A stretch of DNA of 64,000 bases from Synergistaceae bacterium DZ-S4 (GTDB lineage: Bacteria > Synergistota > Synergistia > Synergistales > Synergistaceae), in contig JAPCWD010000007.1 in the NCBI GenBank assembly GCA_025943965.1, positions 1-64,000 of the forward strand, written 5' to 3'. Made by a program: the position numbers and the translations under genes. Positions 1 through 64,000 of the stretch are shown here, piece by piece. Position 1 is the stretch's first letter. The number at the start of each line of letters is the position of its first letter. The notes under the pieces were generated by a model that ran no database searches, was not told the origin of the DNA, and saw only the letters and a list, made by a program, of their open reading frames with translations.

Positions 1-92
1 TAGTTTTGGGTTTCATTTCTGCAAGGTTTCTCCTCGTTTTATATAGATTTCTTGCAGATATTATATCTTATAATTACTCATAAATATAGTCT

Positions 93-383
93 GTGACTGT
101 ATTATCCACGTTATTCAGTGACGACTATCTTAAGCTTTCAAGGCTGATAAAACGCAGGACTCTTGCACAGGAGATGGTGGAGATAGGTGCTGTCAGAATA
201 AACGGCAGGACCTGCAAACCGGCTGCAGAGGTCAGGTCCGGCGACATTATTGAGATTGCCTACCCCGGCAGGATAGTGAAGGTAAAGGTGCTGATTTCGG
301 ACGAGGTGCAGCTCAAGAGGAACGCCCCGGCTTATGAAATGCTCGAAGAGAAAAAAGTTGACAGGGAAGAACGTCCCTGGTGA
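93..383 (+). CDS. S4-domain RNA-binding protein (RqcP/HslR type)
   Basis: A 96-residue protein made almost entirely of one S4 RNA-binding fold (about residues 12-75). The family signature is seen as YLKLSRLIKRR followed by VRINGR and a GD-x-IEI strand. Proteins of this size and shape include RqcP, which helps the ribosome quality-control factor RqcH add alanine tails, and the heat-shock protein HslR; the sequence alone does not decide between them. The GTG at 93 is the only in-frame start before the domain. It lies about 12 bases after where a TATAAT at 69-74 (no clear -35) would start transcription, and it has no good ribosome binding site. The usual start of the family (MRLDxYLK) is replaced here by nine extra residues. 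Confidence 0.75.
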   Translation: MTVLSTLFSDDYLKLSRLIKRRTLAQEMVEIGAVRINGRTCKPAAEVRSGDIIEIAYPGRIVKVKVLISDEVQLKRNAPAYEMLEEKKVDREERPW

Positions 384-409
384 ATTACCTAAGAAGGGGG
401 TAAGCTTGT

Positions 410-1693
410 ATGTCATACATAACCAACGTGCATGGCAGAGAAGTGCTGGATTCAAGAGGATTTCCCACAGTTGAGGTGGAGGTGACCCTTGATTCAGGCA
501 TCGTAGGAAAAGCGAGCGTCCCGTCAGGCGCCTCAACAGGAACATATGAGGCACATGAACTGAGAGACGGAGACAGCGGAAGATATATGGGCAAAGGAGT
601 ACTTAAGGCTGTACAGAATATAAAAGAGATAATATCTCCGGCATTGAAGGGGATGGATCCGCTAAAGCAGGATCATATTGACAAAGCCCTTATTGAACTG
701 GACGGGACAATGCACAAAAAGAAACTGGGAGCCAATGCGATACTGGGAGTCTCTCTGGCCACGGCAAGAACAGCAGCTTACTCGAAAAACCTGCCGCTTT
801 GGAGGTATCTCGGCGGACTCAACGCCAACCTCCTGCCTGTTCCTCTGATGAACGTGATCAACGGAGGGACCCACGCCAACAACAACCTCAATATTCAGGA
901 ATTTCTGATCATACCCCATGGCGCCCCATCTTTTACGGAAGCTCTGCGGATGGGTGCTGAGACCTACCATGCACTGAACCGCATCCTTGCCAAGTACAGC
1001 AAATCTACCGGTACAGGAGACGAGGGCGGCTTTGCATCAGACTTCAGGGATCAGGAAGAAGTTCTGGACTTTCTGCTCATGGCGATACGAAGCGCAGGTT
1101 ATCAGCCCGGCAAGGAAATTTCGATAGGTCTTGACATAGCGGCAAACCAGTTCTACAACAAAGGCGCTTATCAGTTTCACGGCAGTGACTACAAGTATAC
1201 TGCGAGCGAGCTTATTGACATTTACGAGCTGATATGTGAGAAGTATCCGATAATCTCGATAGAAGACGGACTTGCCGAAGATGACTGGCAGGGCTGGATA
1301 GACATGACCAAAAGATTGTCGAACAAGATACAACTGATCGGCGACGACATATTCGTCACTCATACAGACAGGCTCCAGCTTGGCATAGACAGGGGCGCGG
1401 CAAATGCTGTGCTTGTAAAGCCCAATCAGATAGGTACATTGACTGAGACCCTCAAGCTTGTTGAAATGGGCCGACGCGGCGGATACAGGACCATAGTATC
1501 CCACAGGTCGGGAGAGACTGCAGACAGTTTTATAGCGGATCTTGCTGTAGCCACGGGAGCCGGACAGATCAAAGCAGGAGCGCCGAGAGGCATAGAACGT
1601 CTCAGGAAGTACAACCGGCTGATACGAATAGAGGAATCTCTCGAAGGACGGTCGCATTTTGCCGGGACAGATTTCCCCATTTGTAGAAAATGA
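410..1693 (+). CDS. eno: Enolase
   Basis: Converts 2-phosphoglycerate to phosphoenolpyruvate in glycolysis and gluconeogenesis, in the cytoplasm. The protein has 427 residues, the normal length. Catalytic and metal-binding elements are all present: the SGASTG loop near residue 39, the HANNN...QEF segment, GDEGGF (general acid/base Glu), GLD, SIEDG and GDD (magnesium ligands), LVKPNQIG (catalytic Lys) and SHRSGET. It differs from textbook enolases at some neighbouring positions (GLDIAANQFY instead of an AASEF-type sequence; GAPRGIER instead of a GAPSRSER-type sequence), so it is a somewhat divergent member. The ATG at 410 follows a G-rich ribosome binding site (AAGGGGG). It sits 26 bases after the S4 gene and may be co-transcribed with it. 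Confidence 0.95.
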   Translation: MSYITNVHGREVLDSRGFPTVEVEVTLDSGIVGKASVPSGASTGTYEAHELRDGDSGRYMGKGVLKAVQNIKEIISPALKGMDPLKQDHIDKALIELDGTMHKKKLGANAILGVSLATARTAAYSKNLPLWRYLGGLNANLLPVPLMNVINGGTHANNNLNIQEFLIIPHGAPSFTEALRMGAETYHALNRILAKYSKSTGTGDEGGFASDFRDQEEVLDFLLMAIRSAGYQPGKEISIGLDIAANQFYNKGAYQFHGSDYKYTASELIDIYELICEKYPIISIEDGLAEDDWQGWIDMTKRLSNKIQLIGDDIFVTHTDRLQLGIDRGAANAVLVKPNQIGTLTETLKLVEMGRRGGYRTIVSHRSGETADSFIADLAVATGAGQIKAGAPRGIERLRKYNRLIRIEESLEGRSHFAGTDFPICRK

Positions 1694-1787
1694 CAGGGAC
1701 AAAGGGAAAAGGCAGCAACAGGCAGGGACAGTTTCTGTTTTGATCATTCTATAATTTTTTACCAGCATAAACCAGGAGGTGCGTTGT

Positions 1788-2420
1788 ATGAAGGTGGCAG
1801 AACCGACCGTCGAGAGGCTTATCCAGTATTATCGGCTGCTGATCCAGATGAAGGAAGAGGAACGGAAGGTCGTATCATCGCTTCAAATAGGTGAGATCCT
1901 TGGAATAAAGGCAAGCCAGGTGCGCAAGGACCTCTCATATTTTGGAGAGATCGGCAAAAGAGGTGTCGGGTATCATGTCAACCGCCTCTGCCTCCATATA
2001 GAAAATATACTCGCCTCTCCAAAGGTATGGAAAGTAGCTCTCGCCGGAGTAGGAAACCTTGGTACAGCGCTTATGGGACACGCTGCATTCCAAAGCTACA
2101 AGTTTGAAGTTGACGCTCTTTTCGACGTAGACCCAGAAAAGGTCGGGCACGAGATAATGGGTGTCCGCTGCTGGCATGTAGATGAGATAGCAAAGGTGAT
2201 GGAAGAGCGTGGTATTGAAGTTCTGATCCTCGCAGTCCCGGCCTCCGCCGCCCAGAATTGTGTTGATAAGGCCGTGCTGTCCTCATCCCTTAAAGGGATA
2301 CTTGCCTTTACGCCTGCAACAGTGGTCGTGCCGGAAAAGATCCTCTTTTACAGGGTGGACATTTTCGTGGAGCTTGAGAAACTCCTCTTCTTCCTTAAAG
2401 AAAGAGAAGAAAAGCATTAG
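1788..2420 (+). CDS. rex: Redox-sensing transcriptional repressor Rex
   Basis: Rex binds operators when the NADH/NAD+ ratio is low and lets go when NADH binds, controlling fermentation and electron-transfer genes. The 210-residue protein has an N-terminal winged helix (residues 1-75, with the hallmark SQVRKDLSYFGEIGKRGVGY) and a Rossmann NAD(H) domain with GVGNLG at 87-92. The C-terminal helix used for domain swapping ends in a lysine/glutamate-rich tail. The ATG at 1788 is chosen because AGGAGG at 1774-1779 precedes it by 8 bases; an upstream GTG at 1779 lies inside that ribosome site. A TATAAT at 1750-1755 may be its -10 box, but no clear -35 is seen. A candidate target in this window is nfnA (see 57750-57767). 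Confidence 0.93.
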   Translation: MKVAEPTVERLIQYYRLLIQMKEEERKVVSSLQIGEILGIKASQVRKDLSYFGEIGKRGVGYHVNRLCLHIENILASPKVWKVALAGVGNLGTALMGHAAFQSYKFEVDALFDVDPEKVGHEIMGVRCWHVDEIAKVMEERGIEVLILAVPASAAQNCVDKAVLSSSLKGILAFTPATVVVPEKILFYRVDIFVELEKLLFFLKEREEKH

Positions 2421-2529
2421 TGCATTTTATTACACAAAGGGCTTAAGTCATGTTAAAATAACCAACGTTACTTTTGACCCAAAAATTCGATTTATATAAA
2501 AATAAAATATATGTTAAGGAGGAATTGAT

Positions 2530-2946
2530 TTGGGCGGACAGCAGGGCGGACTTGTAGGCATGATGCTTCCTCTCGCAATGTTTGCGGCGATTTTTTATTT
2601 CATGATTATTCGTCCGCAGAAGAAAAAACAGAAGGCGCATGAAGAAATGCTCGCAAGCATCAGCAGAGGTTCTACGATTATCACGGCAGGCGGTTTTTTT
2701 GGAATAGTAAGAGAGATCCTTGATGACAGCTATATCATTGAGCTTGACGAGGGAGTAAAGGCAAGGATACTCAAGAGCTCTGTATCAATGAAGAAGACAG
2801 ACGGTTCATCAGATGCCAGGCCAAAGAAAAAGAAAGTCAAAAAGGATGAGATCCCGGCTGAAACAGCTGAAGAGCCGGTAAAAGAGACCGCAGTGGTCGA
2901 GGCGGAAGCTGAAGAATCAAAAGATACAGAAAAGGAAGAGGCCTAG
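2530..2946 (+). CDS. yajC: Preprotein translocase accessory subunit YajC
   Basis: Small inner-membrane subunit that joins SecD and SecF in the Sec holotranslocon. The protein has 138 residues: one hydrophobic segment at about 8-26, the family motif IRPQKKKQKAHEEML just after it, then a KOW-like soluble part (GSTIITAGGFFG, VKARILKSSVSM). The last 45 residues are a highly charged Lys- then Glu-rich tail not needed for the family fold. The TTG start at 2530 is supported by AAGGAGG at 2516-2522, 7 bases upstream. A possible promoter is TTGACC at 2474-2479 with TATAAA at 2495-2500, though the 15-base spacing is short. secD and secF follow in the same direction. Confidence 0.92.
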   Translation: MGGQQGGLVGMMLPLAMFAAIFYFMIIRPQKKKQKAHEEMLASISRGSTIITAGGFFGIVREILDDSYIIELDEGVKARILKSSVSMKKTDGSSDARPKKKKVKKDEIPAETAEEPVKETAVVEAEAEESKDTEKEEA

Positions 2947-3034
2947 AATCTAGTCTCAAATGTAGCAGTATGTTTATACGGAGAGGACGACCAGCTTGTC
3001 CACTCCGTTTTCTTTGCAAGGAGGCGCTTTCTCT

Positions 3035-4417
3035 ATGGTAAAAAGAGACAAATGGCGGTTGGGTTTTATTCTGACAGTGATACTCATTGCCGCATACATA
3101 GTTTTCCCCATACAGGGCAAAGTCCGTTTGGGACTGGACCTCAGGGGTGGTGTTCACATAGTTTTGCAGGCGAAAGGTACACCTGGAAATCCCGTAACGC
3201 CGGACAGCATCGATCGACTCCTTGCAGTGCTCAGGAGCCGTATCGACCAGTATGGGATCGCTGAACCTGTGATCCAGAAACAGGGAGATGACCGCATTGC
3301 GGTAGACCTGCCAGGCATAGAAGATCCGGAAGCGGCCCTTGACCTTATAGGAAGGACCGCTGTACTGGAGTTCAGGCAGGTACTTGGAGAATCTCCGAGA
3401 GTTCCCGCTGAACCTGTACGCTCTAACTATGACAGTGACGAACAGTTCCGGTCGGCGCAGGATCGCTGGCAGCAGGCAAAGAACGAGGTCGATGGATATG
3501 TCAAACAAATGGAGGAAGCTGTAAAAGCGAACCCGGACATAGTGGTCGGCAAGGGTGAAGACGGCGCAGCTTATCTTTTGGGCAAGGCTTATGTCACCGG
3601 CAAGGACCTTACTAAGGCTGACACGACTTTTGACCAGTTTGGCAAAGCAGCCGTATCCCTGAAATTCAACTCAGAAGGCGCCAAACTTTTTGATGAGGCA
3701 ACTGCGGCCAATGTAGGCAAGCAGATCGCCATAGTGCTCGACGGGGTCGTGATATCCGCTCCTGTCGTCCAGCAGCGTATCTCCGGAGGAGAGGCACAGA
3801 TAACTGGAAAGTTCTCGACTCCCGAAGCAAACAGGCTTGCCATAATGCTGAGGGCAGGTGCGCTTCCGGTAGCTGTTGAGATCCTTGAAAACAGATCTGT
3901 CGGTCCGACCCTCGGTGCAGACTCCATAAATGATGGTATACGCTCCGGACTTGTAGGTGCTGTCCTGGTGGTCATGTTTATGGTCATTTATTATGGTTTC
4001 CTGGGGCTGGCTGCCGATCTGGCTCTCTGTGTAGCCATGCTGCTTGTGATGGCAGGCCTCATCTTCCTCAGATCTACTCTTACTCTTCCGGGGATCGGCG
4101 GTATCATCCTGACTATAGGAATGGCTGTCGACGGCAACATTCTCATATATGAACGCATGAAAGAAGAGCTTGCATCCGGCAAAACTCAGATGGCAGCTCT
4201 TGACGCAGGTTTTAGGAAAGCTCTGGTCGTAATACTGGACTCTAATATCACTACTCTGATCGCAGCTGCCGTGCTCTTCTATTTCGGAAGCGGACCGATC
4301 AGGGGATTTGCAGTGACTCTGAGCATCGGTGTTATTTCAGCTGTTTTCTGCAATGTTATAGTTACCCGGTCGCTGCTCGGTGTTATGCTTTCACACCGGA
4401 AAATGAAAACGCTATAG
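3035..4417 (+). CDS. secD: Protein translocase subunit SecD
   Basis: Part of the SecDF membrane complex that uses the proton motive force to pull exported proteins across the membrane and to complete translocation. The protein has 460 residues: a first membrane segment at about 10-28, the SecD motif LGLDLRGG just outside it, a large exported domain, and a five-helix bundle from about residue 300 (VGPTLGADSI, then TLPGIGGIILTIGMAVDGNILIYERMKEEL). The ATG at 3035 is chosen over an upstream in-frame codon because AAGGAGG at 3018-3024 sits 10 bases before it. It is followed 16 bases later by secF, so D and F are separate genes here. Confidence 0.95.
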   Translation: MVKRDKWRLGFILTVILIAAYIVFPIQGKVRLGLDLRGGVHIVLQAKGTPGNPVTPDSIDRLLAVLRSRIDQYGIAEPVIQKQGDDRIAVDLPGIEDPEAALDLIGRTAVLEFRQVLGESPRVPAEPVRSNYDSDEQFRSAQDRWQQAKNEVDGYVKQMEEAVKANPDIVVGKGEDGAAYLLGKAYVTGKDLTKADTTFDQFGKAAVSLKFNSEGAKLFDEATAANVGKQIAIVLDGVVISAPVVQQRISGGEAQITGKFSTPEANRLAIMLRAGALPVAVEILENRSVGPTLGADSINDGIRSGLVGAVLVVMFMVIYYGFLGLAADLALCVAMLLVMAGLIFLRSTLTLPGIGGIILTIGMAVDGNILIYERMKEELASGKTQMAALDAGFRKALVVILDSNITTLIAAAVLFYFGSGPIRGFAVTLSIGVISAVFCNVIVTRSLLGVMLSHRKMKTL

Positions 4418-4433
4418 GAAGGAGGCGCTGTTA

Positions 4434-5315
4434 ATGGTTGCTTTTAATGCTTCGAAACTTAATTTGCCATTCATGAAATACAGGATGTACGCCATTCTGA
4501 TCAGCCTCGTTTTTGTGGCCTTTTCCATTGGTCTGGTAGCTTTTAAGGGGCTTAATCTCAGTGTAGACTTTACCGGAGGCCTTGTTCTGCAGGTCGAATT
4601 CTCTTCTCCTGCGGAAGTTGCCGAAATACGTTCCAGCCTCAGCTCGATTGGGCAGGGGCAGGCGATAATCCAGGCTTATAACAAAAATGAGATCCTGATA
4701 CGTTTCCAGGCTCAGGATGAAGAGGTCAGAAGAGAGGTGCTGGAGAAGCTCAAAAATGACTTCGGCGACCTTAAGATCCTCAAGATAGACAAAGTAGGGC
4801 CTGTTGTGGGCAAAGAACTCAGGGCTCAGGCAATTATTGCACTTTCGCTTGCCCTGGCCGGCATTCTTACTTACATGGCTTTCCGTTTTAAATTTCGCTT
4901 CGGGATAGCTGCTGTCGTTGCACTTCTGCATGACACGCTGATAATGCTGGGAATGTTCAGCTTCACCGGCAAGGAAGTGTCAGTCTCCTTCATTGCTGCC
5001 ATACTCACGGTGGTGGGATATTCTCTCAACGATTCCATCGTTGTGCTCGACCGCGTAAGGGAGAACTGGGCTTCGGCAAAGACTAAAGGGATCCTTGAAC
5101 TTGTGGACCTGTCAATAAACCAGACTCTGGCAAGGACTATAAACACATCTCTGACCACACTGCTGCCTGTACTGGCAATGTATTTATTCGGCGGAGAGGT
5201 GATCAGCAATTTTGCGTTTGCCTTCCTTGTCGGGATAGTCGTAGGGACCTATAGTTCGATATACATTGCGAGCTCTATCGTCGCCGAATGGTATCTGCGC
5301 TCTCCAAAATTTTAA
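4434..5315 (+). CDS. secF: Protein translocase subunit SecF
   Basis: Membrane partner of SecD in the Sec holotranslocon. The 293-residue protein shows six predicted membrane segments: one at about 17-35, the LSVDFTGG motif and a small exported domain, then five more segments beginning near residue 130. The SecF motif IAAILTVVGYSLNDSIVVLDRVREN is clear. An AAGGAGG ribosome site lies just before the ATG. A rho-independent terminator follows at 5333-5362, closing the yajC-secD-secF transcription unit. Confidence 0.95.
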   Translation: MVAFNASKLNLPFMKYRMYAILISLVFVAFSIGLVAFKGLNLSVDFTGGLVLQVEFSSPAEVAEIRSSLSSIGQGQAIIQAYNKNEILIRFQAQDEEVRREVLEKLKNDFGDLKILKIDKVGPVVGKELRAQAIIALSLALAGILTYMAFRFKFRFGIAAVVALLHDTLIMLGMFSFTGKEVSVSFIAAILTVVGYSLNDSIVVLDRVRENWASAKTKGILELVDLSINQTLARTINTSLTTLLPVLAMYLFGGEVISNFAFAFLVGIVVGTYSSIYIASSIVAEWYLRSPKF

Positions 5316-5332
5316 TATCATTTTTTGTTCTA

Positions 5333-5362
5333 AGGGGGGGGCTTACGCCCCTCTTTTTTTTG
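5333..5362 (+). terminator. Intrinsic terminator after secF
   Basis: A run of eight G followed by C (5334-5342), a four-base loop TTAC, and GCCCC (5347-5351) form a GC-rich stem, extended by wobble pairs into the following T-rich run (5354-5361). It separates secF from the lapA-like gene. Confidence 0.85.
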
Positions 5363-5441
5363 TCTTTTTATCATCATTTTGTTGTATTATAGATAATCAA
5401 ACAGAAAGCATTCTGATCGCTTGCCTATGAGGAGGGGTTTT

Positions 5442-5813
5442 ATGAAGAGCTATATACTAGCGATAACGGTTACCATGTTCCTGTCCGCACTTTTTGCTTT
5501 CCAGAACATTGGTGACGTCACAGTCAGGTTTCTTGTCTTTGAATGGGTCCTCCCGCAGGGGGTCTGGGAGGTCCTTATCTTCTGTGCCGGCGCTGCGATA
5601 ATGTGGATATTCTCAATATTCTCCATGTTTGAGGTTAGAGGCAAATACAAGAAAGAGCTTAAAGCGAAAGATGAAAGGATAGCAGCCGTCGAAAAAGAAA
5701 AAAAGACTATACTTGAATCTGTGGCAGCAGCGAGAAGCCCTCTGCCCATAAGCGAGGATGCCGGCCTTACACATAATGCCGAGGAAAACACTTCGGGCGG
5801 AACGGTCGAGTAG
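5442..5813 (+). CDS. LapA-family small membrane protein (DUF1049)
   Basis: A 123-residue inner-membrane protein. Two hydrophobic segments (about residues 3-21 and 40-62) flank the family-typical FQNIGDVTVRFLVFEWVLPQG stretch; a charged, probably coiled cytoplasmic tail follows (KKELKAKDERIAAVEKEKK). In enterobacteria LapA works with LapB in controlling lipopolysaccharide synthesis, but in other phyla the role is not known, so no gene symbol is given. The ATG at 5442 follows GGAGGGG; earlier in-frame starts at 5421 and 5427 lie before or within that ribosome site. It opens the long run that continues into recJ. Confidence 0.72.
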   Translation: MKSYILAITVTMFLSALFAFQNIGDVTVRFLVFEWVLPQGVWEVLIFCAGAAIMWIFSIFSMFEVRGKYKKELKAKDERIAAVEKEKKTILESVAAARSPLPISEDAGLTHNAEENTSGGTVE

Positions 5814-5814
5814 T

Positions 5815-7473
5815 TTGGTAGTATTCTGTTCGAAAGATGAACTGAACATTTACAGACCGGGTCGGACAGCGGCAGACATAGCTGCGCGCCTTGACTGCTC
5901 TCTTTTCCAGGCTGCACTGCTGGAGATGAGGGGAGTGACTTCGGAGACAAGTGATTCTGTGATAAAAAGCTGGATATCTCCGGACATGGAGAGCATGCTG
6001 GACTCACTGGATCTAGGTGAGACCAATTCGCTCGCTGTTGGTGTGTTCCGCTCTTTGAACGAAAGATCTGACGTTGTCGTATACGGAGACTATGATGTCG
6101 ACGGGATCTCAGCTACTGCTTTGGCTGTTGAAATGGCTCTGCACAGGAAGGCAAGCGTAAGGTATTTCATCCCGCACCGGTTCAATCAGGGGTACGGCCT
6201 TCACTCGGATGTAGCAACAACAATAGCGAAGAGAAAGTGTGACCTTGTGATCGTCGTTGACTGCGGGACCCAGGATGCCGAATCCGTCAGACTGATAAGA
6301 GACAGCGGCATTCCGGTAGTGATCCTCGACCACCATCTGGCTGAGGGAGAACTTGCCGTTTCGGACACAATGGTAAATCCCCAGATCGGCGGCGATATCA
6401 CGGCCAAAAGGCTTTGTGCGGCCGGGGTCATTTGGTGCTGGGCATGGCAAAATGAACTTCTTCCCCGGGAAAGGCTGCGAAAACTACTTGACCTGGTCGC
6501 GCTGGCAACAATTGCCGATTGTGTATCGCTTGCTTCGCCCCTGAACAGAGTCCTTGTCCAGGGAGGCATGGATGTACTCAGGAGAGCTCCGAGACCAGGC
6601 CTTGCAATTCTTATGGAAAAGCTTGGCATTATTCCTTCCGCACTTGATCCGGAAGATCTTGCGATGAAGATCATACCATGCCTTAACGCGGCGGGCAGGC
6701 TCTACTTTGCAGATCTTGCAGTGAAAATACTGTTTAATGCCGAGGATCTTTCCGATAAGGTCGACAAGATAATAGAACTTAACAAAAAAAGAAGAGAACT
6801 CTCCTCAAAGATCCTCGAGCAGGTCGACGGGGAACAGGCAGAACCTTACCAGTATGTACTGACTGACAAAGACTGGTCCGTAGGTGTACTCAGCAGCGTG
6901 GCGAGCAGGATATGCAGCGAGAGGAACGCTCCTGTCGCTCTCGTGGCTGCTGTCGGCGACATAATGAGGGGTACCCTCAGGATGCCTGCCGGAGGTGATG
7001 CTGTCGGTATACTTAAGACACTTGCTCCCATGCTGAACACGTGGGGAGGTCACCGTCTCGCCGCAGGCTTCAGCGTGAAGACCGACAAATGGCAGGAAGT
7101 CAGGGATGAGATGGAAAGGATGCTCTCGAAGGTCAAGGTGTCAAGCGACAAGGAAGATCTTCTGTACTGGATCCCATCGGAACTTGACCTCAAGGCATGG
7201 TACGAAGCTGAAAAGCTTGGACCTTTCGGAATGGATAATCCATGTCCGAAGCTATATTCCCCGTACAGCGGCAGCGTAAAGATCATCCCGCTTGGCAAAA
7301 ATGGAAAACATGTAAAGATCGATCTGGGCGAGTCAACGCTCCTCGGCTTTGGTGCGGCGGATATCGTAAAGGACAGGGAAGGCCTGATGGGGTGGGTATA
7401 CAGACCGCGTGTGGATACATGGCGTAATGTGACATCCCTCCAGCTTGTGCTTGAAAAGATGGTTACAGCATAA
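5815..7473 (+). CDS. recJ: Single-stranded-DNA-specific 5'-3' exonuclease RecJ
   Basis: RecJ degrades single-stranded DNA 5' to 3' in recombination and mismatch repair, using manganese bound in a DHH phosphoesterase core. The motifs are seen in order: VVYGDYDVDGISATAL, VIVVDCGTQ, VVILDHHLAEG, ATIADCVSL, then the DHHA1 domain with GGHRLAAGFSV and a short C-terminal OB domain. With the TTG at 5815 (one base after the lapA-like stop) it has 552 residues, normal for RecJ. An in-frame ATG at 5758 would overlap the upstream gene by 56 bases and add 19 residues with no family similarity, so the start remains uncertain. Confidence 0.9.
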   Translation: MVVFCSKDELNIYRPGRTAADIAARLDCSLFQAALLEMRGVTSETSDSVIKSWISPDMESMLDSLDLGETNSLAVGVFRSLNERSDVVVYGDYDVDGISATALAVEMALHRKASVRYFIPHRFNQGYGLHSDVATTIAKRKCDLVIVVDCGTQDAESVRLIRDSGIPVVILDHHLAEGELAVSDTMVNPQIGGDITAKRLCAAGVIWCWAWQNELLPRERLRKLLDLVALATIADCVSLASPLNRVLVQGGMDVLRRAPRPGLAILMEKLGIIPSALDPEDLAMKIIPCLNAAGRLYFADLAVKILFNAEDLSDKVDKIIELNKKRRELSSKILEQVDGEQAEPYQYVLTDKDWSVGVLSSVASRICSERNAPVALVAAVGDIMRGTLRMPAGGDAVGILKTLAPMLNTWGGHRLAAGFSVKTDKWQEVRDEMERMLSKVKVSSDKEDLLYWIPSELDLKAWYEAEKLGPFGMDNPCPKLYSPYSGSVKIIPLGKNGKHVKIDLGESTLLGFGAADIVKDREGLMGWVYRPRVDTWRNVTSLQLVLEKMVTA

Positions 7474-7502
7474 CTGCTGTTGAATGGCACGGTGGTACTT
7501 AA

Positions 7503-9815
7503 ATGAGCGAAGAGAACAAACCGGGAATAATAAATGTGCGTTCTGCCCATATGTCGGGAATAAGCAGAAAAGAAGAGGGCGGACTGAGCGAAAAAAACTG
7601 CAGATCTCTTATGGAAGGGTACTGGGGACGCATACCCGAGTCTCAGCGTGTCTCAACGCTCAGGCTGACATGGCAGGACCTCTGGACTAAAATTTCAAGA
7701 TACCTTTCCAGGGAAGATGTGATCGCCATAGGTGAGGCCTTTGTATTCGCTGCGGAGTCACATGGGGGTCAGATGAGGTACAGTGGTGATCCCTATGTCG
7801 TACACACCGTATCTGTTGCAGCGATACTGGCAGGGATGGAGATCGACCGTGAGACGATAATCGCTTCGCTGCTGCACGATGTCCTTGAAGATACACAGGT
7901 GACTACTGAAGAGCTTCGTGATAAATTCGGACAGGGCGTTGTCACCCTTGTAGACGGGGTAACCAAACTTGGCAAACTTCCTTTTAAGACATTTGAAGAC
8001 TATCAGGCCGAAAACCTGAGAAAAATGTTTGTGGTCATGGCGAAGGACATCAGGGTCGTCCTTATCAAGCTGGCCGACCGTCTTCATAATATGAGGACCA
8101 TCTCCTCCCATAAAAGGGAGAAACAGATCACGATCGCCAGGGAGACCCTTGAGATATATGCTCCCCTTGCGCACCGTCTTGGTATATACCAGGTAAAGAG
8201 GGAACTAGAGGATCTCTCTTTTCGTATCCTTGATCCCGAGATGTACTATGACATAAAACGCAGGGTGAGAAAAAAACTTCCAGAGCGTGAAATGATAATT
8301 AAAGAAGCTATGGATATCCTCTCCCAGAAAATTGAAGAAGATGGTCTTGAGGCCTCCATAAAGGGGCGGCCCAAACACTTTTACAGCATATATGAAAAAA
8401 TGAGGAGAAAAAACCTTTCGCTTGACCAGCTTTACGATCTTCTGGCTCTAAGGGTCATAGTAAAAAACGTAGCTGACTGCTACCAGGTCCTTGGGATAGT
8501 ACATACCATATGGAAACCTATTCCGGGCCAGTTTGATGATTATATAGCCAACCCAAAGAGCAACCTTTACCAATCCCTTCATACGACTGTGGTCGGTCCT
8601 GCCGGTGAGCCTCTGGAAGTGCAAATAAGGACATGGGAGATGCATTCTCTTGCCGAGTATGGGATAGCCGCCCACTGGAACTACAAAGAGGGCGGCCGGA
8701 GAGTGGACCATCTTGACGAAGGGCTCACATGGATAAGAAAAGCCCTTGAGGTAGTGCCTGAAGGTCAGGAAGAAGAGGGGGTAAGCTCCCAGTTTCTGGA
8801 CAACCTGAAAACAGACGTCCTCTCAACAGAAGTATTTGTCTTTACTCCCAAAGGAAATGTGATATCAGTACCAAACGGATCCACTCCTATAGATTTTGCT
8901 TATGCCATCCACACTGAGATAGGGCATAAATGCGTTGGGGCTATGGTAAACGGGAGGATCGCCCCGATGGATCATGTGCTGCAAAACGGCGACATCGTAC
9001 GAATACTGACTTCGCCTCAGGGCAAACCATCGCGCGATTGGCTCAAGATAGCAAAATCGACAAGGACCAGGAGCAAGATAAAGAGCTGGTTTCGCCAGCA
9101 GGACAGGCAGGAAAGAGAAGAAAAGGTAAGGAGGGGCAGGGACCTCCTTGAAAAAGAGGCTCTGAGAAGGAACCCCGGAGCGGAAAATCCGCTTGAATCG
9201 CTCTCTCCCCACCTAAGTCAGGTAGCCAGAGAGATGGGCTATCTCAACACTGAAGAACTCATTGTTTCTGTGGGGACAGGAAGCCATACAGCCGCCAGCA
9301 TACTTGGCAGGATATCATCCGACACAAAACAGGCTCCGGAACCTATCCCGGCCCAGGCACCTGCTCAAAGGAGCGAAGCCGACTCTGAGATAGTTGTCGA
9401 GGGTGCCTCGGGCGTTCTTGTCTCGCTTGCCCAGTGCTGCCGTCCGGTTCCGGGCGACCAGATCATCGGATGTGTGACACAGAGCAGGGGTATAACGGTA
9501 CATCGCAAAGATTGTGCTAACATAGACAAGGCCGACCCCAACAAGCTGATAGTTGTATCGTGGGGCAGACTAAAGGACCACCGATACACAGCGAGGATAA
9601 AGGTTGAGGGCATTGACAAGCCTACTCTCTTCGGAGAGATAGTTCAGGCCATAACGGCGATGGACGGAGTGCTTGTGGGTATAAGGGCAAACGTTGTGAA
9701 CAATTCAAGAACAAGGGTAGCTGCCGATGTCCAGATAAAGGACCTGGAGCATCTTTACAGAATAATAGCGAGGCTCAATACCATATCGGGAGTAATAGAG
9801 ATAACCAGGGGGTGA
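7503..9815 (+). CDS. relA: Rel/SpoT-family (p)ppGpp synthetase/hydrolase
   Basis: Makes and breaks the stringent-response alarmones ppGpp and pppGpp. The protein has 770 residues with domains in order: an HD hydrolase (about 75-215, HDVLED at 125-130 and KLADRLHNMRT at 189-199, so hydrolysis looks intact); the synthetase (about 265-385, with YQSLHT at 356-361 and LEVQIRT); TGS (about 425-485); a conserved CCRPVPGD zinc-finger-like region; and ACT (last 75 residues). The motif before the synthetase loop reads QFDDY at 343-347. That resembles the EXDD form reported for synthetase-only RelA rather than the RXKD form usual in bifunctional Rel. The ATG at 7503 has a weak ribosome site. dtd follows 6 bases later. 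Confidence 0.93.
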   Translation: MSEENKPGIINVRSAHMSGISRKEEGGLSEKNCRSLMEGYWGRIPESQRVSTLRLTWQDLWTKISRYLSREDVIAIGEAFVFAAESHGGQMRYSGDPYVVHTVSVAAILAGMEIDRETIIASLLHDVLEDTQVTTEELRDKFGQGVVTLVDGVTKLGKLPFKTFEDYQAENLRKMFVVMAKDIRVVLIKLADRLHNMRTISSHKREKQITIARETLEIYAPLAHRLGIYQVKRELEDLSFRILDPEMYYDIKRRVRKKLPEREMIIKEAMDILSQKIEEDGLEASIKGRPKHFYSIYEKMRRKNLSLDQLYDLLALRVIVKNVADCYQVLGIVHTIWKPIPGQFDDYIANPKSNLYQSLHTTVVGPAGEPLEVQIRTWEMHSLAEYGIAAHWNYKEGGRRVDHLDEGLTWIRKALEVVPEGQEEEGVSSQFLDNLKTDVLSTEVFVFTPKGNVISVPNGSTPIDFAYAIHTEIGHKCVGAMVNGRIAPMDHVLQNGDIVRILTSPQGKPSRDWLKIAKSTRTRSKIKSWFRQQDRQEREEKVRRGRDLLEKEALRRNPGAENPLESLSPHLSQVAREMGYLNTEELIVSVGTGSHTAASILGRISSDTKQAPEPIPAQAPAQRSEADSEIVVEGASGVLVSLAQCCRPVPGDQIIGCVTQSRGITVHRKDCANIDKADPNKLIVVSWGRLKDHRYTARIKVEGIDKPTLFGEIVQAITAMDGVLVGIRANVVNNSRTRVAADVQIKDLEHLYRIIARLNTISGVIEITRG

Positions 9816-9821
9816 TCATGT

Positions 9822-10265
9822 TTGAAGGCACTGCTGCAGCGCGTCGACAGGGCAAGCGTGACTGTCGGCGGCAATGTGACAGGGAGCATAGGGAAAGGTC
9901 TGTGCGTCTTTTTGGGTGTTGCCGAGGGTGATACCCAAAAGGACATCGCATGGCTTGCAGATAAAGTTGTTAATCTGAGGATATTCGATGACGAGTCAGG
10001 TAAAATGAACAGGTCAGTCATTGACGAAAAGGGAGAGATACTTATAGTATCCCAGTTTACGCTGTGCGGAGACTGCAAAAGAGGCAGGCGGCCGTCTTGG
10101 ACTAATGCCGCTGAACCGACTGAAGCCAACAGGATGTATGAAAAATTCGTCGGAGAGATAGAGTCAAGGGGAGTAGTTGCAGCCACAGGAGTTTTCCAGG
10201 CTCTGATGAAGGTTGAGATATGCAATGACGGTCCCGTTACTCTGATGATAGACAGCAGGGAGTGA
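9822..10265 (+). CDS. dtd: D-aminoacyl-tRNA deacylase
   Basis: Removes D-amino acids (and glycine wrongly charged to tRNA-Ala) from tRNAs, a proofreading step in the cytoplasm. The protein has 147 residues, the family norm. Visible signatures are the start KALLQRVDRASVTV, the SQFTLCGDCKRGRRPSW strand-loop with the catalytic Ser-Gln-Phe-Thr, and NDGPVTLMID near the end, which matches the Gly-cisPro-like NxGPVT region. The start is a TTG preceded by AGGGGGGTGA; an ATG four bases earlier is out of frame. Confidence 0.93.
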   Translation: MKALLQRVDRASVTVGGNVTGSIGKGLCVFLGVAEGDTQKDIAWLADKVVNLRIFDDESGKMNRSVIDEKGEILIVSQFTLCGDCKRGRRPSWTNAAEPTEANRMYEKFVGEIESRGVVAATGVFQALMKVEICNDGPVTLMIDSRE

Positions 10266-10272
10266 ATGAAGC

Positions 10273-10902
10273 ATGAAGATCAAAAGGTTTGCCCTGGGGG
10301 CTCTTTGGACAAACTGTTATGTCATCAGCGACGCAGGGGGCGAGGGTATAGTTGTCGATCCCGGAGGTCCTGCGGCTGAGGTCGAGAAGTATATCAGAGA
10401 TAACGACATCAGGCTCCACTGGATAATTCTGACCCACGGACACGGCGACCATATAGGAGGCGTATCTGAACTCAGGAACCTCTCTGAAAACGGGATAGCG
10501 ATACATACGGAAGATGCAGACTGTCTTGTCGACGCAAACAGGAACCTCTCTGCCTTCATGGGTGCCTCTGTAGAACTGACTTCAGCAGATAAAAAGCTGA
10601 GTGAAGGTGATATCCTGAAAGTCGGCAACATGAATGTCAGAGTCATCCATACGCCGGGACACACGTTGGGTGGGATCTGTCTCCATGTCACAGAAGGTGA
10701 GGAGGAAGTTCTGATATCCGGAGACACTCTATTTGCCCGCTCGATCGGAAGAAGCGATCTGCCCGGCGGAAATGAGGACGTGCTTATCGATTCGCTGAAA
10801 AAATTGTCTGATCTGCCGGAGAAGATCAGAGTCTTCCCCGGACATGGGCCAGAGACGACGATAGGCGCTGAAAAACTCTACAACCCATACTGGCCGAGAT
10901 AG
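10273..10902 (+). CDS. MBL-fold metallo-hydrolase (glyoxalase II-like)
   Basis: A 209-residue member of the metallo-beta-lactamase fold. Metal ligands are seen as HGHGDHIGG (HxHxDH motif), HTPGHTLGG, GDTLFARSIGRSDLPGG and the closing FPGHGPETTI. This pattern fits the YcbL/GloB-like single-domain hydrolases that cleave S-lactoylglutathione-type or other thioesters, but the real substrate cannot be told from sequence. It begins 7 bases after dtd and ends 6 bases before radC. The dtd-MBL pairing behind a Rel gene is common in bacteria. Confidence 0.85.
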   Translation: MKIKRFALGALWTNCYVISDAGGEGIVVDPGGPAAEVEKYIRDNDIRLHWIILTHGHGDHIGGVSELRNLSENGIAIHTEDADCLVDANRNLSAFMGASVELTSADKKLSEGDILKVGNMNVRVIHTPGHTLGGICLHVTEGEEEVLISGDTLFARSIGRSDLPGGNEDVLIDSLKKLSDLPEKIRVFPGHGPETTIGAEKLYNPYWPR

Positions 10903-10908
10903 GCCGGA

Positions 10909-11559
10909 ATGAAACTTAAAGATCTGCCTGAAGAGGAGAGACCGAGAGAGAAGCTTCTTGCCCACGGAGCAAATTCTCTTTCTGTGGTTGAACTCCTGGC
11001 TGTACTTCTGAGAACAGGAAGAAAGGGAGAAGATGTGCTTGAGTTCTCCGCCTCGATATTGAATGATTGGGGAGGACTTGAGGGGCTTTGCCGTGCGGGG
11101 GCCAGGGAGCTTATGACTGAAAAAGGTCTCAATTCATCAAAAGTGGCAACAGTGGCAGCAGTTATTGAACTGGGCAACAGGATCGCCTCCCTTGGAGGAA
11201 AAGAACGGGTCCGGTGGGAGACAAGGCTGGAAATGATAGCGAAAGAGGTCCGCTTCTGTGACAGGGAGATGATCTGGGCGCTCTTTCTGGATGCCGGAGG
11301 AAAGGTGCTGGAAGAAGAGAAGATATCCTACGGGGGTCAGAGCGGTGCCTATCTGGATATCCCTGTTTTCTACAGAAAGGCTGTCAGAATAAATGCATAC
11401 GGCGTCGTACTGCTCCATAACCATCCTGACGGAAGCTGTTCTGCGAGCAGAGAAGACATAAACATAACCGATCATCTTAGAAAGGGTCTTGATTTTCTCG
11501 GTGTGGAGCTTTTGGGACATTACATTGCAGCGCGGGGGCGACTTACCCAAGTTCCATGA
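10909..11559 (+). CDS. radC: RadC-family JAB/MPN metalloprotein
   Basis: A 216-residue RadC-type protein: a helix-hairpin-helix-like N-terminal half (residues 1-75) and a C-terminal MPN domain with the JAMM zinc motif HNHPDGSCSASREDI. Despite its name the family's role is unproven; the old radiation-repair assignment to radC was withdrawn. Family members are often found next to mreB, as here. The common HNHPSG is HNHPDG in this copy, which keeps the metal-binding histidines. Confidence 0.9.
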   Translation: MKLKDLPEEERPREKLLAHGANSLSVVELLAVLLRTGRKGEDVLEFSASILNDWGGLEGLCRAGARELMTEKGLNSSKVATVAAVIELGNRIASLGGKERVRWETRLEMIAKEVRFCDREMIWALFLDAGGKVLEEEKISYGGQSGAYLDIPVFYRKAVRINAYGVVLLHNHPDGSCSASREDINITDHLRKGLDFLGVELLGHYIAARGRLTQVP

Positions 11560-11634
11560 TGCGGTCCGCGCTTTTAAATGAGATAATATACATGGATGTT
11601 TTTTTCAGGGAAATTTTTGAAAGCAGGTGGCAGG

Positions 11635-12690
11635 GTGTTGAAGTTCAGACCGAACTTGTTCAATTATGAAATTGGTATAGACATTGGTACAGTAAACACG
11701 GTCATTTTCATGAAGTCCAAAGGTGTGGTCGTCAATGAGCCTTCAGTCGTTGCTGTGAGGAACCTCGACAGAAAGGGCCAAAAAGAGATAATAGCCTTTG
11801 GTACGGATGCAAAAAAGATGATCGGGCGTACCCCGATAGGCATCAAAACCATCAGACCCCTTGCCAACGGAGTCATCGCCGACTTTGAGATGACAGAGCA
11901 CATGATCAGGCATTACATGAAAAACCTGACAGGAACTGGGAAACTCTTTTCATACCCCAAAGTTGCGGTATGCGTTCCCGCATGTGTGACCGAGGTGGAA
12001 AAGAGGGCTGTCGTTGAAGTGACACTTGCTGCAGGAGCAAAGGAAGCGATAGTTGTAGAAGAGCCCCTTGCTGCTGCAGTGGGCATAGGGATAGCCATAA
12101 ACGAACCCCAGGGCAACGTCGTTGTCAACATGGGCGGCGGGACCTGCGAGGTAGCGGTTATATCCCTGGGCGGAATAGTCGTCAACCACGCAGTTAGGGT
12201 GGCCGGAAACTCGCTCGATGAGGCAATAATATCTATGATGCGCCAGAATTACACCCTTGCCATAGGCGAGAGTACTGCTGAGGAGATAAAGATGGCGATC
12301 GGCTCAGCACTCCCTATGGAACAGGAACTGACGATGAACGTCAAAGGGCGGGACCTGGTAGATGGTCTTCCTAAGGTGGTCACATTAAGCTCTGTTGAGG
12401 TAAGAGAGGCACTGGAACCTGTCGTTGCTCAAATTGAAGACACGATCCGCTCCGCTGTGGAGCAGACGCCTCCGGAGCTTGTAAGGGATATAGTGGACCA
12501 GGGGATAGTTCTTTCAGGGGGCACCGCTCTCCTGAGAGGACTGAGCCTCCGTTTCTCAGATGCGCTCAACGTACCCGTCCACGTCGCTGAGCAGCCCCTT
12601 TTCTCTGTGGCGCTTGGATTGGGGAAGATACTGGAGACACCCACGGAGAAGACCAAGGTTTCAATAACGATAGACAGACAGGGCAGCTGA
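11635..12690 (+). CDS. mreB: Rod-shape determining actin homologue MreB
   Basis: Actin-like ATPase that forms short membrane-bound filaments and guides the elongation machinery (MreC, MreD, RodA, PBP2), giving the cell a rod shape. With the GTG at 11635 it has 351 residues. Visible nucleotide-binding elements are IGIDIGTVNTVIF (phosphate 1), VVNMGGGTCEVAVISLGGIV (phosphate 2) and VLSGGTALLRGL (adenosine). The open frame extends to an ATG at 11596, but the family start (MLKxFxx-FxxxIGIDIG) matches the GTG, which has AGGTGG just upstream; a TTG at 11638 is equally possible. GTVNTVIF replaces the more usual GTANTLVY. Confidence 0.92.
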   Translation: MLKFRPNLFNYEIGIDIGTVNTVIFMKSKGVVVNEPSVVAVRNLDRKGQKEIIAFGTDAKKMIGRTPIGIKTIRPLANGVIADFEMTEHMIRHYMKNLTGTGKLFSYPKVAVCVPACVTEVEKRAVVEVTLAAGAKEAIVVEEPLAAAVGIGIAINEPQGNVVVNMGGGTCEVAVISLGGIVVNHAVRVAGNSLDEAIISMMRQNYTLAIGESTAEEIKMAIGSALPMEQELTMNVKGRDLVDGLPKVVTLSSVEVREALEPVVAQIEDTIRSAVEQTPPELVRDIVDQGIVLSGGTALLRGLSLRFSDALNVPVHVAEQPLFSVALGLGKILETPTEKTKVSITIDRQGS

Positions 12691-12736
12691 GCAAAATTGC
12701 ACTGTCTTTTCAAGCAGTTTTGGAGGTGCTGTCAGA

Positions 12737-13522
12737 ATGAATATTCTGGACAGGGAGCTTAAGCCATGGCTGCACGGTGCAGTATCTGTGCTGCTTGGTT
12801 TTTGTGTGCTTTGGGCAATGATAACTTTTCCTGAACTGCATTTCACTCTCGTGGACGGAGTAAACAACGCACTTTACTATCCTGAAAAACCCGCGATGGA
12901 GCTTAGGAATATAGTTAAATACAGCAGTAACTGGGTACTTGAGAGGTCAAGCCTCCAGGAGAAGGTGACCAGGCTTGAACTGGCCAACAGGGTCATGTCG
13001 GAAGAACTCCAAAAGGCCGGAATAAAAGTTTCCCCTCTTAAAGAGGGCAAAATCACCGCAAAGATCACGCTCCGTTATCCTGATGACTGGTGGCAGGGTT
13101 TCAGGATAGATAAGGGCAGCAGGGACGGCATCAAAGAGGGCGCGGCGGCAACGTCGGAGGGTTTTCTGATCGGCCGTGTCACAAGGGTAGCCCCGAACTA
13201 CTCATGGGTGCACATGATAACATCTTCTTCATTCCTTATAGCGGCAGCAGTTGACGAGACCCGCGATCTCGGGGTAATAAACGGCGATGACAAGGGGAAT
13301 CTCACTCTTCTATATGTCCCGGAGGAGAGGGGACTTAAAGTGGGGATGGGAGTCTCGACATCCCTGATGGGCAAGCATGTTCCTCCCGGTATCCCCATAG
13401 GAAGGATAATAGGTGCAAAGGAGAGCAAAGACGGTTTCAGGCCGGTGATGATACAGGCAGGCGCTCATCTTACCCAACTTTACAGCGTTGAAGTCTACAC
13501 GGGCGAGGAGAAGAAAGAATGA
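12737..13522 (+). CDS. mreC: Rod-shape determining protein MreC
   Basis: Bitopic inner-membrane protein whose extracytoplasmic part activates PBP2 in the elongasome. The protein has 261 residues: one membrane segment at about 12-32, a coiled coil at about 70-95 (LQEKVTRLELANRVMSEEL), then the paired beta-barrel domain with the typical IDKGSRDGIKEGAAA and GLIVGxV-like GFLIGRVTRV. It overlaps mreD by 4 bases, so the two are translationally coupled. Confidence 0.9.
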   Translation: MNILDRELKPWLHGAVSVLLGFCVLWAMITFPELHFTLVDGVNNALYYPEKPAMELRNIVKYSSNWVLERSSLQEKVTRLELANRVMSEELQKAGIKVSPLKEGKITAKITLRYPDDWWQGFRIDKGSRDGIKEGAAATSEGFLIGRVTRVAPNYSWVHMITSSSFLIAAAVDETRDLGVINGDDKGNLTLLYVPEERGLKVGMGVSTSLMGKHVPPGIPIGRIIGAKESKDGFRPVMIQAGAHLTQLYSVEVYTGEEKKE

Positions 13523-13986
13523 CCTGGCTGATTGTGATTTGGTTTTTACAGGATTTTGTCCAGGTCTTTCTGATGGGGTTTTTTATCGTTCCCAATATTT
13601 TTCTTATGATGCTGCTGTTGATGTCTCTTTTGCCGGCGACGAGGAAAGAGAGGCAGATCATCATTATCTGGGCGGCTTTTGCGGGAGGCCTGATATGGGA
13701 TTTCAGGTGGACCAACCTTCCCGGACTCACAGCTGCCCTCAATGCAGGCCTTGTGGCTGCCTCATGCTGGGTATGGCAAAAAATTCCCGCACAGGGGAGG
13801 ACATCGGTCTTTTTTGCAATTATCCTACTGGCCTCTGTACTTTTCTCGGGATCCGTCCATTTTGCATTGTGGACAGTGTCGAGCCAGGTGGCTCTAAGAC
13901 AGTTTTTTGTACAGCAGCTTCTTGGGGTGCCCCTTGTGATATTATTCGCGCTCATCTATTGGAAGGTATCGGAGAGGAATGTCTGA
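13519..13986 (+). CDS. mreD: Rod-shape determining protein MreD
   Basis: A 155-residue very hydrophobic protein with about five predicted membrane helices, placed exactly where MreD is expected between mreC and the PBP2 gene. MreD is a membrane partner of MreC and RodA in the elongasome. Sequence similarity within the family is low, so position in the operon carries most of the weight. It starts inside the mreC stop (ATGA) and overlaps mrdA by 8 bases. Confidence 0.85.
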   Translation: MTWLIVIWFLQDFVQVFLMGFFIVPNIFLMMLLLMSLLPATRKERQIIIIWAAFAGGLIWDFRWTNLPGLTAALNAGLVAASCWVWQKIPAQGRTSVFFAIILLASVLFSGSVHFALWTVSSQVALRQFFVQQLLGVPLVILFALIYWKVSERNV

Positions 13987-15751
13987 CAGACAGGCCCGTT
14001 TCAGCATTGACAGGAGGTTAAGGTTCCTCCAGTTCGTAATTTTGATAACAGTTGCGCTGCTTGTTATGAGCCTTTTTTTCTTCCAGGTGATCAAGGCGAA
14101 CGAGTACGTCAGGCTTGCATCGCAAAACAGGCTCAGGATAATAAGGATGGCGCCGCCCAGGGGTACGATCACAGACTCAAAAGGCGCACCTCTGGCGGTG
14201 AACGTAAGGACTTTCAGCGTTAACGGATATCCTGTCGACCTGCAGAAGGAGGGGAACCTCAAGCTCGTTTCCTCCGTCCTGATGAGAAACGGCATACCGA
14301 TAGACGAAGAGGAACTTAAAAAGCTGATCGAAAAACAGTATTCCGCGCCCTACAGGGCGATAACCGTGGCGTCCAACCTCACCTTTGCACAGGCCGCGGA
14401 ACTTATAACAGACAGGAATTTCAGTGAAGCGCTCTTCCTGACTCCCGTATGGAAGAGGACATACCCGGCAGGGAATTTTACCGCGCACGTGGTCGGTTAT
14501 GTCTCAGAAATAACGAAGGATGAGCTTGAGGCAAAAAAGGAGAGCCTGTACCGAGGCGGCGACATGATAGGCAAGAACGGGATCGAAGCCTGGTATGACG
14601 AGGACCTTCAGGGTTTACCGGGTGAGGAGGTAGTCGAAGTCGATGCCAGGGGAAGGAAACTGAGGGACATATCCTACAGCCCGCCGCAAAGAGGAAGCGA
14701 CACGGTCCTCACTATCGACCTTGCCGCACAGCGTTACGCAGCCGAACTCATAGGTAACTTCCGGGGAGCGGTCGTAGCGATGGATGTCAACGACGGTTCA
14801 GTAAAATGCCTTTATTCATCTCCCAGCTACGATCCCAACCCTTTCACGTGGGGCATCTCCAACAAGGAGTGGGCGGCCCTGAACGACCACAAGGAGAGGC
14901 CCATGATGAACAGGGCAATATCGGGCGCTTATCCCCCGGCTTCGACGTTTAAGATCGTTACGGCTTCATCCGTACTGGAGAACAAGGTGGCAACTACGAG
15001 CACGACGGTCAGGTGCCCGGGATACTTTGAGCTTGGCGACAGACGGTTCAGGTGCTGGCAGAGATCGGGACACGGGACGGAAAATGTGATGAAGGCATTA
15101 AGGGATTCATGTGACGTCTACTTTTACCAGACAGCCACATGGCTCGGCATAGACAGGCTGATAAGGACTGCAGCCAAGTACGGTGTAGGAGAGAAGTCCG
15201 GAATAGACCTTATCGGAGAAATTTCGGGTACTATTGCGGGGCCTGAATGGAAAAAGGAGAGGGTAAAGGAGAACTGGTACGGAGGGGACACCGTGAACTA
15301 TTCGATAGGGCAGGGTTACGTTCTTATGACTCCGATCCAGCTGCTCAGAGCCTATGCGGCGATAGCCAACGGAGGCAGGCTTCCCAAGCCAAGGATAAAT
15401 TCGAAGGCTGTTCCTGAATATAGGAAACTTGAAGTGTCACCTGAAATAATAAAGATAATGCAGGAAGGTCTTCTTGAGGTCACGAGCACCGGTACGGGAA
15501 GGCGGGCAAGTTCATTTGGGATCCAGATCGCCGGCAAGACGGGAACGGCGCAGAATGCCCACGGTGAAGACCATGCCTGGTTTGCCGGGTATGCCCCTGC
15601 TAATGCCCCCCGTTATGCTGTAGTGGTCATTGCTGAAGCAGGCAAGGGCGGAGGAGCGGTCGCGGGTCCGATAGTAGGGAAGATGCTCAATTTTCTTATA
15701 AATGGAAATAAATATGTTGAACCGGTCCCGGTCAAGCCTAAAACGGAATAG
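13979..15751 (+). CDS. mrdA: Penicillin-binding protein 2 (peptidoglycan transpeptidase)
   Basis: Class B PBP that cross-links new peptidoglycan during side-wall growth. The protein has 590 residues: one membrane anchor at about 17-40, the dimerization/pedestal domain (RMAPPRGTITDSKGAPLAVN, then YPAGNFTAHVVGYV), and the transpeptidase domain with the catalytic Ser in PPASTFKI (SxxK), the second motif at DSCDVYFY (SxD, as often in PBP2) and AGKTGTAQ (KTG). It sits directly between mreD and minC. RodA, the glycan polymerase partner, ends the same operon at 17531-18643. Confidence 0.93.
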   Translation: MSDRQARFSIDRRLRFLQFVILITVALLVMSLFFFQVIKANEYVRLASQNRLRIIRMAPPRGTITDSKGAPLAVNVRTFSVNGYPVDLQKEGNLKLVSSVLMRNGIPIDEEELKKLIEKQYSAPYRAITVASNLTFAQAAELITDRNFSEALFLTPVWKRTYPAGNFTAHVVGYVSEITKDELEAKKESLYRGGDMIGKNGIEAWYDEDLQGLPGEEVVEVDARGRKLRDISYSPPQRGSDTVLTIDLAAQRYAAELIGNFRGAVVAMDVNDGSVKCLYSSPSYDPNPFTWGISNKEWAALNDHKERPMMNRAISGAYPPASTFKIVTASSVLENKVATTSTTVRCPGYFELGDRRFRCWQRSGHGTENVMKALRDSCDVYFYQTATWLGIDRLIRTAAKYGVGEKSGIDLIGEISGTIAGPEWKKERVKENWYGGDTVNYSIGQGYVLMTPIQLLRAYAAIANGGRLPKPRINSKAVPEYRKLEVSPEIIKIMQEGLLEVTSTGTGRRASSFGIQIAGKTGTAQNAHGEDHAWFAGYAPANAPRYAVVVIAEAGKGGGAVAGPIVGKMLNFLINGNKYVEPVPVKPKTE

Positions 15752-15765
15752 GGGTGCATTGGGAA

Positions 15766-16434
15766 ATGATGATCCATCTAAAGGGTATACAGACGGGGAT
15801 ATTGCGATGCGTAGTCCCCGAAGAGCTCAGCGAAAAAAAGATACTTGAAGAATTTGAGGAGCTCACAGTAAACGCAAAAAAATTGCTTGACGGAAGCAGT
15901 GTTGTGATGGACCTTCAGGGCAGAAATTTCGGTGCCGCGCTGGTCGCCAAGATATGGAAATACTTCATTGAGCCGACGGGATGTACGGTCATCAGCTGGG
16001 CTGTAACAGATCCTGAGACATCATCGGCCCTTTCGCGGCTGGGCCTTACAGTCGGGGAGACGAATAAAAGGCCGCGCCAGGAAAGATCTGCAGGCCGCAA
16101 GGTACCTGGGGCACTGTTATATACATCGACGCTCCGCGGAGGGCAGAAGATAGTCCACGAGGGAGATGTGATCATCACAGGTCATGTGAACGTCGGGTCA
16201 GAGGTATCAGCCGAAGGGCACATCATTGTTCTGGGAAAACTTCAGGGGCTGGCTCATGCCGGTTATAGGGGAGATGAGGCTGCCTCGGTCTCAGCGAGAT
16301 CGTTCGAATCCGGGCAGGTAAGGATAGGACGCAAGGTGGGACTTATAGACAAGAGTTCGGACATATGGGGAAAATCAGTTGTGATAACCGTAAACAGGGA
16401 CGAAGTGCTGCTCACTGAGTGGCCTGCGATATAG
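15766..16434 (+). CDS. minC: Septum-site determining protein MinC
   Basis: Blocks FtsZ ring formation away from mid-cell when recruited to the membrane by MinD. About 222 residues: an N-terminal domain (1-100) that in the family attacks FtsZ, a linker with KRPRQERSAGRKV, and the C-terminal beta-helix domain (from about 115) with the typical LRGGQKIVHEGDVIITGHVNVGSEV and AEGHIIVLGKLQGLAHAG. The start is ambiguous among GTG 15754 and ATGs at 15766 and 15769; 15766 has AGGGG 11 bases upstream. Confidence 0.92.
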   Translation: MMIHLKGIQTGILRCVVPEELSEKKILEEFEELTVNAKKLLDGSSVVMDLQGRNFGAALVAKIWKYFIEPTGCTVISWAVTDPETSSALSRLGLTVGETNKRPRQERSAGRKVPGALLYTSTLRGGQKIVHEGDVIITGHVNVGSEVSAEGHIIVLGKLQGLAHAGYRGDEAASVSARSFESGQVRIGRKVGLIDKSSDIWGKSVVITVNRDEVLLTEWPAI

Positions 16435-16446
16435 GGGGATGAAATA

Positions 16447-17244
16447 ATGGACTGCAGGATAATAGTCATAACATCAGGCAAAGGCGGCGTCGGAAAGACG
16501 ACGACGACCGCAAACCTCGCCGTTGCTCTTGCAAACGAGGGATACAGGGTAGTAGCTATAGACGGGGATGTTGGACTCAGAAACCTCGATGTGATAATGG
16601 GCCTTGAAAACAGGATAGTATATACCCTTGTGGATGTCATAGAGGGGACCTGCAGGCTCAATCAGGCCATGATAAGGGACAAGAGGACGGAAAATCTCTA
16701 CATGATCCCGACAGCGCAGTCCAGAACAAAGGATGCGGTATCATCGGAGCAGATGCTGGAAATATGCGGACAGCTCAGAAACGAGTTTGATTTCGTCCTC
16801 ATCGACAGTCCGGCAGGCATAGAGGCAGGGTTCAGGAACGCTGCTGCAGGTGCCGACGAAGCACTGGTGGTAACTACTCCCGAAGTCTCGGCGGTCAGGG
16901 ATGCAGACCGGATCATAGGACTCCTGGAGTCTATGGAGAAGGCCCCGATAAGCCTGATCATAAACAGGATAAAACCTGAGATGGTAAAGCGGGGGGAGAT
17001 GCTGGCCATCCAGGATGTACTTGACATACTCGCGGTAGACCTCATAGGCGCCGTACCTGATGACGAAAGCGTGGTCACTTCCTCCAACAAGGGAGAACCC
17101 CTGACATTTTCGAACGGTTCTCTGGCAACTAAGGCTTTTTTAAACATAGCAAAGAGGATCTGCGGCAATGAAGTTCCCTTTATGGACCTTTCAGGCAATC
17201 AGAAGGGATTTTTCTCTTCCCTCAGAAGAATTTTCGGCAACTAG
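16447..17244 (+). CDS. minD: Septum-site determining ATPase MinD
   Basis: Membrane-binding ParA-type ATPase that carries MinC to the membrane and is released by MinE, setting up the Min gradient. The protein has 265 residues: deviant Walker A KGGVGKTT at about 12-19, the switch region DGDVGLRNLD, Walker B-like FVLIDSPAGI, and a C-terminal amphipathic membrane-targeting helix (FFSSLRRIF). Start ATG at 16447, 12 bases after minC; 12 bases before minE. Confidence 0.95.
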   Translation: MDCRIIVITSGKGGVGKTTTTANLAVALANEGYRVVAIDGDVGLRNLDVIMGLENRIVYTLVDVIEGTCRLNQAMIRDKRTENLYMIPTAQSRTKDAVSSEQMLEICGQLRNEFDFVLIDSPAGIEAGFRNAAAGADEALVVTTPEVSAVRDADRIIGLLESMEKAPISLIINRIKPEMVKRGEMLAIQDVLDILAVDLIGAVPDDESVVTSSNKGEPLTFSNGSLATKAFLNIAKRICGNEVPFMDLSGNQKGFFSSLRRIFGN

Positions 17245-17256
17245 GAGGCAAATGCG

Positions 17257-17538
17257 ATGTTTAAATTCCTAACACGTCTCTTCCCGGGAGAAAAAAGCGG
17301 CGATGTTGCGAAGGAGAGACTCCAGCTTGTCCTGATACACGACCGCAACGACATTGCACCCGAGAAACTGGAGGCTCTTAAGGTGGACATGGTACGTCTC
17401 CTGAAAAAATACCTGGAGATCGACGAAACGGGTATAAAAATGAATCTTGAAAGGCGGAGCAGGTCAGTCGCACTGGTAGCTGACATACCGCTTAAGAGCT
17501 CTCAAAAGCAAGTAAGGGGAAGGAAGAAGAATGGCTGA
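17257..17538 (+). CDS. minE: Cell division topological specificity factor MinE
   Basis: Stimulates the MinD ATPase and drives pole-to-pole movement of the Min system. The 93-residue protein begins with the amphipathic membrane-binding stretch FKFLTRLF, then the MinD-contact helix (AKERLQLVLIHDRNDIAPEKLEAL), and ends with the beta-domain (GIKMNLERRSRSVALVADIPL) and a basic tail. The last 8 bases overlap rodA. Confidence 0.93.
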   Translation: MFKFLTRLFPGEKSGDVAKERLQLVLIHDRNDIAPEKLEALKVDMVRLLKKYLEIDETGIKMNLERRSRSVALVADIPLKSSQKQVRGRKKNG

Positions 17539-18643
17539 AAAGAGCGGCAGCAGCTGGAGAGATATCAGGTCCAACATTGACCTGATAATGCTTATCGCAG
17601 CCACAGCCCTCTTTTTTCTGGGTATAGCCGCGATATACAGTGCCAGCCCGAACAAGGCCGTCACTTTCTCCTCTTATGCCGTACGTCAGCTGATGTGGGG
17701 GTCCATAAGCGCTGTCGTATATATCCTGATATTGAGGATCGGTTACCGGAAGTTTCTTGATCTTGCAGGACCGCTCTTCCTGCTTATGATATTCCTTCTT
17801 GTTGTTCTGCTTGCGGTGGGCTATACCACTAAAGGAGCCCAAAGCTGGTTCAACTTAGGCGTCATGCGTTTTCAGCCGTCCGAGACAGGAAAGGTGATAC
17901 TTGCACTCGTGCTGGCACAGGTATGCTCGAAGATGCCGCCGACCGACATCAAGGGCATATCTGCTGCCATGGGACTCGCCGGGATGATGATAATACTGAT
18001 ACTTCTCCAGCCCGACCTTGGAAGCTCTCTGGTCTATTCGGTAATGCTCTTTGCGGTACTGACAGCGGCAGGTGCGCCGGTCAAATTTCTTTCCGGCATA
18101 GTAGTCTCAATGCTGGCTATGCTTCCCGCGGCCTGGGTGTTCCTCAAGCCTTACCAAAAGATGAGGCTTATGGTCTTTCTGGATCCTACCATTGACCCTC
18201 AGGGAGCAGGGTATAATGTTATCCAGTCAAGGATCGCGGTCGGATCTGGGGGGCTCTTTGGAAAAGGATTCCTTCACGGAACACAGGGCAAGCTCCATTT
18301 TTTGCCGGAACCGCACACGGATTTTATATTCAGTGTTTTTTCGGAAGAATTCGGCTTCATAGGGTGTTCGGTGGTGCTGCTTCTTTTTACCGTGCTGCTT
18401 TTGAGGATGCTCAACGCAGCATACTATACCCGTGATACGAGAGGAAAGCTGCTTGCTGCGGGAATAGTGGCGTGGATTTGGTTTCAGATAACAGAAAGCA
18501 TCGGCATGAGCATGGGACTGCTGCCCATCACGGGGCTGCCTCTCCCCCTTTTCAGCTATGGAGGAAGTTCGCTGCTCGCAGTTGCGATCGCGCTGGCACT
18601 TGTACAAAGCGTTGTTATAGTATCGAGAGAGGGCAGATTTTAG
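17531..18643 (+). CDS. rodA: Peptidoglycan glycosyltransferase RodA (SEDS family)
   Basis: SEDS-family membrane enzyme that polymerizes glycan strands from lipid II, working with PBP2. The protein has 370 residues and about ten membrane helices. Family marks are GYTTKGAQSWFNLG, FQPSETGKV, LLQPDLGSSLV and ITGLPLPLFSYGGSSLLA. The neighbouring mrdA and mre genes argue for RodA rather than the division paralogue FtsW. It closes the operon; a new promoter for the next unit begins 2 bases after its stop. Confidence 0.92.
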   Translation: MAEKSGSSWRDIRSNIDLIMLIAATALFFLGIAAIYSASPNKAVTFSSYAVRQLMWGSISAVVYILILRIGYRKFLDLAGPLFLLMIFLLVVLLAVGYTTKGAQSWFNLGVMRFQPSETGKVILALVLAQVCSKMPPTDIKGISAAMGLAGMMIILILLQPDLGSSLVYSVMLFAVLTAAGAPVKFLSGIVVSMLAMLPAAWVFLKPYQKMRLMVFLDPTIDPQGAGYNVIQSRIAVGSGGLFGKGFLHGTQGKLHFLPEPHTDFIFSVFSEEFGFIGCSVVLLLFTVLLLRMLNAAYYTRDTRGKLLAAGIVAWIWFQITESIGMSMGLLPITGLPLPLFSYGGSSLLAVAIALALVQSVVIVSREGRF

Positions 18644-18644
18644 T

Positions 18645-18673
18645 TTGAAATTACGCGGCCCGGACATTATACT
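18645..18673 (+). promoter_or_regulatory. Candidate sigma-70 promoter for the TIGR03960-rng-smc unit
   Basis: TTGAAA (18645-18650), a spacer of exactly 17 bases, and TATACT (18668-18673). It starts 2 bases after the rodA stop and predicts a transcript start near 18680, giving a leader of roughly 70 bases before the radical-SAM ATG. Confidence 0.65.
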
Positions 18674-18698
18674 GCCCGGAACCAGTAAAATTTAGAGA

Positions 18699-18736
18699 GC
18701 GGGAATATCCCTGATGAGAGGTTTTCCCGCATCAGG
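18699..18736 (+). promoter_or_regulatory. Two overlapping alternative hairpins before the radical-SAM gene
   Basis: Hairpin A pairs GCGGGAA (18699-18705) with TTCCCGC (18724-18730). Hairpin B pairs CCTGATG (18710-18716) with CATCAGG (18730-18736). Both stems are 7 perfect base pairs, and their arms interleave and share base 18730, so they should exclude each other. The right arm of B covers the first part of the AGGAGG ribosome site (18734-18739). There is no T-run, so this would act on translation rather than as a terminator. Function is inferred only. Confidence 0.5.
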
Positions 18737-18748
18737 AGGATCTTCAGC

Positions 18749-20533
18749 ATGCTGTCAGAAAATGGAACCGACCCTCGCAGAGCGATCCTTGCATCGGTCA
18801 AAAGACCGTCAAGGTACACGGGCGGAGAGTGGGGAAGCGGCCCGGTAAAAAGCTCGGATCAGGATCTGGTCAGAGTCTGCTATGCCTTTCCGGATGTATA
18901 TGAGGTCGGGATGAGCTATCTGGGGTACCAGATACTCTACGGACTTACCAGGTCCCTTCCGTTTGCCGATGCGGAAAGGGTATATGCTCCGTGGCCCGAT
19001 ATGGAGGACTCGCTGAGATCATCCGGGACAAAGCTCTGGGCGCTTGAGAGCAGGAGGCCGGTGTCGGATTTCGATGTTCTGGGCTTCACGCTTCAGTATG
19101 AGCTGTCCTACACAAACATCCTGACAATTCTCGACCTTGCAGGTATTCCTTTCCGTTCCGAAAACAGGAGCGGCAAGGATCCGATAGTGATAGCCGGAGG
19201 ACCGGGTGCACTGGCCCCCGAACCGATGGCGCCGTTCATCGATGCATTCTGCGTAGGAGACGGAGAAGTGCTTGTTCCCGATGTGCTGAGGGCGATCCAT
19301 GGGATGAAGGACAAAAGCCGCGAGGAGAAAATATGGGCGTTATCAAGGATCGAAGGTGTCTACGTTCCAACGGTAAGGCAGAATAAGCCAATTATGAGAA
19401 GGATAGTCGAAAACCTTGACTCCGCCTTCTATAATACAGATATGATAGTGCCCAACACCGGGATAGTCCACGACAGGATAGCTGTACAGGTATTCAAGGG
19501 CTGTACCAGGGGATGCCGCTTCTGCCAGGCAGGGATGATAGACAGGCCTGTAAGGGAACGCAGCGCGGCATCAGTTGCGGATCAGGTCGAAAAACTGCTA
19601 AAAAACACCGGATGGGAAGAGGTCGGACTGCTCTCTCTGGCAACCTGCGACTGGAGCGAAATGGGAGAAATACTTAAAAAATTTGGTCCTATGCTGAAAA
19701 ACAACCAGATAAAGCTAAGTCTTCCGAGCCTCAGGGTAGATGCGTTCTCCGTCAATATGGCGGCTGAACTGGAACCTATACGCAAGGGCGGACTCACTTT
19801 CGCGCCCGAGGCCGGCACTCAGCGTCTCAGAAATGTGATAAACAAGGGAGTAACTGACGATGACATCGAATTGGCACTGGAGGCAACTTTCTCTCATGGC
19901 TGGGACAGGGTCAAGCTCTACTTTATGATGGGACTTCCGACGGAGCGGGAAGATGACCTCGCCGGAATACACGAGATCTGCAACAGGGCAGTCTCCATAG
20001 CGAAAAAACATAAGAGAAGGGGAGATGTCAGCGTCTCCCTTGCGGGTTTTGTTCCAAAGGCACACACTCCCTTTCAGTGGGAAGCCCAGCTTGACCGCCA
20101 GACCCTCAAAGAAAGGGGCAGGTGGGTCAAGAACAACATCAGGAACCGCAAGGTCTCCATATCTTACCACGAGCCCGAACAGACCTACATAGAGGGCGTC
20201 TTTGCCAGGGGGGACTCAAGACTGGCGGATGCCGTGGAAGAAGCCTGGAAAAGGGGAGAGCGCTTCGACGGATGGTCCGAGTATTTTAATTTTGAAAGAT
20301 GGATGGGGGTCTTCAATGATCTCGGGATAGATCCGGACTCATACGCATGCAGGGAAAGAGGCATCGATGAGATCCTTCCATGGGATCATATCGATCCCGG
20401 TGTTTCAAGGTCCTTCCTTCTGGAAGAGAGACATAGGTCCCTTGCAGGGGATGTGACACGGGACTGCCGGGAAAGCTGCAATGCATGCGGCTGGCAGGGG
20501 AGGACATCTGTGAAGGGTTGCTCAAATGGCTAG
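18749..20533 (+). CDS. Radical SAM protein, TIGR03960 family
   Basis: A 594-residue protein of the TIGR03960 family. The N-terminal third resembles a cobalamin-binding-type (B12-like) domain without an obvious DxHxxG motif, and the radical-SAM core follows with CTRGCRFCQAG at about residues 252-262 (the CxxxCxxC that holds the 4Fe-4S cluster). A Cys-containing tail (CRESCNACGW) ends it. It is nearly always followed by a TIGR03936 gene, as here with an 8-base overlap, and the pair precedes RNase G. The reaction is not established; an RNA- or ribosome-related modification is a reasonable inference from context only. The ATG at 18749 follows AGGAGG by 9 bases. Confidence 0.88.
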   Translation: MLSENGTDPRRAILASVKRPSRYTGGEWGSGPVKSSDQDLVRVCYAFPDVYEVGMSYLGYQILYGLTRSLPFADAERVYAPWPDMEDSLRSSGTKLWALESRRPVSDFDVLGFTLQYELSYTNILTILDLAGIPFRSENRSGKDPIVIAGGPGALAPEPMAPFIDAFCVGDGEVLVPDVLRAIHGMKDKSREEKIWALSRIEGVYVPTVRQNKPIMRRIVENLDSAFYNTDMIVPNTGIVHDRIAVQVFKGCTRGCRFCQAGMIDRPVRERSAASVADQVEKLLKNTGWEEVGLLSLATCDWSEMGEILKKFGPMLKNNQIKLSLPSLRVDAFSVNMAAELEPIRKGGLTFAPEAGTQRLRNVINKGVTDDDIELALEATFSHGWDRVKLYFMMGLPTEREDDLAGIHEICNRAVSIAKKHKRRGDVSVSLAGFVPKAHTPFQWEAQLDRQTLKERGRWVKNNIRNRKVSISYHEPEQTYIEGVFARGDSRLADAVEEAWKRGERFDGWSEYFNFERWMGVFNDLGIDPDSYACRERGIDEILPWDHIDPGVSRSFLLEERHRSLAGDVTRDCRESCNACGWQGRTSVKGCSNG

Positions 20534-21143
20534 GATAAGGATAATATTCGAAAAAAAAGGATGGATCACTTTTCTGAACCATCAGGACCTGCCGGTCCTC
20601 TTTTCAAGAGCAGCAAGGAGAGCAGGGCTCTTGCAGGAATTTACGGAAGGCTTTTCTCCGCATCCCAGGATCAGCCTTGGCCCTGCACTGGCTGCCGGAG
20701 TAGAAGGATCGGATGAGCCGGCTGATTTCTGGTTCAGCTTCTGGGATGAGGGCTATGTTGAAAGATGGAACGAAAAGTTGCCCGAAGGGATCCGCATAGT
20801 TGACCATGCCGAAGTTGAAGGACCTTCTCTGTCAAAACTGGCCTCGGCGGCCACATACAGGATCAGAGGTGCAGGCTTCGAACTTGAAAGCCGTGCCCTC
20901 AGCGTGCTTCGGAGCGAGGCTGAGAGGACCGGTATACTGTACGGGGATGCCCAGGACAAAGATTCCGTGATCCTCACTGTAGGGGATCTTGAACACTGCG
21001 GCGCCGGCAATCTTGTAAGGAGCCTCAGGGATGAGGGTATATGCGAAGGATGGAAAGATCTCTACATTGTCCGCGAATGCGTAGGCACATGGGATGTCGC
21101 TTCAGGCACCGTAAGGCCTCTCATTCGATGCCGGGAGGTATGA
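20526..21143 (+). CDS. TIGR03936/DUF2344 protein, partner of the radical-SAM gene
   Basis: A 205-residue protein of the DUF2344 (TIGR03936) family. The conserved start RIIFEKKGWITFLNHQDLPVLFSRAARRAGL and the GFSPHPRISLGPALAAGVEG segment are plain. In several bacteria this domain is fused to the TIGR03960 protein, which supports a joint role; here the two genes overlap by 8 bases instead. No catalytic residues are known. rng begins 3 bases after its stop. Confidence 0.87.
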   Translation: MARIRIIFEKKGWITFLNHQDLPVLFSRAARRAGLLQEFTEGFSPHPRISLGPALAAGVEGSDEPADFWFSFWDEGYVERWNEKLPEGIRIVDHAEVEGPSLSKLASAATYRIRGAGFELESRALSVLRSEAERTGILYGDAQDKDSVILTVGDLEHCGAGNLVRSLRDEGICEGWKDLYIVRECVGTWDVASGTVRPLIRCREV

Positions 21144-21146
21144 ACG

Positions 21147-22655
21147 ATGACATCAGCCGAACCTGCAAAAAAAATAGTTGCGAATCTTATCGACCCTGAA
21201 GAGATCAGGATAGCGATCCTTGACGAGAGGGGAAAGCTTTACGATTTTTTCGTCGAAAGGATGCTTGAACATCAGCGGACCGGCGAGATATACAAGGCCA
21301 GGGTGGACAGCGTACTTCCGGGCATGCACTCAGCATTTCTGAACCTTGGAGACGGAAGGAACGGTTTTCTATATCTTGACGACGTCCACGGTACTGAGGT
21401 CAAGCCCGGCATTGAAATGCTTGTGCAGGTCGTAAAAAATGCCAGGAAGGGCAAAGGAGCTCGGGTATCTCCGAGGATCTCGCTTGCAGGCAGGTACATG
21501 GTCCTCATCCCCGGAGGACATGAGACCGGTGTATCCAAAAGGATAGAGGATAACGACCAGAGGGCGCGCCTAAGGTCGATATCAAAGGAGATACGTCCTG
21601 AAGGCTTTGGGATAATAATAAGGACGGTTGCCGAAGGATGCGACATCGAAAGCCTCGAAAACGATGTGCGAAATCTGCTCTCACAGTGGGAGACGATAAA
21701 GCACAATGCAGGACAGAACGCTGCCCCATGCCTCATACACAGGGACCTTGGCCTGCTTGAGCGGGTACTGAGGGATGAGCTTACGGAAGAGATAGACGAA
21801 ATAGTTGTCGATACTGAAGAAGACAAGGTAAATATCAGGTCTTTCACGGATCGATTCTTTCCCGGCAAAAACGTAGAGGTGAATCTCTATAGGGGCAAGA
21901 TGCCGATATTTGACGTCTACAACATTGAAAACCAACTTTTGGAGCTCCAGGACAGAAAGGTCTGGCTCTCTTCCGGAGCATATCTTGTCATAGACCAGAC
22001 TGAGGCTCTTACCGTAATTGACGTCAACACCGGCAAATTCGTAGGGTCGAAAAACCTCAATGACACAATATTCCAGACCAACATGGAAGCGGCGGATGAG
22101 ATCGCCAGACAGCTGAGGCTACGAGCTATAGGCGGGATCATAGTCGTTGATTTCATCGATATGGATTCAAAGGAGGAGAACCAGGAGCTTATACGCCAGC
22201 TTCAGGAGCTTTTCAAAAACGACAGGTGCAAGGCAAGGGTATATGGAGTTACAGGCCTGGGACTGGTAGAGATAACCAGGAAGAGGGCAAGGACCGATAT
22301 CAGAGCGGCTCTGAGCCACGGGTGCCCCTTCTGCGGAGGCCTTGGCTGGGTGCCTCGCGAAGAGAGCATAGCTCTTCAGATAAAGAGGTTTATAAGAAAA
22401 ATTACGATGTCTTCAAGGTCCGAGGCGCTCCTGATCGAAGCATATTCATCCATTGCCGAATATATCGCGGAGACATTCCTGGCATCCTGGGAAGAGGAAT
22501 TCGATAAAAAATTATTTATCAGAGGCTGTCCCGAGTTCTCGTGGGGAAAGTTCCGGCTTGACGCGCAGGGCAGCCTGACGCAGATCGAACACAGAATAAA
22601 CGCTCTTCAGAAGAGAGAGGGCTGGACAATTGTACATAAGTCGTCTTCAGCTTAA
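21147..22655 (+). CDS. rng: Ribonuclease E/G (RNase G type)
   Basis: Endoribonuclease that processes rRNA and starts mRNA decay. The protein has 502 residues: an S1 RNA-binding domain (about 45-125, GEIYKARVDSVLPGMHSAFLNLG), the 5'-sensor region (GARVSPRISLAGRYMVLIPGG), an RNase H-like part and the catalytic DNase I-like segment with VIDQTEALTVIDVNTGKFVG and GGIIVVDFIDM (metal-binding Asp residues). The zinc link CPFCGGLG follows near residue 394. The long unstructured tail of RNase E is absent, so it is the compact RNase G form. Its last 26 bases overlap smc. Confidence 0.93.
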   Translation: MTSAEPAKKIVANLIDPEEIRIAILDERGKLYDFFVERMLEHQRTGEIYKARVDSVLPGMHSAFLNLGDGRNGFLYLDDVHGTEVKPGIEMLVQVVKNARKGKGARVSPRISLAGRYMVLIPGGHETGVSKRIEDNDQRARLRSISKEIRPEGFGIIIRTVAEGCDIESLENDVRNLLSQWETIKHNAGQNAAPCLIHRDLGLLERVLRDELTEEIDEIVVDTEEDKVNIRSFTDRFFPGKNVEVNLYRGKMPIFDVYNIENQLLELQDRKVWLSSGAYLVIDQTEALTVIDVNTGKFVGSKNLNDTIFQTNMEAADEIARQLRLRAIGGIIVVDFIDMDSKEENQELIRQLQELFKNDRCKARVYGVTGLGLVEITRKRARTDIRAALSHGCPFCGGLGWVPREESIALQIKRFIRKITMSSRSEALLIEAYSSIAEYIAETFLASWEEEFDKKLFIRGCPEFSWGKFRLDAQGSLTQIEHRINALQKREGWTIVHKSSSA

Positions 22656-25600
22656 GGGCTTCAAAAGTTTTGGGGGATCCCACGACCTTATACTCTCATC
22701 GGGATTCACCGCAATAGTAGGGCCTAACGGAAGCGGAAAGAGCAACATACTTGACGCGCTGAGATGGTCTTTGGGAGACAGCCACGCCGGCAGACTGCGC
22801 ATATCAAGACAGAGCGACCTCCTCTTCCAGGGCTCTATAAGCCTTCCTGCCGCAAAAGAGGCGGAGGTGCTCCTGCAGCTTAGGGAGGACGCAAGGTCCT
22901 GTTCGGTAAAACGGAGGGTCACAGCGCCTGACGGCAACACAATACTCTTTGTAGACAATGCGAGGAAGACACTCCTTGAACTGGATGAGACAAAAAGGGA
23001 CTGGAAGCTCGAAGGAGACAGATTCGCCTTTATTGGCCAGGGAGAGGTTGCGGAGGTCATACAGCAGAGGCCCCTGGCAAGGAGGATGCGCCTTGAATCG
23101 CTCTTCGGGATCGATGTTTACAGGAAGAGGCGTATGGAGGCATCCGACAGGCTCGTCACAGTCAGGGAGGAGTACGATCAGCTCAGGAATGTCATGGCAG
23201 AGCTCCAGTCCCGTCGTGAGGAGATCGCGCCGGAGGTCAGAAGGGCTTCAGAACTGAGAGAGATCCTGGATAAGATCGAAGAGGAGAGAAAACTTCTATA
23301 CTGGCTCAGGAGGCGCAGGTCAGAGGTCCTGATAGGAGAGACCGAAGAGAGCCTAGAGAGCGTAAAAAAGGAACAGGCGGTCGTTCTGGGATGGTCATCA
23401 ATGTGGGAAAAAGCTCTGGAAGAAATTGAAAAGAGCATTGCTATGCTGTCAAGGGAAAGACAGCAGCAGACCTGGGAACTCGAACAGAGCAAGAGGAACT
23501 TCGATTCGCTCATAAAAGCCGGATATGCTTCCGCTTCAAACCTTAAAGCCTCTAAAGAGAGGCTTGACCAGGCTTCCGAGGAACGAAGGAAAGCAAAAGA
23601 ACACGCGGAGGCTCTTATAGAGGAGCAGAAAAAGACCCAGGAAGAGAATAAAAAGGCACGGGAAGAACTCGAAAAAGGGCAGAAGGCCCTTGAAAACGCA
23701 GACAGGAAATGGCAGGCATACAACCTCCGCCTGAAGGAAGAAAAAGAGCAGCGTGAGGCATGGAACAACGAAAAGGGCCGTCTCGAGGCAGAACTGCAGC
23801 AGATCAGGGCAAAGCTCTCATTCTTAGGTAAAGACATTCTTGAAATCAAAAATAAAAAGACAGAGACGTCAGATCCCGGCAAAAATATAGATTCCGAGAT
23901 AAAGAAACTGGAAAAGGAGAGGGACCGGCTCCTGAAGGAACAGGAAGAGACAGCCTCGGTCCACGGAGGCCTTTATGCAAAGGTGCAGACTCTGGCGGCA
24001 GAGCTTCAGCGCGCAAGGAGAGAAGCCTCAAACGCCCGCTCAAAGCTGAACGAGGTCACCGAAGCAATGCAGGCGGATCTGTACCCGCGTCCCGTCCAGT
24101 ATCTTCTTTCGGCCGCCAGGCTGAACAGGCTTGACGCATCGCCTCACGCGGTAGTCGATGTATTCACCTGTGATCCAAAGTATTCAACGGCACTCGAAGC
24201 CTATCTCGGCGGACGACAGTTCCAGCTTCTGGTCGAAGACCTTGAGGAAGCGGGACGCTGTATCGATAAATTAAAGGTCAACGCCATTGGCAGGGCTACA
24301 TTTCTCCCGCTCGAAAGGTGCCGTCCCAGGTACCCGGACAAGCAGTTCAGGCTTCCTAAAGAGGGGATAACAGGCTGGGCAATGGACCTGGTAAAAGTAG
24401 ACGATCATTGGCTGCCCGGAATTGAACAGATAATGGGCGATCTGCTGATCGTTGAGAACTACGCAGTAGGACAGGACCTTGTGAGGGCAGGTTTCAAAGG
24501 ACCGGTGGCAACGCTTGAGGGAGATGTTTTTCAGCCTGGAGGCACAGTTTCCGGCGGAAGGTCACAAAAATCAGGCAAAACTATCGAGATGAAGGCCCAG
24601 ATAGTTAAACTTGAGCAGGATGCGGCAAGCTTTACATCGGCTGCGGAAGAGCTTGCTAAGAAGTTCAAGGACGCAGAGGGCGAGGAACTTAGGGTTTCCG
24701 AGCAGAAGGAAGACTACACTAGGAAGATAAGGGAATTTGACGGAAGGATAGCCTTGCTTGCCGATGAAAAGGCCTCATTCTCAAAAGAGCAGAAGAGGAT
24801 AGAGGGAGAGCGCGGAAGGATCCTTGAAGCGATAGCTGAAGCGGGCAAACAGTGGAATTCTGTGCTCGGATCCCTTGCGGAGCTCGAGAAAAAATGGGAC
24901 AGCCCCTCGAAAATTGAGGACGATCACCTGATCATAGAAGAGCGTGAGAGGCTCCGTGCGGAGGCTGCTGTACTTGCCGAGAGGCTCAGCTCGAAGTTCG
25001 CGCTGATGGAAAGGGTCAGCAACGAACTCAGGACCGAGGAAAGGAAGATGCGCAGCCTGGACGAAGAGATGTCAGAGCTTGACCTGAGGTGTGTCCGGGA
25101 GAGGGCAAACCTTTCAAGGACCGGCAAGAACTGTCTTGATATTTTTGAGAGACGCAGGGTCCTGACGGCAGAGATAGAAAATCATATCAGCGGTTTTTCA
25201 AAACTGGAAACAAAACGTGATCTCATGAGGAAAAGGGCAGAACTGTCCAACATCCGTTCGAGAGAAGCCCTCGAGAGGATATCATCCTTTGAGCTAAAGA
25301 AGAGTGAGACTCAGAGGGAGCTTGATGAACTTATAAACACATGGGAAGACCAGTATCCGTATTCCGGAGGAGAAGCTCTGCCCGACGGCGAGGATATCGA
25401 AGACCTCAGAAGGAGCATTCGCGACGGGGACAGGAAGATAAAGGCCTTTGGGGAAGTCGACATGGGAGTACTCTCGGAGGACAGAAATCTCAGGGACAGA
25501 CTTGCTTTCATGGGTGAGCACCTTGATGATGTCAGAGCCGGTGCTGCTGAACTGGAAAAACTTATCTCCGATGCGGACAGGCAGGCATACAAGGTGTTCT

Positions 25601-26049
25601 CCGACGCGCTTCAAGAGGTAGACACAAGGTTCTGCTCTCTCTTCCAGAGACTCTTCGGGGGCGGAGAGGCCCACCTGGAGATGATAGAGGGCGAGACGAT
25701 ATGGGATACAGGTGTCGATGTGGTCGCAAGACCTCCCGGAAAGCACCCTCAGAGCATAAACCAGCTCTCCGGAGGGGAACAGTCCCTTGCAGCCATCTCT
25801 CTGCTCTTTGCCTCCATGGAAGTAGCCGACTGTCCTCTTGCAGTGCTTGACGAAGTCGATGCTGCGCTTGACGAGGTCAATCTAAGAAGGTTCTCAGAGC
25901 TCGCCAAGGAATATGCAAAAAACAGGCAGGTACTTGCGATGACCCACAGGCGCGTAACTATGGAGAGGGCGGATGTCCTCTACGGAGTGACATTGTCAGA
26001 ACCGGGGCTTTCACAGGTGATCGGCGTAAGGCTTGAGGACTGGGCGTGA
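22630..26049 (+). CDS. smc: Chromosome segregation ATPase SMC
   Basis: Long coiled-coil ATPase that, with ScpA and ScpB, folds and segregates the chromosome. The protein has 1139 residues: N-terminal ATPase lobe with Walker A GPNGSGKSN (31-39), a first coiled coil (about 165-470), a hinge (about 490-620, including VAPDLI-like VVDVFTCDPKYSTALEAYLGG), a second coiled coil (about 640-990), and the C-terminal lobe with the ABC signature LSGGEQSLAA (from 1046) and Walker B LAVLDE (about 1070-1075). The start is a TTG, giving the family opening MYISRLQLKGFKSF. It overlaps rng by 26 bases and the next gene by 1. Confidence 0.95.
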   Translation: MYISRLQLKGFKSFGGSHDLILSSGFTAIVGPNGSGKSNILDALRWSLGDSHAGRLRISRQSDLLFQGSISLPAAKEAEVLLQLREDARSCSVKRRVTAPDGNTILFVDNARKTLLELDETKRDWKLEGDRFAFIGQGEVAEVIQQRPLARRMRLESLFGIDVYRKRRMEASDRLVTVREEYDQLRNVMAELQSRREEIAPEVRRASELREILDKIEEERKLLYWLRRRRSEVLIGETEESLESVKKEQAVVLGWSSMWEKALEEIEKSIAMLSRERQQQTWELEQSKRNFDSLIKAGYASASNLKASKERLDQASEERRKAKEHAEALIEEQKKTQEENKKAREELEKGQKALENADRKWQAYNLRLKEEKEQREAWNNEKGRLEAELQQIRAKLSFLGKDILEIKNKKTETSDPGKNIDSEIKKLEKERDRLLKEQEETASVHGGLYAKVQTLAAELQRARREASNARSKLNEVTEAMQADLYPRPVQYLLSAARLNRLDASPHAVVDVFTCDPKYSTALEAYLGGRQFQLLVEDLEEAGRCIDKLKVNAIGRATFLPLERCRPRYPDKQFRLPKEGITGWAMDLVKVDDHWLPGIEQIMGDLLIVENYAVGQDLVRAGFKGPVATLEGDVFQPGGTVSGGRSQKSGKTIEMKAQIVKLEQDAASFTSAAEELAKKFKDAEGEELRVSEQKEDYTRKIREFDGRIALLADEKASFSKEQKRIEGERGRILEAIAEAGKQWNSVLGSLAELEKKWDSPSKIEDDHLIIEERERLRAEAAVLAERLSSKFALMERVSNELRTEERKMRSLDEEMSELDLRCVRERANLSRTGKNCLDIFERRRVLTAEIENHISGFSKLETKRDLMRKRAELSNIRSREALERISSFELKKSETQRELDELINTWEDQYPYSGGEALPDGEDIEDLRRSIRDGDRKIKAFGEVDMGVLSEDRNLRDRLAFMGEHLDDVRAGAAELEKLISDADRQAYKVFSDALQEVDTRFCSLFQRLFGGGEAHLEMIEGETIWDTGVDVVARPPGKHPQSINQLSGGEQSLAAISLLFASMEVADCPLAVLDEVDAALDEVNLRRFSELAKEYAKNRQVLAMTHRRVTMERADVLYGVTLSEPGLSQVIGVRLEDWA

Positions 26050-26777
26050 TGACAGAAGTTAGCGAGGATCTCCTCAGGGGAGTGCTGAAGATAAAGCAGC
26101 CCGGTGAAAAGGAGGGCCCCAGGGTCAATCTTGACACCATTCTCCTTGCCCATTACGCAAGGCCCAAAAAACGGGAGAAGATACTGGAGATCGGCTGCGC
26201 TCACGGGGCGGTCTCACTGATCCTTGCAAAGAGGGGACACAGCATAGAGGGTGTGGACATACAGCCGCACCTGGTCGAGATGGCAGCAGAAAACGCCGCG
26301 GCCAACGGTCTGGAAGCGAGCGCAAGATTCTACACAGGCGACATAAGGCTGCACAGGACGATCTGGGAAGCCCAGAGCTACGACCGCATAGTGGTCAACC
26401 CACCCTACTTCGGACCGGAAAGCGGGGACCGAAGCCCCTCGAAGGCCATCGCGACGGCAATGAACGGTTCTGAATGCACGCTTGACGATCTTGTCCGGGC
26501 CTGCCGCTATCTTCTGAAAAACAGGGGATACCTTGATATCGTGATATACGCGGGAAGAGCTGCCGAGCTCTTTGCCCTGCTTGACAAAAACAACATAGCC
26601 CCAAAAAGGATGAAGGCGGTCCACCCAAAACCCGGAGCGGAGGCCTCCGTGGTCCTCGTGGAAGCGATAAGGGCCTCAAAGCACGGACTCAGAATAGAAG
26701 CTCCCCTCTTCGTGCTTGACGATGAGGGGAAAGAGACACCGCAGCTGCAGGAAGCCTACATGATAGGAGGAGACTAA
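26049..26777 (+). CDS. SAM-dependent methyltransferase, TrmN6-like
   Basis: A 242-residue class I methyltransferase: motif I ILEIGCAHGAVSLIL at about residues 40-54, an acidic loop VDIQPHLVEMA, and the catalytic NPPYF (NPPY motif of N6-adenine methyltransferases). The overall shape matches TrmN6/YfiC, which methylates A37 of tRNA1(Val) in E. coli; this exact target is not proven here. The ATG at 26049 overlaps the smc stop by one base; a GTG at 26046 is the next choice. rsmI follows almost without a gap. Confidence 0.82.
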   Translation: MTEVSEDLLRGVLKIKQPGEKEGPRVNLDTILLAHYARPKKREKILEIGCAHGAVSLILAKRGHSIEGVDIQPHLVEMAAENAAANGLEASARFYTGDIRLHRTIWEAQSYDRIVVNPPYFGPESGDRSPSKAIATAMNGSECTLDDLVRACRYLLKNRGYLDIVIYAGRAAELFALLDKNNIAPKRMKAVHPKPGAEASVVLVEAIRASKHGLRIEAPLFVLDDEGKETPQLQEAYMIGGD

Positions 26778-26778
26778 A

Positions 26779-27615
26779 ATGCCACTGACAGTGGTCCCGA
26801 CGCCGATAGGGAACCTTGAGGACATGACCCTGAGGGGACTCAGGATCCTCCGCGAGGCTGACCTCATAGCATGTGAGGATACAAGGCATACTCTGAAGCT
26901 CCTCAACCACTACTCCATAAGTAAGCCCCTCATCTCCTACCATAAGTTCAATGAAAAAGAGAGGCTTGCCCCCCTTTTGAAGAGGATAGAAGACGGGGAG
27001 AGGGTAGCGCTTGTTTCTGACGCAGGTACCCCGGGCATATCAGACCCGGGGATGATACTAATAAAAGCCGTTATCGAAAGGGGACTTCCTTTGGATGTCC
27101 TTCCGGGGCCAAACGCGCTCCTTCCGGCTATCCTTCTCTCTGGGATGGGGATGGACTCATTCACCTTCGTTGGCTTCCTGGAAGGTAAAAAAGAAGAAAA
27201 AAAGTTCAGGCTTGAAGAGCTTAGGCAGAATAGACAGACCCTCGTTTTCTACATTGCTCCTCACAGGCTTTTGAAAGAACTTGAATTGATGGGCGGTGTA
27301 CTGGGAGACAGGCCTGCCGCGCTTGTCAAGGAGATAAGTAAGGTGCACCAAGAATGCATAAGGGGGACCCTTTTATCATTCTGTGATCTGCTGACGGAGG
27401 ATAAAATACGCGGGGAATTTGTCTGCGTGGTAGGAGGAGCCGAAGAGATCGCACCCGTAATGGAGGATCCTGCATGGATGGACGAGGTTCTCATGATGTG
27501 CAAAGCGGGCGAATCGACAAAAAATGTTGCAAACTTGCTCTCAATAAAGTATTGTATCCCACGAAACAGAATAAAACGGTACATTCTTGAGAACTGTACC
27601 GGGGAGGTAGTATAA
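26779..27615 (+). CDS. rsmI: 16S rRNA (cytidine1402-2'-O)-methyltransferase RsmI
   Basis: Methylates the 2'-OH of C1402 in the decoding centre of 16S rRNA. The protein has 278 residues. Tetrapyrrole-methylase fold signatures are TVVPTPIGNLEDMTLRG at the N terminus, ACEDTRHT, the SAM-binding ALVSDAGTPGISDPG, and VLPGPNALLPAILLSG. The C-terminal small domain ends in the expected helical SIKYCIPRNRIK segment. Its stop directly abuts the metG ATG. Confidence 0.93.
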   Translation: MPLTVVPTPIGNLEDMTLRGLRILREADLIACEDTRHTLKLLNHYSISKPLISYHKFNEKERLAPLLKRIEDGERVALVSDAGTPGISDPGMILIKAVIERGLPLDVLPGPNALLPAILLSGMGMDSFTFVGFLEGKKEEKKFRLEELRQNRQTLVFYIAPHRLLKELELMGGVLGDRPAALVKEISKVHQECIRGTLLSFCDLLTEDKIRGEFVCVVGGAEEIAPVMEDPAWMDEVLMMCKAGESTKNVANLLSIKYCIPRNRIKRYILENCTGEVV

Positions 27616-29574
27616 ATGTCCAAAGAGAATTTTTACATCACCACGCCGATCTACTACGTCAACGACGTGCCCCATATCGGGCATGCCTATACGACGATAG
27701 CCGCTGATGTCCTCGCCCGCTGGCACAAGTCCGGGGGAGAGAAGACCTGGTTCCTGACAGGGACGGACGAACACGGACAGAAGATCCAGACTGTTGCGCA
27801 AAAGAAAGGCATAACCCCGAAGGAACTCTGCGACGAGGTCGTGCAGAATTTTCAGAGGCTCTGGGGTGTCCTGAATATATCGAACGACGATTTTATCCGT
27901 ACAACAGAGCCAAGGCACGAAAAGGTCGTTCAGGAAATATTCAGGAGACTTATGGCCAATGGGGACATATACAAAGGAGAGTATGAGGGATGGTACTGTG
28001 TTCCCTGCGAGACCTACGTGCCCGAGGCGCAGATGGGTGAGAGCAATACATGCCCCGACTGCCACAGGCAGCTGACAAAGATGACAGAGGAGACATATTT
28101 CTTCAAACTTTCAAAGTATGCGGAACCGCTCCTCAAATACTATGAAGAGAATCCTGATGCCATTATGCCCAGGTCGAGGTACAACGAGATAATCAGCTTT
28201 ATTAAGAGCGGACTCCGTGACCAGTCGGTATCCCGTACTACGCTTGACTGGGGCATCCCCCTTCCCGGAGATGAGAAACATGTCATTTATGTCTGGTTCG
28301 ATGCGCTGATCAACTACCTTTCAGCCCTTAACTTCCCTGAGCAGGGGGGCCTTTGGCAGACTTACTGGCCTTCAGTCCGCCACCTCGTAGGGAAGGACAT
28401 CATAAGGTTCCACTGTGTCATATGGCCTGCGATGCTTCTGGCCCTTGGACTGAACCCGCCGGTGAGGGTTTTTGCCCATGGCTGGTGGACGGTCGAAGGT
28501 GAGAAGATGTCGAAGTCGATAGGAAACGTAGTGGATCCCTTTGAGATGGCAGACCTTTATGGGGTAGACGCATTCCGCTATTTCGTGCTCCGCGAAGTCC
28601 CGTTCGGCCACGACGGGGACTTCTCAGAGCTTGCCATGGTAAACAGGATCAACTCCGATCTTGCCAACGACCTCGGAAACCTCTTGAGCAGGAGCCTCCA
28701 GATGATCGAAAAATTCCGCGGCGGCGACCTGCCCATGAGCTTCAGGAGCGAAGATATCGACAGGGAAATTGAAGACCTTGCCAACAAAACGGTCAGTGAG
28801 ATGGAGTCCTGCATGGACCGTTTCGCCTTTGACGATGCACTCAAGGCTCTGTGGACCTTCATAAGCCGCTCAAACAAGTACATAGATGAGACCCAGCCCT
28901 GGAAACTTGGCAAGGAAGGGGAGATAGAGCGTCTTGATGCAGTCCTGAGGACCCTGTGGGAGTCGCTTCGCCTCTCTGCAGTCCTTGCGGCGCCCTTCAT
29001 GCCGGAGACGTCTGCCCGTATATGGGGGCAGCTCGGCCTTACCGGAAGCCCTATCGAGGAAGGGAGAGCATCATGGAGCTGGTGCGGGACCGCTTCGCAG
29101 GTCAAGATAAACAAGGGAGCAATACTCTTCCCGCGCATTGACATTGAAAAATGGAAAAAGGAAAAAGAGGCCCGTGACATTGAAAAACGCGCGGCGGCTG
29201 ATCCGGCGGCATTCTACAATTTTGACGACCACGAACCCGAAGTTGGTATAGATGATTTCAGCAAACTTGAGTTCAGGGTAGCGCTGGTCGAAAAGGTCGA
29301 CATAGTGCCCAAGGCTGATAAGCTCTATATACTGAGCCTTGATCTGGGTTATGAAAAGCGTACCATAGTTTCAAGCATCAGGGAGTTCTACAAACCCGAG
29401 GAGCTTGAAGGCAAAAAGATAGTGGTGCTGTGCAACCTCAAGCCCGCAAAATTCCGTGGAGTCCCCAGCAACGGGATGCTGCTTGCCGCGGAGAGCCCGG
29501 ATACCAGAAAGGAATCCCTGACGCTTCTGACGGTAATGGATGACTTCATACCGATAGGGAGCAGGATCCACTAG
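27616..29574 (+). CDS. metG: Methionyl-tRNA synthetase
   Basis: Charges tRNA-Met for initiation and elongation. The protein has 652 residues: the Rossmann catalytic core with PHIGHA at 19-24 (HIGH motif), a zinc knuckle with two CxxC pairs (CVPC and CPDC near residues 131-150), EKMSKSIGN near residue 300 (KMSKS), an anticodon-binding helix bundle, and an appended C-terminal OB-fold tRNA-binding domain (about 550-652, FSKLEFRVALVEKVDIVPKA). The ATG at 27616 has GGGGAGG about 9 bases upstream, at the end of rsmI. No T-box or SAM-riboswitch-like element precedes it. Confidence 0.95.
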   Translation: MSKENFYITTPIYYVNDVPHIGHAYTTIAADVLARWHKSGGEKTWFLTGTDEHGQKIQTVAQKKGITPKELCDEVVQNFQRLWGVLNISNDDFIRTTEPRHEKVVQEIFRRLMANGDIYKGEYEGWYCVPCETYVPEAQMGESNTCPDCHRQLTKMTEETYFFKLSKYAEPLLKYYEENPDAIMPRSRYNEIISFIKSGLRDQSVSRTTLDWGIPLPGDEKHVIYVWFDALINYLSALNFPEQGGLWQTYWPSVRHLVGKDIIRFHCVIWPAMLLALGLNPPVRVFAHGWWTVEGEKMSKSIGNVVDPFEMADLYGVDAFRYFVLREVPFGHDGDFSELAMVNRINSDLANDLGNLLSRSLQMIEKFRGGDLPMSFRSEDIDREIEDLANKTVSEMESCMDRFAFDDALKALWTFISRSNKYIDETQPWKLGKEGEIERLDAVLRTLWESLRLSAVLAAPFMPETSARIWGQLGLTGSPIEEGRASWSWCGTASQVKINKGAILFPRIDIEKWKKEKEARDIEKRAAADPAAFYNFDDHEPEVGIDDFSKLEFRVALVEKVDIVPKADKLYILSLDLGYEKRTIVSSIREFYKPEELEGKKIVVLCNLKPAKFRGVPSNGMLLAAESPDTRKESLTLLTVMDDFIPIGSRIH

Positions 29575-29768
29575 ACGATCCGGTTTTAGACCGTAACGAA
29601 AAACATAGAGACCGGCCGTTCTCCCTTCTGAAGCTCCTTTAGCCCTTCAGGGGGAGAGCGTTGCTTTATAGGTGATCGCATGCTTTGCAGAAGGGGGATC
29701 CGATCAGATCCCATAAACTGCGGGATCTGCCTTTGTCGGACTCTGACAGATATGAAAGGGAATAAGCC
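29575..29768 (+). promoter_or_regulatory. Structured intergenic region before tatD
   Basis: A 194-base gap holding several hairpins. One pairs CTCCC..CTGAAG (29621-29633) with CTTCAG.GGGAG (29645-29656). Then come GGGATC (29695-29700), CAGATCCC (29705-29712) and GGGATCTG (29722-29729): the middle arm can pair with either neighbour (6 base pairs or 8 base pairs), so two folds are mutually exclusive. No T-run follows any of them and no known riboswitch is recognised. It may be metG transcript-end structure or a leader of the tatD-tgt-tsaC unit. Confidence 0.4.
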
Positions 29769-32683
<2,915 letters not shown>

Positions 32684-32687
<4 letters not shown>

Positions 32688-32712
32688 CGAGGTTCGTTTA
32701 CAATGCTATAAT
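32684..32712 (+). promoter_or_regulatory. Promoter of the tRNA-Pro gene
   Basis: TTGACG (32684-32689), exactly 17 bases, TATAAT (32707-32712). The -35 box contains the tsaC stop codon. Transcription would start near 32719, about 6 bases before the mature tRNA. Confidence 0.82.
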
Positions 32713-32724
32713 TTGCGCTGCTTC

Positions 32725-32802
32725 CGGGGCGTAGCGCAGTCTGGTTAGCGCGCCTGGTTCGGGACCAGGAGGTCGGAAGTTCAAATCTTCTCGCCCCGAC
32801 CA
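32725..32802 (+). tRNA. tRNA-Pro (anticodon CGG)
   Basis: A 78-base cloverleaf with encoded CCA. The acceptor stem CGGGGCG (32725-32731) pairs with CGCCCCG (32792-32798), discriminator A at 32799. The anticodon stem CCTGG/CCAGG encloses the loop TTCGGGA, anticodon CGG. The T arm contains GTTCAAATC. It has its own promoter and terminator and so is a free-standing unit between tsaC and smpB. Confidence 0.96.
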
Positions 32803-32815
32803 TCTCGAAATAATG

Positions 32816-32846
32816 CCCCCGGCAAATGCCGGGGGTTTTGTTTTTT
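32816..32846 (+). terminator. Intrinsic terminator after tRNA-Pro
   Basis: CCCCCGGC and GCCGGGGG (within 32816-32835) form an 8-base-pair GC stem with an AAAT loop, followed by TTTTGTTTTTT. Confidence 0.92.
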
Positions 32847-32862
32847 AGGTGTTTTTCCATAT

Positions 32863-32891
32863 TTGACTAATGCTGTTCATTCTGGTATAGT
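32863..32891 (+). promoter_or_regulatory. Promoter of smpB
   Basis: TTGACT (32863-32868), 17 bases, TATAGT (32886-32891). The predicted transcript start near 32898 leaves a short leader ending in the AGGTGA ribosome site of smpB. Confidence 0.78.
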
Positions 32892-32911
32892 CTCCACGTG
32901 AGGTGATTTCT

Positions 32912-33379
32912 GTGCCTGAGGATAAGACCGTCGCTCAAAACCGTAAAGCGCGGCATGAGTACTTCATAGTAGAATCTTTTGAAGCCGGACTGGTCCTTTC
33001 GGGAACAGAGATCAAATCAGTAAGGGAAGGCCAGGTAAACCTCAAGGACGGATTCGCCAGAGTAGAGAACGGAGAGTTATGGCTTTACAACGTTCACATA
33101 TCACCCTACGAAAAGGGAAGCTACTACAACAAAGAACCTTTGAGGCCGAGGAAACTTCTCGTCCATAAGTCTGAGATCAGGAAACTTCTGGCAAAAACAA
33201 GAGAAAAAGGTCTTACGCTCGTGCCTCTGAAGATATACATCAAGCAGGGAAGATGGGCGAAGTGCGAAATCGCCGTAGCAAAAGGCAAACAGCTCCATGA
33301 CAAAAGAGATACTGCAGCAGAGAAGGATGCCAACCGCGAAATGGAGCGGGCTATCCGCAACAGGTCGCGCGAAGGCTGA
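32912..33379 (+). CDS. smpB: SsrA-binding protein SmpB
   Basis: Binds tmRNA and fits it into stalled ribosomes for trans-translation. The protein has 155 residues and an OB-fold: [31 protein letters not shown], then [42 protein letters not shown] and a basic C-terminal tail that acts in the mRNA channel. The GTG at 32912 is preferred because AGGTGA (32901-32906) lies 5 bases before it; an upstream GTG at 32903 is part of that site. The gene for its RNA partner, ssrA, follows 48 bases downstream. Confidence 0.94.
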
Positions 33380-33427
33380 TCATCTGCAGTATTGAAAGCG
33401 AGCCCGGATAATCCGGCTCGTACATAA

Positions 33428-33782
33428 GGGGACGTATGGTTTCGACAGCAGGTTGGAGGATCGGGAGGAGCGGGTCGAGGATGGGGAATCCTCGTTAATC
33501 CGGCTCCAAAACAATAATCGTCAATAACGATTACGCACTCGCTGCTTAAGTAAGCGGCGCGCTCTCTAAAGCTTCCGTCATCGGGCTTTAGAAGAGTGTC
33601 ACAAAGATGGCTGGGACATCTTCAGCGCTTTCTGGGAGAGGTTCGAGACTCTAGGGAAGGCTGGGAAATGCGGATCCTGTCTTTGGGAGCCGCAGATCCG
33701 AGATCAAATCAGAGACTACACTCGTAGTGCCTCCCAGATCGGCCCCTGTTGGACCGGAGTTCGAATCTCCGCGTCTCCACCA
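33428..33782 (+). ncRNA. ssrA: Transfer-messenger RNA (tmRNA)
   Basis: About 355 bases. The 5' end GGGGACG pairs with CGTCTCC at 33772-33778 to form the tRNA-like acceptor, ending in A plus encoded CCA; the T arm GGAGTTCGAATCTCC is clear. The tag frame is read as GTC at 33520 to TAA at 33547, giving V-N-N-D-Y-A-L-A-A after the charged alanine; the ALAA end is the standard degradation signal. The exact resume codon is inferred. TAATCGT (33515-33521) and ACGATTA (33527-33533) could pair across it. A bulged hairpin (33399-33420) lies between smpB and the RNA and may mark processing of a joint transcript. Confidence 0.95.
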
Positions 33783-33790
33783 ATAACTCA

Positions 33791-33818
33791 ACAGACCCTG
33801 TAATGGGTCTGTTTTTTT
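33791..33818 (+). terminator. Intrinsic terminator after ssrA
   Basis: ACAGACCC (33791-33798) pairs with GGGTCTGT (33805-33812) across a six-base loop, followed by seven T. Confidence 0.93.
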
Positions 33819-34047
33819 GTGTGAGTTTGATGATCCAAAATAACCGCAGGGATGGGTGATATGTATTTATTGCAATCATTTATAATTGGCATGATCAAAC
33901 AGAAACTTCGGTAATTTTCAAAGTCCGGCTGACAAGAAACGACCATACCAATGTTCATGACAGTCTTGTGTAGAAAGCTGATAAATATTAACAAAATGAA
34001 TAAACGCAGCAAAGCATGATCATCAAAATCTTTTTTTTGAAAGCAGG

Positions 34048-35682
34048 ATGCCGGGCATGCCTAAAACATTCAAAACAGACAATTACTTTTTTTCTCTGCT
34101 AATTATATTTATTTTAACTATGACCATACTTGTCCTTTCATTATCTGTGTACAAGCAGAAGGACGTTGTCAACGATAAAAATTTTTTGGAACAAAACCAG
34201 GCTGCACTTGTTAAAATAGGCAGAGACCTCACTATAAGCGAATTAGAACAAATAGTGACCGATATCAAATACTTGAACACCAGTCCGTTATTTTTGGAAT
34301 ATTTAAATAATGGCATGGATAAAAATAATGTTGAAAACGAGTGGGAGGTATTTTCTCGCACCAAGATGAAATACGATCAACTGCGTTATTTGGACAGCGA
34401 GGGAAATGAATTACTGCGGGTAAATTTTAATAACGGACGACCTGAAATAATCCCGGAAGACCGACTCCAGAATAAAAAAGACAGATACTATTTTACCGAG
34501 ACTATCAAACTTGGCCCCGGGGAAATATATATGTCAAAATTTGATTTAAACATTGAGGGCAATTTAATAGAACAGCCGGAAAAACCGATGATACGCTTCG
34601 GTGTTCCAGTCTTTGATAAAAAAAATGTCAAAAGAGGCGTATTTGTTGCGAATTATTTAGGTGAAAAAATCAGGCACAAGCTTATTAATTTAGCTGACAG
34701 CACTACCGGAAACCTTCAGCTTATAAACAAGGATGGCTATTGGCTTGCGGGCCAGGATAAAGAAAAAGAATGGGGATTTATGTACCCGGGGAGAGAAAAA
34801 CACACCTTTAAAAATTTATTCCCGTCAGAATGGGAACGTATAACCAAAGAAAAGAAAGGGCATTTTTTTACCCAAAATGGATCCTTCACATTCGATACGA
34901 TCAATCCTAAAGAAGAGCTTCAAAAAATGTTGAGAAATGAAGGCGATACATTATCAGAAATCAACGTGTCTGATATTCAGTGGACCATAGTGTGCCATAT
35001 GTCAGACAAAATATTTTATTACGCAAATGACAAAAACACTTTTATATTAAGCATCAAAAAAACACTGCAGACTCCATTGATCACCATAAGTTTCATTCTG
35101 CTGTCACTCCTTTTTTCCGTCATATCAGTACTATATCTGTCGGGAAATAATAAGATCAAAATAATGGCTACCTATGATGCAATGACCGGTTGTCTGAACA
35201 GAGCAACAGGAATGCGGATGCTTGAAGATCTTATTCGGCAAAAGAACGATATTATTATCTGTTTTATTGACATTAACGGATTAAAGGAAATAAATGATGT
35301 GCTTGGTCATGAACAGGGAGATGCACTGATCCTAAACTCTGTAAAAATTATAAAGGAGAATATCAGGGAAGAAGATCTGTTGATAAGACTTGGCGGTGAT
35401 GAATTTTTAATATGTTTCGTCAATATGGACATTGATCAGGTCAATAAAACATGGCTCAGGGTATTGGATAAAATTAAGCTTGCAAACGAAGAAGATAAAC
35501 CATACATAATCAGTCTGAGTCACGGTATCGCTGAAATTAAAAAGTCTGACCGCAATATGCTCGATGAATTGATAAGAGAGGCCGACATTATGATGTACGA
35601 AGAAAAAAGATCGATCAAGTCACCAGATTTCAGTGTGATCAAGAAAAAATTAATATTAGGCCAGTCTGATAATGTGATATAA
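34048..35682 (+). CDS. Membrane diguanylate cyclase with extracytoplasmic sensor (dCache-like + GGDEF)
   Basis: A 544-residue predicted c-di-GMP synthase. A membrane segment at about 13-34 is followed by an exported sensor region of about 310 residues resembling a double-Cache domain, a second membrane segment at about 346-368, and a GGDEF domain (375-530). The active site reads GGDEF at 449-453. The product-inhibition I-site RxxD is present as REED at 440-443, exactly five residues before it. No EAL or other output domain. The gene is much more AT-rich than its neighbours, uses AAA/AAT/ATA codons freely, and starts 230 bases after the tmRNA terminator, which suggests acquisition. An in-frame ATG at 34057 is an alternative start. 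Confidence 0.87.
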   Translation: MPGMPKTFKTDNYFFSLLIIFILTMTILVLSLSVYKQKDVVNDKNFLEQNQAALVKIGRDLTISELEQIVTDIKYLNTSPLFLEYLNNGMDKNNVENEWEVFSRTKMKYDQLRYLDSEGNELLRVNFNNGRPEIIPEDRLQNKKDRYYFTETIKLGPGEIYMSKFDLNIEGNLIEQPEKPMIRFGVPVFDKKNVKRGVFVANYLGEKIRHKLINLADSTTGNLQLINKDGYWLAGQDKEKEWGFMYPGREKHTFKNLFPSEWERITKEKKGHFFTQNGSFTFDTINPKEELQKMLRNEGDTLSEINVSDIQWTIVCHMSDKIFYYANDKNTFILSIKKTLQTPLITISFILLSLLFSVISVLYLSGNNKIKIMATYDAMTGCLNRATGMRMLEDLIRQKNDIIICFIDINGLKEINDVLGHEQGDALILNSVKIIKENIREEDLLIRLGGDEFLICFVNMDIDQVNKTWLRVLDKIKLANEEDKPYIISLSHGIAEIKKSDRNMLDELIREADIMMYEEKRSIKSPDFSVIKKKLILGQSDNVI

Positions 35683-35743
35683 AACGACGATGTTTTCTGC
35701 TTAAAACTAATGTCGATCAAAAGCCGGAAAAGGTGAAGGATCA

Positions 35744-36019
35744 ATGGACGGATGCAAGATCTTTTCGATAATAGTTGGCTTGATCTATATGGCGGTATTG
35801 GGAGTCACGGTCAATTTTAGAGAAGCCGGGAAGGCCGTTGTTCTCGATCTCATTATTGCGCTTGTCTTTGGCGGGGCCTGGCTCTTTGGGAAGAGATTCT
35901 TTAAAGCGGAAGAGGATGCAGGGGCAAAGGTATGGGCTGTTGTAGTTGTGATCGCTCTTGCCCTTTTTACGATCGTTATGCTCAATATTTTCTCGTCCCA
36001 GGGCCGCTTCAGCTTTTGA
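35744..36019 (+). CDS. Small membrane protein of unknown function
   Basis: A 91-residue protein with three likely membrane helices (about 5-22, 32-49 and 61-84) joined by short charged loops (FREAGK; GKRFFKAEEDAGAK). I recognise no family. A good ribosome site (AAGGTGAAGGA) precedes the ATG, and an intrinsic terminator follows 70 bases after the stop, so it looks like a real gene. It lies 61 bases after the diguanylate cyclase and may share its transcript. Confidence 0.65.
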   Translation: MDGCKIFSIIVGLIYMAVLGVTVNFREAGKAVVLDLIIALVFGGAWLFGKRFFKAEEDAGAKVWAVVVVIALALFTIVMLNIFSSQGRFSF

Positions 36020-36091
36020 CCAAATATAGCCGGGCAGGGAAAGTTCCCTCCACAGGATCCATTTACTCTGCGCTTAGATATTTATTAACAG

Positions 36092-36124
36092 GAAAGAGAC
36101 CCTGCATAGGTCTCTTTCTTGTTT
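36092..36124 (+). terminator. Intrinsic terminator after the small membrane protein
   Basis: GAAAGAGACC (36092-36101) pairs perfectly with GGTCTCTTTC (36109-36118), then TTGTTT. The A-rich left side means it could also serve the minus-strand genes that converge here. Confidence 0.85.
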
Positions 36125-36159
36125 CTGAAAATGACAAACCTGACAAAATAATTTATCTT

Positions 36160-36290
36160 TTACTCAGCTAATGCCTCTCTTACTGCCGCTTCGGCAAGCA
36201 GTGTCGTCGTGTCGAAGAGGGGGATCTTTGTCTGTTCCTGTTTTACCAGCAGCGGGATCTCCGTGCACCCCAGGATAACGCCTCCCGTTT
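36160..36290 (-). pseudogene. C-terminal remnant of an aspartate/glutamate racemase gene
   Basis: On the minus strand about 43 codons remain, from the junction with the ridA stop to a TAA at 36162-36160. They encode G-V-I-L-G-C-T-E-I-P-L-L-V and then a segment ending TTTLLAEAAVREALAE. GxxLGCTEIPLL is the signature around the second catalytic cysteine of aspartate racemases, and D-T-T-x-x-x-A-E-A-A is their usual end. The other 180 or so residues, with the first catalytic cysteine, are missing: ridA lies immediately upstream in a different frame, and I see no start or ribosome site for the fragment. It is too short to be an enzyme and looks like what is left after a deletion or replacement. 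Confidence 0.82.
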
Positions 36291-36752
36291 TTATCTGATC
36301 TCCGCGATGAGTTCTATTTCAACGCAGATGCCGAGCGGCAGAGAGGGTGCCGAGACAGCGCACCTTGCATGCCTGCCCTTTTCGCCGAAAAGTTCAACAA
36401 GGAGCTCGGAGGCTCCGTCAATTACATATGGCTGCTCCGTGAAATCAGGAGTACTGTTCACGAACCCGTGAATGCTTACTATCCTTTCGATCCGGTCAAG
36501 ATCACCAACTGCATTTTTCAGGACAGAAATAAGGTTTACAGCAGTTGCCCTTGCAGCCTCTTTGGCTTTCTCCTTTGAAATGCCGTCTCCGACCTTGCCG
36601 ATATAGTCGATGTACTTTCCTTTTATGCTTGGTCCCTGTCCCGAAACATATACCAGATTTCCTGCCCTCACAAAAGGAACATAACTGCCGATCGGCCTGA
36701 TGTCGGTAAAAAGCTCTATTCCCAGTTCCTTCAATCTTTCTTCAGATGTCAT
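36291..36752 (-). CDS. RidA/YjgF-family enamine/imine deaminase-like protein
   Basis: A 153-residue member of the RidA (YjgF/YER057c/UK114) superfamily: FVRAGNLVYVSGQGP, a middle RATAVNLISVLKNAVGDLDRIERIVSIHGFV and the end GRHARCAVSAPSLPLGICVEIELIAEI. RidA proteins hydrolyse reactive 2-aminoacrylate-type intermediates made by PLP enzymes. The usual catalytic Arg region (RxAVxVxxLPxxxxVEI) is seen as RCAVSAPSLPLGICVEI, so it is plausible but not certain that this subfamily keeps the deaminase activity. The ATG at 36752 is preferred to the GTG at 36761 because AAGGTGA lies just before it. The promoter and a palindromic operator-like site are upstream (36785-36823). Confidence 0.88.
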   Translation of the reverse strand: MTSEERLKELGIELFTDIRPIGSYVPFVRAGNLVYVSGQGPSIKGKYIDYIGKVGDGISKEKAKEAARATAVNLISVLKNAVGDLDRIERIVSIHGFVNSTPDFTEQPYVIDGASELLVELFGEKGRHARCAVSAPSLPLGICVEIELIAEIR

Positions 36753-36784
36753 CCCAATCACCTTTTTAATAAGAAATATTTACC

Positions 36785-36802
36785 GTTACATCCAATTGTA
36801 AC
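36785..36802. promoter_or_regulatory. Palindromic operator-like site over the ridA -10 box
   Basis: GTTACA (36785-36790), six bases, TGTAAC (36797-36802): a perfect inverted repeat of 18 bases overall. It covers the -10 box of the minus-strand ridA promoter, as repressor sites often do, and lies 39 bases upstream of the metA -35 box. The regulator is unknown. Confidence 0.5.
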
Positions 36803-36823
36803 GAGGCACCGAGCTGATGTAAA
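36795..36823 (-). promoter_or_regulatory. Promoter of ridA
   Basis: On the minus strand TTTACA (36823-36818), 17 bases, TACAAT (36800-36795). The predicted start near 36788 gives a leader of about 36 bases to the ridA ATG. Confidence 0.65.
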
Positions 36824-36840
36824 CAAATTAAAAAGAATTC

Positions 36841-36869
36841 TTGACTTTTTGACGCTGAGTCATTAGAAT
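36841..36869 (+). promoter_or_regulatory. Promoter of the metA leader
   Basis: TTGACT (36841-36846), exactly 17 bases, TAGAAT (36864-36869). The transcript would start near 36876, about 24 bases before the leader-peptide ATG and about 210 bases before metA. Confidence 0.8.
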
Positions 36870-36899
36870 TTCCGGAAACTTATCAAAGGAGGAAGCGCA

Positions 36900-36992
36900 A
36901 TGAATAAAAAAAGCGGCAATAACACGTTGATGTGCTGCATGATGATGCGCAGGAGTGCCTTTGGAGTTTATTACGGCAGTTCGCGGTCCTGA
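36900..36992 (+). CDS. Met/Cys-rich leader peptide upstream of metA
   Basis: A 30-codon ORF with a near-perfect ribosome site, AAAGGAGG (36885-36892), 7 bases before its ATG. Residues 11-16 are M-C-C-M-M-M, codons ATG TGC TGC ATG ATG ATG at 36930-36947. A consensus promoter lies just upstream, the ORF ends at TGA 36990-36992, and 28 bases later an intrinsic terminator stands before metA, the first enzyme of the methionine branch. This is the arrangement of trp/his-type leader peptides, where scarcity of the charged tRNA stalls the ribosome and lets transcription pass the terminator. GGAGTGCCTT (36952-36961) can pair with the left arm of the terminator (9 of 10 positions). A small metal-binding peptide is the main alternative reading. 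Confidence 0.7.
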   Translation: MNKKSGNNTLMCCMMMRRSAFGVYYGSSRS

Positions 36993-37020
36993 TTTGGCGC
37001 GAGATCCGATAAAAACTACT

Positions 37021-37056
37021 AAGGCAGTCCATTTAACGTATGGGCTGCCTTTTTTA
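37021..37056 (+). terminator. Intrinsic terminator (probable attenuator) in the metA leader
   Basis: AAGGCAGTCCAT (37021-37032) pairs with ATGGGCTGCCTT (37040-37051): 12 pairs with a single G-T wobble, a seven-base loop, then a T-run to 37056. It stands 33 bases before the metA ATG, with no other gene start between, so it must be passed to express metA. The left arm is also complementary to 36952-36961 in the leader ORF, which would form a competing antiterminator. Confidence 0.88.
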
Positions 37057-37088
37057 TTAGCATCAAATAACTGAAAGGGGGCATACAA

Positions 37089-38036
37089 ATGCCTATTAAG
37101 ATACCGGACAGTCTCCCTGCGACACAGACGCTTCTGAATGAAAATATTTTCGTTATGGATGAACTCCGTGCGGCCAAACAGGACATAAGGCCGCTTCAGG
37201 TAGCACTGCTCAATCTCATGCCTACCAAGATAGAAACGGAGACGCAGTTCGCGCGGCTGCTTGGCAACACCCCTCTCCAGGTGGAGCTCACGCTTCTGCA
37301 GACTGCGACTTATGAGGCAAAAAACACCAGTCGGGAGCATCTTCTCTCCTTTTATCAGACATTTGACCAGGTCTGCGGGAGGAAGTTTGACGGACTTGTC
37401 ATAACCGGAGCTCCGGTGGAACTGTTGGAATTTGAGGATGTCGAATACTGGGACGAACTGTGCAGGATAATGGAGTGGAGCAAGACCCATGTATACAGCA
37501 CCCTCCATATATGCTGGGGTGCACAGGCAGCACTCTACTACCACTATGGAATCAAAAAGTACCCGCTTCCCCAAAAACTATTCGGAGTCTTCCCTCATGA
37601 GGTGGAGTACAGGAATTCCATGCTCTTCAGGGGTTTTGACGACATTTTCATGGCTCCGCATTCACGCCATACAACGATCTGCAGGGAGGATGTCGAATCT
37701 GTGCCAGAACTGCAGATCCTTGCATCTTCGGAGGAGGCGGGGGTCTACGTCGTAAAGACAGAACAGGGGAAACAGATATTTATAACAGGGCATTCGGAAT
37801 ATGATGCAGGAACGCTTGAAAAGGAGTATCTGAGGGATAAAAACGCAGGACTGCCCATAGAGGTGCCTAAGAACTACTACCCTTGCGATGACGACACACG
37901 CAGGCCGGTCGTAAGCTGGAAGAGCAGCGCCAACCTTCTCTTTATGAACTGGCTCAACTACTTTGTATATCAGACCACTCCATTTGAGCTTGACGCCATT
38001 GGCACGGAAAGAGAAAGTGAATGGTTGAAGCAATAA
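37089..38036 (+). CDS. metA: Homoserine O-acyltransferase MetA (predicted O-acetyltransferase)
   Basis: First committed enzyme of methionine synthesis: moves an acyl group from acyl-CoA to the hydroxyl of homoserine. The protein has 315 residues, and numbering matches E. coli MetA without gaps at the key sites: Lys47, the nucleophile Cys142 (in [11 protein letters not shown]), His235 and Glu237 (in ITGHSEYD). Position 111 is Glu (GAPVELLEF). In the family Gly111 goes with succinyl-CoA and Glu111 with acetyl-CoA, so the likely product is O-acetylhomoserine. The ribosome site is AAAGGGGG. Expression is probably controlled by the leader peptide and terminator upstream. No other methionine-synthesis genes are in the window. 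Confidence 0.94.
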
Positions 38037-38058
38037 TTATATTGAGAGGGTAAAAAGA

Positions 38059-38104
38059 GGCCGTTTCTGTAAATTCTTCCTATTCAAAGTTTACAGTAAC
38101 GGCC
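38059..38104. terminator. Terminator between convergent metA and the CDGSH gene
   Basis: GGCCGTT.CTGTAAA (38059-38073) pairs with TTTACAG.AACGGCC (38090-38104), a 14-base-pair stem with one T-T mismatch and a 16-base loop. On the minus strand it is followed by TCTTTTT, a proper tail; on the plus strand the tail is a weaker TTATATTATT. It probably works in both directions. Confidence 0.78.
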
Positions 38105-38159
38105 TTATATTATTCTAAGATTTTAGAGATTTTAGATTTTAACTATATATAAGTTGATT

Positions 38160-38864
38160 TTAGCTGCATGTGCTGCACTTATCCTTAAAATTGGCCTCTA
38201 CATGAGTGCCGTCGCAAAATGGCTTGATCTTTGATTTCCCGCATCTGCAGAGCACTATCCGGTTTCTTTGCTCGTATTCGGTACCGTCCGCGGAGATCAG
38301 AGGTATGCCTCCTTTGACGTATAACCCACCGCTGACGTAATTTTCGGGATCCTGGGTTATATCTATTGAGGGTCCAAGCTCCGGTTCTATGCATGAGCCG
38401 TCCTTCGCAAGGGCCGTAAGTCTCCCTGCGGGGCATTCAGAGGCGGACTTGACTGCCTCGCAAATAATTTTTTCGGAGTTGTCGTCGCATGAGGCGAGAT
38501 ACCACGCGTCTCCCTTTTCCCTGTAGCAAAATCTGGCACCGGCGCATCTTCCGTCGTCAAGGAGGTCGACGTTCCTGCCTTTAATGAGCTCAGATCTTTC
38601 CCTGTAGGGTTTTTTTGAGGCAGTTTCGGTCCCGTCAAAACCGGTCTCTGAATGGCTGCCGTCGCAGAAGGGATGCTTTTTTGAAGCTCCGCACCGGCAT
38701 AGGGCGTAAGCTTCCTCATGTGCTATCTCTCCGCCATCCTCCCATACATATTTTGCATCCTTTGACTTGTCCTCCTCAGGCCGGATTATCTTTTCCGAGA
38801 GGTCAACATTGCCTGTTACGACATATGGGCCGTTTTTTATGATCCTGATCTTTTTTTCGTTCAT
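38160..38864 (-). CDS. Double-CDGSH iron-sulfur protein with central ferredoxin-like domain
   Basis: A 234-residue soluble protein with three predicted cluster-binding parts. Two CDGSH domains hold 2Fe-2S clusters by three Cys and one His: CRCGASKKHPFCDGSH at about 57-72 and CRCGKSKIKPFCDGTH at about 206-221. Between them lies a divergent 4Fe-4S mono-cluster domain (CAGARFC, then ASC and SECPAG, about 108-150). A last CSTC pair ends the protein. Proteins of this build exist in many bacteria, but their role is unknown; redox or iron-sulfur handling is inferred. It overlaps the upstream exported-protein gene by 4 bases, so the two are coupled. Confidence 0.88.
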   Translation of the reverse strand: MNEKKIRIIKNGPYVVTGNVDLSEKIIRPEEDKSKDAKYVWEDGGEIAHEEAYALCRCGASKKHPFCDGSHSETGFDGTETASKKPYRERSELIKGRNVDLLDDGRCAGARFCYREKGDAWYLASCDDNSEKIICEAVKSASECPAGRLTALAKDGSCIEPELGPSIDITQDPENYVSGGLYVKGGIPLISADGTEYEQRNRIVLCRCGKSKIKPFCDGTHVEANFKDKCSTCS

Positions 38865-39361
38865 TTCTGTTCTTCCGCCTTATCCTCGCGAAGTATTTCG
38901 GTAATAAGGACCTCAGCCGCCGATATCATCTCTTCCTCCGCAGCGATATTTGATTCCAGAGTCAGGGTGCCTTTATTGCCCGCTTTGACAGAGATGCTGA
39001 AGCCCGTTACCGGATGGTGTTCCAGTATGGATCTCTGACCGGTGACAGAGAGGGTCCTGTATGATGCCCCCGATCCAATCGGGCCGTCATCGGCGGAAAT
39101 GGTCTTGTCGGGGGGGGACCATCCCTTGTCTCCCGACCCCTCCATCCATACCGCGTGGAAAGGCACGCCAAATGTATTTCTGTAGCTGCGTTCAAGCCAG
39201 AAGCCCCTCTTCCCCGAGACCGTATCGAATTCCGTCTTTCTAAGCTCACCGTTTATCCACCCACGTATCTCAGGAAGGGCATCTCTCATCTGGGCTGAAG
39301 AAATTGAGATACTTAGGATGATCATTGACACAGCAAGTGAAAATATTGTCGTTTTTTTCAT
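38861..39361 (-). CDS. Exported protein of unknown function
   Basis: A 166-residue protein with a clear signal peptide: MKK, a hydrophobic stretch to about residue 20, and likely cleavage after SSA (residue 22). The mature part has no cysteine, so it is not a lipoprotein. It contains a Trp/Gly/Asp-rich middle (GFWLERSYRNTFGVPFHAVWMEGSGDKGW) that I do not recognise. The start at 39361 is chosen because GGAGGTG lies just upstream and a proper signal peptide follows; the frame stays open further upstream. A minus-strand TATAAT at about 39393-39388 may be its -10. It is translationally coupled to the CDGSH gene. Confidence 0.75.
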   Translation of the reverse strand: MKKTTIFSLAVSMIILSISISSAQMRDALPEIRGWINGELRKTEFDTVSGKRGFWLERSYRNTFGVPFHAVWMEGSGDKGWSPPDKTISADDGPIGSGASYRTLSVTGQRSILEHHPVTGFSISVKAGNKGTLTLESNIAAEEEMISAAEVLITEILREDKAEEQK

Positions 39362-39401
39362 GAAGCACACCTCCGATGCCCTAATATTATACAGCGCAAA
39401 G

Positions 39402-39430
39402 TGGAAAGATTGTCCCTCAGGGCATATAAT
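39402..39430 (+). promoter_or_regulatory. Candidate promoter of the miaB run
   Basis: TGGAAA (39402-39407), 17 bases, TATAAT (39425-39430). The -10 is perfect, the -35 weak. The start near 39437 leaves about 30 bases to the TTG start of miaB and argues against longer N-terminal forms of that protein. Confidence 0.5.
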
Positions 39431-39467
39431 GCCTAGGGTGAACAAACAGGATAAAGGGGATAAAAGT

Positions 39468-40781
39468 TTGAAAAGCTTTGCAATAAGGGTATTTGGTTGT
39501 CAGATGAACTCCTATGACGGTGACAGGATAAGGACTTCCATGATCCATCTGGGCTGGACAGAGAGCCCAGAGGAAGAGGCTGACGTGGTGGTCCTCGTAA
39601 CTTGCAGCATAAGGGAAAAGGCCGAACAGAAAGTCGTAAGTGAGATAGGGCGCTATAACCTCAGGTACAGGAATACAGGATCTCCTGCGGTAGTGCTCGT
39701 AGGCTGCATGGCACAGAGGATAGGGCTTCAGGTCGCAAAAAAATTCCAATGTGTCAGGCTCGTTTCCGGCCCGAGACACCTGGGACTGGTCCCTCAGGGA
39801 ATACAGGATGTCCTGGCCGACGGCGCACAGAGATTTTTCATGGATGAAGACCCCAGGGCGCTTGAAGACCTGGAAGTGGTACCGACTGAACGGATCAATC
39901 CATACAAAGCCTACGTAACGATAACCTACGGGTGTGACAGGTTCTGTACCTACTGCATAGTCCCCTATGTCAGGGGCAGGCTCCAGTCCCGCGACCACAG
40001 TGAGATAATCAGGGAGTGCTGTGAACTGGCAGCATCTGGAGTGTCGGAGATAACTCTCCTCGGACAGAATGTCGATGCCTACGGAAAGGATAAAAAAGGT
40101 GAGTACGGTTTCGCCTCTCTTTTAAAAGATGTTTCCGGAACAGAGGGCATCAGGCGACTCCGCTTTGCCACATCTCATCCCAGGGATTTTGACGAAGACA
40201 TACTTGAGGTAATGAAGTCAACTCCGTCGATATGCCGTGCAGTCAACCTCCCTGTCCAGTCGGGAAGCGACAGGATACTTAAGGAAATGAACAGGGGATA
40301 TACCAGGGACCAGTACATCGGCCTCGTACAAAAGATATGCTCGGAGCTTCCGGGCGTCTGTCTTACAACAGACCTTATAGTAGGCTTTCCAAATGAAACA
40401 GAAGATGATTTCAAGGATTCATATGACCTGCTAAATCAACTCAGGTTCGACATAGTACATACTGCGGCCTACTCACCCAGAGAAGGCACAAAGGCAGCAG
40501 CTATGGAAGGCCAGATAGACAACAGAGTGAAAGCTGACAGGCTAAACAGGGTCAATGCCCTGCAGTCCCGTCTTGCCCGTGAAATAAACGAAAAGTATGT
40601 AGGCAGTGAAGTCGAAATATTGGTAGACGGGACTGCACCAAGGGGAGAGAACGCGCTTCAGGGCAGGACAAAGACTGACAAAGTTGTCATCGTCAAAGGT
40701 CCTCGTGAAATGATGGGGAAGTATATCCGTGTTAAAATCGTCAGGGCCAGCCACTGGTCCCTGGAAGGAGAAATCATATAG
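39468..40781 (+). CDS. miaB: tRNA-2-methylthio-N6-dimethylallyladenosine synthase
   Basis: Radical-SAM enzyme that adds the methylthio group to i6A37 of tRNAs reading UNN codons. The protein has 437 residues: an N-terminal methylthiotransferase domain with the three Cys of the auxiliary cluster (FGCQMN, TCSIREKAEQK, VGCMAQR), the radical-SAM core with CDRFCTYC, and a C-terminal TRAM domain (about 370-435). The TTG at 39468 is preferred because AAAGGGGA lies 7 bases upstream and the family start follows at once; the frame is open back to 39318. It heads the run to gatB. Confidence 0.93.
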   Translation: MKSFAIRVFGCQMNSYDGDRIRTSMIHLGWTESPEEEADVVVLVTCSIREKAEQKVVSEIGRYNLRYRNTGSPAVVLVGCMAQRIGLQVAKKFQCVRLVSGPRHLGLVPQGIQDVLADGAQRFFMDEDPRALEDLEVVPTERINPYKAYVTITYGCDRFCTYCIVPYVRGRLQSRDHSEIIRECCELAASGVSEITLLGQNVDAYGKDKKGEYGFASLLKDVSGTEGIRRLRFATSHPRDFDEDILEVMKSTPSICRAVNLPVQSGSDRILKEMNRGYTRDQYIGLVQKICSELPGVCLTTDLIVGFPNETEDDFKDSYDLLNQLRFDIVHTAAYSPREGTKAAAMEGQIDNRVKADRLNRVNALQSRLAREINEKYVGSEVEILVDGTAPRGENALQGRTKTDKVVIVKGPREMMGKYIRVKIVRASHWSLEGEII

Positions 40782-40796
40782 AAAAGGGGTCTTCTG

Positions 40797-41507
40797 ATGT
40801 ATGGAGAGGGCGGGAACAGACGAAACTATTTATTTATATTCCTGGGGTTGCTCTGTTTTATAGGAGCGACTATACTTCTTCACTCCTTCAAAGGACGCTT
40901 CGGGCAGGATACAGCAGGGAAGATGACTGTTGAAATGATGCCTGTCATGGAGGACACCATAGATGTTTCCGCTTCGGAACAGCAAGCATCGTCATTACAG
41001 GCGGTCTATGGAGAGACGGCAAGCTCTGATGCAGAAAAAAAAGAGTGGGTGATCTACATAACCGGCTCTGTCAAAAAACCGGGCGTCTACAGGATACCTG
41101 AGGGAGCGAGGGTATATCAGGCCCTTGAGGCGGCAGGCGGCTTTACTCCCGAAGCCGACCGGGATGCCGTCAACCTTGCGGCGATGCTGCAGGACGGCGC
41201 CCATATCAAATTTCCTGCCGTGGGAGAGGAAGTTCCGCAACAGGTGCCGACCGCTCCCGCTGCGCCAATTTCGGGAACAGAGGGAAACTCAGACACACAA
41301 ACATCTCAGGAGCTTATAAACATCAATACTGCTATGAAAGAAGATCTGGAAAAACTCCCCGGAGTCGGTCCGAAAACTGCTCAGCTGATAATCGACCATA
41401 GGGAGAAAAACGGGGCTTACAAAAGAAAAGAGGATCTTCTGCTCATCAAAGGCATAGGGCCCGCAAAGTTTGATGCAGTCAAGAATTTAGTGACAGTTGC
41501 GCAATAA
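40797..41507 (+). CDS. comEA: ComEA-like DNA-binding protein (SLBB + helix-hairpin-helix)
   Basis: Membrane-anchored DNA receptor of natural transformation. The protein has 236 residues: one membrane segment at about 11-29, a low-complexity spacer, an SLBB domain (about 82-140, VYITGSVKKPGVYRIPEGARVYQALEAAGGF), a second spacer, and a tandem helix-hairpin-helix domain (about 172-235, ININTAMKEDLEKLPGVGPKTAQLIIDHRE). This is the standard ComEA plan. comEC overlaps its end by 11 bases. Confidence 0.9.
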   Translation: MYGEGGNRRNYLFIFLGLLCFIGATILLHSFKGRFGQDTAGKMTVEMMPVMEDTIDVSASEQQASSLQAVYGETASSDAEKKEWVIYITGSVKKPGVYRIPEGARVYQALEAAGGFTPEADRDAVNLAAMLQDGAHIKFPAVGEEVPQQVPTAPAAPISGTEGNSDTQTSQELININTAMKEDLEKLPGVGPKTAQLIIDHREKNGAYKRKEDLLLIKGIGPAKFDAVKNLVTVAQ

Positions 41508-42927
41508 AAGAAACGGCCCTCTCTCATACGCACCTGCATTCGCTGCGTTGCTCGGCATATCTTTTTCGCTGCTGGCATACTCATCCGGACACTCACTTCT
41601 TATATCTGTCATGATATCAGTGCTTACGGTCTCTTCGTGGATATTTTTCGGGACTTCCGACCCTACGGAGGGCTGGGGAACGGAATTTATCTTCGTAATT
41701 ATTGTAACAGCCGCAGTCTCATTATCGCTGAACCTGAGGATGTCATGCGAACCGGCCGTTCCTTCAACGATACGCTCTGAAGGCAAGGTGCTCCTCAACA
41801 GGGCATGGGGACGAAGACGGGCCCTGCTGATCTCGACATCATACGGGAAGATGGCGGCCTATATGCACCGCTCTTCAGCGCCGGCGGAGGGATCCGGGGT
41901 GAGGGTGAGAGCTGCACTCTTTGATTTCAGGAGGGCTGATGCAGGGGGAGGCTTCGATGAATACCTTTTTTGGAGATCGAAGGGAGCCGTAAAAAGGATG
42001 ATCCCCCTTGAGCTTGAAGTGACCTCTCCTCCTGCCGGCATCCACAAATGGAGAAACTTTCTGGAGACAAAAATTGAGGACGGTCTTCCTGATCTAATGT
42101 CTGGATACATGCTGGCGCTCACCCTTGGGATAAGGGACAAAAAGCTGACCGAGCGTCACAGGGAGGCCGGAACGGTCCATCTCCTGGCGGTCTCAGGTTT
42201 TCATGTTGGAATACTCGCCGCGATGGCGGGGTTTTTTCTTAAAAGAGGGAAGATCAAGATCCTGACGATATCTGTGCTTATATGGTCTTATCTTGCACTT
42301 GCGGGGTTTCCGCCAGGTGGGATAAGGGCGGGGATAATGCTGCAGGTATATCTGCTGGGATTATTTTTGGGCAAACCTTCCCGGCCGTTCAACAGCGTAA
42401 GCGTGGCAGGCATCATAATGCTTATCTGCGACCCATGGACATTTCATGACATAGGATGGCGGCTTTCGATGCTCGCGGCACTCTCGGTCTGTGCTTCTGT
42501 CGGCATAGCCAGGCAGAATTGGGCCGGAGCTCTTCTCGGATCTGCTGCGGTCTGGTTCGTTACGGCTCCCGTCATTGCCTCGGCCTTTGGAGAAGTTCCT
42601 GTTGTGGGGCTGATGATCAACATAGCGGCAATACCTCTGTTTACGGTCATATTTCCTCTGGTCTTTTTCTTTTCTCTCCCTGCCTTCTTCGGGCTGCCTT
42701 TAAGCCATGAGATAGCATCAATGTGCGAATATTTGCTTGAGAGCTGGGACATCCTGTCCGGAAAGCTCGTTGAACTTATGCCGTTAAGCGTAGTTTCGAC
42801 ACTGCCTCTTGCCGCCTTTGCATCGTTCATTTTCTTTGCCTCTGCTTTATACGCTTCAGGGGCAACTCTTAAAAAGATCCCGCTCCCTGCCCTTATGTTT
42901 TCTCTTCTGGTCCTCTTATTCGCCTGA
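41497..42927 (+). CDS. comEC: ComEC/Rec2-like DNA uptake channel, short form without nuclease domain
   Basis: Inner-membrane channel for single-stranded DNA in transformation. The protein has 476 residues with an N-terminal DUF4131-like region and the competence domain (from about 190): MSGYMLALTLGIRDKKLT, HLLAVSGFHVGILAAM and FPPGGIRAGIML-type FPPGGIRAG. About ten membrane helices. Full-length ComEC proteins of 700-800 residues carry a C-terminal metallo-beta-lactamase-like domain thought to cut one strand; here the frame simply ends after the last helix, with no trace of that domain before coaX. The TTG start overlaps comEA; its ribosome site is weak. Confidence 0.85.
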   Translation: MRNKRNGPLSYAPAFAALLGISFSLLAYSSGHSLLISVMISVLTVSSWIFFGTSDPTEGWGTEFIFVIIVTAAVSLSLNLRMSCEPAVPSTIRSEGKVLLNRAWGRRRALLISTSYGKMAAYMHRSSAPAEGSGVRVRAALFDFRRADAGGGFDEYLFWRSKGAVKRMIPLELEVTSPPAGIHKWRNFLETKIEDGLPDLMSGYMLALTLGIRDKKLTERHREAGTVHLLAVSGFHVGILAAMAGFFLKRGKIKILTISVLIWSYLALAGFPPGGIRAGIMLQVYLLGLFLGKPSRPFNSVSVAGIIMLICDPWTFHDIGWRLSMLAALSVCASVGIARQNWAGALLGSAAVWFVTAPVIASAFGEVPVVGLMINIAAIPLFTVIFPLVFFFSLPAFFGLPLSHEIASMCEYLLESWDILSGKLVELMPLSVVSTLPLAAFASFIFFASALYASGATLKKIPLPALMFSLLVLLFA

Positions 42928-43022
42928 TTGTTGTAAAATAAGGAGAATCTTTGCTCAAATGAATGATATTTCAGTTGGTCAGGCTGATCGCAGCCAAAAA
43001 TAACCTGTCGGAGGAATGATAT

Positions 43023-43790
43023 ATGCTTCTCGTGCTCGACGTGGGAAACACAAATATAGTAATGGGCATATTTGAAGGCGAAGATCTTATCAAACATTGG
43101 AGGCTGACTTCTAAGAAGCAGACGGCAGACGAGGTGGGATTCATGACCCTTGGTCTTCTGGGTGCGTCGGGGATTTCGAAAGACAGCATAAAGGCCTCAG
43201 TATATGCAAGTGTTGTCCCTTCACTTGACGAGATGTTCATGGATGGGATAAACAACTACATCGGAGTTCCCTGCCTTAAGGTGACGGCCGAGCTTGACAC
43301 GGGCCTTGAGGTGAGACTGAAGAATCCTGCCGGCCTGGGAGCTGACAGGCTTCTCAACGCAGTCGCGGGAGTTCAGAAGTATGGAGCGCCTCTTGTGGTG
43401 GTCGACCTTGGAACTGCGATAACCCTGGATGTGATATCCGCTGACGGAGCATACATAGGGGGTACGATAGCCCCTGGGATGGAACTTGGCATGGAATCCC
43501 TCTTTTCACGTACCGCAAAGCTGCCCCAGATAGCCCTTGAGGCACCGGTACACTACATAGGGGGAGACACTACAGAGGCTATTCAGTCGGGAATAGTTTA
43601 CGGTACGGTCGGCCTTGTCGATACCCTGCTCAGGGGAGTTTTCAAGGAACTGGGCGGACCATGCAGGGTCGTCGCGACAGGCGGACACGCCGAGATACTA
43701 GCCATGCACTCCGAGATGGTCAGAGAGGTCGACCAGTGGCTTACGATAGAGGGTCTCAGGATAATATATGAACGAAACAGATTTGAATAA
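43023..43790 (+). CDS. coaX: Type III pantothenate kinase
   Basis: Phosphorylates pantothenate, the first step to coenzyme A, in the CoaX form that is not inhibited by CoA. The protein has 255 residues of the ASKHA fold: phosphate 1 loop LLVLDVGNTNIVMG, phosphate 2 region LVVVDLGTAITLDVIS, IGGTIAPGMELGMESLF, and VVATGGHAEI near the end. GGAGG lies 8 bases before the ATG. A 14-codon ORF (42960-43004) in its leader is probably chance. Its last 23 bases overlap the dus gene. Confidence 0.93.
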   Translation: MLLVLDVGNTNIVMGIFEGEDLIKHWRLTSKKQTADEVGFMTLGLLGASGISKDSIKASVYASVVPSLDEMFMDGINNYIGVPCLKVTAELDTGLEVRLKNPAGLGADRLLNAVAGVQKYGAPLVVVDLGTAITLDVISADGAYIGGTIAPGMELGMESLFSRTAKLPQIALEAPVHYIGGDTTEAIQSGIVYGTVGLVDTLLRGVFKELGGPCRVVATGGHAEILAMHSEMVREVDQWLTIEGLRIIYERNRFE

Positions 43791-44850
43791 GGAAGAGACA
43801 TTCTCTCCGCTCCTGCCGGGATATCCGCAGAAAATCGGCGGAGTTTCCGTTGAGAATCCAATATGGCTCGCCCCTTTGGCAGGCATTACTTTTGCATCGG
43901 TGAGGAAATTTTACAGAAAACTTGGAGCCGGACTTGTCCACACTGAAATGGTCAGCGCTCTCGGACTGTGCCACAAAGGCAGAAAGACAAAGGAACTCCT
44001 CTGTGGGTCAGACGAAGAAAGGCCCGTTGTACTTCAGCTTTTTGGCTCAAGACCTGAAGACATAGAAAGGGGCGCGGTAACTGCCCTTGAAATAAGAAAA
44101 TTTGAGGCCCTGCAGATAAACATGGCTTGTCCGATGCCCAAGGTGACAAAAAGAGGCAGCGGATCAAAGCTTATGGGAGACCCAAAGGCCTCGGGGGAGA
44201 TTATCCGGACCATGAAAAAGACAGGCCTGCCGGTCTGGGCGAAGATCAGGGTAATGCCCGCCGGAAGCGGCCTGACCACGTGCGAATACTGTGACCTCCT
44301 TTTTGGTTCGGGTGCCGATTTCATATTCATCCATGGTAGGACTCCCGCGCAAAGATATGAGGGAAAATCCTCTCGTGATGCTATAGAAGAGGCTGCCAGG
44401 CTTTTCCCGGGAATGATCGGCGGCAGCGGCGACTGCTATGAGCCGGAGGATTTTCTGGATCATCTTAACAGGGGCTGTGCAGCGGTGCTCGCCGGGAGGG
44501 GTATACTTAGAGATGTTTTCATGATCCCCAAAACTCTGAGGGTGCTGGGCGGAGAGATCCCCCCCCAATATTGCGAACCCTCACTGGATTTCCAGTCAGA
44601 GCTCCTTCTCGAACTGGGCCGCAGCATTTATAATACCGAGGGGCAAACGCAGGCTTTGATGATCTCAAGAAGGATGCTTGCCGCACTATTTAAAGGTTTC
44701 TCGGGGGCGGCGCAGCTGAGAAGGCACGGAGCCCTTGCCCGTACATGGCAGGAGATGGAAGTTCTGCTCGAAAGCTGGCAGGATAACAGAAATCTCCCGG
44801 AGCTCGAACATACAAAGGATAATTTTCCAAGGGGAGTCATTGGCGGATGA
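43768..44850 (+). CDS. dus: tRNA-dihydrouridine synthase (DusB-like)
   Basis: FMN enzyme that reduces uridines in tRNA D-loops. The protein has 360 residues: the FMN-binding barrel start NPIWLAPLAGITFASVRKF, the catalytic Cys in NMACPMPKVTKRGSGSKLM, VWAKIRVMPAG, FIFIHGRTPAQRY and a glycine-rich GGSGDCYEPEDF phosphate site. A C-terminal helical domain follows. The subtype is closest to DusB by motif order. It is somewhat longer at the N terminus than the core because it begins inside coaX. Confidence 0.88.
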   Translation: MNETDLNKEETFSPLLPGYPQKIGGVSVENPIWLAPLAGITFASVRKFYRKLGAGLVHTEMVSALGLCHKGRKTKELLCGSDEERPVVLQLFGSRPEDIERGAVTALEIRKFEALQINMACPMPKVTKRGSGSKLMGDPKASGEIIRTMKKTGLPVWAKIRVMPAGSGLTTCEYCDLLFGSGADFIFIHGRTPAQRYEGKSSRDAIEEAARLFPGMIGGSGDCYEPEDFLDHLNRGCAAVLAGRGILRDVFMIPKTLRVLGGEIPPQYCEPSLDFQSELLLELGRSIYNTEGQTQALMISRRMLAALFKGFSGAAQLRRHGALARTWQEMEVLLESWQDNRNLPELEHTKDNFPRGVIGG

Positions 44851-44922
44851 GAACATCCCCGAAGTATTCCAATGGGAAGATCTTATAAAAAGAAAGACAA
44901 TACGACAGAGGAAGTGATCCAA

Positions 44923-46443
44923 TTGGCGGACGAGACAAGAAAAGAAGAACAGCAGCAAAAGAATATCACGCCTGAAGAGGAGATATTTCGCCAGCGCAAA
45001 GACAAACTGATGAGACTGCGCCAGGAAGAGGGATATGACCCGTTCCAGCAGGACCATTGGGAAGTAAAGCATACATTGTCTTATATAAAGGAAAAATACT
45101 CTTTCCTTAAGGATGAGGAGTGGTCCGAAGACGAGATCCGGACCGCCGGCAGGGTCATGATCCTCAGACGCCACGGCAAGACGGCATTTGCCACCTTCGA
45201 GGATGAGCATGACAGGCTGCAGCTCTGCTTCCAGTTTGACCTTCTAGGCGAGACCGACTACACCTTCTTCAAAAAATGGGTCGATGCGGGGGATTTTCTC
45301 GGGATAATAGGTGTGCCCTTCCGAACACAGCGTGGAGAGCTTACCATTGCGGTCAAAAAATTCTGTCTCCTCTCAAAGGCCCTCAGGCCGATGCCGGAAA
45401 AGTGGCACGGATTGAAGGATATGGAAGTCCGGTACCGCCAGCGCTACATAGACATGATAGCGAATCCCGAGGTAAGGGATACATTCCGCAAGAGGACAAA
45501 GATAATACAGACATTCCGCAGGGTCCTTGACGACCACGGTTCGCTTGAGGTCCAGACCCCGATCCTCTCAACGATCGCCGGAGGAGCGAACGCCAGGCCC
45601 TTTATAACTCATCACAATACGCTTGACATAGACATGTACCTGAGAATAGCGACTGAGCTTTACCTCAAGAGGCTTGTGGTGGGAATGCTCGGGAGGGTCT
45701 ACGAGATCGGGCAGCAGTTCCGTAACGAGGGAATGGATATGAAGCATAACCCCGAGTTCACCTCTCTTGAGGTCTACTGGCCCTATGCCAATTACAATGA
45801 CATGATGGACCTTGCAGAGGAAATAATCGTAGCATGTGCTGATGAGCTGGGAGGAAGGATCATCAACTACCAGGGCACTGAGATAAATCTCAACCCTCCC
45901 TTCCGCAGGGCAACAATGACTGAACTGGTGACCGAACATACTGGGATAGACTTCAGTACTGTCACGGACGAAGAGGCGCGCAGACAGGCTGCGATCCGCG
46001 GGCTTGAAGTGAAGCCCTCTGACACCAGATTTGACATACTGCCGGTCTTCTTCGAAGAGTACGTGGAGGAGGAACTTATCCAGCCGACATTCGTGCTTGG
46101 ACATCCTACGGTCATTTCACCTCTTTCCAAGAGGAACAAGGAGAACCCGGACATCACGGACAGGTTTGAGCTGTTCATCAACGCATGGGAATTCGCGAAC
46201 GCTTTCAGTGAGCTGAATGATCCCCTTGACCAGAGGGAACGCTTCATGGATCAGGAAAAGAAGAAGGATGAGGGCGACGAAGAGTCTCACCCCTTCGACG
46301 AAGATTTCGTCAACGCTCTCGAATACGGCCTGCCTCCGACAGGCGGCATGGGTATTGGGATAGACAGGACAGTAATGCTGCTGACCAACTCAAAGAGCAT
46401 AAGGGACGTCATACTCTTCCCTACGATGAAGCCGAAGGACTGA
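44923..46443 (+). CDS. lysS: Lysyl-tRNA synthetase (class II)
   Basis: Charges tRNA-Lys. The protein has about 506 residues with an N-terminal OB-fold anticodon-binding domain (about 45-155, starting GRVMILRRHGKTAFATFEDEHDRLQL) and a class II catalytic core: motif 1 around RKRTKIIQTFRRVLDDHG, motif 2 FRNEGMDMKHNPEFTSLEVYW, motif 3 GLPPTGGMGIGIDRTVML. The start is uncertain: TTG at 44923 has AGAGGAAG upstream and gives the usual length; the frame is open to an ATG at 44872 with no better ribosome site. Confidence 0.93.
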   Translation: MADETRKEEQQQKNITPEEEIFRQRKDKLMRLRQEEGYDPFQQDHWEVKHTLSYIKEKYSFLKDEEWSEDEIRTAGRVMILRRHGKTAFATFEDEHDRLQLCFQFDLLGETDYTFFKKWVDAGDFLGIIGVPFRTQRGELTIAVKKFCLLSKALRPMPEKWHGLKDMEVRYRQRYIDMIANPEVRDTFRKRTKIIQTFRRVLDDHGSLEVQTPILSTIAGGANARPFITHHNTLDIDMYLRIATELYLKRLVVGMLGRVYEIGQQFRNEGMDMKHNPEFTSLEVYWPYANYNDMMDLAEEIIVACADELGGRIINYQGTEINLNPPFRRATMTELVTEHTGIDFSTVTDEEARRQAAIRGLEVKPSDTRFDILPVFFEEYVEEELIQPTFVLGHPTVISPLSKRNKENPDITDRFELFINAWEFANAFSELNDPLDQRERFMDQEKKKDEGDEESHPFDEDFVNALEYGLPPTGGMGIGIDRTVMLLTNSKSIRDVILFPTMKPKD

Positions 46444-46448
46444 CATAG

Positions 46449-48473
<2,025 letters not shown>

Positions 48474-48506
48474 GAAAATGCTTCCCGCAGCTTGGAGGGA
48501 TCAGGA

Positions 48507-48836
48507 ATGATAAAGAAAATGGTTATGGATGAGGAAAGGCTCAGAGAAGTCCTGGGCTTTTCCTGTATCGGCCTTCCCGAGGAGGAGTACGCAGAGGTAC
48601 TTGACAGGGTCAACGCGGTACTGAGGATGTGCGACGAGATGCAGGAGCTCGACAGCTCGAACGTCAGTCCTTTCGAGTGGGACGTTATAAAGGCTCCCGC
48701 AAGAAGGAAAGACAGCCCTGTAGCCTGGAACGGGAGGGAGCGCCTGCTTGACCGGGCTCCCGTAAGAGAGGGCGACTTTTTCCGCGTCCCAAGGATCATT
48801 GCCAGAGACGACATCGAACCGGAAGAGGAGGAGTAA
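48507..48836 (+). CDS. gatC: Asp/Glu-tRNA amidotransferase subunit C
   Basis: Small stabilising subunit of the GatCAB complex, which converts mischarged Glu-tRNA(Gln) and/or Asp-tRNA(Asn) to the amide. The 109-residue protein has the typical helix LGLPEEEYAEVLDRVNAVLRMCDEMQELDSS, then NVSPFEW and the acidic, conserved APVREGDFFRVPRI end. The ATG at 48507 follows GGAGGGATCAGGA; an upstream TTG at 48492 is in front of that site. gatA begins 5 bases after its stop. Confidence 0.9.
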   Translation: MIKKMVMDEERLREVLGFSCIGLPEEEYAEVLDRVNAVLRMCDEMQELDSSNVSPFEWDVIKAPARRKDSPVAWNGRERLLDRAPVREGDFFRVPRIIARDDIEPEEEE

Positions 48837-48840
48837 GGGG

Positions 48841-50322
48841 ATGGAATTCCATAAACTCTCTGTCCTCGAGATCGCAGAAGGTGTAAAAAATGGGATATGG
48901 AGGGCCTCAGAGATCCTGTCAGCGCATCTTGAGCGGATCAGGAAGTTCGACGGCAGGATAAACTCGGTGGTCACGCTCTCCGAAGAGAGCGCACGGAAAG
49001 AAGCCGAAGCGGTCGACAGAGCAGTTGCCGAAGGCAGGGATCCGGGACCTCTTGCGGGTGTCCCCTTTCTTGTAAAGGACAATTTCTGCACAGAGGGCAT
49101 AAGGACCACATGCTGCAGCAAGATGCTTGAAGACTGGATACCGGATTACGATGCGACCGCTGTCAAAAGGATGAAGGAGGCGGGAGCCGTCCTTATAGGC
49201 AAGACCAACATGGACGAATTCGCCATGGGAAGCACGACTGAGAGCTCGATATTCGGACCTACCCTCAATCCGAGGGATCACAGCAGGGTGCCCGGAGGCA
49301 GTTCGGGAGGAAGCGCCGCCGCGGTGGCTGCGGGGTTTGCACCGATAGCTCTGGGAAGCGACACCGGAGGATCCGTAAGGCAGCCCTCAGCATTCTGCGG
49401 AGTCCAGGGGATGAAGCCATCCTACGGACAGATCAGCAGATACGGCATAGTCGCCTACGCATCGTCCCTGGATCAGGTCGGGCCTATAACGAGAAACATG
49501 AAAGACATGGCTGCCGCGATAGACGTTTTGACCGGAGCAGATGCAAACGACACGACATGTGACGCTTACGTGAGGCCATCCTTCTCGGATGCCGCACTTT
49601 CAGGGATAAAGGGAAAGAAGGTCGCTGTGCTTACCGGCTTTGATTCTGAGAGCATAGACAGACCGCTTGTGGAGGCCATCGACAGAGCTGCCGAACACTG
49701 CAGATCCGCGGGGGCGGAGATAGTTCGGGCCGCGCTTCCCATCACCATGAAGCATGCTGTTGCCTGCTACTACATGGTTGCCCTCGGAGACGCCAGCTCA
49801 AAACTGGCCTGTTTCGACGGCATGCGCTACGGTCACCACGCCGATGGGAAGAGTCTCTTCGAAATGTACAAAAGGAGCCGCAACCAGGGATTCGGCAGGG
49901 AGGTACGCAAGCGCATACTTATAGGCACCTGCATACTTACGAGGGGCTACTATGAGAACTACTATGTGCCGGCAACAAAGGTGAGGCAGATGATAGCCGA
50001 CGAATACGCGGAGCTCTTCAGAAACGTGGACGCACTGATCTGTCCCATATCTCCGGCCCTTCCCTACAGAAAGGGGCTTGTTGAGGAAGATCCCGTGCGC
50101 ATCTATCTGGGAGATGCCTTCTCCTCTGCGGCCAACCTGGCGGGACTTCCGAGCGTAAGCCTCAACGTAGGCTTCACGGAAGAGGGACTGCCGACCAACG
50201 TACAGCTTATGGGCCCTCGGTTCGGAGACGCCGGTCTGCTTGCGCTGGCACTGGCGATAGAAAACGAAGCCGGTTCTCCGGCTATTGCTGAGATCGAAAA
50301 GAAAGGGGGCTGCGGAGAATGA
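48841..50322 (+). CDS. gatA: Asp/Glu-tRNA amidotransferase subunit A
   Basis: Amidase subunit that releases ammonia from glutamine for GatB. The protein has 493 residues. The amidase-signature Ser-cisSer-Lys triad is seen in VKDN (Lys), PGGSSGGSAAAVAAG, and SDTGGSVRQPSAFCG (nucleophile Ser). The ATG at 48841 has AGGAGGAGTAAGGGG directly before it; the open frame extends 42 bases into gatC but lacks family similarity there. The stop overlaps gatB (ATGA). Confidence 0.95.
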   Translation: MEFHKLSVLEIAEGVKNGIWRASEILSAHLERIRKFDGRINSVVTLSEESARKEAEAVDRAVAEGRDPGPLAGVPFLVKDNFCTEGIRTTCCSKMLEDWIPDYDATAVKRMKEAGAVLIGKTNMDEFAMGSTTESSIFGPTLNPRDHSRVPGGSSGGSAAAVAAGFAPIALGSDTGGSVRQPSAFCGVQGMKPSYGQISRYGIVAYASSLDQVGPITRNMKDMAAAIDVLTGADANDTTCDAYVRPSFSDAALSGIKGKKVAVLTGFDSESIDRPLVEAIDRAAEHCRSAGAEIVRAALPITMKHAVACYYMVALGDASSKLACFDGMRYGHHADGKSLFEMYKRSRNQGFGREVRKRILIGTCILTRGYYENYYVPATKVRQMIADEYAELFRNVDALICPISPALPYRKGLVEEDPVRIYLGDAFSSAANLAGLPSVSLNVGFTEEGLPTNVQLMGPRFGDAGLLALALAIENEAGSPAIAEIEKKGGCGE

Positions 50323-51773
50323 GGGAGCCCGTAATAGGACTTGAGATACACCTTCAACTGAAGACGAAGACCAAACTCTTCTGCAGCTGTTCCAGTGACT
50401 ACATAGGAGCAACTCCCAACACTAACGTCTGTCCGGTATGCCTTGCGATCCCCGGCACACTCCCCATACTCAACGACCGTGCCGTGGAACTGGCGGTAAG
50501 GATAGGGCTGGGACTTCACTGTTCGATAAACGACAATACCCGGTTCCACAGAAAACACTATTTCTACGCCGACCTTCCGAAGGCATACCAGATAACTCAA
50601 TATGAGCATCCGATAGCCGTCAGGGGATATGTGGACATCTTTACAGGGGGAAAAGAGAAGAGGATCAGGGTACACCATCTCCATCTTGAAGAGGACGCGG
50701 GCAAACTGGTCCATCCCACTTCCGACGGACGGCTCACCGGAGCCTCATACTCCCTAGTCGACTACAACCGCGGCGGTATGCCCCTTTCGGAGATAGTATC
50801 TGAGCCGGACATGAATTCAGCCGAAGAGGTATTGGCATACATAATGCAGATCAGGCAGCTGGCTCGCTACCTGGAGGTATCTGACGGAGAGATGGAGTCG
50901 GGGTCACTCAGAGTGGATGTCAATGTATCGCTCAGAAATGGCGACGGGAGCCTCGGGACGAGGGTGGAGATCAAGAACGTGAACTCTCTCAGGTCAATCG
51001 AGCGCGCTCTTGAGTACGAGATAGCGAGGCAGAACAAGGTCCTTGACGAAGGAGGGCGTCTTGTCCAGGAGACCCGTCTCTGGGATGACGTCGCAGGCGT
51101 AACGAGGTCTATGCGGAGCAAAGAGGGGGAGCGTGACTATAGGTATTATGTGGAGATGGATCTTGCTCCGATCTCAGCCGGTCCTGAATACGTTGAGGAG
51201 ATAAAAAAGAGCCTTCCTGAGATGCCGCGGGAAAAACGCGAAAGGTTCATCAGCGATTATTCACTCTCTCAAGAGGAGGCCGGGCAGCTTACGGAACAAA
51301 AGGAGACTGCCGACTACTTTGAAGGATGCGTCTCCGCCGGCGCCCCGGCCGCTAAATGCGCGAACTGGATGCGCATGGAGGTGCAGCGGCTGCTCCGTGA
51401 GAAGGACCTGCTGATAGAGAACTTCCCCGTTCATGCTTCGGAGCTCGGGAAACTTATTATCAGAGTGGAAAAGAAGGAACTTTCCAACACCCAGGCCAAG
51501 GATGTTCTTGCGGTCATGGCCGAAAAGGGGCTGCCCATCAATGAAGCGATCAAGGCATGCGGAGTCTCCGGAGGCAAGGTCACGGGCCTTGCTCTTGAAG
51601 AGATCATCAAAAAGGTCTTCGCAGGCGAACCTGAGGCTGTGAAAACAGTGCGGGCAGGAAATGACAGGAAGGGCGCAAAGGTGAAATTCCTCCAGGGGCT
51701 TGTAATGAGAGAGACCAGAGGATCAGCAGACCCTGCTGAGGTGGCTTCTCTTGTGAATTCTATGCTTGAATAA
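50319..51773 (+). CDS. gatB: Asp/Glu-tRNA amidotransferase subunit B
   Basis: Binds mischarged tRNA and, with ATP, transfers ammonia from GatA to the amino acid. The protein has 484 residues: N-terminal kinase-like cradle domain (GLEIHLQLKTKTKLFCSCS with the zinc Cys residues and VCPVCLAIPGTLPILN), ADLPKAYQITQYEHPI, LEEDAGKLVH, SLVDYNRGGMPLSEIVSEPD, and a C-terminal YqeY-like tail domain. It ends the long run that starts at miaB. Confidence 0.95.
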   Translation: MREPVIGLEIHLQLKTKTKLFCSCSSDYIGATPNTNVCPVCLAIPGTLPILNDRAVELAVRIGLGLHCSINDNTRFHRKHYFYADLPKAYQITQYEHPIAVRGYVDIFTGGKEKRIRVHHLHLEEDAGKLVHPTSDGRLTGASYSLVDYNRGGMPLSEIVSEPDMNSAEEVLAYIMQIRQLARYLEVSDGEMESGSLRVDVNVSLRNGDGSLGTRVEIKNVNSLRSIERALEYEIARQNKVLDEGGRLVQETRLWDDVAGVTRSMRSKEGERDYRYYVEMDLAPISAGPEYVEEIKKSLPEMPREKRERFISDYSLSQEEAGQLTEQKETADYFEGCVSAGAPAAKCANWMRMEVQRLLREKDLLIENFPVHASELGKLIIRVEKKELSNTQAKDVLAVMAEKGLPINEAIKACGVSGGKVTGLALEEIIKKVFAGEPEAVKTVRAGNDRKGAKVKFLQGLVMRETRGSADPAEVASLVNSMLE

Positions 51774-51782
51774 GCGTTCGGG

Positions 51783-51815
51783 GGTGAAGGGGCAGTTCTC
51801 TTCACCTCTTTATTT
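51783..51815 (+). terminator. Probable intrinsic terminator after gatB
   Basis: GGTGAAG (51783-51789) pairs with CTTCACC (51800-51806), then TCTTTATTT. The stem is only 7 base pairs and the T-run is broken, so it is a moderate candidate. Confidence 0.6.
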
Positions 51816-51828
51816 ATACAGGCAAAGA

Positions 51829-51858
51829 TTGACTTAAAGGTGCCTCAAAGGTTATCAT
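51829..51858 (+). promoter_or_regulatory. Candidate promoter of the EF-G-like gene
   Basis: TTGACT (51829-51834), 18 bases, TATCAT (51853-51858). The transcript would start near 51865, leaving a leader of about 75 bases that holds a 14-codon ORF (51897-51938... stop TAA) directly abutting the gene's ATG. Confidence 0.5.
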
Positions 51859-51940
51859 CAATAGGTTGTGATGAATTATGGAGCACCCTGTAACCATGAA
51901 AAAACATATTCAGCTTCATCAGTCAGAAGGAGTGAAATAA

Positions 51941-54028
51941 ATGGGGACACGTAAACCTGAGGATATTCGCAGCATTGCTCTGATTTCGCACGGAGGAGCA
52001 GGAAAGACATCGCTTAACGAGGCATTTCTTTACGATGCCGGCCTTATTTCAAGGATGGGCAGGATCGAAGACAAGAACACAGTCTCAGACTTTGATTCAG
52101 AGGAACAGAAGCGCGGAATTTCAATAAGTACTTCTCTTGCGACTGTTCCATACAAAAATAAAACCATTTATGTCCTCGACACCCCGGGCTTTGCAGACTT
52201 CGTCGGAGAGCAGCGCTGCGCGATGAGAGTCTCAGACGGCGCACTCGTCCTTGTAAACGCCACTGCCGGCGTAGAGGTCCAGACTCAGAGCGTGTGGGCT
52301 TTTGCAGAGAATTTTGAAACCCCCGCTATCTTTTTCATTAGCAAGCTTGACCGCGAAAACGCCGATTTTGACAGCGTGGTCAGCGATATACAGGAAAACA
52401 TCTCCGACAGGGCGGTACCGCTCTATCTTCCTATAGGGAGCGAGCTTAACTTCAAAGGGCTGGTAAACGTACTTACCGGAAAATCATATATGTACAAGGG
52501 CGACGGAAGCAAGGACTTTACGGAAGGCGATGTTCCTGCCGACATGGCCGACGCAGTTTCCTCAGCCCGCGAAACACTGGTTGAGAGGGCAGTTGAAGCG
52601 GACGATGAGATGATGATGCGCTACCTTGATGGGGAGGAGATCTCAGTTGATGAACTGCAGGGAGTCCTTCGCAAAGCCGTCTGCTCCAGGTCCATATTCC
52701 CGATAATTCCCGGATCAGGTACGGGCAACATCGGAGTTTATCAGGTTATGGACATGGTAGCCGACTACATGCCATCGCCGAAGGACATGCTCAACAGGGC
52801 CGCACTTAGGGGAGAAGAGGCCGTTAAGATCGCTCCCGATGAAAAGGGACCTTTCCTTGGCTTTGTATTCAAGGTAATGGTCGACCCCTACGTGGGCAAG
52901 CTCTCCTTCGTGAAGGTCTTCTCTGGGACCCTCACAAGCGACCAGACGGTTTTCAATGTTACGGAGGGCGAAGAGGAGAGGATCAGCTCCTTCCGCTTTA
53001 TGAAAGGCAAGGAGAGCACCGAGGAAAAAGAGATCGTGCTTGGTGACATAGTTGCCATTCCGAAGCTTGAAAGCACGACAGCCGGAGATACGCTCGGAAC
53101 TAAGGGCGAAGTGCTGAAATTCCGCCCGATACAGTTCCCGCAGCCTGTTTACAGTGTTGCGGTGCTGCCCAAGAGCCGCGCTGACGAAGACAAGCTCGGT
53201 ACTGCCATCGCCAAGACCCTCAAGGAAGACAGGACACTTTCATTTGTCAAGAACCCGGAGACGAACGACGCAGTCCTCTCGGGAATGGGAGATATGCACC
53301 TGGACATAATGCTCTCAAAAATCAAGGAACGCTATAAGGTAGACCTTGAGACCCGCACTCCGAAAGTCCCGTACAGGGAGACCATAAAGAAGACCGCCCG
53401 CGCACAGGGAAAGCACAAGAAGCAGTCAGGCGGACGCGGCCAGTACGGAGATGTATGGTTTGAGCTTGCCCCGCTTGAGAAGAACTCAGGAATTGAGTTC
53501 ATAGACAGGGTGGTCGGCGGAGTGGTCCCGAAAAACTACATCCCCGCGGCTGAAAAGGGACTCAGGGAAGCCGCTCAGAGAGGTTTCCTGGCCGGATACC
53601 CGACAACAGACTTCTCATGCGCCATATACGACGGTTCATACCACGACGTTGACTCTTCGGAAATGGCATTCAAGATAGCTGCGTCCCTAGCCTTCAAGAA
53701 GGCCATGGCGGATGCGATGCCTGTCCTGATGGAACCGGTAATGAACGTCGAGGTTAAGGTCCCCGAGGAATGCCTCGGAGACGTTATGGGGGACTTTAAC
53801 AGCCGTCGCGGCCGCATCATGGGTATCGACAGCGAAGGCAAGCTTCAGATCGTAAAGGCCCAGTGTCCTCTGTCTGAAATGTTCCGCTATGCCATAATCC
53901 TCCGTTCGATGACGTCAGGAAGAGGCACCTTCACGATGGAATATTCACATTATGAAGAAGTCCCGGGTGAAATAGCAAGAAAGGTCATTGAGGCTGCCGA
54001 GAAGGAGCGCGTGGAAGAGGAAGAGTAA
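51941..54028 (+). CDS. Elongation factor G-like translational GTPase (EF-G2 type)
   Basis: A 695-residue five-domain translational GTPase, related to EF-G but of the EF-G-2-like group. The P-loop reads SHGGAGKTSLNEAFLYDAG where true EF-G has AHIDAGKTTTTERIL; switch I has RGISISTSLATV; G3 is DTPGFADFVGE; and the G4 motif is SKLD in place of NKMD. Domain IV has the GGRGQYGDVWFELAPLE segment with the expected glycine-rich loop. Members of this group may replace only some EF-G functions or act in ribosome recycling or stress; its role here is not known. The gene has its own promoter and is closed by a strong terminator. A normal fusA probably lies elsewhere. Confidence 0.85.
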   Translation: MGTRKPEDIRSIALISHGGAGKTSLNEAFLYDAGLISRMGRIEDKNTVSDFDSEEQKRGISISTSLATVPYKNKTIYVLDTPGFADFVGEQRCAMRVSDGALVLVNATAGVEVQTQSVWAFAENFETPAIFFISKLDRENADFDSVVSDIQENISDRAVPLYLPIGSELNFKGLVNVLTGKSYMYKGDGSKDFTEGDVPADMADAVSSARETLVERAVEADDEMMMRYLDGEEISVDELQGVLRKAVCSRSIFPIIPGSGTGNIGVYQVMDMVADYMPSPKDMLNRAALRGEEAVKIAPDEKGPFLGFVFKVMVDPYVGKLSFVKVFSGTLTSDQTVFNVTEGEEERISSFRFMKGKESTEEKEIVLGDIVAIPKLESTTAGDTLGTKGEVLKFRPIQFPQPVYSVAVLPKSRADEDKLGTAIAKTLKEDRTLSFVKNPETNDAVLSGMGDMHLDIMLSKIKERYKVDLETRTPKVPYRETIKKTARAQGKHKKQSGGRGQYGDVWFELAPLEKNSGIEFIDRVVGGVVPKNYIPAAEKGLREAAQRGFLAGYPTTDFSCAIYDGSYHDVDSSEMAFKIAASLAFKKAMADAMPVLMEPVMNVEVKVPEECLGDVMGDFNSRRGRIMGIDSEGKLQIVKAQCPLSEMFRYAIILRSMTSGRGTFTMEYSHYEEVPGEIARKVIEAAEKERVEEEE

Positions 54029-54065
54029 GGACCTACTGGGCATAGTCCCGTCAGAAAAAATATGC

Positions 54066-54110
54066 GCGGGATCCGTGACGTTTCAGAAGCGTCCCCGGAT
54101 CCCGCTCTTT
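54066..54110 (+). terminator. Intrinsic terminator after the EF-G-like gene
   Basis: GCGGGATCCG (54066-54075) pairs perfectly with CGGATCCCGC (54096-54105), with GACG/CGTC extending the stem inside, followed by TCTTTT. Confidence 0.9.
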
Positions 54111-54114
54111 TATG

Positions 54115-54143
54115 TTGACCCTCCCGGAAATCTCTTTTATTAT
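54115..54143 (+). promoter_or_regulatory. Promoter of the MFS transporter gene
   Basis: TTGACC (54115-54120), exactly 17 bases, TATTAT (54138-54143). It starts a few bases after the preceding terminator, and the leader of about 50 bases ends at the ATG at 54203. Confidence 0.72.
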
Positions 54144-54202
54144 TTCCGGTAACAGGGTTTTGGAGATCAGAAGCAACAGTAACAACGGGGGATGCATCGT
54201 AA

Positions 54203-55360
54203 ATGAAAATATCAAAGCAGGTACTGCTGGTATTTCTGGCATATTATGGGATAAACTGCCTCTCAAACGTATATTTTGTATTCGGCCCCTTCTACGGTGC
54301 TTCAGGAGCGTCGCCCAGGGCGGTCGGGCTCTTCCTCAGCATATTTTACATGGCTATGATAATATGCAGGCCGCTTGGAAGCTGGACGATGGAGAGGCTT
54401 GGGATTCGTAGGGCCCTTATGTGGAGTTCGCTTCTTTCTGCGGTGACAGCCGCCGGCATATCGCTTTCACTTTCACAGCCCACCCTGCTCCTATTCTTCA
54501 GGGCGATATCCGGTATAAGCGCAAGCATCTTCATCGTAGCTACGGTAGCCTACCAGTCTATGATAATGGACGCGAAATCCAGGGGGATCGGCTTTGCTCT
54601 ATTCACGACCGGTTCTATGCTGCCGATGGCTACAGTAGTCCCTCTTTCGGAATTTTTGCTGAAAAGGAGCCATACAGATCTTTATCTATGGCTGCCTGTC
54701 GCAGTGGCGCTGATCTGTCTTGCGATAAGCGTCAGAATAAGGGATATTTCAGGAGAGACAGACGAAAAACCGGTATGGGGCACCTACTGGAACATGCTCT
54801 GCCGCCCCGGGGTGAAGCCGCTTTACCTGACGGCATTTCTTATGTCCCTTGCGGACGGGGCGACTCTCTGTGCCGCGGCGCTGGCAGAAGACAGGGGAGT
54901 CCCGGTCTCGTGGTTCATGATCTCAGTCGCAGTAGCTGCTGTGATAATAAGGACGGTCGGGTTCAGGACTATGGATACGATCCCCAGGATCCTTCTTGCC
55001 GCTCCCGCCGCAGGGCTGATGGGCCTCTCAATGTTGGGGCTTTCCTTCAGTTCCAGCTGGGTATCATTCGTTCTATTCGGTCTTCTCTTCGGCCTTGGCA
55101 TAGGAGCGGGCTTTCCCACCGACCTCTCGATCATAGGCGACCTGCTCTCAATAGAGTATCACCCGAAGGCTACCGGTTCTCTTCTTCTTGCGATAGATCT
55201 GGGCTGGGTCATCACACCGCTGATCTTCGGTTTTATCTCTCCCCTTTTTGGAGCTGCAGGAGCCTTCAGGCTGATAGGCATGTTCGTGCTTGTCACATCT
55301 TCCGCCGTACAGTTTTTATGCTGGATGCCGCTCTGGAAGTGCCCAAAGCAGCAGATATAA
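54203..55360 (+). CDS. MFS transporter
   Basis: A 385-residue integral membrane protein with 12 likely helices, typical of the major facilitator superfamily. The loop between helices 2 and 3 reads RPLGSWTMERLGIRRAL, matching the family A-motif (G-x-x-x-D/E-R-x-G-R-R). Nothing in the sequence tells the substrate. It stands alone between its promoter and a bidirectional terminator shared with nfnB. Confidence 0.85.
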   Translation: MKISKQVLLVFLAYYGINCLSNVYFVFGPFYGASGASPRAVGLFLSIFYMAMIICRPLGSWTMERLGIRRALMWSSLLSAVTAAGISLSLSQPTLLLFFRAISGISASIFIVATVAYQSMIMDAKSRGIGFALFTTGSMLPMATVVPLSEFLLKRSHTDLYLWLPVAVALICLAISVRIRDISGETDEKPVWGTYWNMLCRPGVKPLYLTAFLMSLADGATLCAAALAEDRGVPVSWFMISVAVAAVIIRTVGFRTMDTIPRILLAAPAAGLMGLSMLGLSFSSSWVSFVLFGLLFGLGIGAGFPTDLSIIGDLLSIEYHPKATGSLLLAIDLGWVITPLIFGFISPLFGAAGAFRLIGMFVLVTSSAVQFLCWMPLWKCPKQQI

Positions 55361-55401
55361 GAAAATGCCGGACCTCCTTTTCGGAGTGTCCGGCATTTTC
55401 T
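55360..55401. terminator. Bidirectional terminator between MFS and nfnB
   Basis: AGAAAATGCCGGAC (55360-55373) pairs perfectly over 14 bases with GTCCGGCATTTTCT (55388-55401), with A-rich and T-rich ends on either side, so it can stop transcription from both converging genes. Confidence 0.92.
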
Positions 55402-55424
55402 ACAAAGGAGATACTATCCTATCC

Positions 55425-56834
55425 TTACTTTGATTTTTTCTCAGTGATGTACTTGTCGATAGCCTCGGCAGCATCTTTGCCGGCACCCATAGCAAGGATG
55501 ACGGTGGCAGCTCCGGTCACTATGTCTCCGCCGGCGTAGACTCCTGGCACCGATGTGGCGCCGGTCTTCGGGTCTGCTTCGATGTATCCCCACTTGTTGA
55601 GCTTCATCTCGGGGAACGTTGAGAGAAGGACCTTGTTCGATCCCTGTCCGATAGCCTCGATAGCACAGTCAGCTTCGATGAAGAAATCGCTTCCCTCGAC
55701 CGGTACGGGACGCCTGCGTCCGGAGGCGTCAGGCTCTCCAAGCTCCATCTGTATGCACTTAACTCCACAAAGCTGGCCTTCGCCGTTATTTACATACTCT
55801 GTGGGGTTCGTCAGCCACTTGAAGATGATCCCCTCTTCGACCGCGTGGTGATACTCTTCTATACGTGCAGGCAGTTCCTTAAGGGAACGCCTGTATACGA
55901 TCGTGACTTCGTCGGCACCTAGCCTCTTTGCCGAGCGGGCCGCATCCATGGCAACGTTTCCTCCGCCTATCACTACGACCTTTCTGAACTTTTTGGTCGG
56001 GGTGTCGAAATTGGGAAACTCATAGCCGTGCATGAGGTTGATCCTTGTAAGGTATTCGCTGGCCGAGTAGACACCGTTGAGCGTTGTGCCCGGAACGCCC
56101 TGGAAGTGCGGTGCGCCTGCTCCGACTGCGATATAGCATGCGTCGAACTCTTCCATGATCTCCTGCATTGTAATGTTCTTCCCGACGACTGCGTTGCACT
56201 CGATCTTAACACCAAGATCCTGCATCGCTTCGATCTCCATCTTTACTATGCTCTTTGGAAGACGGAATTCGGGGATCCCATAGATGAGGACTCCTCCGGC
56301 CGCATGGAGTGCTTCAAAAATAGTAACTTCATAGCCCTTCTTGGCGAGATCGCCAGCTACGGTGAGGCCGGAGGGACCGGAGCCGACCACGGCTACTTTG
56401 CCTTTGGCCGAGACGGGAGCGTTTGCTGTTTTTGCCTTTTCCTGTGCGTACTTCCAGTCCGCGACCAGACGCTCAAGTTTTCCAATGGCGACGGGCTCAA
56501 AACCGGGCATCTTACCTACGGTGCAAAGCTCCTCGCACTGTGTCTCCTGCGGACATACGCGCCCGCAGACGGCAGGAAGGTTCGTATACTTGTCCAGAAC
56601 CTCGGCCGCCCCTGCCATATCTCCGTCCCTGATACATTTGATGAACCCTGGGATGTCTATTGCTACAGGACATCCTGCCACACATGGTTTCGTCTTGCAC
56701 TGAAGGCAACGTTCTGATTCCTTCATGCCTTCCTTGACCGAGTAGCCGAGGCATACCTCTCCGAAATTGCTTCTGCGTACCCCCGGATCCTGTTCCTTTA
56801 TCGGGGTCTTCCACTTGGAAAATGTTACTGCCAT
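55425..56834 (-). CDS. NfnB-type NADPH:ferredoxin oxidoreductase, large subunit (GltD-like)
   Basis: A 469-residue FAD protein of the GltD/glutamate-synthase small-subunit family. The N-terminal half holds two 4Fe-4S sites (CLQCKTKPCVAGCPV and VCGRVCPQETQCEELC), then FAD binding (VVGSGPSGLTVAGDLAKKGYEVTIFE) and NADPH binding (VVVIGGGNVAMDAARSAKRLGADEV). It overlaps the preceding ferredoxin-NADP reductase-like gene by 10 bases. That pairing marks the NfnAB complex, an electron-bifurcating transhydrogenase linking NADH, NADPH and ferredoxin, rather than glutamate synthase; no large glutamate-synthase subunit is near. The name gltA/sudA is also used for such subunits. Confidence 0.88.
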   Translation of the reverse strand: MAVTFSKWKTPIKEQDPGVRRSNFGEVCLGYSVKEGMKESERCLQCKTKPCVAGCPVAIDIPGFIKCIRDGDMAGAAEVLDKYTNLPAVCGRVCPQETQCEELCTVGKMPGFEPVAIGKLERLVADWKYAQEKAKTANAPVSAKGKVAVVGSGPSGLTVAGDLAKKGYEVTIFEALHAAGGVLIYGIPEFRLPKSIVKMEIEAMQDLGVKIECNAVVGKNITMQEIMEEFDACYIAVGAGAPHFQGVPGTTLNGVYSASEYLTRINLMHGYEFPNFDTPTKKFRKVVVIGGGNVAMDAARSAKRLGADEVTIVYRRSLKELPARIEEYHHAVEEGIIFKWLTNPTEYVNNGEGQLCGVKCIQMELGEPDASGRRRPVPVEGSDFFIEADCAIEAIGQGSNKVLLSTFPEMKLNKWGYIEADPKTGATSVPGVYAGGDIVTGAATVILAMGAGKDAAEAIDKYITEKKSK

Positions 56835-57670
56835 GACGGTCCACCTACTTCAGCTTCAAATTTGTCCATGGAGATCTTTTCTTCGTCCTTATACTGGCGC
56901 AGACGGCTCATGAATTCGTCCCAGTTGACCTTGTGCCCGTCGAACTCAGGTCCGTCAACACATGCGAAGAAGATCTTGTTGTCTACGGTCACGCGGCAGC
57001 ATCCGCACATTCCTGTGCCGTCTACCATCAGTGGGTTGAGGGATACTATTATGGGAAGACCCAGTTCCTTTGCCGCCTTTGTACCGAACTTCATCATTAT
57101 CGAAGGTCCTATGCACCAGCAGCGATCGATCTTCTCGCCGCGCTCGACCACCATTTTCATGGCCTCTGTAACGACGCCCTTCATGCCCTCTGAACCGTCA
57201 TCGGTGGTGATGATGAGTTCGTCGGAGTATTCAGCGCATTCTTCCTTCATTATCACCAGTTCGGAGGTACGTCCGCCAAGGATCGTTATGACCTTGTTCC
57301 CGGCCATTTTGAGTTCCTTGATGATAGGGTAGAGCGCGGCGATGCCGACCCCGCCGCCGATCATGAGGACTGTTCCGTATTTTTCTACCTCGCTGGGTGT
57401 CCCGAGCGGACCGGAGATGTCTTTGATACAGTCGCCGACGTTGAGGCATGACATTGCAGCCGTAGTCTTGCCGACTACCTGGAATATGAGGCGGATAAGC
57501 CCCTTTTCCTTGTCATAGTCAGCTATCGTGAGAGGGATCCTCTCTCCGTGGTCGTCAACGCGAAGAACGACGAACTGGCCGGCCTTAGCGTGCTTTGCAA
57601 TACGCGCGGCCTCTACCCAGATGTCAAATTCTTTGGGTGCGATCTTTTGTTTAGAAACGATTTTGAACAT
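56825..57670 (-). CDS. NfnA-type ferredoxin-NADP+ reductase subunit
   Basis: A 281-residue subunit with an FAD-binding beta-barrel (HAKAGQFVVLRVDDHGERIPLTIAD), an NAD-binding fold (VLMIGGGVGIAALYPIIKELKMAG) and a C-terminal 2Fe-2S site of the dihydroorotate-dehydrogenase-K type (GTGMCGCCRVTV...FFACVDGPEFDG). It is the small subunit partner of the next gene in NfnAB-type complexes. GAGGAGGTACGTT precedes the ATG on the minus strand. A Rex-like operator lies about 80 bases upstream, which fits a redox-controlled enzyme. Confidence 0.88.
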   Translation of the reverse strand: MFKIVSKQKIAPKEFDIWVEAARIAKHAKAGQFVVLRVDDHGERIPLTIADYDKEKGLIRLIFQVVGKTTAAMSCLNVGDCIKDISGPLGTPSEVEKYGTVLMIGGGVGIAALYPIIKELKMAGNKVITILGGRTSELVIMKEECAEYSDELIITTDDGSEGMKGVVTEAMKMVVERGEKIDRCWCIGPSIMMKFGTKAAKELGLPIIVSLNPLMVDGTGMCGCCRVTVDNKIFFACVDGPEFDGHKVNWDEFMSRLRQYKDEEKISMDKFEAEVGGPSWQ

Positions 57671-57749
57671 AACGTACCTCCTCTAAAGTTTCTTTAAAAA
57701 AACTCTATTTTGTAAATTTATAAACAGACGCCGTTAAATCTATCTCAAT

Positions 57750-57767
57750 TTGTGAATAATTGCAACA
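57750..57767. promoter_or_regulatory. Candidate Rex operator upstream of nfnA
   Basis: TTGTGAATAATTGCAACA: one half (TTGTGAA) is a perfect Rex half-site, the other is imperfect; 13 of 18 positions fit TTGTGAAATATTTCACAA as I aligned it by eye. The site lies about 80 bases before the nfnA start. Rex itself is encoded at 1788-2420. The rest of the 268-base gap (57671-57938) holds AT-rich sequence, a small GGAAGG/CCTTCC hairpin (57837-57857) and a TATAAT at 57886-57891 that may serve the glutaredoxin gene. Confidence 0.4.
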
Positions 57768-57938
57768 TCTAAAAGCGGACAAAAACAAACCACCCAAAAG
57801 AGAAATAATGCAACAATGGTTCGGGATAATCTTCGGGGAAGGATTAAATTACCTTCCTCTTCTAAATAATCGGTGAGATTGGCGTTATAATTATTTGTAA
57901 CGCTTTGGGGGCTAATATAAGAGAGGAAGTGTGAGAAC

Positions 57939-58184
57939 ATGGAAGTGAAAGTATTCTCTACAAATACCTGTCCTTGGTGTGATAAGGCGAAGGAGTATCT
58001 TTCGTCGCTCAACGTCGAATATGATGTGATAAACGTGGCCGGTGACAAGGCTGCCGCGATGGAGCTCGTCAAAAAGACGAGACAGATGGGAGTTCCTGTG
58101 ATACAGGTCGGAGAAAAGTACATAGTAGGTTTTGATCAGCTTAAGATCAACGATGCGCTTAAAGAAGCCGGGCTGCTGAAATAA
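57939..58184 (+). CDS. Glutaredoxin-like protein (NrdH type)
   Basis: An 81-residue thioredoxin-fold protein with the active site CPWC at residues 11-14 in TNTCPWCDKAKEYL, the cis-proline loop MGVPVIQVGEKYIVGFDQLKI, and a short C-terminal helix. The size and GFDQ segment fit NrdH/YruB-like small redoxins that reduce disulfides with electrons from thioredoxin reductase or glutathione. Its partner is unknown. pgi follows 32 bases later in the same direction. Confidence 0.87.
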   Translation: MEVKVFSTNTCPWCDKAKEYLSSLNVEYDVINVAGDKAAAMELVKKTRQMGVPVIQVGEKYIVGFDQLKINDALKEAGLLK

Positions 58185-58216
58185 AGACAATACTGGCCCC
58201 AAAAGGGAGTGCTTTC

Positions 58217-59575
58217 ATGGAAAAGCTGTCGATATCGTATAATTTCGGAGGGGCTTTGGGCTGCTGCGGCCCCTCTTTTGAGGATTTCAAAAAGAGAAAC
58301 GAAGGAGCCTGTGCCGAAGCCGCCGAATGGCTTAAAGTGACCCCTTCAGTAACTGAAGGTCATGGATGGATGGACCTTCCGGAGACAGATACGACAGAGA
58401 TCAAAAAAACTGCAGAATGGCTGAAAGGCTATGACTCGATCATCCATGTCGGCATAGGCGGCTCTGCACTGGGAAACCTGATGCTGAACCAGACCCTGCT
58501 TGGCGACTATTATAACCGTGGGGGGGCGAAGCCCAAATTCCATCTTGCCGACAACCCGGACCCGACAAAGGCCCGCGCCATATGGGAAGAAGTGAAGGGC
58601 GGAAGAGTTGCACTGGTGGGGGTAAGCAAATCCGGTGCAACGGCTGAGACCATGTCCCAGTTCCTGTGGTTCAGGAATGAAATGACCATACTCAGAGGCA
58701 GGGCCGACGATGACATACTTGTGATAACCGACCCGGAAAAGGGCATATTCCGCTCGTTCGCGGGAAGCTCGGGGTGCAAGGTGATGGACCTTCCCGCCTC
58801 AGTGGGAGGAAGGTACTCTGTCCTATCCGCAGCAGGACTTATCAGCGCTGCGGCAGTTGGCATCGATATAGACGCCCTTCTGAAGGGCGCTGGCATTATG
58901 AAAAAGATACTTCTTGAAAATACCTCCATAGAGAGCAATCCGGCATGGCTGGCTTCATCTTTGCATTATTACCACGAAAAAATGGGAAGGCCCATGGCAG
59001 TAATTATGCCCTATTCCAGCAGGATGGCCTTTTTCGCGGAGTGGTTCGCCCAGCTTTGGGGCGAAAGCCTTGGAAAAGAGGGCAGGGGAACAACGCCCGT
59101 AAGAGCGCTTGGGGCGACAGACCAGCATTCACAGGTACAGCTCTACACAGAGGGCCCCGACGACAAATTTTTCACTATAATCAATATTAAAGACCACGGA
59201 GATAAGATATGTGTTCCACCGGTGGACTGCGAGGCGCTGAGTCTCCTCTCCTACCTTGACAACTCCGAGATAGGCGAAATGCTCGGACTTGAAGCAATGA
59301 GCACCGCTGCGGCCATTGTAAAGGCGGGACGTCCGCTGGTATGGATAGAAATGCGAAAGATGGATGCTCTGACACTTGGCGCCCTGATATTCTATTACGA
59401 GTTTATGACAGCAATGACCGGAAAGATGATGGATATAGACCCCTTTGACCAGCCCGGTGTCGAGCAGGGGAAGAAATACACTTACGGCCTGATGGGGCGC
59501 GGCGGGTATGAAAAGGATGCAGCAGAGGCAAAAGAGTGGTTTCGAAAGATTTCAGACTTTAGCCTTAATATCTGA
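58217..59575 (+). CDS. pgi: Glucose-6-phosphate isomerase
   Basis: Interconverts glucose-6-phosphate and fructose-6-phosphate. The protein has 452 residues, the length of the shorter bacterial type. Signatures are IIHVGIGGSALGNLML, VSKSGATAETMSQF, the PGI motif SSRMAFFAEWFAQLWGESLGK with its catalytic Glu, and ATDQHSQVQLYTEGP with the catalytic His. The closing QPGVEQGKKYTYGLMG carries the conserved Lys. An intrinsic terminator follows about 50 bases after the stop. Confidence 0.94.
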   Translation: MEKLSISYNFGGALGCCGPSFEDFKKRNEGACAEAAEWLKVTPSVTEGHGWMDLPETDTTEIKKTAEWLKGYDSIIHVGIGGSALGNLMLNQTLLGDYYNRGGAKPKFHLADNPDPTKARAIWEEVKGGRVALVGVSKSGATAETMSQFLWFRNEMTILRGRADDDILVITDPEKGIFRSFAGSSGCKVMDLPASVGGRYSVLSAAGLISAAAVGIDIDALLKGAGIMKKILLENTSIESNPAWLASSLHYYHEKMGRPMAVIMPYSSRMAFFAEWFAQLWGESLGKEGRGTTPVRALGATDQHSQVQLYTEGPDDKFFTIINIKDHGDKICVPPVDCEALSLLSYLDNSEIGEMLGLEAMSTAAAIVKAGRPLVWIEMRKMDALTLGALIFYYEFMTAMTGKMMDIDPFDQPGVEQGKKYTYGLMGRGGYEKDAAEAKEWFRKISDFSLNI

Positions 59576-59622
59576 AGAAGATCTTGGGGATAACACCGGA
59601 CGTCCTTATCGAGATGAAAAAA

Positions 59623-59652
59623 GCCCGGAAATTATCCGGGCGGATTTTATTC
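59623..59652 (+). terminator. Intrinsic terminator after pgi
   Basis: GCCCGGA (59623-59629) pairs with TCCGGGC (59635-59641) over a five-base loop, then GGATTTTATT. It also carries AAAAAA on its left, so it may serve the minus-strand gene at 59709-59897. Confidence 0.78.
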
Positions 59653-59708
59653 TAACATAGCATGCATCGTTGATCTGCGTTTTGCCTGGGAAAGAGTTGG
59701 ATCTTCCT

Positions 59709-59897
59709 TCAGTCGGATATTTTCAGTCTGATGAACTCTCCCTGGAGGTTCCAGCTCTTTTCCTGGATACTGCTGAACTCTCCGGGCTGTTTCCACGGCA
59801 GCATATTTGCAACGCCAAACGCGTCAACTACTGCAATGAACCTTGAACCGCTGTCATCGATATAAAGGTAGACGCCTTCGGGTTGTTGTTTTGCCAT
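59709..59897 (-). CDS. Small hypothetical protein
   Basis: A 62-residue acidic/aromatic small protein, minus strand. It has the segments GVYLYIDDSGSRFIAVVDAFGVANMLPW and GEFIRLKISD, which look like a compact beta-rich domain, and no membrane helix or cysteine. GGAGG lies about 10 bases before the ATG. I do not recognise the family. It is flanked by the pgi terminator and by the start of the symporter group, and faces away from the latter. The ORF could be chance, but length, ribosome site and composition favour a real gene. Confidence 0.55.
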   Translation of the reverse strand: MAKQQPEGVYLYIDDSGSRFIAVVDAFGVANMLPWKQPGEFSSIQEKSWNLQGEFIRLKISD

Positions 59898-60016
59898 AAT
59901 GTCACTGCCTCCGTATAAAATATCCGTTCCGAACTCCTTATATGTTACTACATTGAGGCGGTTCAGACCAGTTGACCTTTTATCAGGTTTTATAAATAGG
60001 TTTGGGAGAGGATGCT

Positions 60017-60118
60017 ATGAGTCTCATTTTTTTTAGTTGGCTAACCTTTGTAGTGCTTGTAATTTCTCCCGGTATTATAGCGTTCCTTATTTCCGGGCGA
60101 AAGAAAAGCAGATCCTGA
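60017..60118 (+). CDS. Symporter small accessory protein (33 residues)
   Basis: A 33-codon ORF just before the sodium:solute symporter gene, too short for most gene finders. It encodes one hydrophobic helix (about residues 3-26, with the break ISPG) followed by a basic tail GRKKSRS, so a single-pass membrane protein with its C terminus inside. GGGAGAGG lies 6-7 bases before the ATG and the stop comes 10 bases before the symporter start. Tiny membrane proteins in this position are known beside SSS transporters and are named symporter small accessory proteins; I place it there by position, size and build, not by a search. Confidence 0.72.
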   Translation: MSLIFFSWLTFVVLVISPGIIAFLISGRKKSRS

Positions 60119-60128
60119 CAGGAGCATT

Positions 60129-61601
60129 TTGCTGCTGATGTCGCCGCTGATATACTACCTGCTTGCTTTCGGAGCATATACGATCTCAATAATTCTGATC
60201 ACGGGACAGTCTTTTGCCTGGAAAGAAACACGGCTTTCTTTTTATCTGGGGGGTCGCAGATTCTCCTCTTTCCCTACCACAGCGACCTTCTGTGCCACGT
60301 GGATGAGTCCGCTCTCTTTGGTAGGATACAGCATGTGGCTCTACAGCGATGGTTATGTTGCGTTTCTTGCCTCCGTCAACGGATGGATACTTGGGCTGCT
60401 GTTTTTCCCGTTCATAGTCAAAAGGCTCAGGCTCAAGCGTGTCCTCTCTCTTCCCGAATGGCTTGAAAAAACATACGGAGACATAAGGGTCCGGAAACTC
60501 GTTGCGCTTACGATGATATTTTTGTACACCTTATATCTGGTGATCCAGTTCAGGGCATTCGGTATAATAGTCTCATACATGCTCGATATACCTTCAGGCT
60601 TCACTTCTACTTCCCTCATATACCTCTTCGTGCTTTACACGACTTTCGGGGGATATATCTCTGTTGTTAGGAGCGATATTCTCAACCTTTTCCTAATAAT
60701 CCTGGGAGTGACGGCGGCGGCGGCATTTTCCATGCCTTCGGGTTTTTCTCTGAACGCAGCGGCAGACGTTTTGTTGATGAAAGACCATCTGGATACGGTG
60801 AAATCATTGAGTTATTCTGAGATTTTTTCTGTTTTTGCCATAATGCTCTCATGGGGACTCGGAGTAGCAGGAAACCCCCAGTACGCAGTCAGAATACTGG
60901 CATGCCGCACTGAAAAGGATGCATATAAGACCATAGCTGCGTCTCCGTTCATAGTGGGATGGATATATATATGCGTGACTTTTTTCATTTTGGTTTGCAG
61001 GTCTTATTATCCCGTCATCACAAACCTTGAGGAAACCCTTTCATTCGCGAAACTGGGGCAGTTTCTGCCGCCATTTGCCAGTGCAGCCCTTCTTGTCGGG
61101 GTAATTGCCGCGGCAGTCAGTACTGCAAATTCGCAGCTTTTGCTGGCAGCCTGCTCCTTATGCTATGATCTTTTCCCGATCAAAATGGAAGAAGGCAGCA
61201 CAGACAGTCTCGAATATTATGAAGACAGGTTTCTTGTGATAAACAGAATAGCCATAACAGTCATCGCTTCGGCTGCGCTGTTTCTTTCCCATGCCGGACT
61301 GCCCGGTTATCTGATGCTCGGACGTATAAGTTGGACACTTGTGGCTATCTGTTTTTTCTTTCCGCTTTTTTTACCCTCCTGGATAATAAAGGAAAAACTG
61401 TTCTTTGTTTTGAGTACAGCACTTTCGGTCCAGTGTTTTTTTGTCTTTGCCGCTGAGATCAGCCCCGAGAATGCCATGCTTGCTGTTTTGATGCTGGAGG
61501 CACTTCTCTTTAAAATGTTCAAATGCTCCTCGCTGGAAATGGACAGCGAAATTACTTATCAGGAAAGACAGGGAAGCCATGCTGAACAAATACAGCCTTG
61601 A
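60129..61601 (+). CDS. Sodium:solute symporter (SSS family)
   Basis: A 490-residue membrane protein with about 13 helices. Marks of the SSS family are FYLGGRRFSSFPTTATFCATWMSPLSLVGYSMWLYSDGY early on, TFGGYISVVRSDILNLFLI in the middle, and AAAVSTANSQLLLAACSLCYDLF, which carries the sodium-site Ser/Thr of helix 8. The substrate could be an amino acid, pantothenate or another organic acid. The TTG at 60129 has AGGAG only 4 bases before it; an ATG at 60138 is the other choice. It overlaps the histidine kinase by 23 bases, so transporter and sensor are made together. Confidence 0.9.
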   Translation: MLLMSPLIYYLLAFGAYTISIILITGQSFAWKETRLSFYLGGRRFSSFPTTATFCATWMSPLSLVGYSMWLYSDGYVAFLASVNGWILGLLFFPFIVKRLRLKRVLSLPEWLEKTYGDIRVRKLVALTMIFLYTLYLVIQFRAFGIIVSYMLDIPSGFTSTSLIYLFVLYTTFGGYISVVRSDILNLFLIILGVTAAAAFSMPSGFSLNAAADVLLMKDHLDTVKSLSYSEIFSVFAIMLSWGLGVAGNPQYAVRILACRTEKDAYKTIAASPFIVGWIYICVTFFILVCRSYYPVITNLEETLSFAKLGQFLPPFASAALLVGVIAAAVSTANSQLLLAACSLCYDLFPIKMEEGSTDSLEYYEDRFLVINRIAITVIASAALFLSHAGLPGYLMLGRISWTLVAICFFFPLFLPSWIIKEKLFFVLSTALSVQCFFVFAAEISPENAMLAVLMLEALLFKMFKCSSLEMDSEITYQERQGSHAEQIQP

Positions 61602-62949
61602 GACCCTGATGAAATGGATCTTCATGTCACTGGCTATCTCAATGGTAGCGCTTACGCTGGGTGCCAGGCTTCACCAGAGTTATGCCGAGAAAAAAAAGAC
61701 TGCCGGTGAATTCGGCAGAGAGTTATCTGTAATATACGATGAAAGGAAATATTCTCTTCCAAAAGAGATCGTGATGGGACAGCTGGGACCTTTCTGGAGG
61801 GAATCCCTGCCGGATGAAAAACCTGAGCTGGTGATCAATAACGGAGGCGAGATGCTCGGATTCAATCTCGACCTCAAAAGCATAATCATTGCTCTTGTTG
61901 AAGAGGAAAGATATCTTATGCTTGTAGGCCTGCTCGGCCTTATTGCAGCTGTGGAACTGGCAGTGCTCTTATCTTATATGCTGACCCGCCCTCTAAGGCG
62001 CCTCGCCTGGGGATGCAGGCAGATCGCACAGGGAAGCCGTGTGAAAATAAGGCACAACGCGCTGAGTCCCTACGAATTCCATGAGCTTACAGACAGCTTT
62101 AATGAGATGGCAAGTGAACTGGAAAGATGGAAAGAGGTCCAAAGGCAGGTAAGCAGGATGGACAGGCTGGCGGCGCTTGGTGAGATGATCTCGGGCCTGT
62201 CGCATGAAATAAGAAATCCTCTTGCAAGCATAAGGATACAGCTGGATCTTTTGCGCATGGAGCTGGATGTTGTTTCAGACAGCCGGGGATCGGACGCGGA
62301 AAATGATATTTCCGATGCAAAGGAATATATTTCCATACTTGACCATGAGATAGACAGGCTGAACAGGACAGTGACCCAACTCCTCTCGTTCGTAAGGCCA
62401 AGGCAGCCAATGATGGCAAAGGTCCTGCTGGACGACGTTCTCCCATGGTGCATTTCGATGCTGAAGCCTCAGGCGGAAAAAGAGGGAATAGAACTTATTA
62501 CCCGTAAGTTAGACAGCGGTGTTACGGTGCAGGCTGACAACGAAATGCTGCAGCATGTGATAATGAATCTTTCCCTCAATGCTATCCAGTCCATGTCATC
62601 GCAGGAGTCCGGAGGGAAGAAGGTCCTTTCAATAGCCACCGGCTCTTCGGCAACAGGCCGAGGGACAAATAAATTTGGAATGGTAAGGGTCAGCGACACA
62701 GGCCCGGGAATACCCGCTGAAATACAGCACAGGATATTCGACCCTTTCTTTACGACCCGTCAGGATGGGACCGGATTGGGACTCAGTATCGTACAAAGGA
62801 TCGTTGATGGTATTGGGGGGACACTTTCACTGGATACTTCTTCAGAGGGAACGATTTTCAATATCTTCATTCCCCTTGCAGAAGATGTGCCATGCGGTGC
62901 CGACCTTCAGCCTATGGAGGTGAGAACAGATGAACATATGGATAGTTGA
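61579..62949 (+). CDS. Sensor histidine kinase
   Basis: A 456-residue membrane kinase. Two membrane segments (about 12-29 and 112-134) enclose a short extracytoplasmic part of about 80 residues; then a HAMP linker (135-185), the phosphorylated His209 in LSHEIRNPLAS, and the ATPase domain with NLSLNAIQ (N box), VSDTGPGIP (G1), FDPFFTTRQDGTGLGLSI (F and G2). The NtrB-like ATPase and partner fit sigma-54 two-component systems. It overlaps the symporter gene before it and the response regulator after it (20 bases), so it may sense transport or the same solute. Confidence 0.92.
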   Translation: MLNKYSLETLMKWIFMSLAISMVALTLGARLHQSYAEKKKTAGEFGRELSVIYDERKYSLPKEIVMGQLGPFWRESLPDEKPELVINNGGEMLGFNLDLKSIIIALVEEERYLMLVGLLGLIAAVELAVLLSYMLTRPLRRLAWGCRQIAQGSRVKIRHNALSPYEFHELTDSFNEMASELERWKEVQRQVSRMDRLAALGEMISGLSHEIRNPLASIRIQLDLLRMELDVVSDSRGSDAENDISDAKEYISILDHEIDRLNRTVTQLLSFVRPRQPMMAKVLLDDVLPWCISMLKPQAEKEGIELITRKLDSGVTVQADNEMLQHVIMNLSLNAIQSMSSQESGGKKVLSIATGSSATGRGTNKFGMVRVSDTGPGIPAEIQHRIFDPFFTTRQDGTGLGLSIVQRIVDGIGGTLSLDTSSEGTIFNIFIPLAEDVPCGADLQPMEVRTDEHMDS

Positions 62950-64000
62950 TGACGAGGTCAATCTTGCGAACGGGCTCAAAAAGGCTTTTGAAAAGAGCGG
63001 TTTCAGCGCGAAGGCCGTCAAATCGATAAATGAGCTCCACCATCTTCTCGCAGCCGAGATACCGGCGGTCATATTCCTGGATCAGCGCCTTCCTGACGGA
63101 AACGGGATAGAGGTTCTGCCTGCGATACTTCAGCAGTATCCGAGATGCAAGGTCATCCTGATGACGGCCTTCGGTGATTCAAGACTGGTAGTGAAAGCTA
63201 TACAGGAGGGGGCATACAACTATCTGGATAAGCCTTTCCCGTTTGATGCGGCAAAAAACATGCTGGAAAGGGCAATTGAGTCGATAAGGTTCAGGAATCA
63301 GGCAGAATTTCTCCTTTCTGAAGGCCCTAACCGGCTGCTCGGCTCCTCAAACGAAATGCACAGGATCAGGGATACCATTTTGAAGATAGCCCGGCATCAG
63401 GATATTTCAGTGTTGCTGCAGGGTGAAAGCGGAACTGGCAAAGAGGTGGCTGCCAGAATGATCCATCACGCATCAAACTGCAAGGGTGATTTTGTTGCGC
63501 TCAACTGTTCTGCGATACCGGAGTCACTTCTTGAATCAGAGCTCTTCGGCTATCGGAAGGGAGCCTATACCGGAGCTGATACCGACAAGCAGGGACTTAT
63601 TGAGATAGCGGACAAGGGTACACTTTTTCTGGATGAGATAGGAGACATGCCCCTCAGCCTTCAGAGCAAGCTCTTCAGGTTCCTTGACCAGAGGTCCTTC
63701 AGACCCCTTGGAAGCACAAAGGAAAAGAACGTGAGCCTCAATCTCATCTGTGCCACATGCATAGATCTCGAGAAATATGTAAGGGAAGAGAAGTTCAGGA
63801 AAGACCTTTACTTCAGGATCTCAGTCATACCCATAACGATACCTCCTCTGAGGGAGAGGGACAAAGACGTGCTTGAACTTGCCTCCTTTTATCTCGCAGA
63901 ATTCTCCAAAAGGCTTGGCAAGAGCGCAGCCGCCTTTACAGATGATGTAAAAGACGTCTTTCTGAATTATTTTTGGCCGGGCAACGTAAGGGAACTCAGG
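62930..64000 (+). CDS. NtrC-family sigma-54 response regulator (3' end beyond window)
   Basis: The first 357 residues are in the window, with no stop. The receiver domain (1-120) has the acidic pair DD at 7-8, the phosphorylated Asp51 in FLDQRLPDG and Lys101. The AAA+ domain follows (from about 136) with Walker A GESGTGKE (165-172), the sigma-54 contact loop as GAYTGA (211-216, instead of GAFTGA), Walker B GTLFLDEIGDM (230-240), and the arginine-finger region FRKDLYFRISVIP. The end, which should hold a Fis-type DNA-binding helix, is cut off at WPGNVRELR. It probably controls this symporter operon or related uptake genes. No -24/-12 promoter was found in the window. Confidence 0.93.
   Translation, partial: MNIWIVDDEVNLANGLKKAFEKSGFSAKAVKSINELHHLLAAEIPAVIFLDQRLPDGNGIEVLPAILQQYPRCKVILMTAFGDSRLVVKAIQEGAYNYLDKPFPFDAAKNMLERAIESIRFRNQAEFLLSEGPNRLLGSSNEMHRIRDTILKIARHQDISVLLQGESGTGKEVAARMIHHASNCKGDFVALNCSAIPESLLESELFGYRKGAYTGADTDKQGLIEIADKGTLFLDEIGDMPLSLQSKLFRFLDQRSFRPLGSTKEKNVSLNLICATCIDLEKYVREEKFRKDLYFRISVIPITIPPLRERDKDVLELASFYLAEFSKRLGKSAAAFTDDVKDVFLNYFWPGNVRELR

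Follow-up and report, generated by a model that had tools for sequence, protein, structure and literature searches.

Background

The trp, his, leu, thr, phe and ilv operons are the classical cases of control by leader-peptide attenuators, and bacterial methionine regulation is usually ascribed to SAM riboswitches, T-boxes and repressor proteins. The SAM-I riboswitch binds SAM and has no ORF. Like the classical attenuators, a leader located upstream of metA in a Synergistota genome carries a short ORF with codons for the product amino acid, and a predicted antiterminator excludes an intrinsic terminator. In contrast to them, it would sense methionine and cysteine, a single long antiterminator is predicted to enclose its stop codon in the apical loop, folds of unfinished transcripts gave no evident protecting hairpin, and it belongs to the phylum Synergistota.

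The clearest precedent is metL, a 29-residue methionine leader proposed in 2021 upstream of metNIQ in Streptomyces lividans (PMC8079986, available in part). Like the Synergistota leader, it ends in a Met/Cys-rich stretch (GARCMCRRMCAF), its final part containing two Met and three Cys codons. Unlike the Synergistota leader, it is read from a leaderless transcript, a typical terminator is missing according to its authors, and it was proposed for one strain. It also precedes a different gene in a different phylum, and the available part of PMC8079986 holds no comparative evidence. Cysteine leaders have been described in Actinobacteria, without obvious terminators (PMC1262725), and uORFC-8-2, upstream of cysS in Rhodobacterales, ends in a terminator (PMC8632094). 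Both precede cysteine genes and resemble the present leader in that the leader ORF carries Cys codons; they differ from it in that no methionine run is described in the available parts of these papers. Attenuation at the his leader is described in the part of PMC9413887 available to us, which contains no methionine leader, nor do the available parts of a premature-terminator study (PMC2965389) and a study of the Mycobacterium ilvB1 attenuator (PMC13236596). A survey of contiguous riboswitches (PMC12452182) does not use the words “leader peptide”. An earlier note on this DNA knew of no Met/Cys-codon attenuator described for metA; this stands in so far as metL does not serve metA, but a methionine leader had already been proposed, for metNIQ (PMC8079986, in its available part). 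The literature on methionine and related leader peptides thus yielded one clear precedent, metL, and as subscription papers were mostly uncovered by it, an earlier description may exist. What is added here is the anatomy of the leader, its covariation, a regulon in Synergistota, exchanged codon runs and tandems with SAM-I.

Features of the metA leader

The window (the whole stretch of DNA that was analysed, 64,000 nucleotides) contains the following features in and around positions 36,841 to 37,088.

36841..36869, + strand: sigma-70 type promoter TTGACT-17-TAGAAT (-35 at 36841-36846, -10 at 36864-36869, 17-nt spacer)
36888..36892, + strand: Shine-Dalgarno sequence GGAGG of the leader ORF, 7 nt 5' of the ATG
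36900..36992, + strand: leader ORF of 30 codons, peptide MNKKSGNNTLMCCMMMRRSAFGVYYGSSRS
36930..36947, + strand: putative regulatory Met/Cys codon run M-C-C-M-M-M (residues 11-16), the sole such run in the window
36952..37030, + strand: predicted antiterminator hairpin (from folding and covariation), with the leader stop codon (36990-36992) inside the apical loop
37021..37058, + strand: intrinsic terminator, a stem of 12 pairs (37021-37051) followed by the T-rich tail TTTTATTAGC, its left arm shared with the antiterminator
37089..38036, + strand: metA, homoserine O-acetyltransferase (NCBIfam), the putatively controlled gene

The promoter, ribosome site, 30-codon ORF with M-C-C-M-M-M, 12-pair terminator and metA that had been named beforehand were all confirmed in the sequence. 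The top NCBIfam model for the metA product was homoserine O-acetyltransferase MetA (494.2 bits against a cut-off of 460.5). Direct reading also bore out the pairing of GGAGTGCCTT (36952-36961) with the terminator left arm AAGGCAGTCC (37021-37030) at 9 of 10 positions. This 10-base pairing, proposed earlier as the antiterminator, is present, but the predicted antiterminator is longer, spanning 36952-37030 with the stop codon in its apical loop.

Only one of the 127,966 six-codon windows in the six frames of the 64-kb window consisted of Met/Cys codons at 6 of 6 positions, and none of 5000 dinucleotide shuffles of 36841-37088 produced a + strand ORF with such a run. Promoter-like sites (2 seen, 0.9 expected in 900 bases) and terminator-like sites (2 seen, 1.0 expected in 900 bases) are each weak evidence when taken alone. 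No Rfam family, neither a SAM riboswitch nor a T-box, matched 36841-37088 at the gathering threshold; the Rfam matches of the window were a tmRNA gene (33428-33782) and a tRNA (32725-32799) only.

Conservation upstream of metA and metY

Eight genomes of the genus were searched, and a metA match was obtained in six. The leader was intact before metA in five of these six, two of the five being one species; the sixth (G005) has no sequence upstream of metA. The genus leaders end 95-97 bases 5' of metA in the five genomes, and their four distinct peptides keep L-M-C-x-M-M-M-R and SAFGVY behind a variable N-terminus. In the family, metA was matched in 19 of 52 genomes. Two of these, from two other genera (G012, G045), carry metY followed by metA, with a Met/Cys leader and terminator 5' of metY (peptides MSTTTAKATDKMIMCVMMRAPAFAVRLGLPRL and MSAYCVKMMMCRLMCSSASLVDSGSMRP, respectively), while 11 of the 19 family metA loci had no Met/Cys leader within 330-450 bases upstream. 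Equivalents of the promoter were recognized by eye as TTGACA-17-TAAAAT (L085, L087), TTGACA-17-TATAAT (G012) and TTGACA-17-TATACT (G045), and the ribosome site GGAGGAAG was present in all six rows of the alignment of metA/metY leaders (A3). The comparison of metA upstream regions that the earlier note had called for thus came out in its favour: the Met/Cys codons and the terminator are shared within the genus and reappear ahead of further methionine genes.

A second match of the peptide profile in the same genome (G000:C3:22558-22626) was rejected by eye, its frame not being leader-like and no methionine gene adjoining it. Eighteen weak profile matches were scanned. Only L111, 5' of a MetQ-like gene in G048 (NCBIfam best match MetQ, below cut-off), was a leader; L106, L109, L112-L114, L116-L124, L127, L128 and L130 were not. 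L110 (the metY-metA locus of G012), also a weak profile match, was read separately from the 18.

The metY leader of this genus has apparently decayed (L319, at G000:C4:97300-99300, L322, L323, L324, L235). Its promoter remains; in G003/G004 the Met run lies outside the reading frame, and none was seen in G000, G001 and G002; the leader was broken or absent in all four sequences read.

Recurrence upstream of metQ, metN and metY

MetQ was matched in 94 of 149 Synergistota genomes, and the best 30 loci were taken. A Met/Cys leader was present at 21 of these best 30, and the scan returned none at the other 9; short MMC runs were seen in L154, L157 and L161. The genome of the window has its own metQ leader (L145, MLHNIVFGAMCMMIRGIGGSCPEMVGA) and a third leader 5' of a MetN-like gene (L233, MFKINIRTNNMMMCMYAQGSSPDLAGA). 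At MetY loci, a first scan yielded Met/Cys leaders in 3 of 30 and none in the remaining 27, and further metY cases were obtained with the RNA model R1 described below.

Met/Cys leaders (AITMMMCTTMYGDPSEGVGA) were also observed 5' of a protein of ~420 residues (L274, L275), which may be considered a methionine-gene candidate; the L274 protein had no Pfam match at E 1e-8.

Covariation

Covariation was assessed in alignments of the six metA/metY leaders (A3) and of 9 (A4) and 13 (A5) metQ-type leaders, with structures derived from the same alignments that were tested, which biases the slide controls. In A3, six pairs of the antiterminator changed on both sides, and none of 500 shuffles matched this number or the score; the pair types were at chance (153 of 500 shuffles). 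The A3 terminator was paired in 72 of 72 cells across the six sequences, with four pairs changed on both sides (reached by 8 of 500 shuffles) and a score reached by 0 of 500. Changes on both sides were found for six pairs (2 of 500 shuffles) and 14 cells (0 of 500) in A5, and covariation was modest in A4, where 17-31 of 500 shuffles reached the same level. Alifold on all 18 metQ-type leaders returned no structure (energy 0) because the alignment was bad in its 3' half, and the subsets A4 and A5 were used instead. The compensating antiterminator/terminator pairing that was anticipated from the window is seen as covariation in relatives.

RNA folding and the proposed mechanism

Twenty-one Synergistota leaders were folded as transcripts reaching up to, without, the terminator right arm, with a ribosome placed in the middle of the Met/Cys run. 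Absent from this set were L144 and L145 (terminator undetected, L145 being the own-genome metQ leader), L138 and L139 (GTG start), L159 (identical to L158), and L157 and L161 (start filter). The folded leaders are related to one another, hence the following counts do not represent 21 independent trials. A long hairpin that starts 1-11 nt 3' of the run and encloses the leader stop codon was predicted in 21 of 21. Of the terminator left arm, 0.62-0.92 was sequestered while the ribosome sat on the run (21 of 21 leaders), falling to 0.00-0.50 once it was placed at the stop codon (21 leaders). Antiterminator energies corresponded to z scores of -1.7 to -4.5 against 200 dinucleotide shuffles per leader. 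A stricter test required that the stop codon lie within the apical loop and that at least 0.6 of the left arm be sequestered; 19 of 21 leaders passed, as did 3 to 83 of 300 shuffles per leader, while L147 and L177 failed.

Stalling on individual codons was modelled for the window leader with the footprint edge assumed to lie 13 nt 3' of the first nucleotide in the A-site codon. Of the left arm, 0.75 was sequestered with the A site on M11, C12, C13 or M14, 0.50 with it on M15 and 0.33 with it on M16, the last value being also that for a ribosome at the stop. The weak point conceded at the outset, that a stalled ribosome would itself cover part of the antiterminator arm, consequently applies to M15 and M16 but not to M11-M14. 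One fold of the window leader, in which the U-tract pairs with the leader start, was set aside given that the sequence it uses is not kept in relatives.

In transcripts with the complete terminator, most ribosome positions on the Met/Cys codons left the terminator as the favoured equilibrium structure in 17 of 21 leaders (0.79-0.93 for the four metA leaders), and therefore read-through must rest on kinetics. Kinetic switching is the usual view of attenuators.

Judged from sequence, the leader is very probably a ribosome-mediated transcription attenuator that reads the charge of elongator tRNA-Met and, probably, also of tRNA-Cys. The reading given in the earlier note is in this respect supported by conservation, by recurrence before methionine genes and by covariation. 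In the course of events that we infer, from transcript start and translation through stalling and read-through to the identity of the signal, RNA polymerase would start near 36876 and a ribosome would start the leader at 36900. If Met-tRNA or Cys-tRNA were short, the ribosome would pause at the first codons of the run (36930-36947) for which charged tRNA is lacking, and the RNA past its leading edge would fold as the antiterminator (36952-37030), holding the terminator left arm, so that polymerase would read on into metA. If both tRNAs were plentiful, the ribosome would advance into the apical loop as far as the stop codon at 36990 and open the antiterminator, whereupon the terminator (37021-37051) would form and transcription would stop.

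A sensor of general ribosome supply or initiation, in which any translation block induces metA and the Met/Cys codons merely sharpen the response, is very unlikely. It would gain from the untranslated, unfinished transcripts: with the right arm still to be made, 0.54-1.00 of the left arm was sequestered in 19 of 21 leaders (0.29 in L140, 0.07 in L149). At equilibrium, however, untranslated leaders with the complete terminator folded as the terminator in 19 of 21, and a general sensor fits poorly with the agreement between codon run and target pathway given in the next section.

Codon runs and target genes

A covariance model (R1) was built from 13 metQ-type Met/Cys leaders only and searched in 149 Synergistota genomes. 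At E ≤ 0.5, it matched in at least 84 of the 149. Among the matches listed, 90 regions were read, representing 89 places (L215 and L280 being the same), and downstream genes were assigned by similarity to reference proteins for 72 of the 90. The codon run fitted the target pathway in 64 of these 72 assigned matches: among the matches listed, 41 of 46 methionine targets had a Met/Cys run, 19 of 21 branched-chain targets had a Leu/Ile/Val run (no ORF found for two) and 4 of 5 PaaK-like ligase targets had a Phe/Tyr run (no ORF found for one). The other 18 regions among the matches listed comprised 7 with Met/Cys, 7 with Leu/Ile/Val and 2 with Phe/Tyr runs, and 2 without a run. Because 13 of the 46 methionine rows were R1 training sites (two more, L205 and L212, are near-duplicates of these), weight is placed on the non-training rows, mainly the branched-chain and aromatic leaders. 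Five methionine rows were not called Met/Cys (L247, L221, L228, L222 and L235). Met runs are present from another start in L247 and L221, L228 is the L177 leader, and the run of L235 is in another frame with no start or ribosome site visible. The leuA, panB and dehydratase target classes are represented by one locus each. MetA, MetY, LeuA, IlvN and PanB exceeded the curated NCBIfam cut-offs; MetQ, MetN, PaaK, threonine dehydratase and a cystathionine-type enzyme were best matches below cut-off.

In the genome of the window itself, the ORF VRIDSLIRDITSLVLVLVLLISSGSPEVADA, which has a similar C-terminus and is accompanied by a terminator, precedes an ilvN-like gene and contains the run LVLVLVLLI (R1 21.1 bits, E 0.09). 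The metA leader of the window is a diverged type, scoring only 14.7 bits with this metQ-type model.

A metabolite riboswitch, for SAM or another ligand and with the ORF incidental, is highly improbable. SAM-I (RF00162) was matched in 96 of 149 Synergistota genomes and, like the Met/Cys leader, precedes metY- and metQ-like genes in other members of the phylum, and the leader RNA folds better than shuffles, as a riboswitch might; the metA leader, however, has no RF00162 match (elsewhere, SAM-I stands in tandem with the Met/Cys leader) and no Rfam match at all at the gathering threshold, and a ligand-binding RNA would not explain a codon run that changes with the target pathway among Met/Cys, Leu/Ile/Val and Phe/Tyr. 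It is scarcely credible that the ORF encodes a functional small protein (e.g., a thiol- or metal-binding peptide) with the terminator only tuning metA, for although C-terminal residues are kept, as SAFGVY..GSSR in leaders of the metA type and as a GSSPxxxGA-like motif in those of the metQ type, this stretch doubles as an antiterminator RNA strand with covarying pairs, and the Met/Cys part is swapped for Leu/Ile/Val or Phe/Tyr before other genes.

Several further leaders on this scaffold were observed. Phe/Tyr-codon leaders (CFFEYYY, FGFVYFY) are located 5' of PaaK-like phenylacetate-CoA ligases (L237, L245, L259, L288), which would apparently put a ligase gene under an attenuator for aromatic amino acids. 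A leader with an Ile/Leu run precedes an SNF-type symporter (L258), and two others precede further proteins (L251, L265); in these three, the run of codons may give a clue to the substrate of the downstream protein.

SAM-I riboswitches and leaders in other phyla

In G113 and G081 (L280, L243), SAM-I and a terminator-like hairpin are followed by a Met/Cys leader with its own terminator-like hairpin and then by metQ. Coordinates suggest the same tandem in G083, G085, G093 and G098. Two features are considered surprising: across the phylum the codon runs differ while the RNA scaffold stays similar, and leaders stand in tandem with SAM-I.

Beyond the attenuator proposed for metA, we tentatively suggest that Synergistota possess one homologous, modular attenuator in which a common RNA cassette is combined with exchangeable codon cassettes, the methionine version being on by default and SAM-I acting as a gate in series. 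The RNA cassette would consist of the antiterminator, whose sequence encodes GSSPxxxGA and whose apical loop contains the stop codon, followed by the terminator. The Met/Cys cassette would serve metQ, metN, metY and, in diverged form, metA; a Leu/Ile/Val cassette would serve ilvN and the single leuA and panB cases, and a Phe/Tyr cassette the paaK-like genes. The methionine version has to cope with the fact that methionine starvation starves initiation too; it may do so by having no protecting hairpin, which would let an untranslated leader read through by default. This part of the proposal is weakened by the equilibrium folds, in which 19 of 21 complete leaders adopted the terminator when untranslated. 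In several lineages, the attenuator in series with SAM-I could form a two-input gate for SAM and charged tRNA.

A phylum-recurrent Met/Cys leader that responds to tRNA charge and can stand in series with SAM-I would be a separate input to methionine regulation. As a lack of methionine impairs translation initiation too, the question arises how a sensor built on methionine codons can work. Codon runs are seen to be exchanged on a similar scaffold even within one genome, and this exchange would amount to a natural experiment in how attenuators switch specificity.

The genome of the window has two SAM-I matches above cut-off and one below (L320, G000:C26; L321, G000:C14); downstream lie one ankyrin-repeat protein and two others that matched nothing in Pfam at E 1e-5. 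RF00162 was not matched in G001, a genome of the same species, or elsewhere in the genus, of which the 149-genome sample includes five genomes besides this one; these matches are possibly contamination or a mobile island.

Outside Synergistota, Met/Cys-rich short ORFs were found 5' of metA in Chloroflexota and Clostridia (L036, L045, L047, L051, L053, L063). The start filter removed L045, and the Synergistota architecture was not seen in the other five, which are not counted as members: the leader stop codon is not enclosed by a hairpin in L036, L051, L053 and L063, and in L047 it is enclosed with a z score of -0.5; L006 lies, by eye, inside an upstream coding sequence. Among 150 genomes of the family of L047 (Oscillospiraceae), six had an R1 match at E ≤ 0.05 (best 28.9 bits). 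In one Chloroflexota family, a Met/Cys-rich ORF was present at 6 of 30 metA loci, and 3 of the 6 peptides resemble those of L051, L053 and L063. In these last three, the Met/Cys-rich ORF and a terminator are followed by SAM-I (Rfam match) and then metA; at a further Chloroflexota locus (L315), such an ORF lies upstream of a SAM-I-like core pattern only, before metA. An example from this group of four is MTKRLEVTRMMVMCMMCRSEEL. At L045, upstream of metA, GGCGGCAGC follows an MMMAMVMC run and can pair, by eye, with the terminator left arm GCTGCCGCC, an arrangement similar to that of the window.
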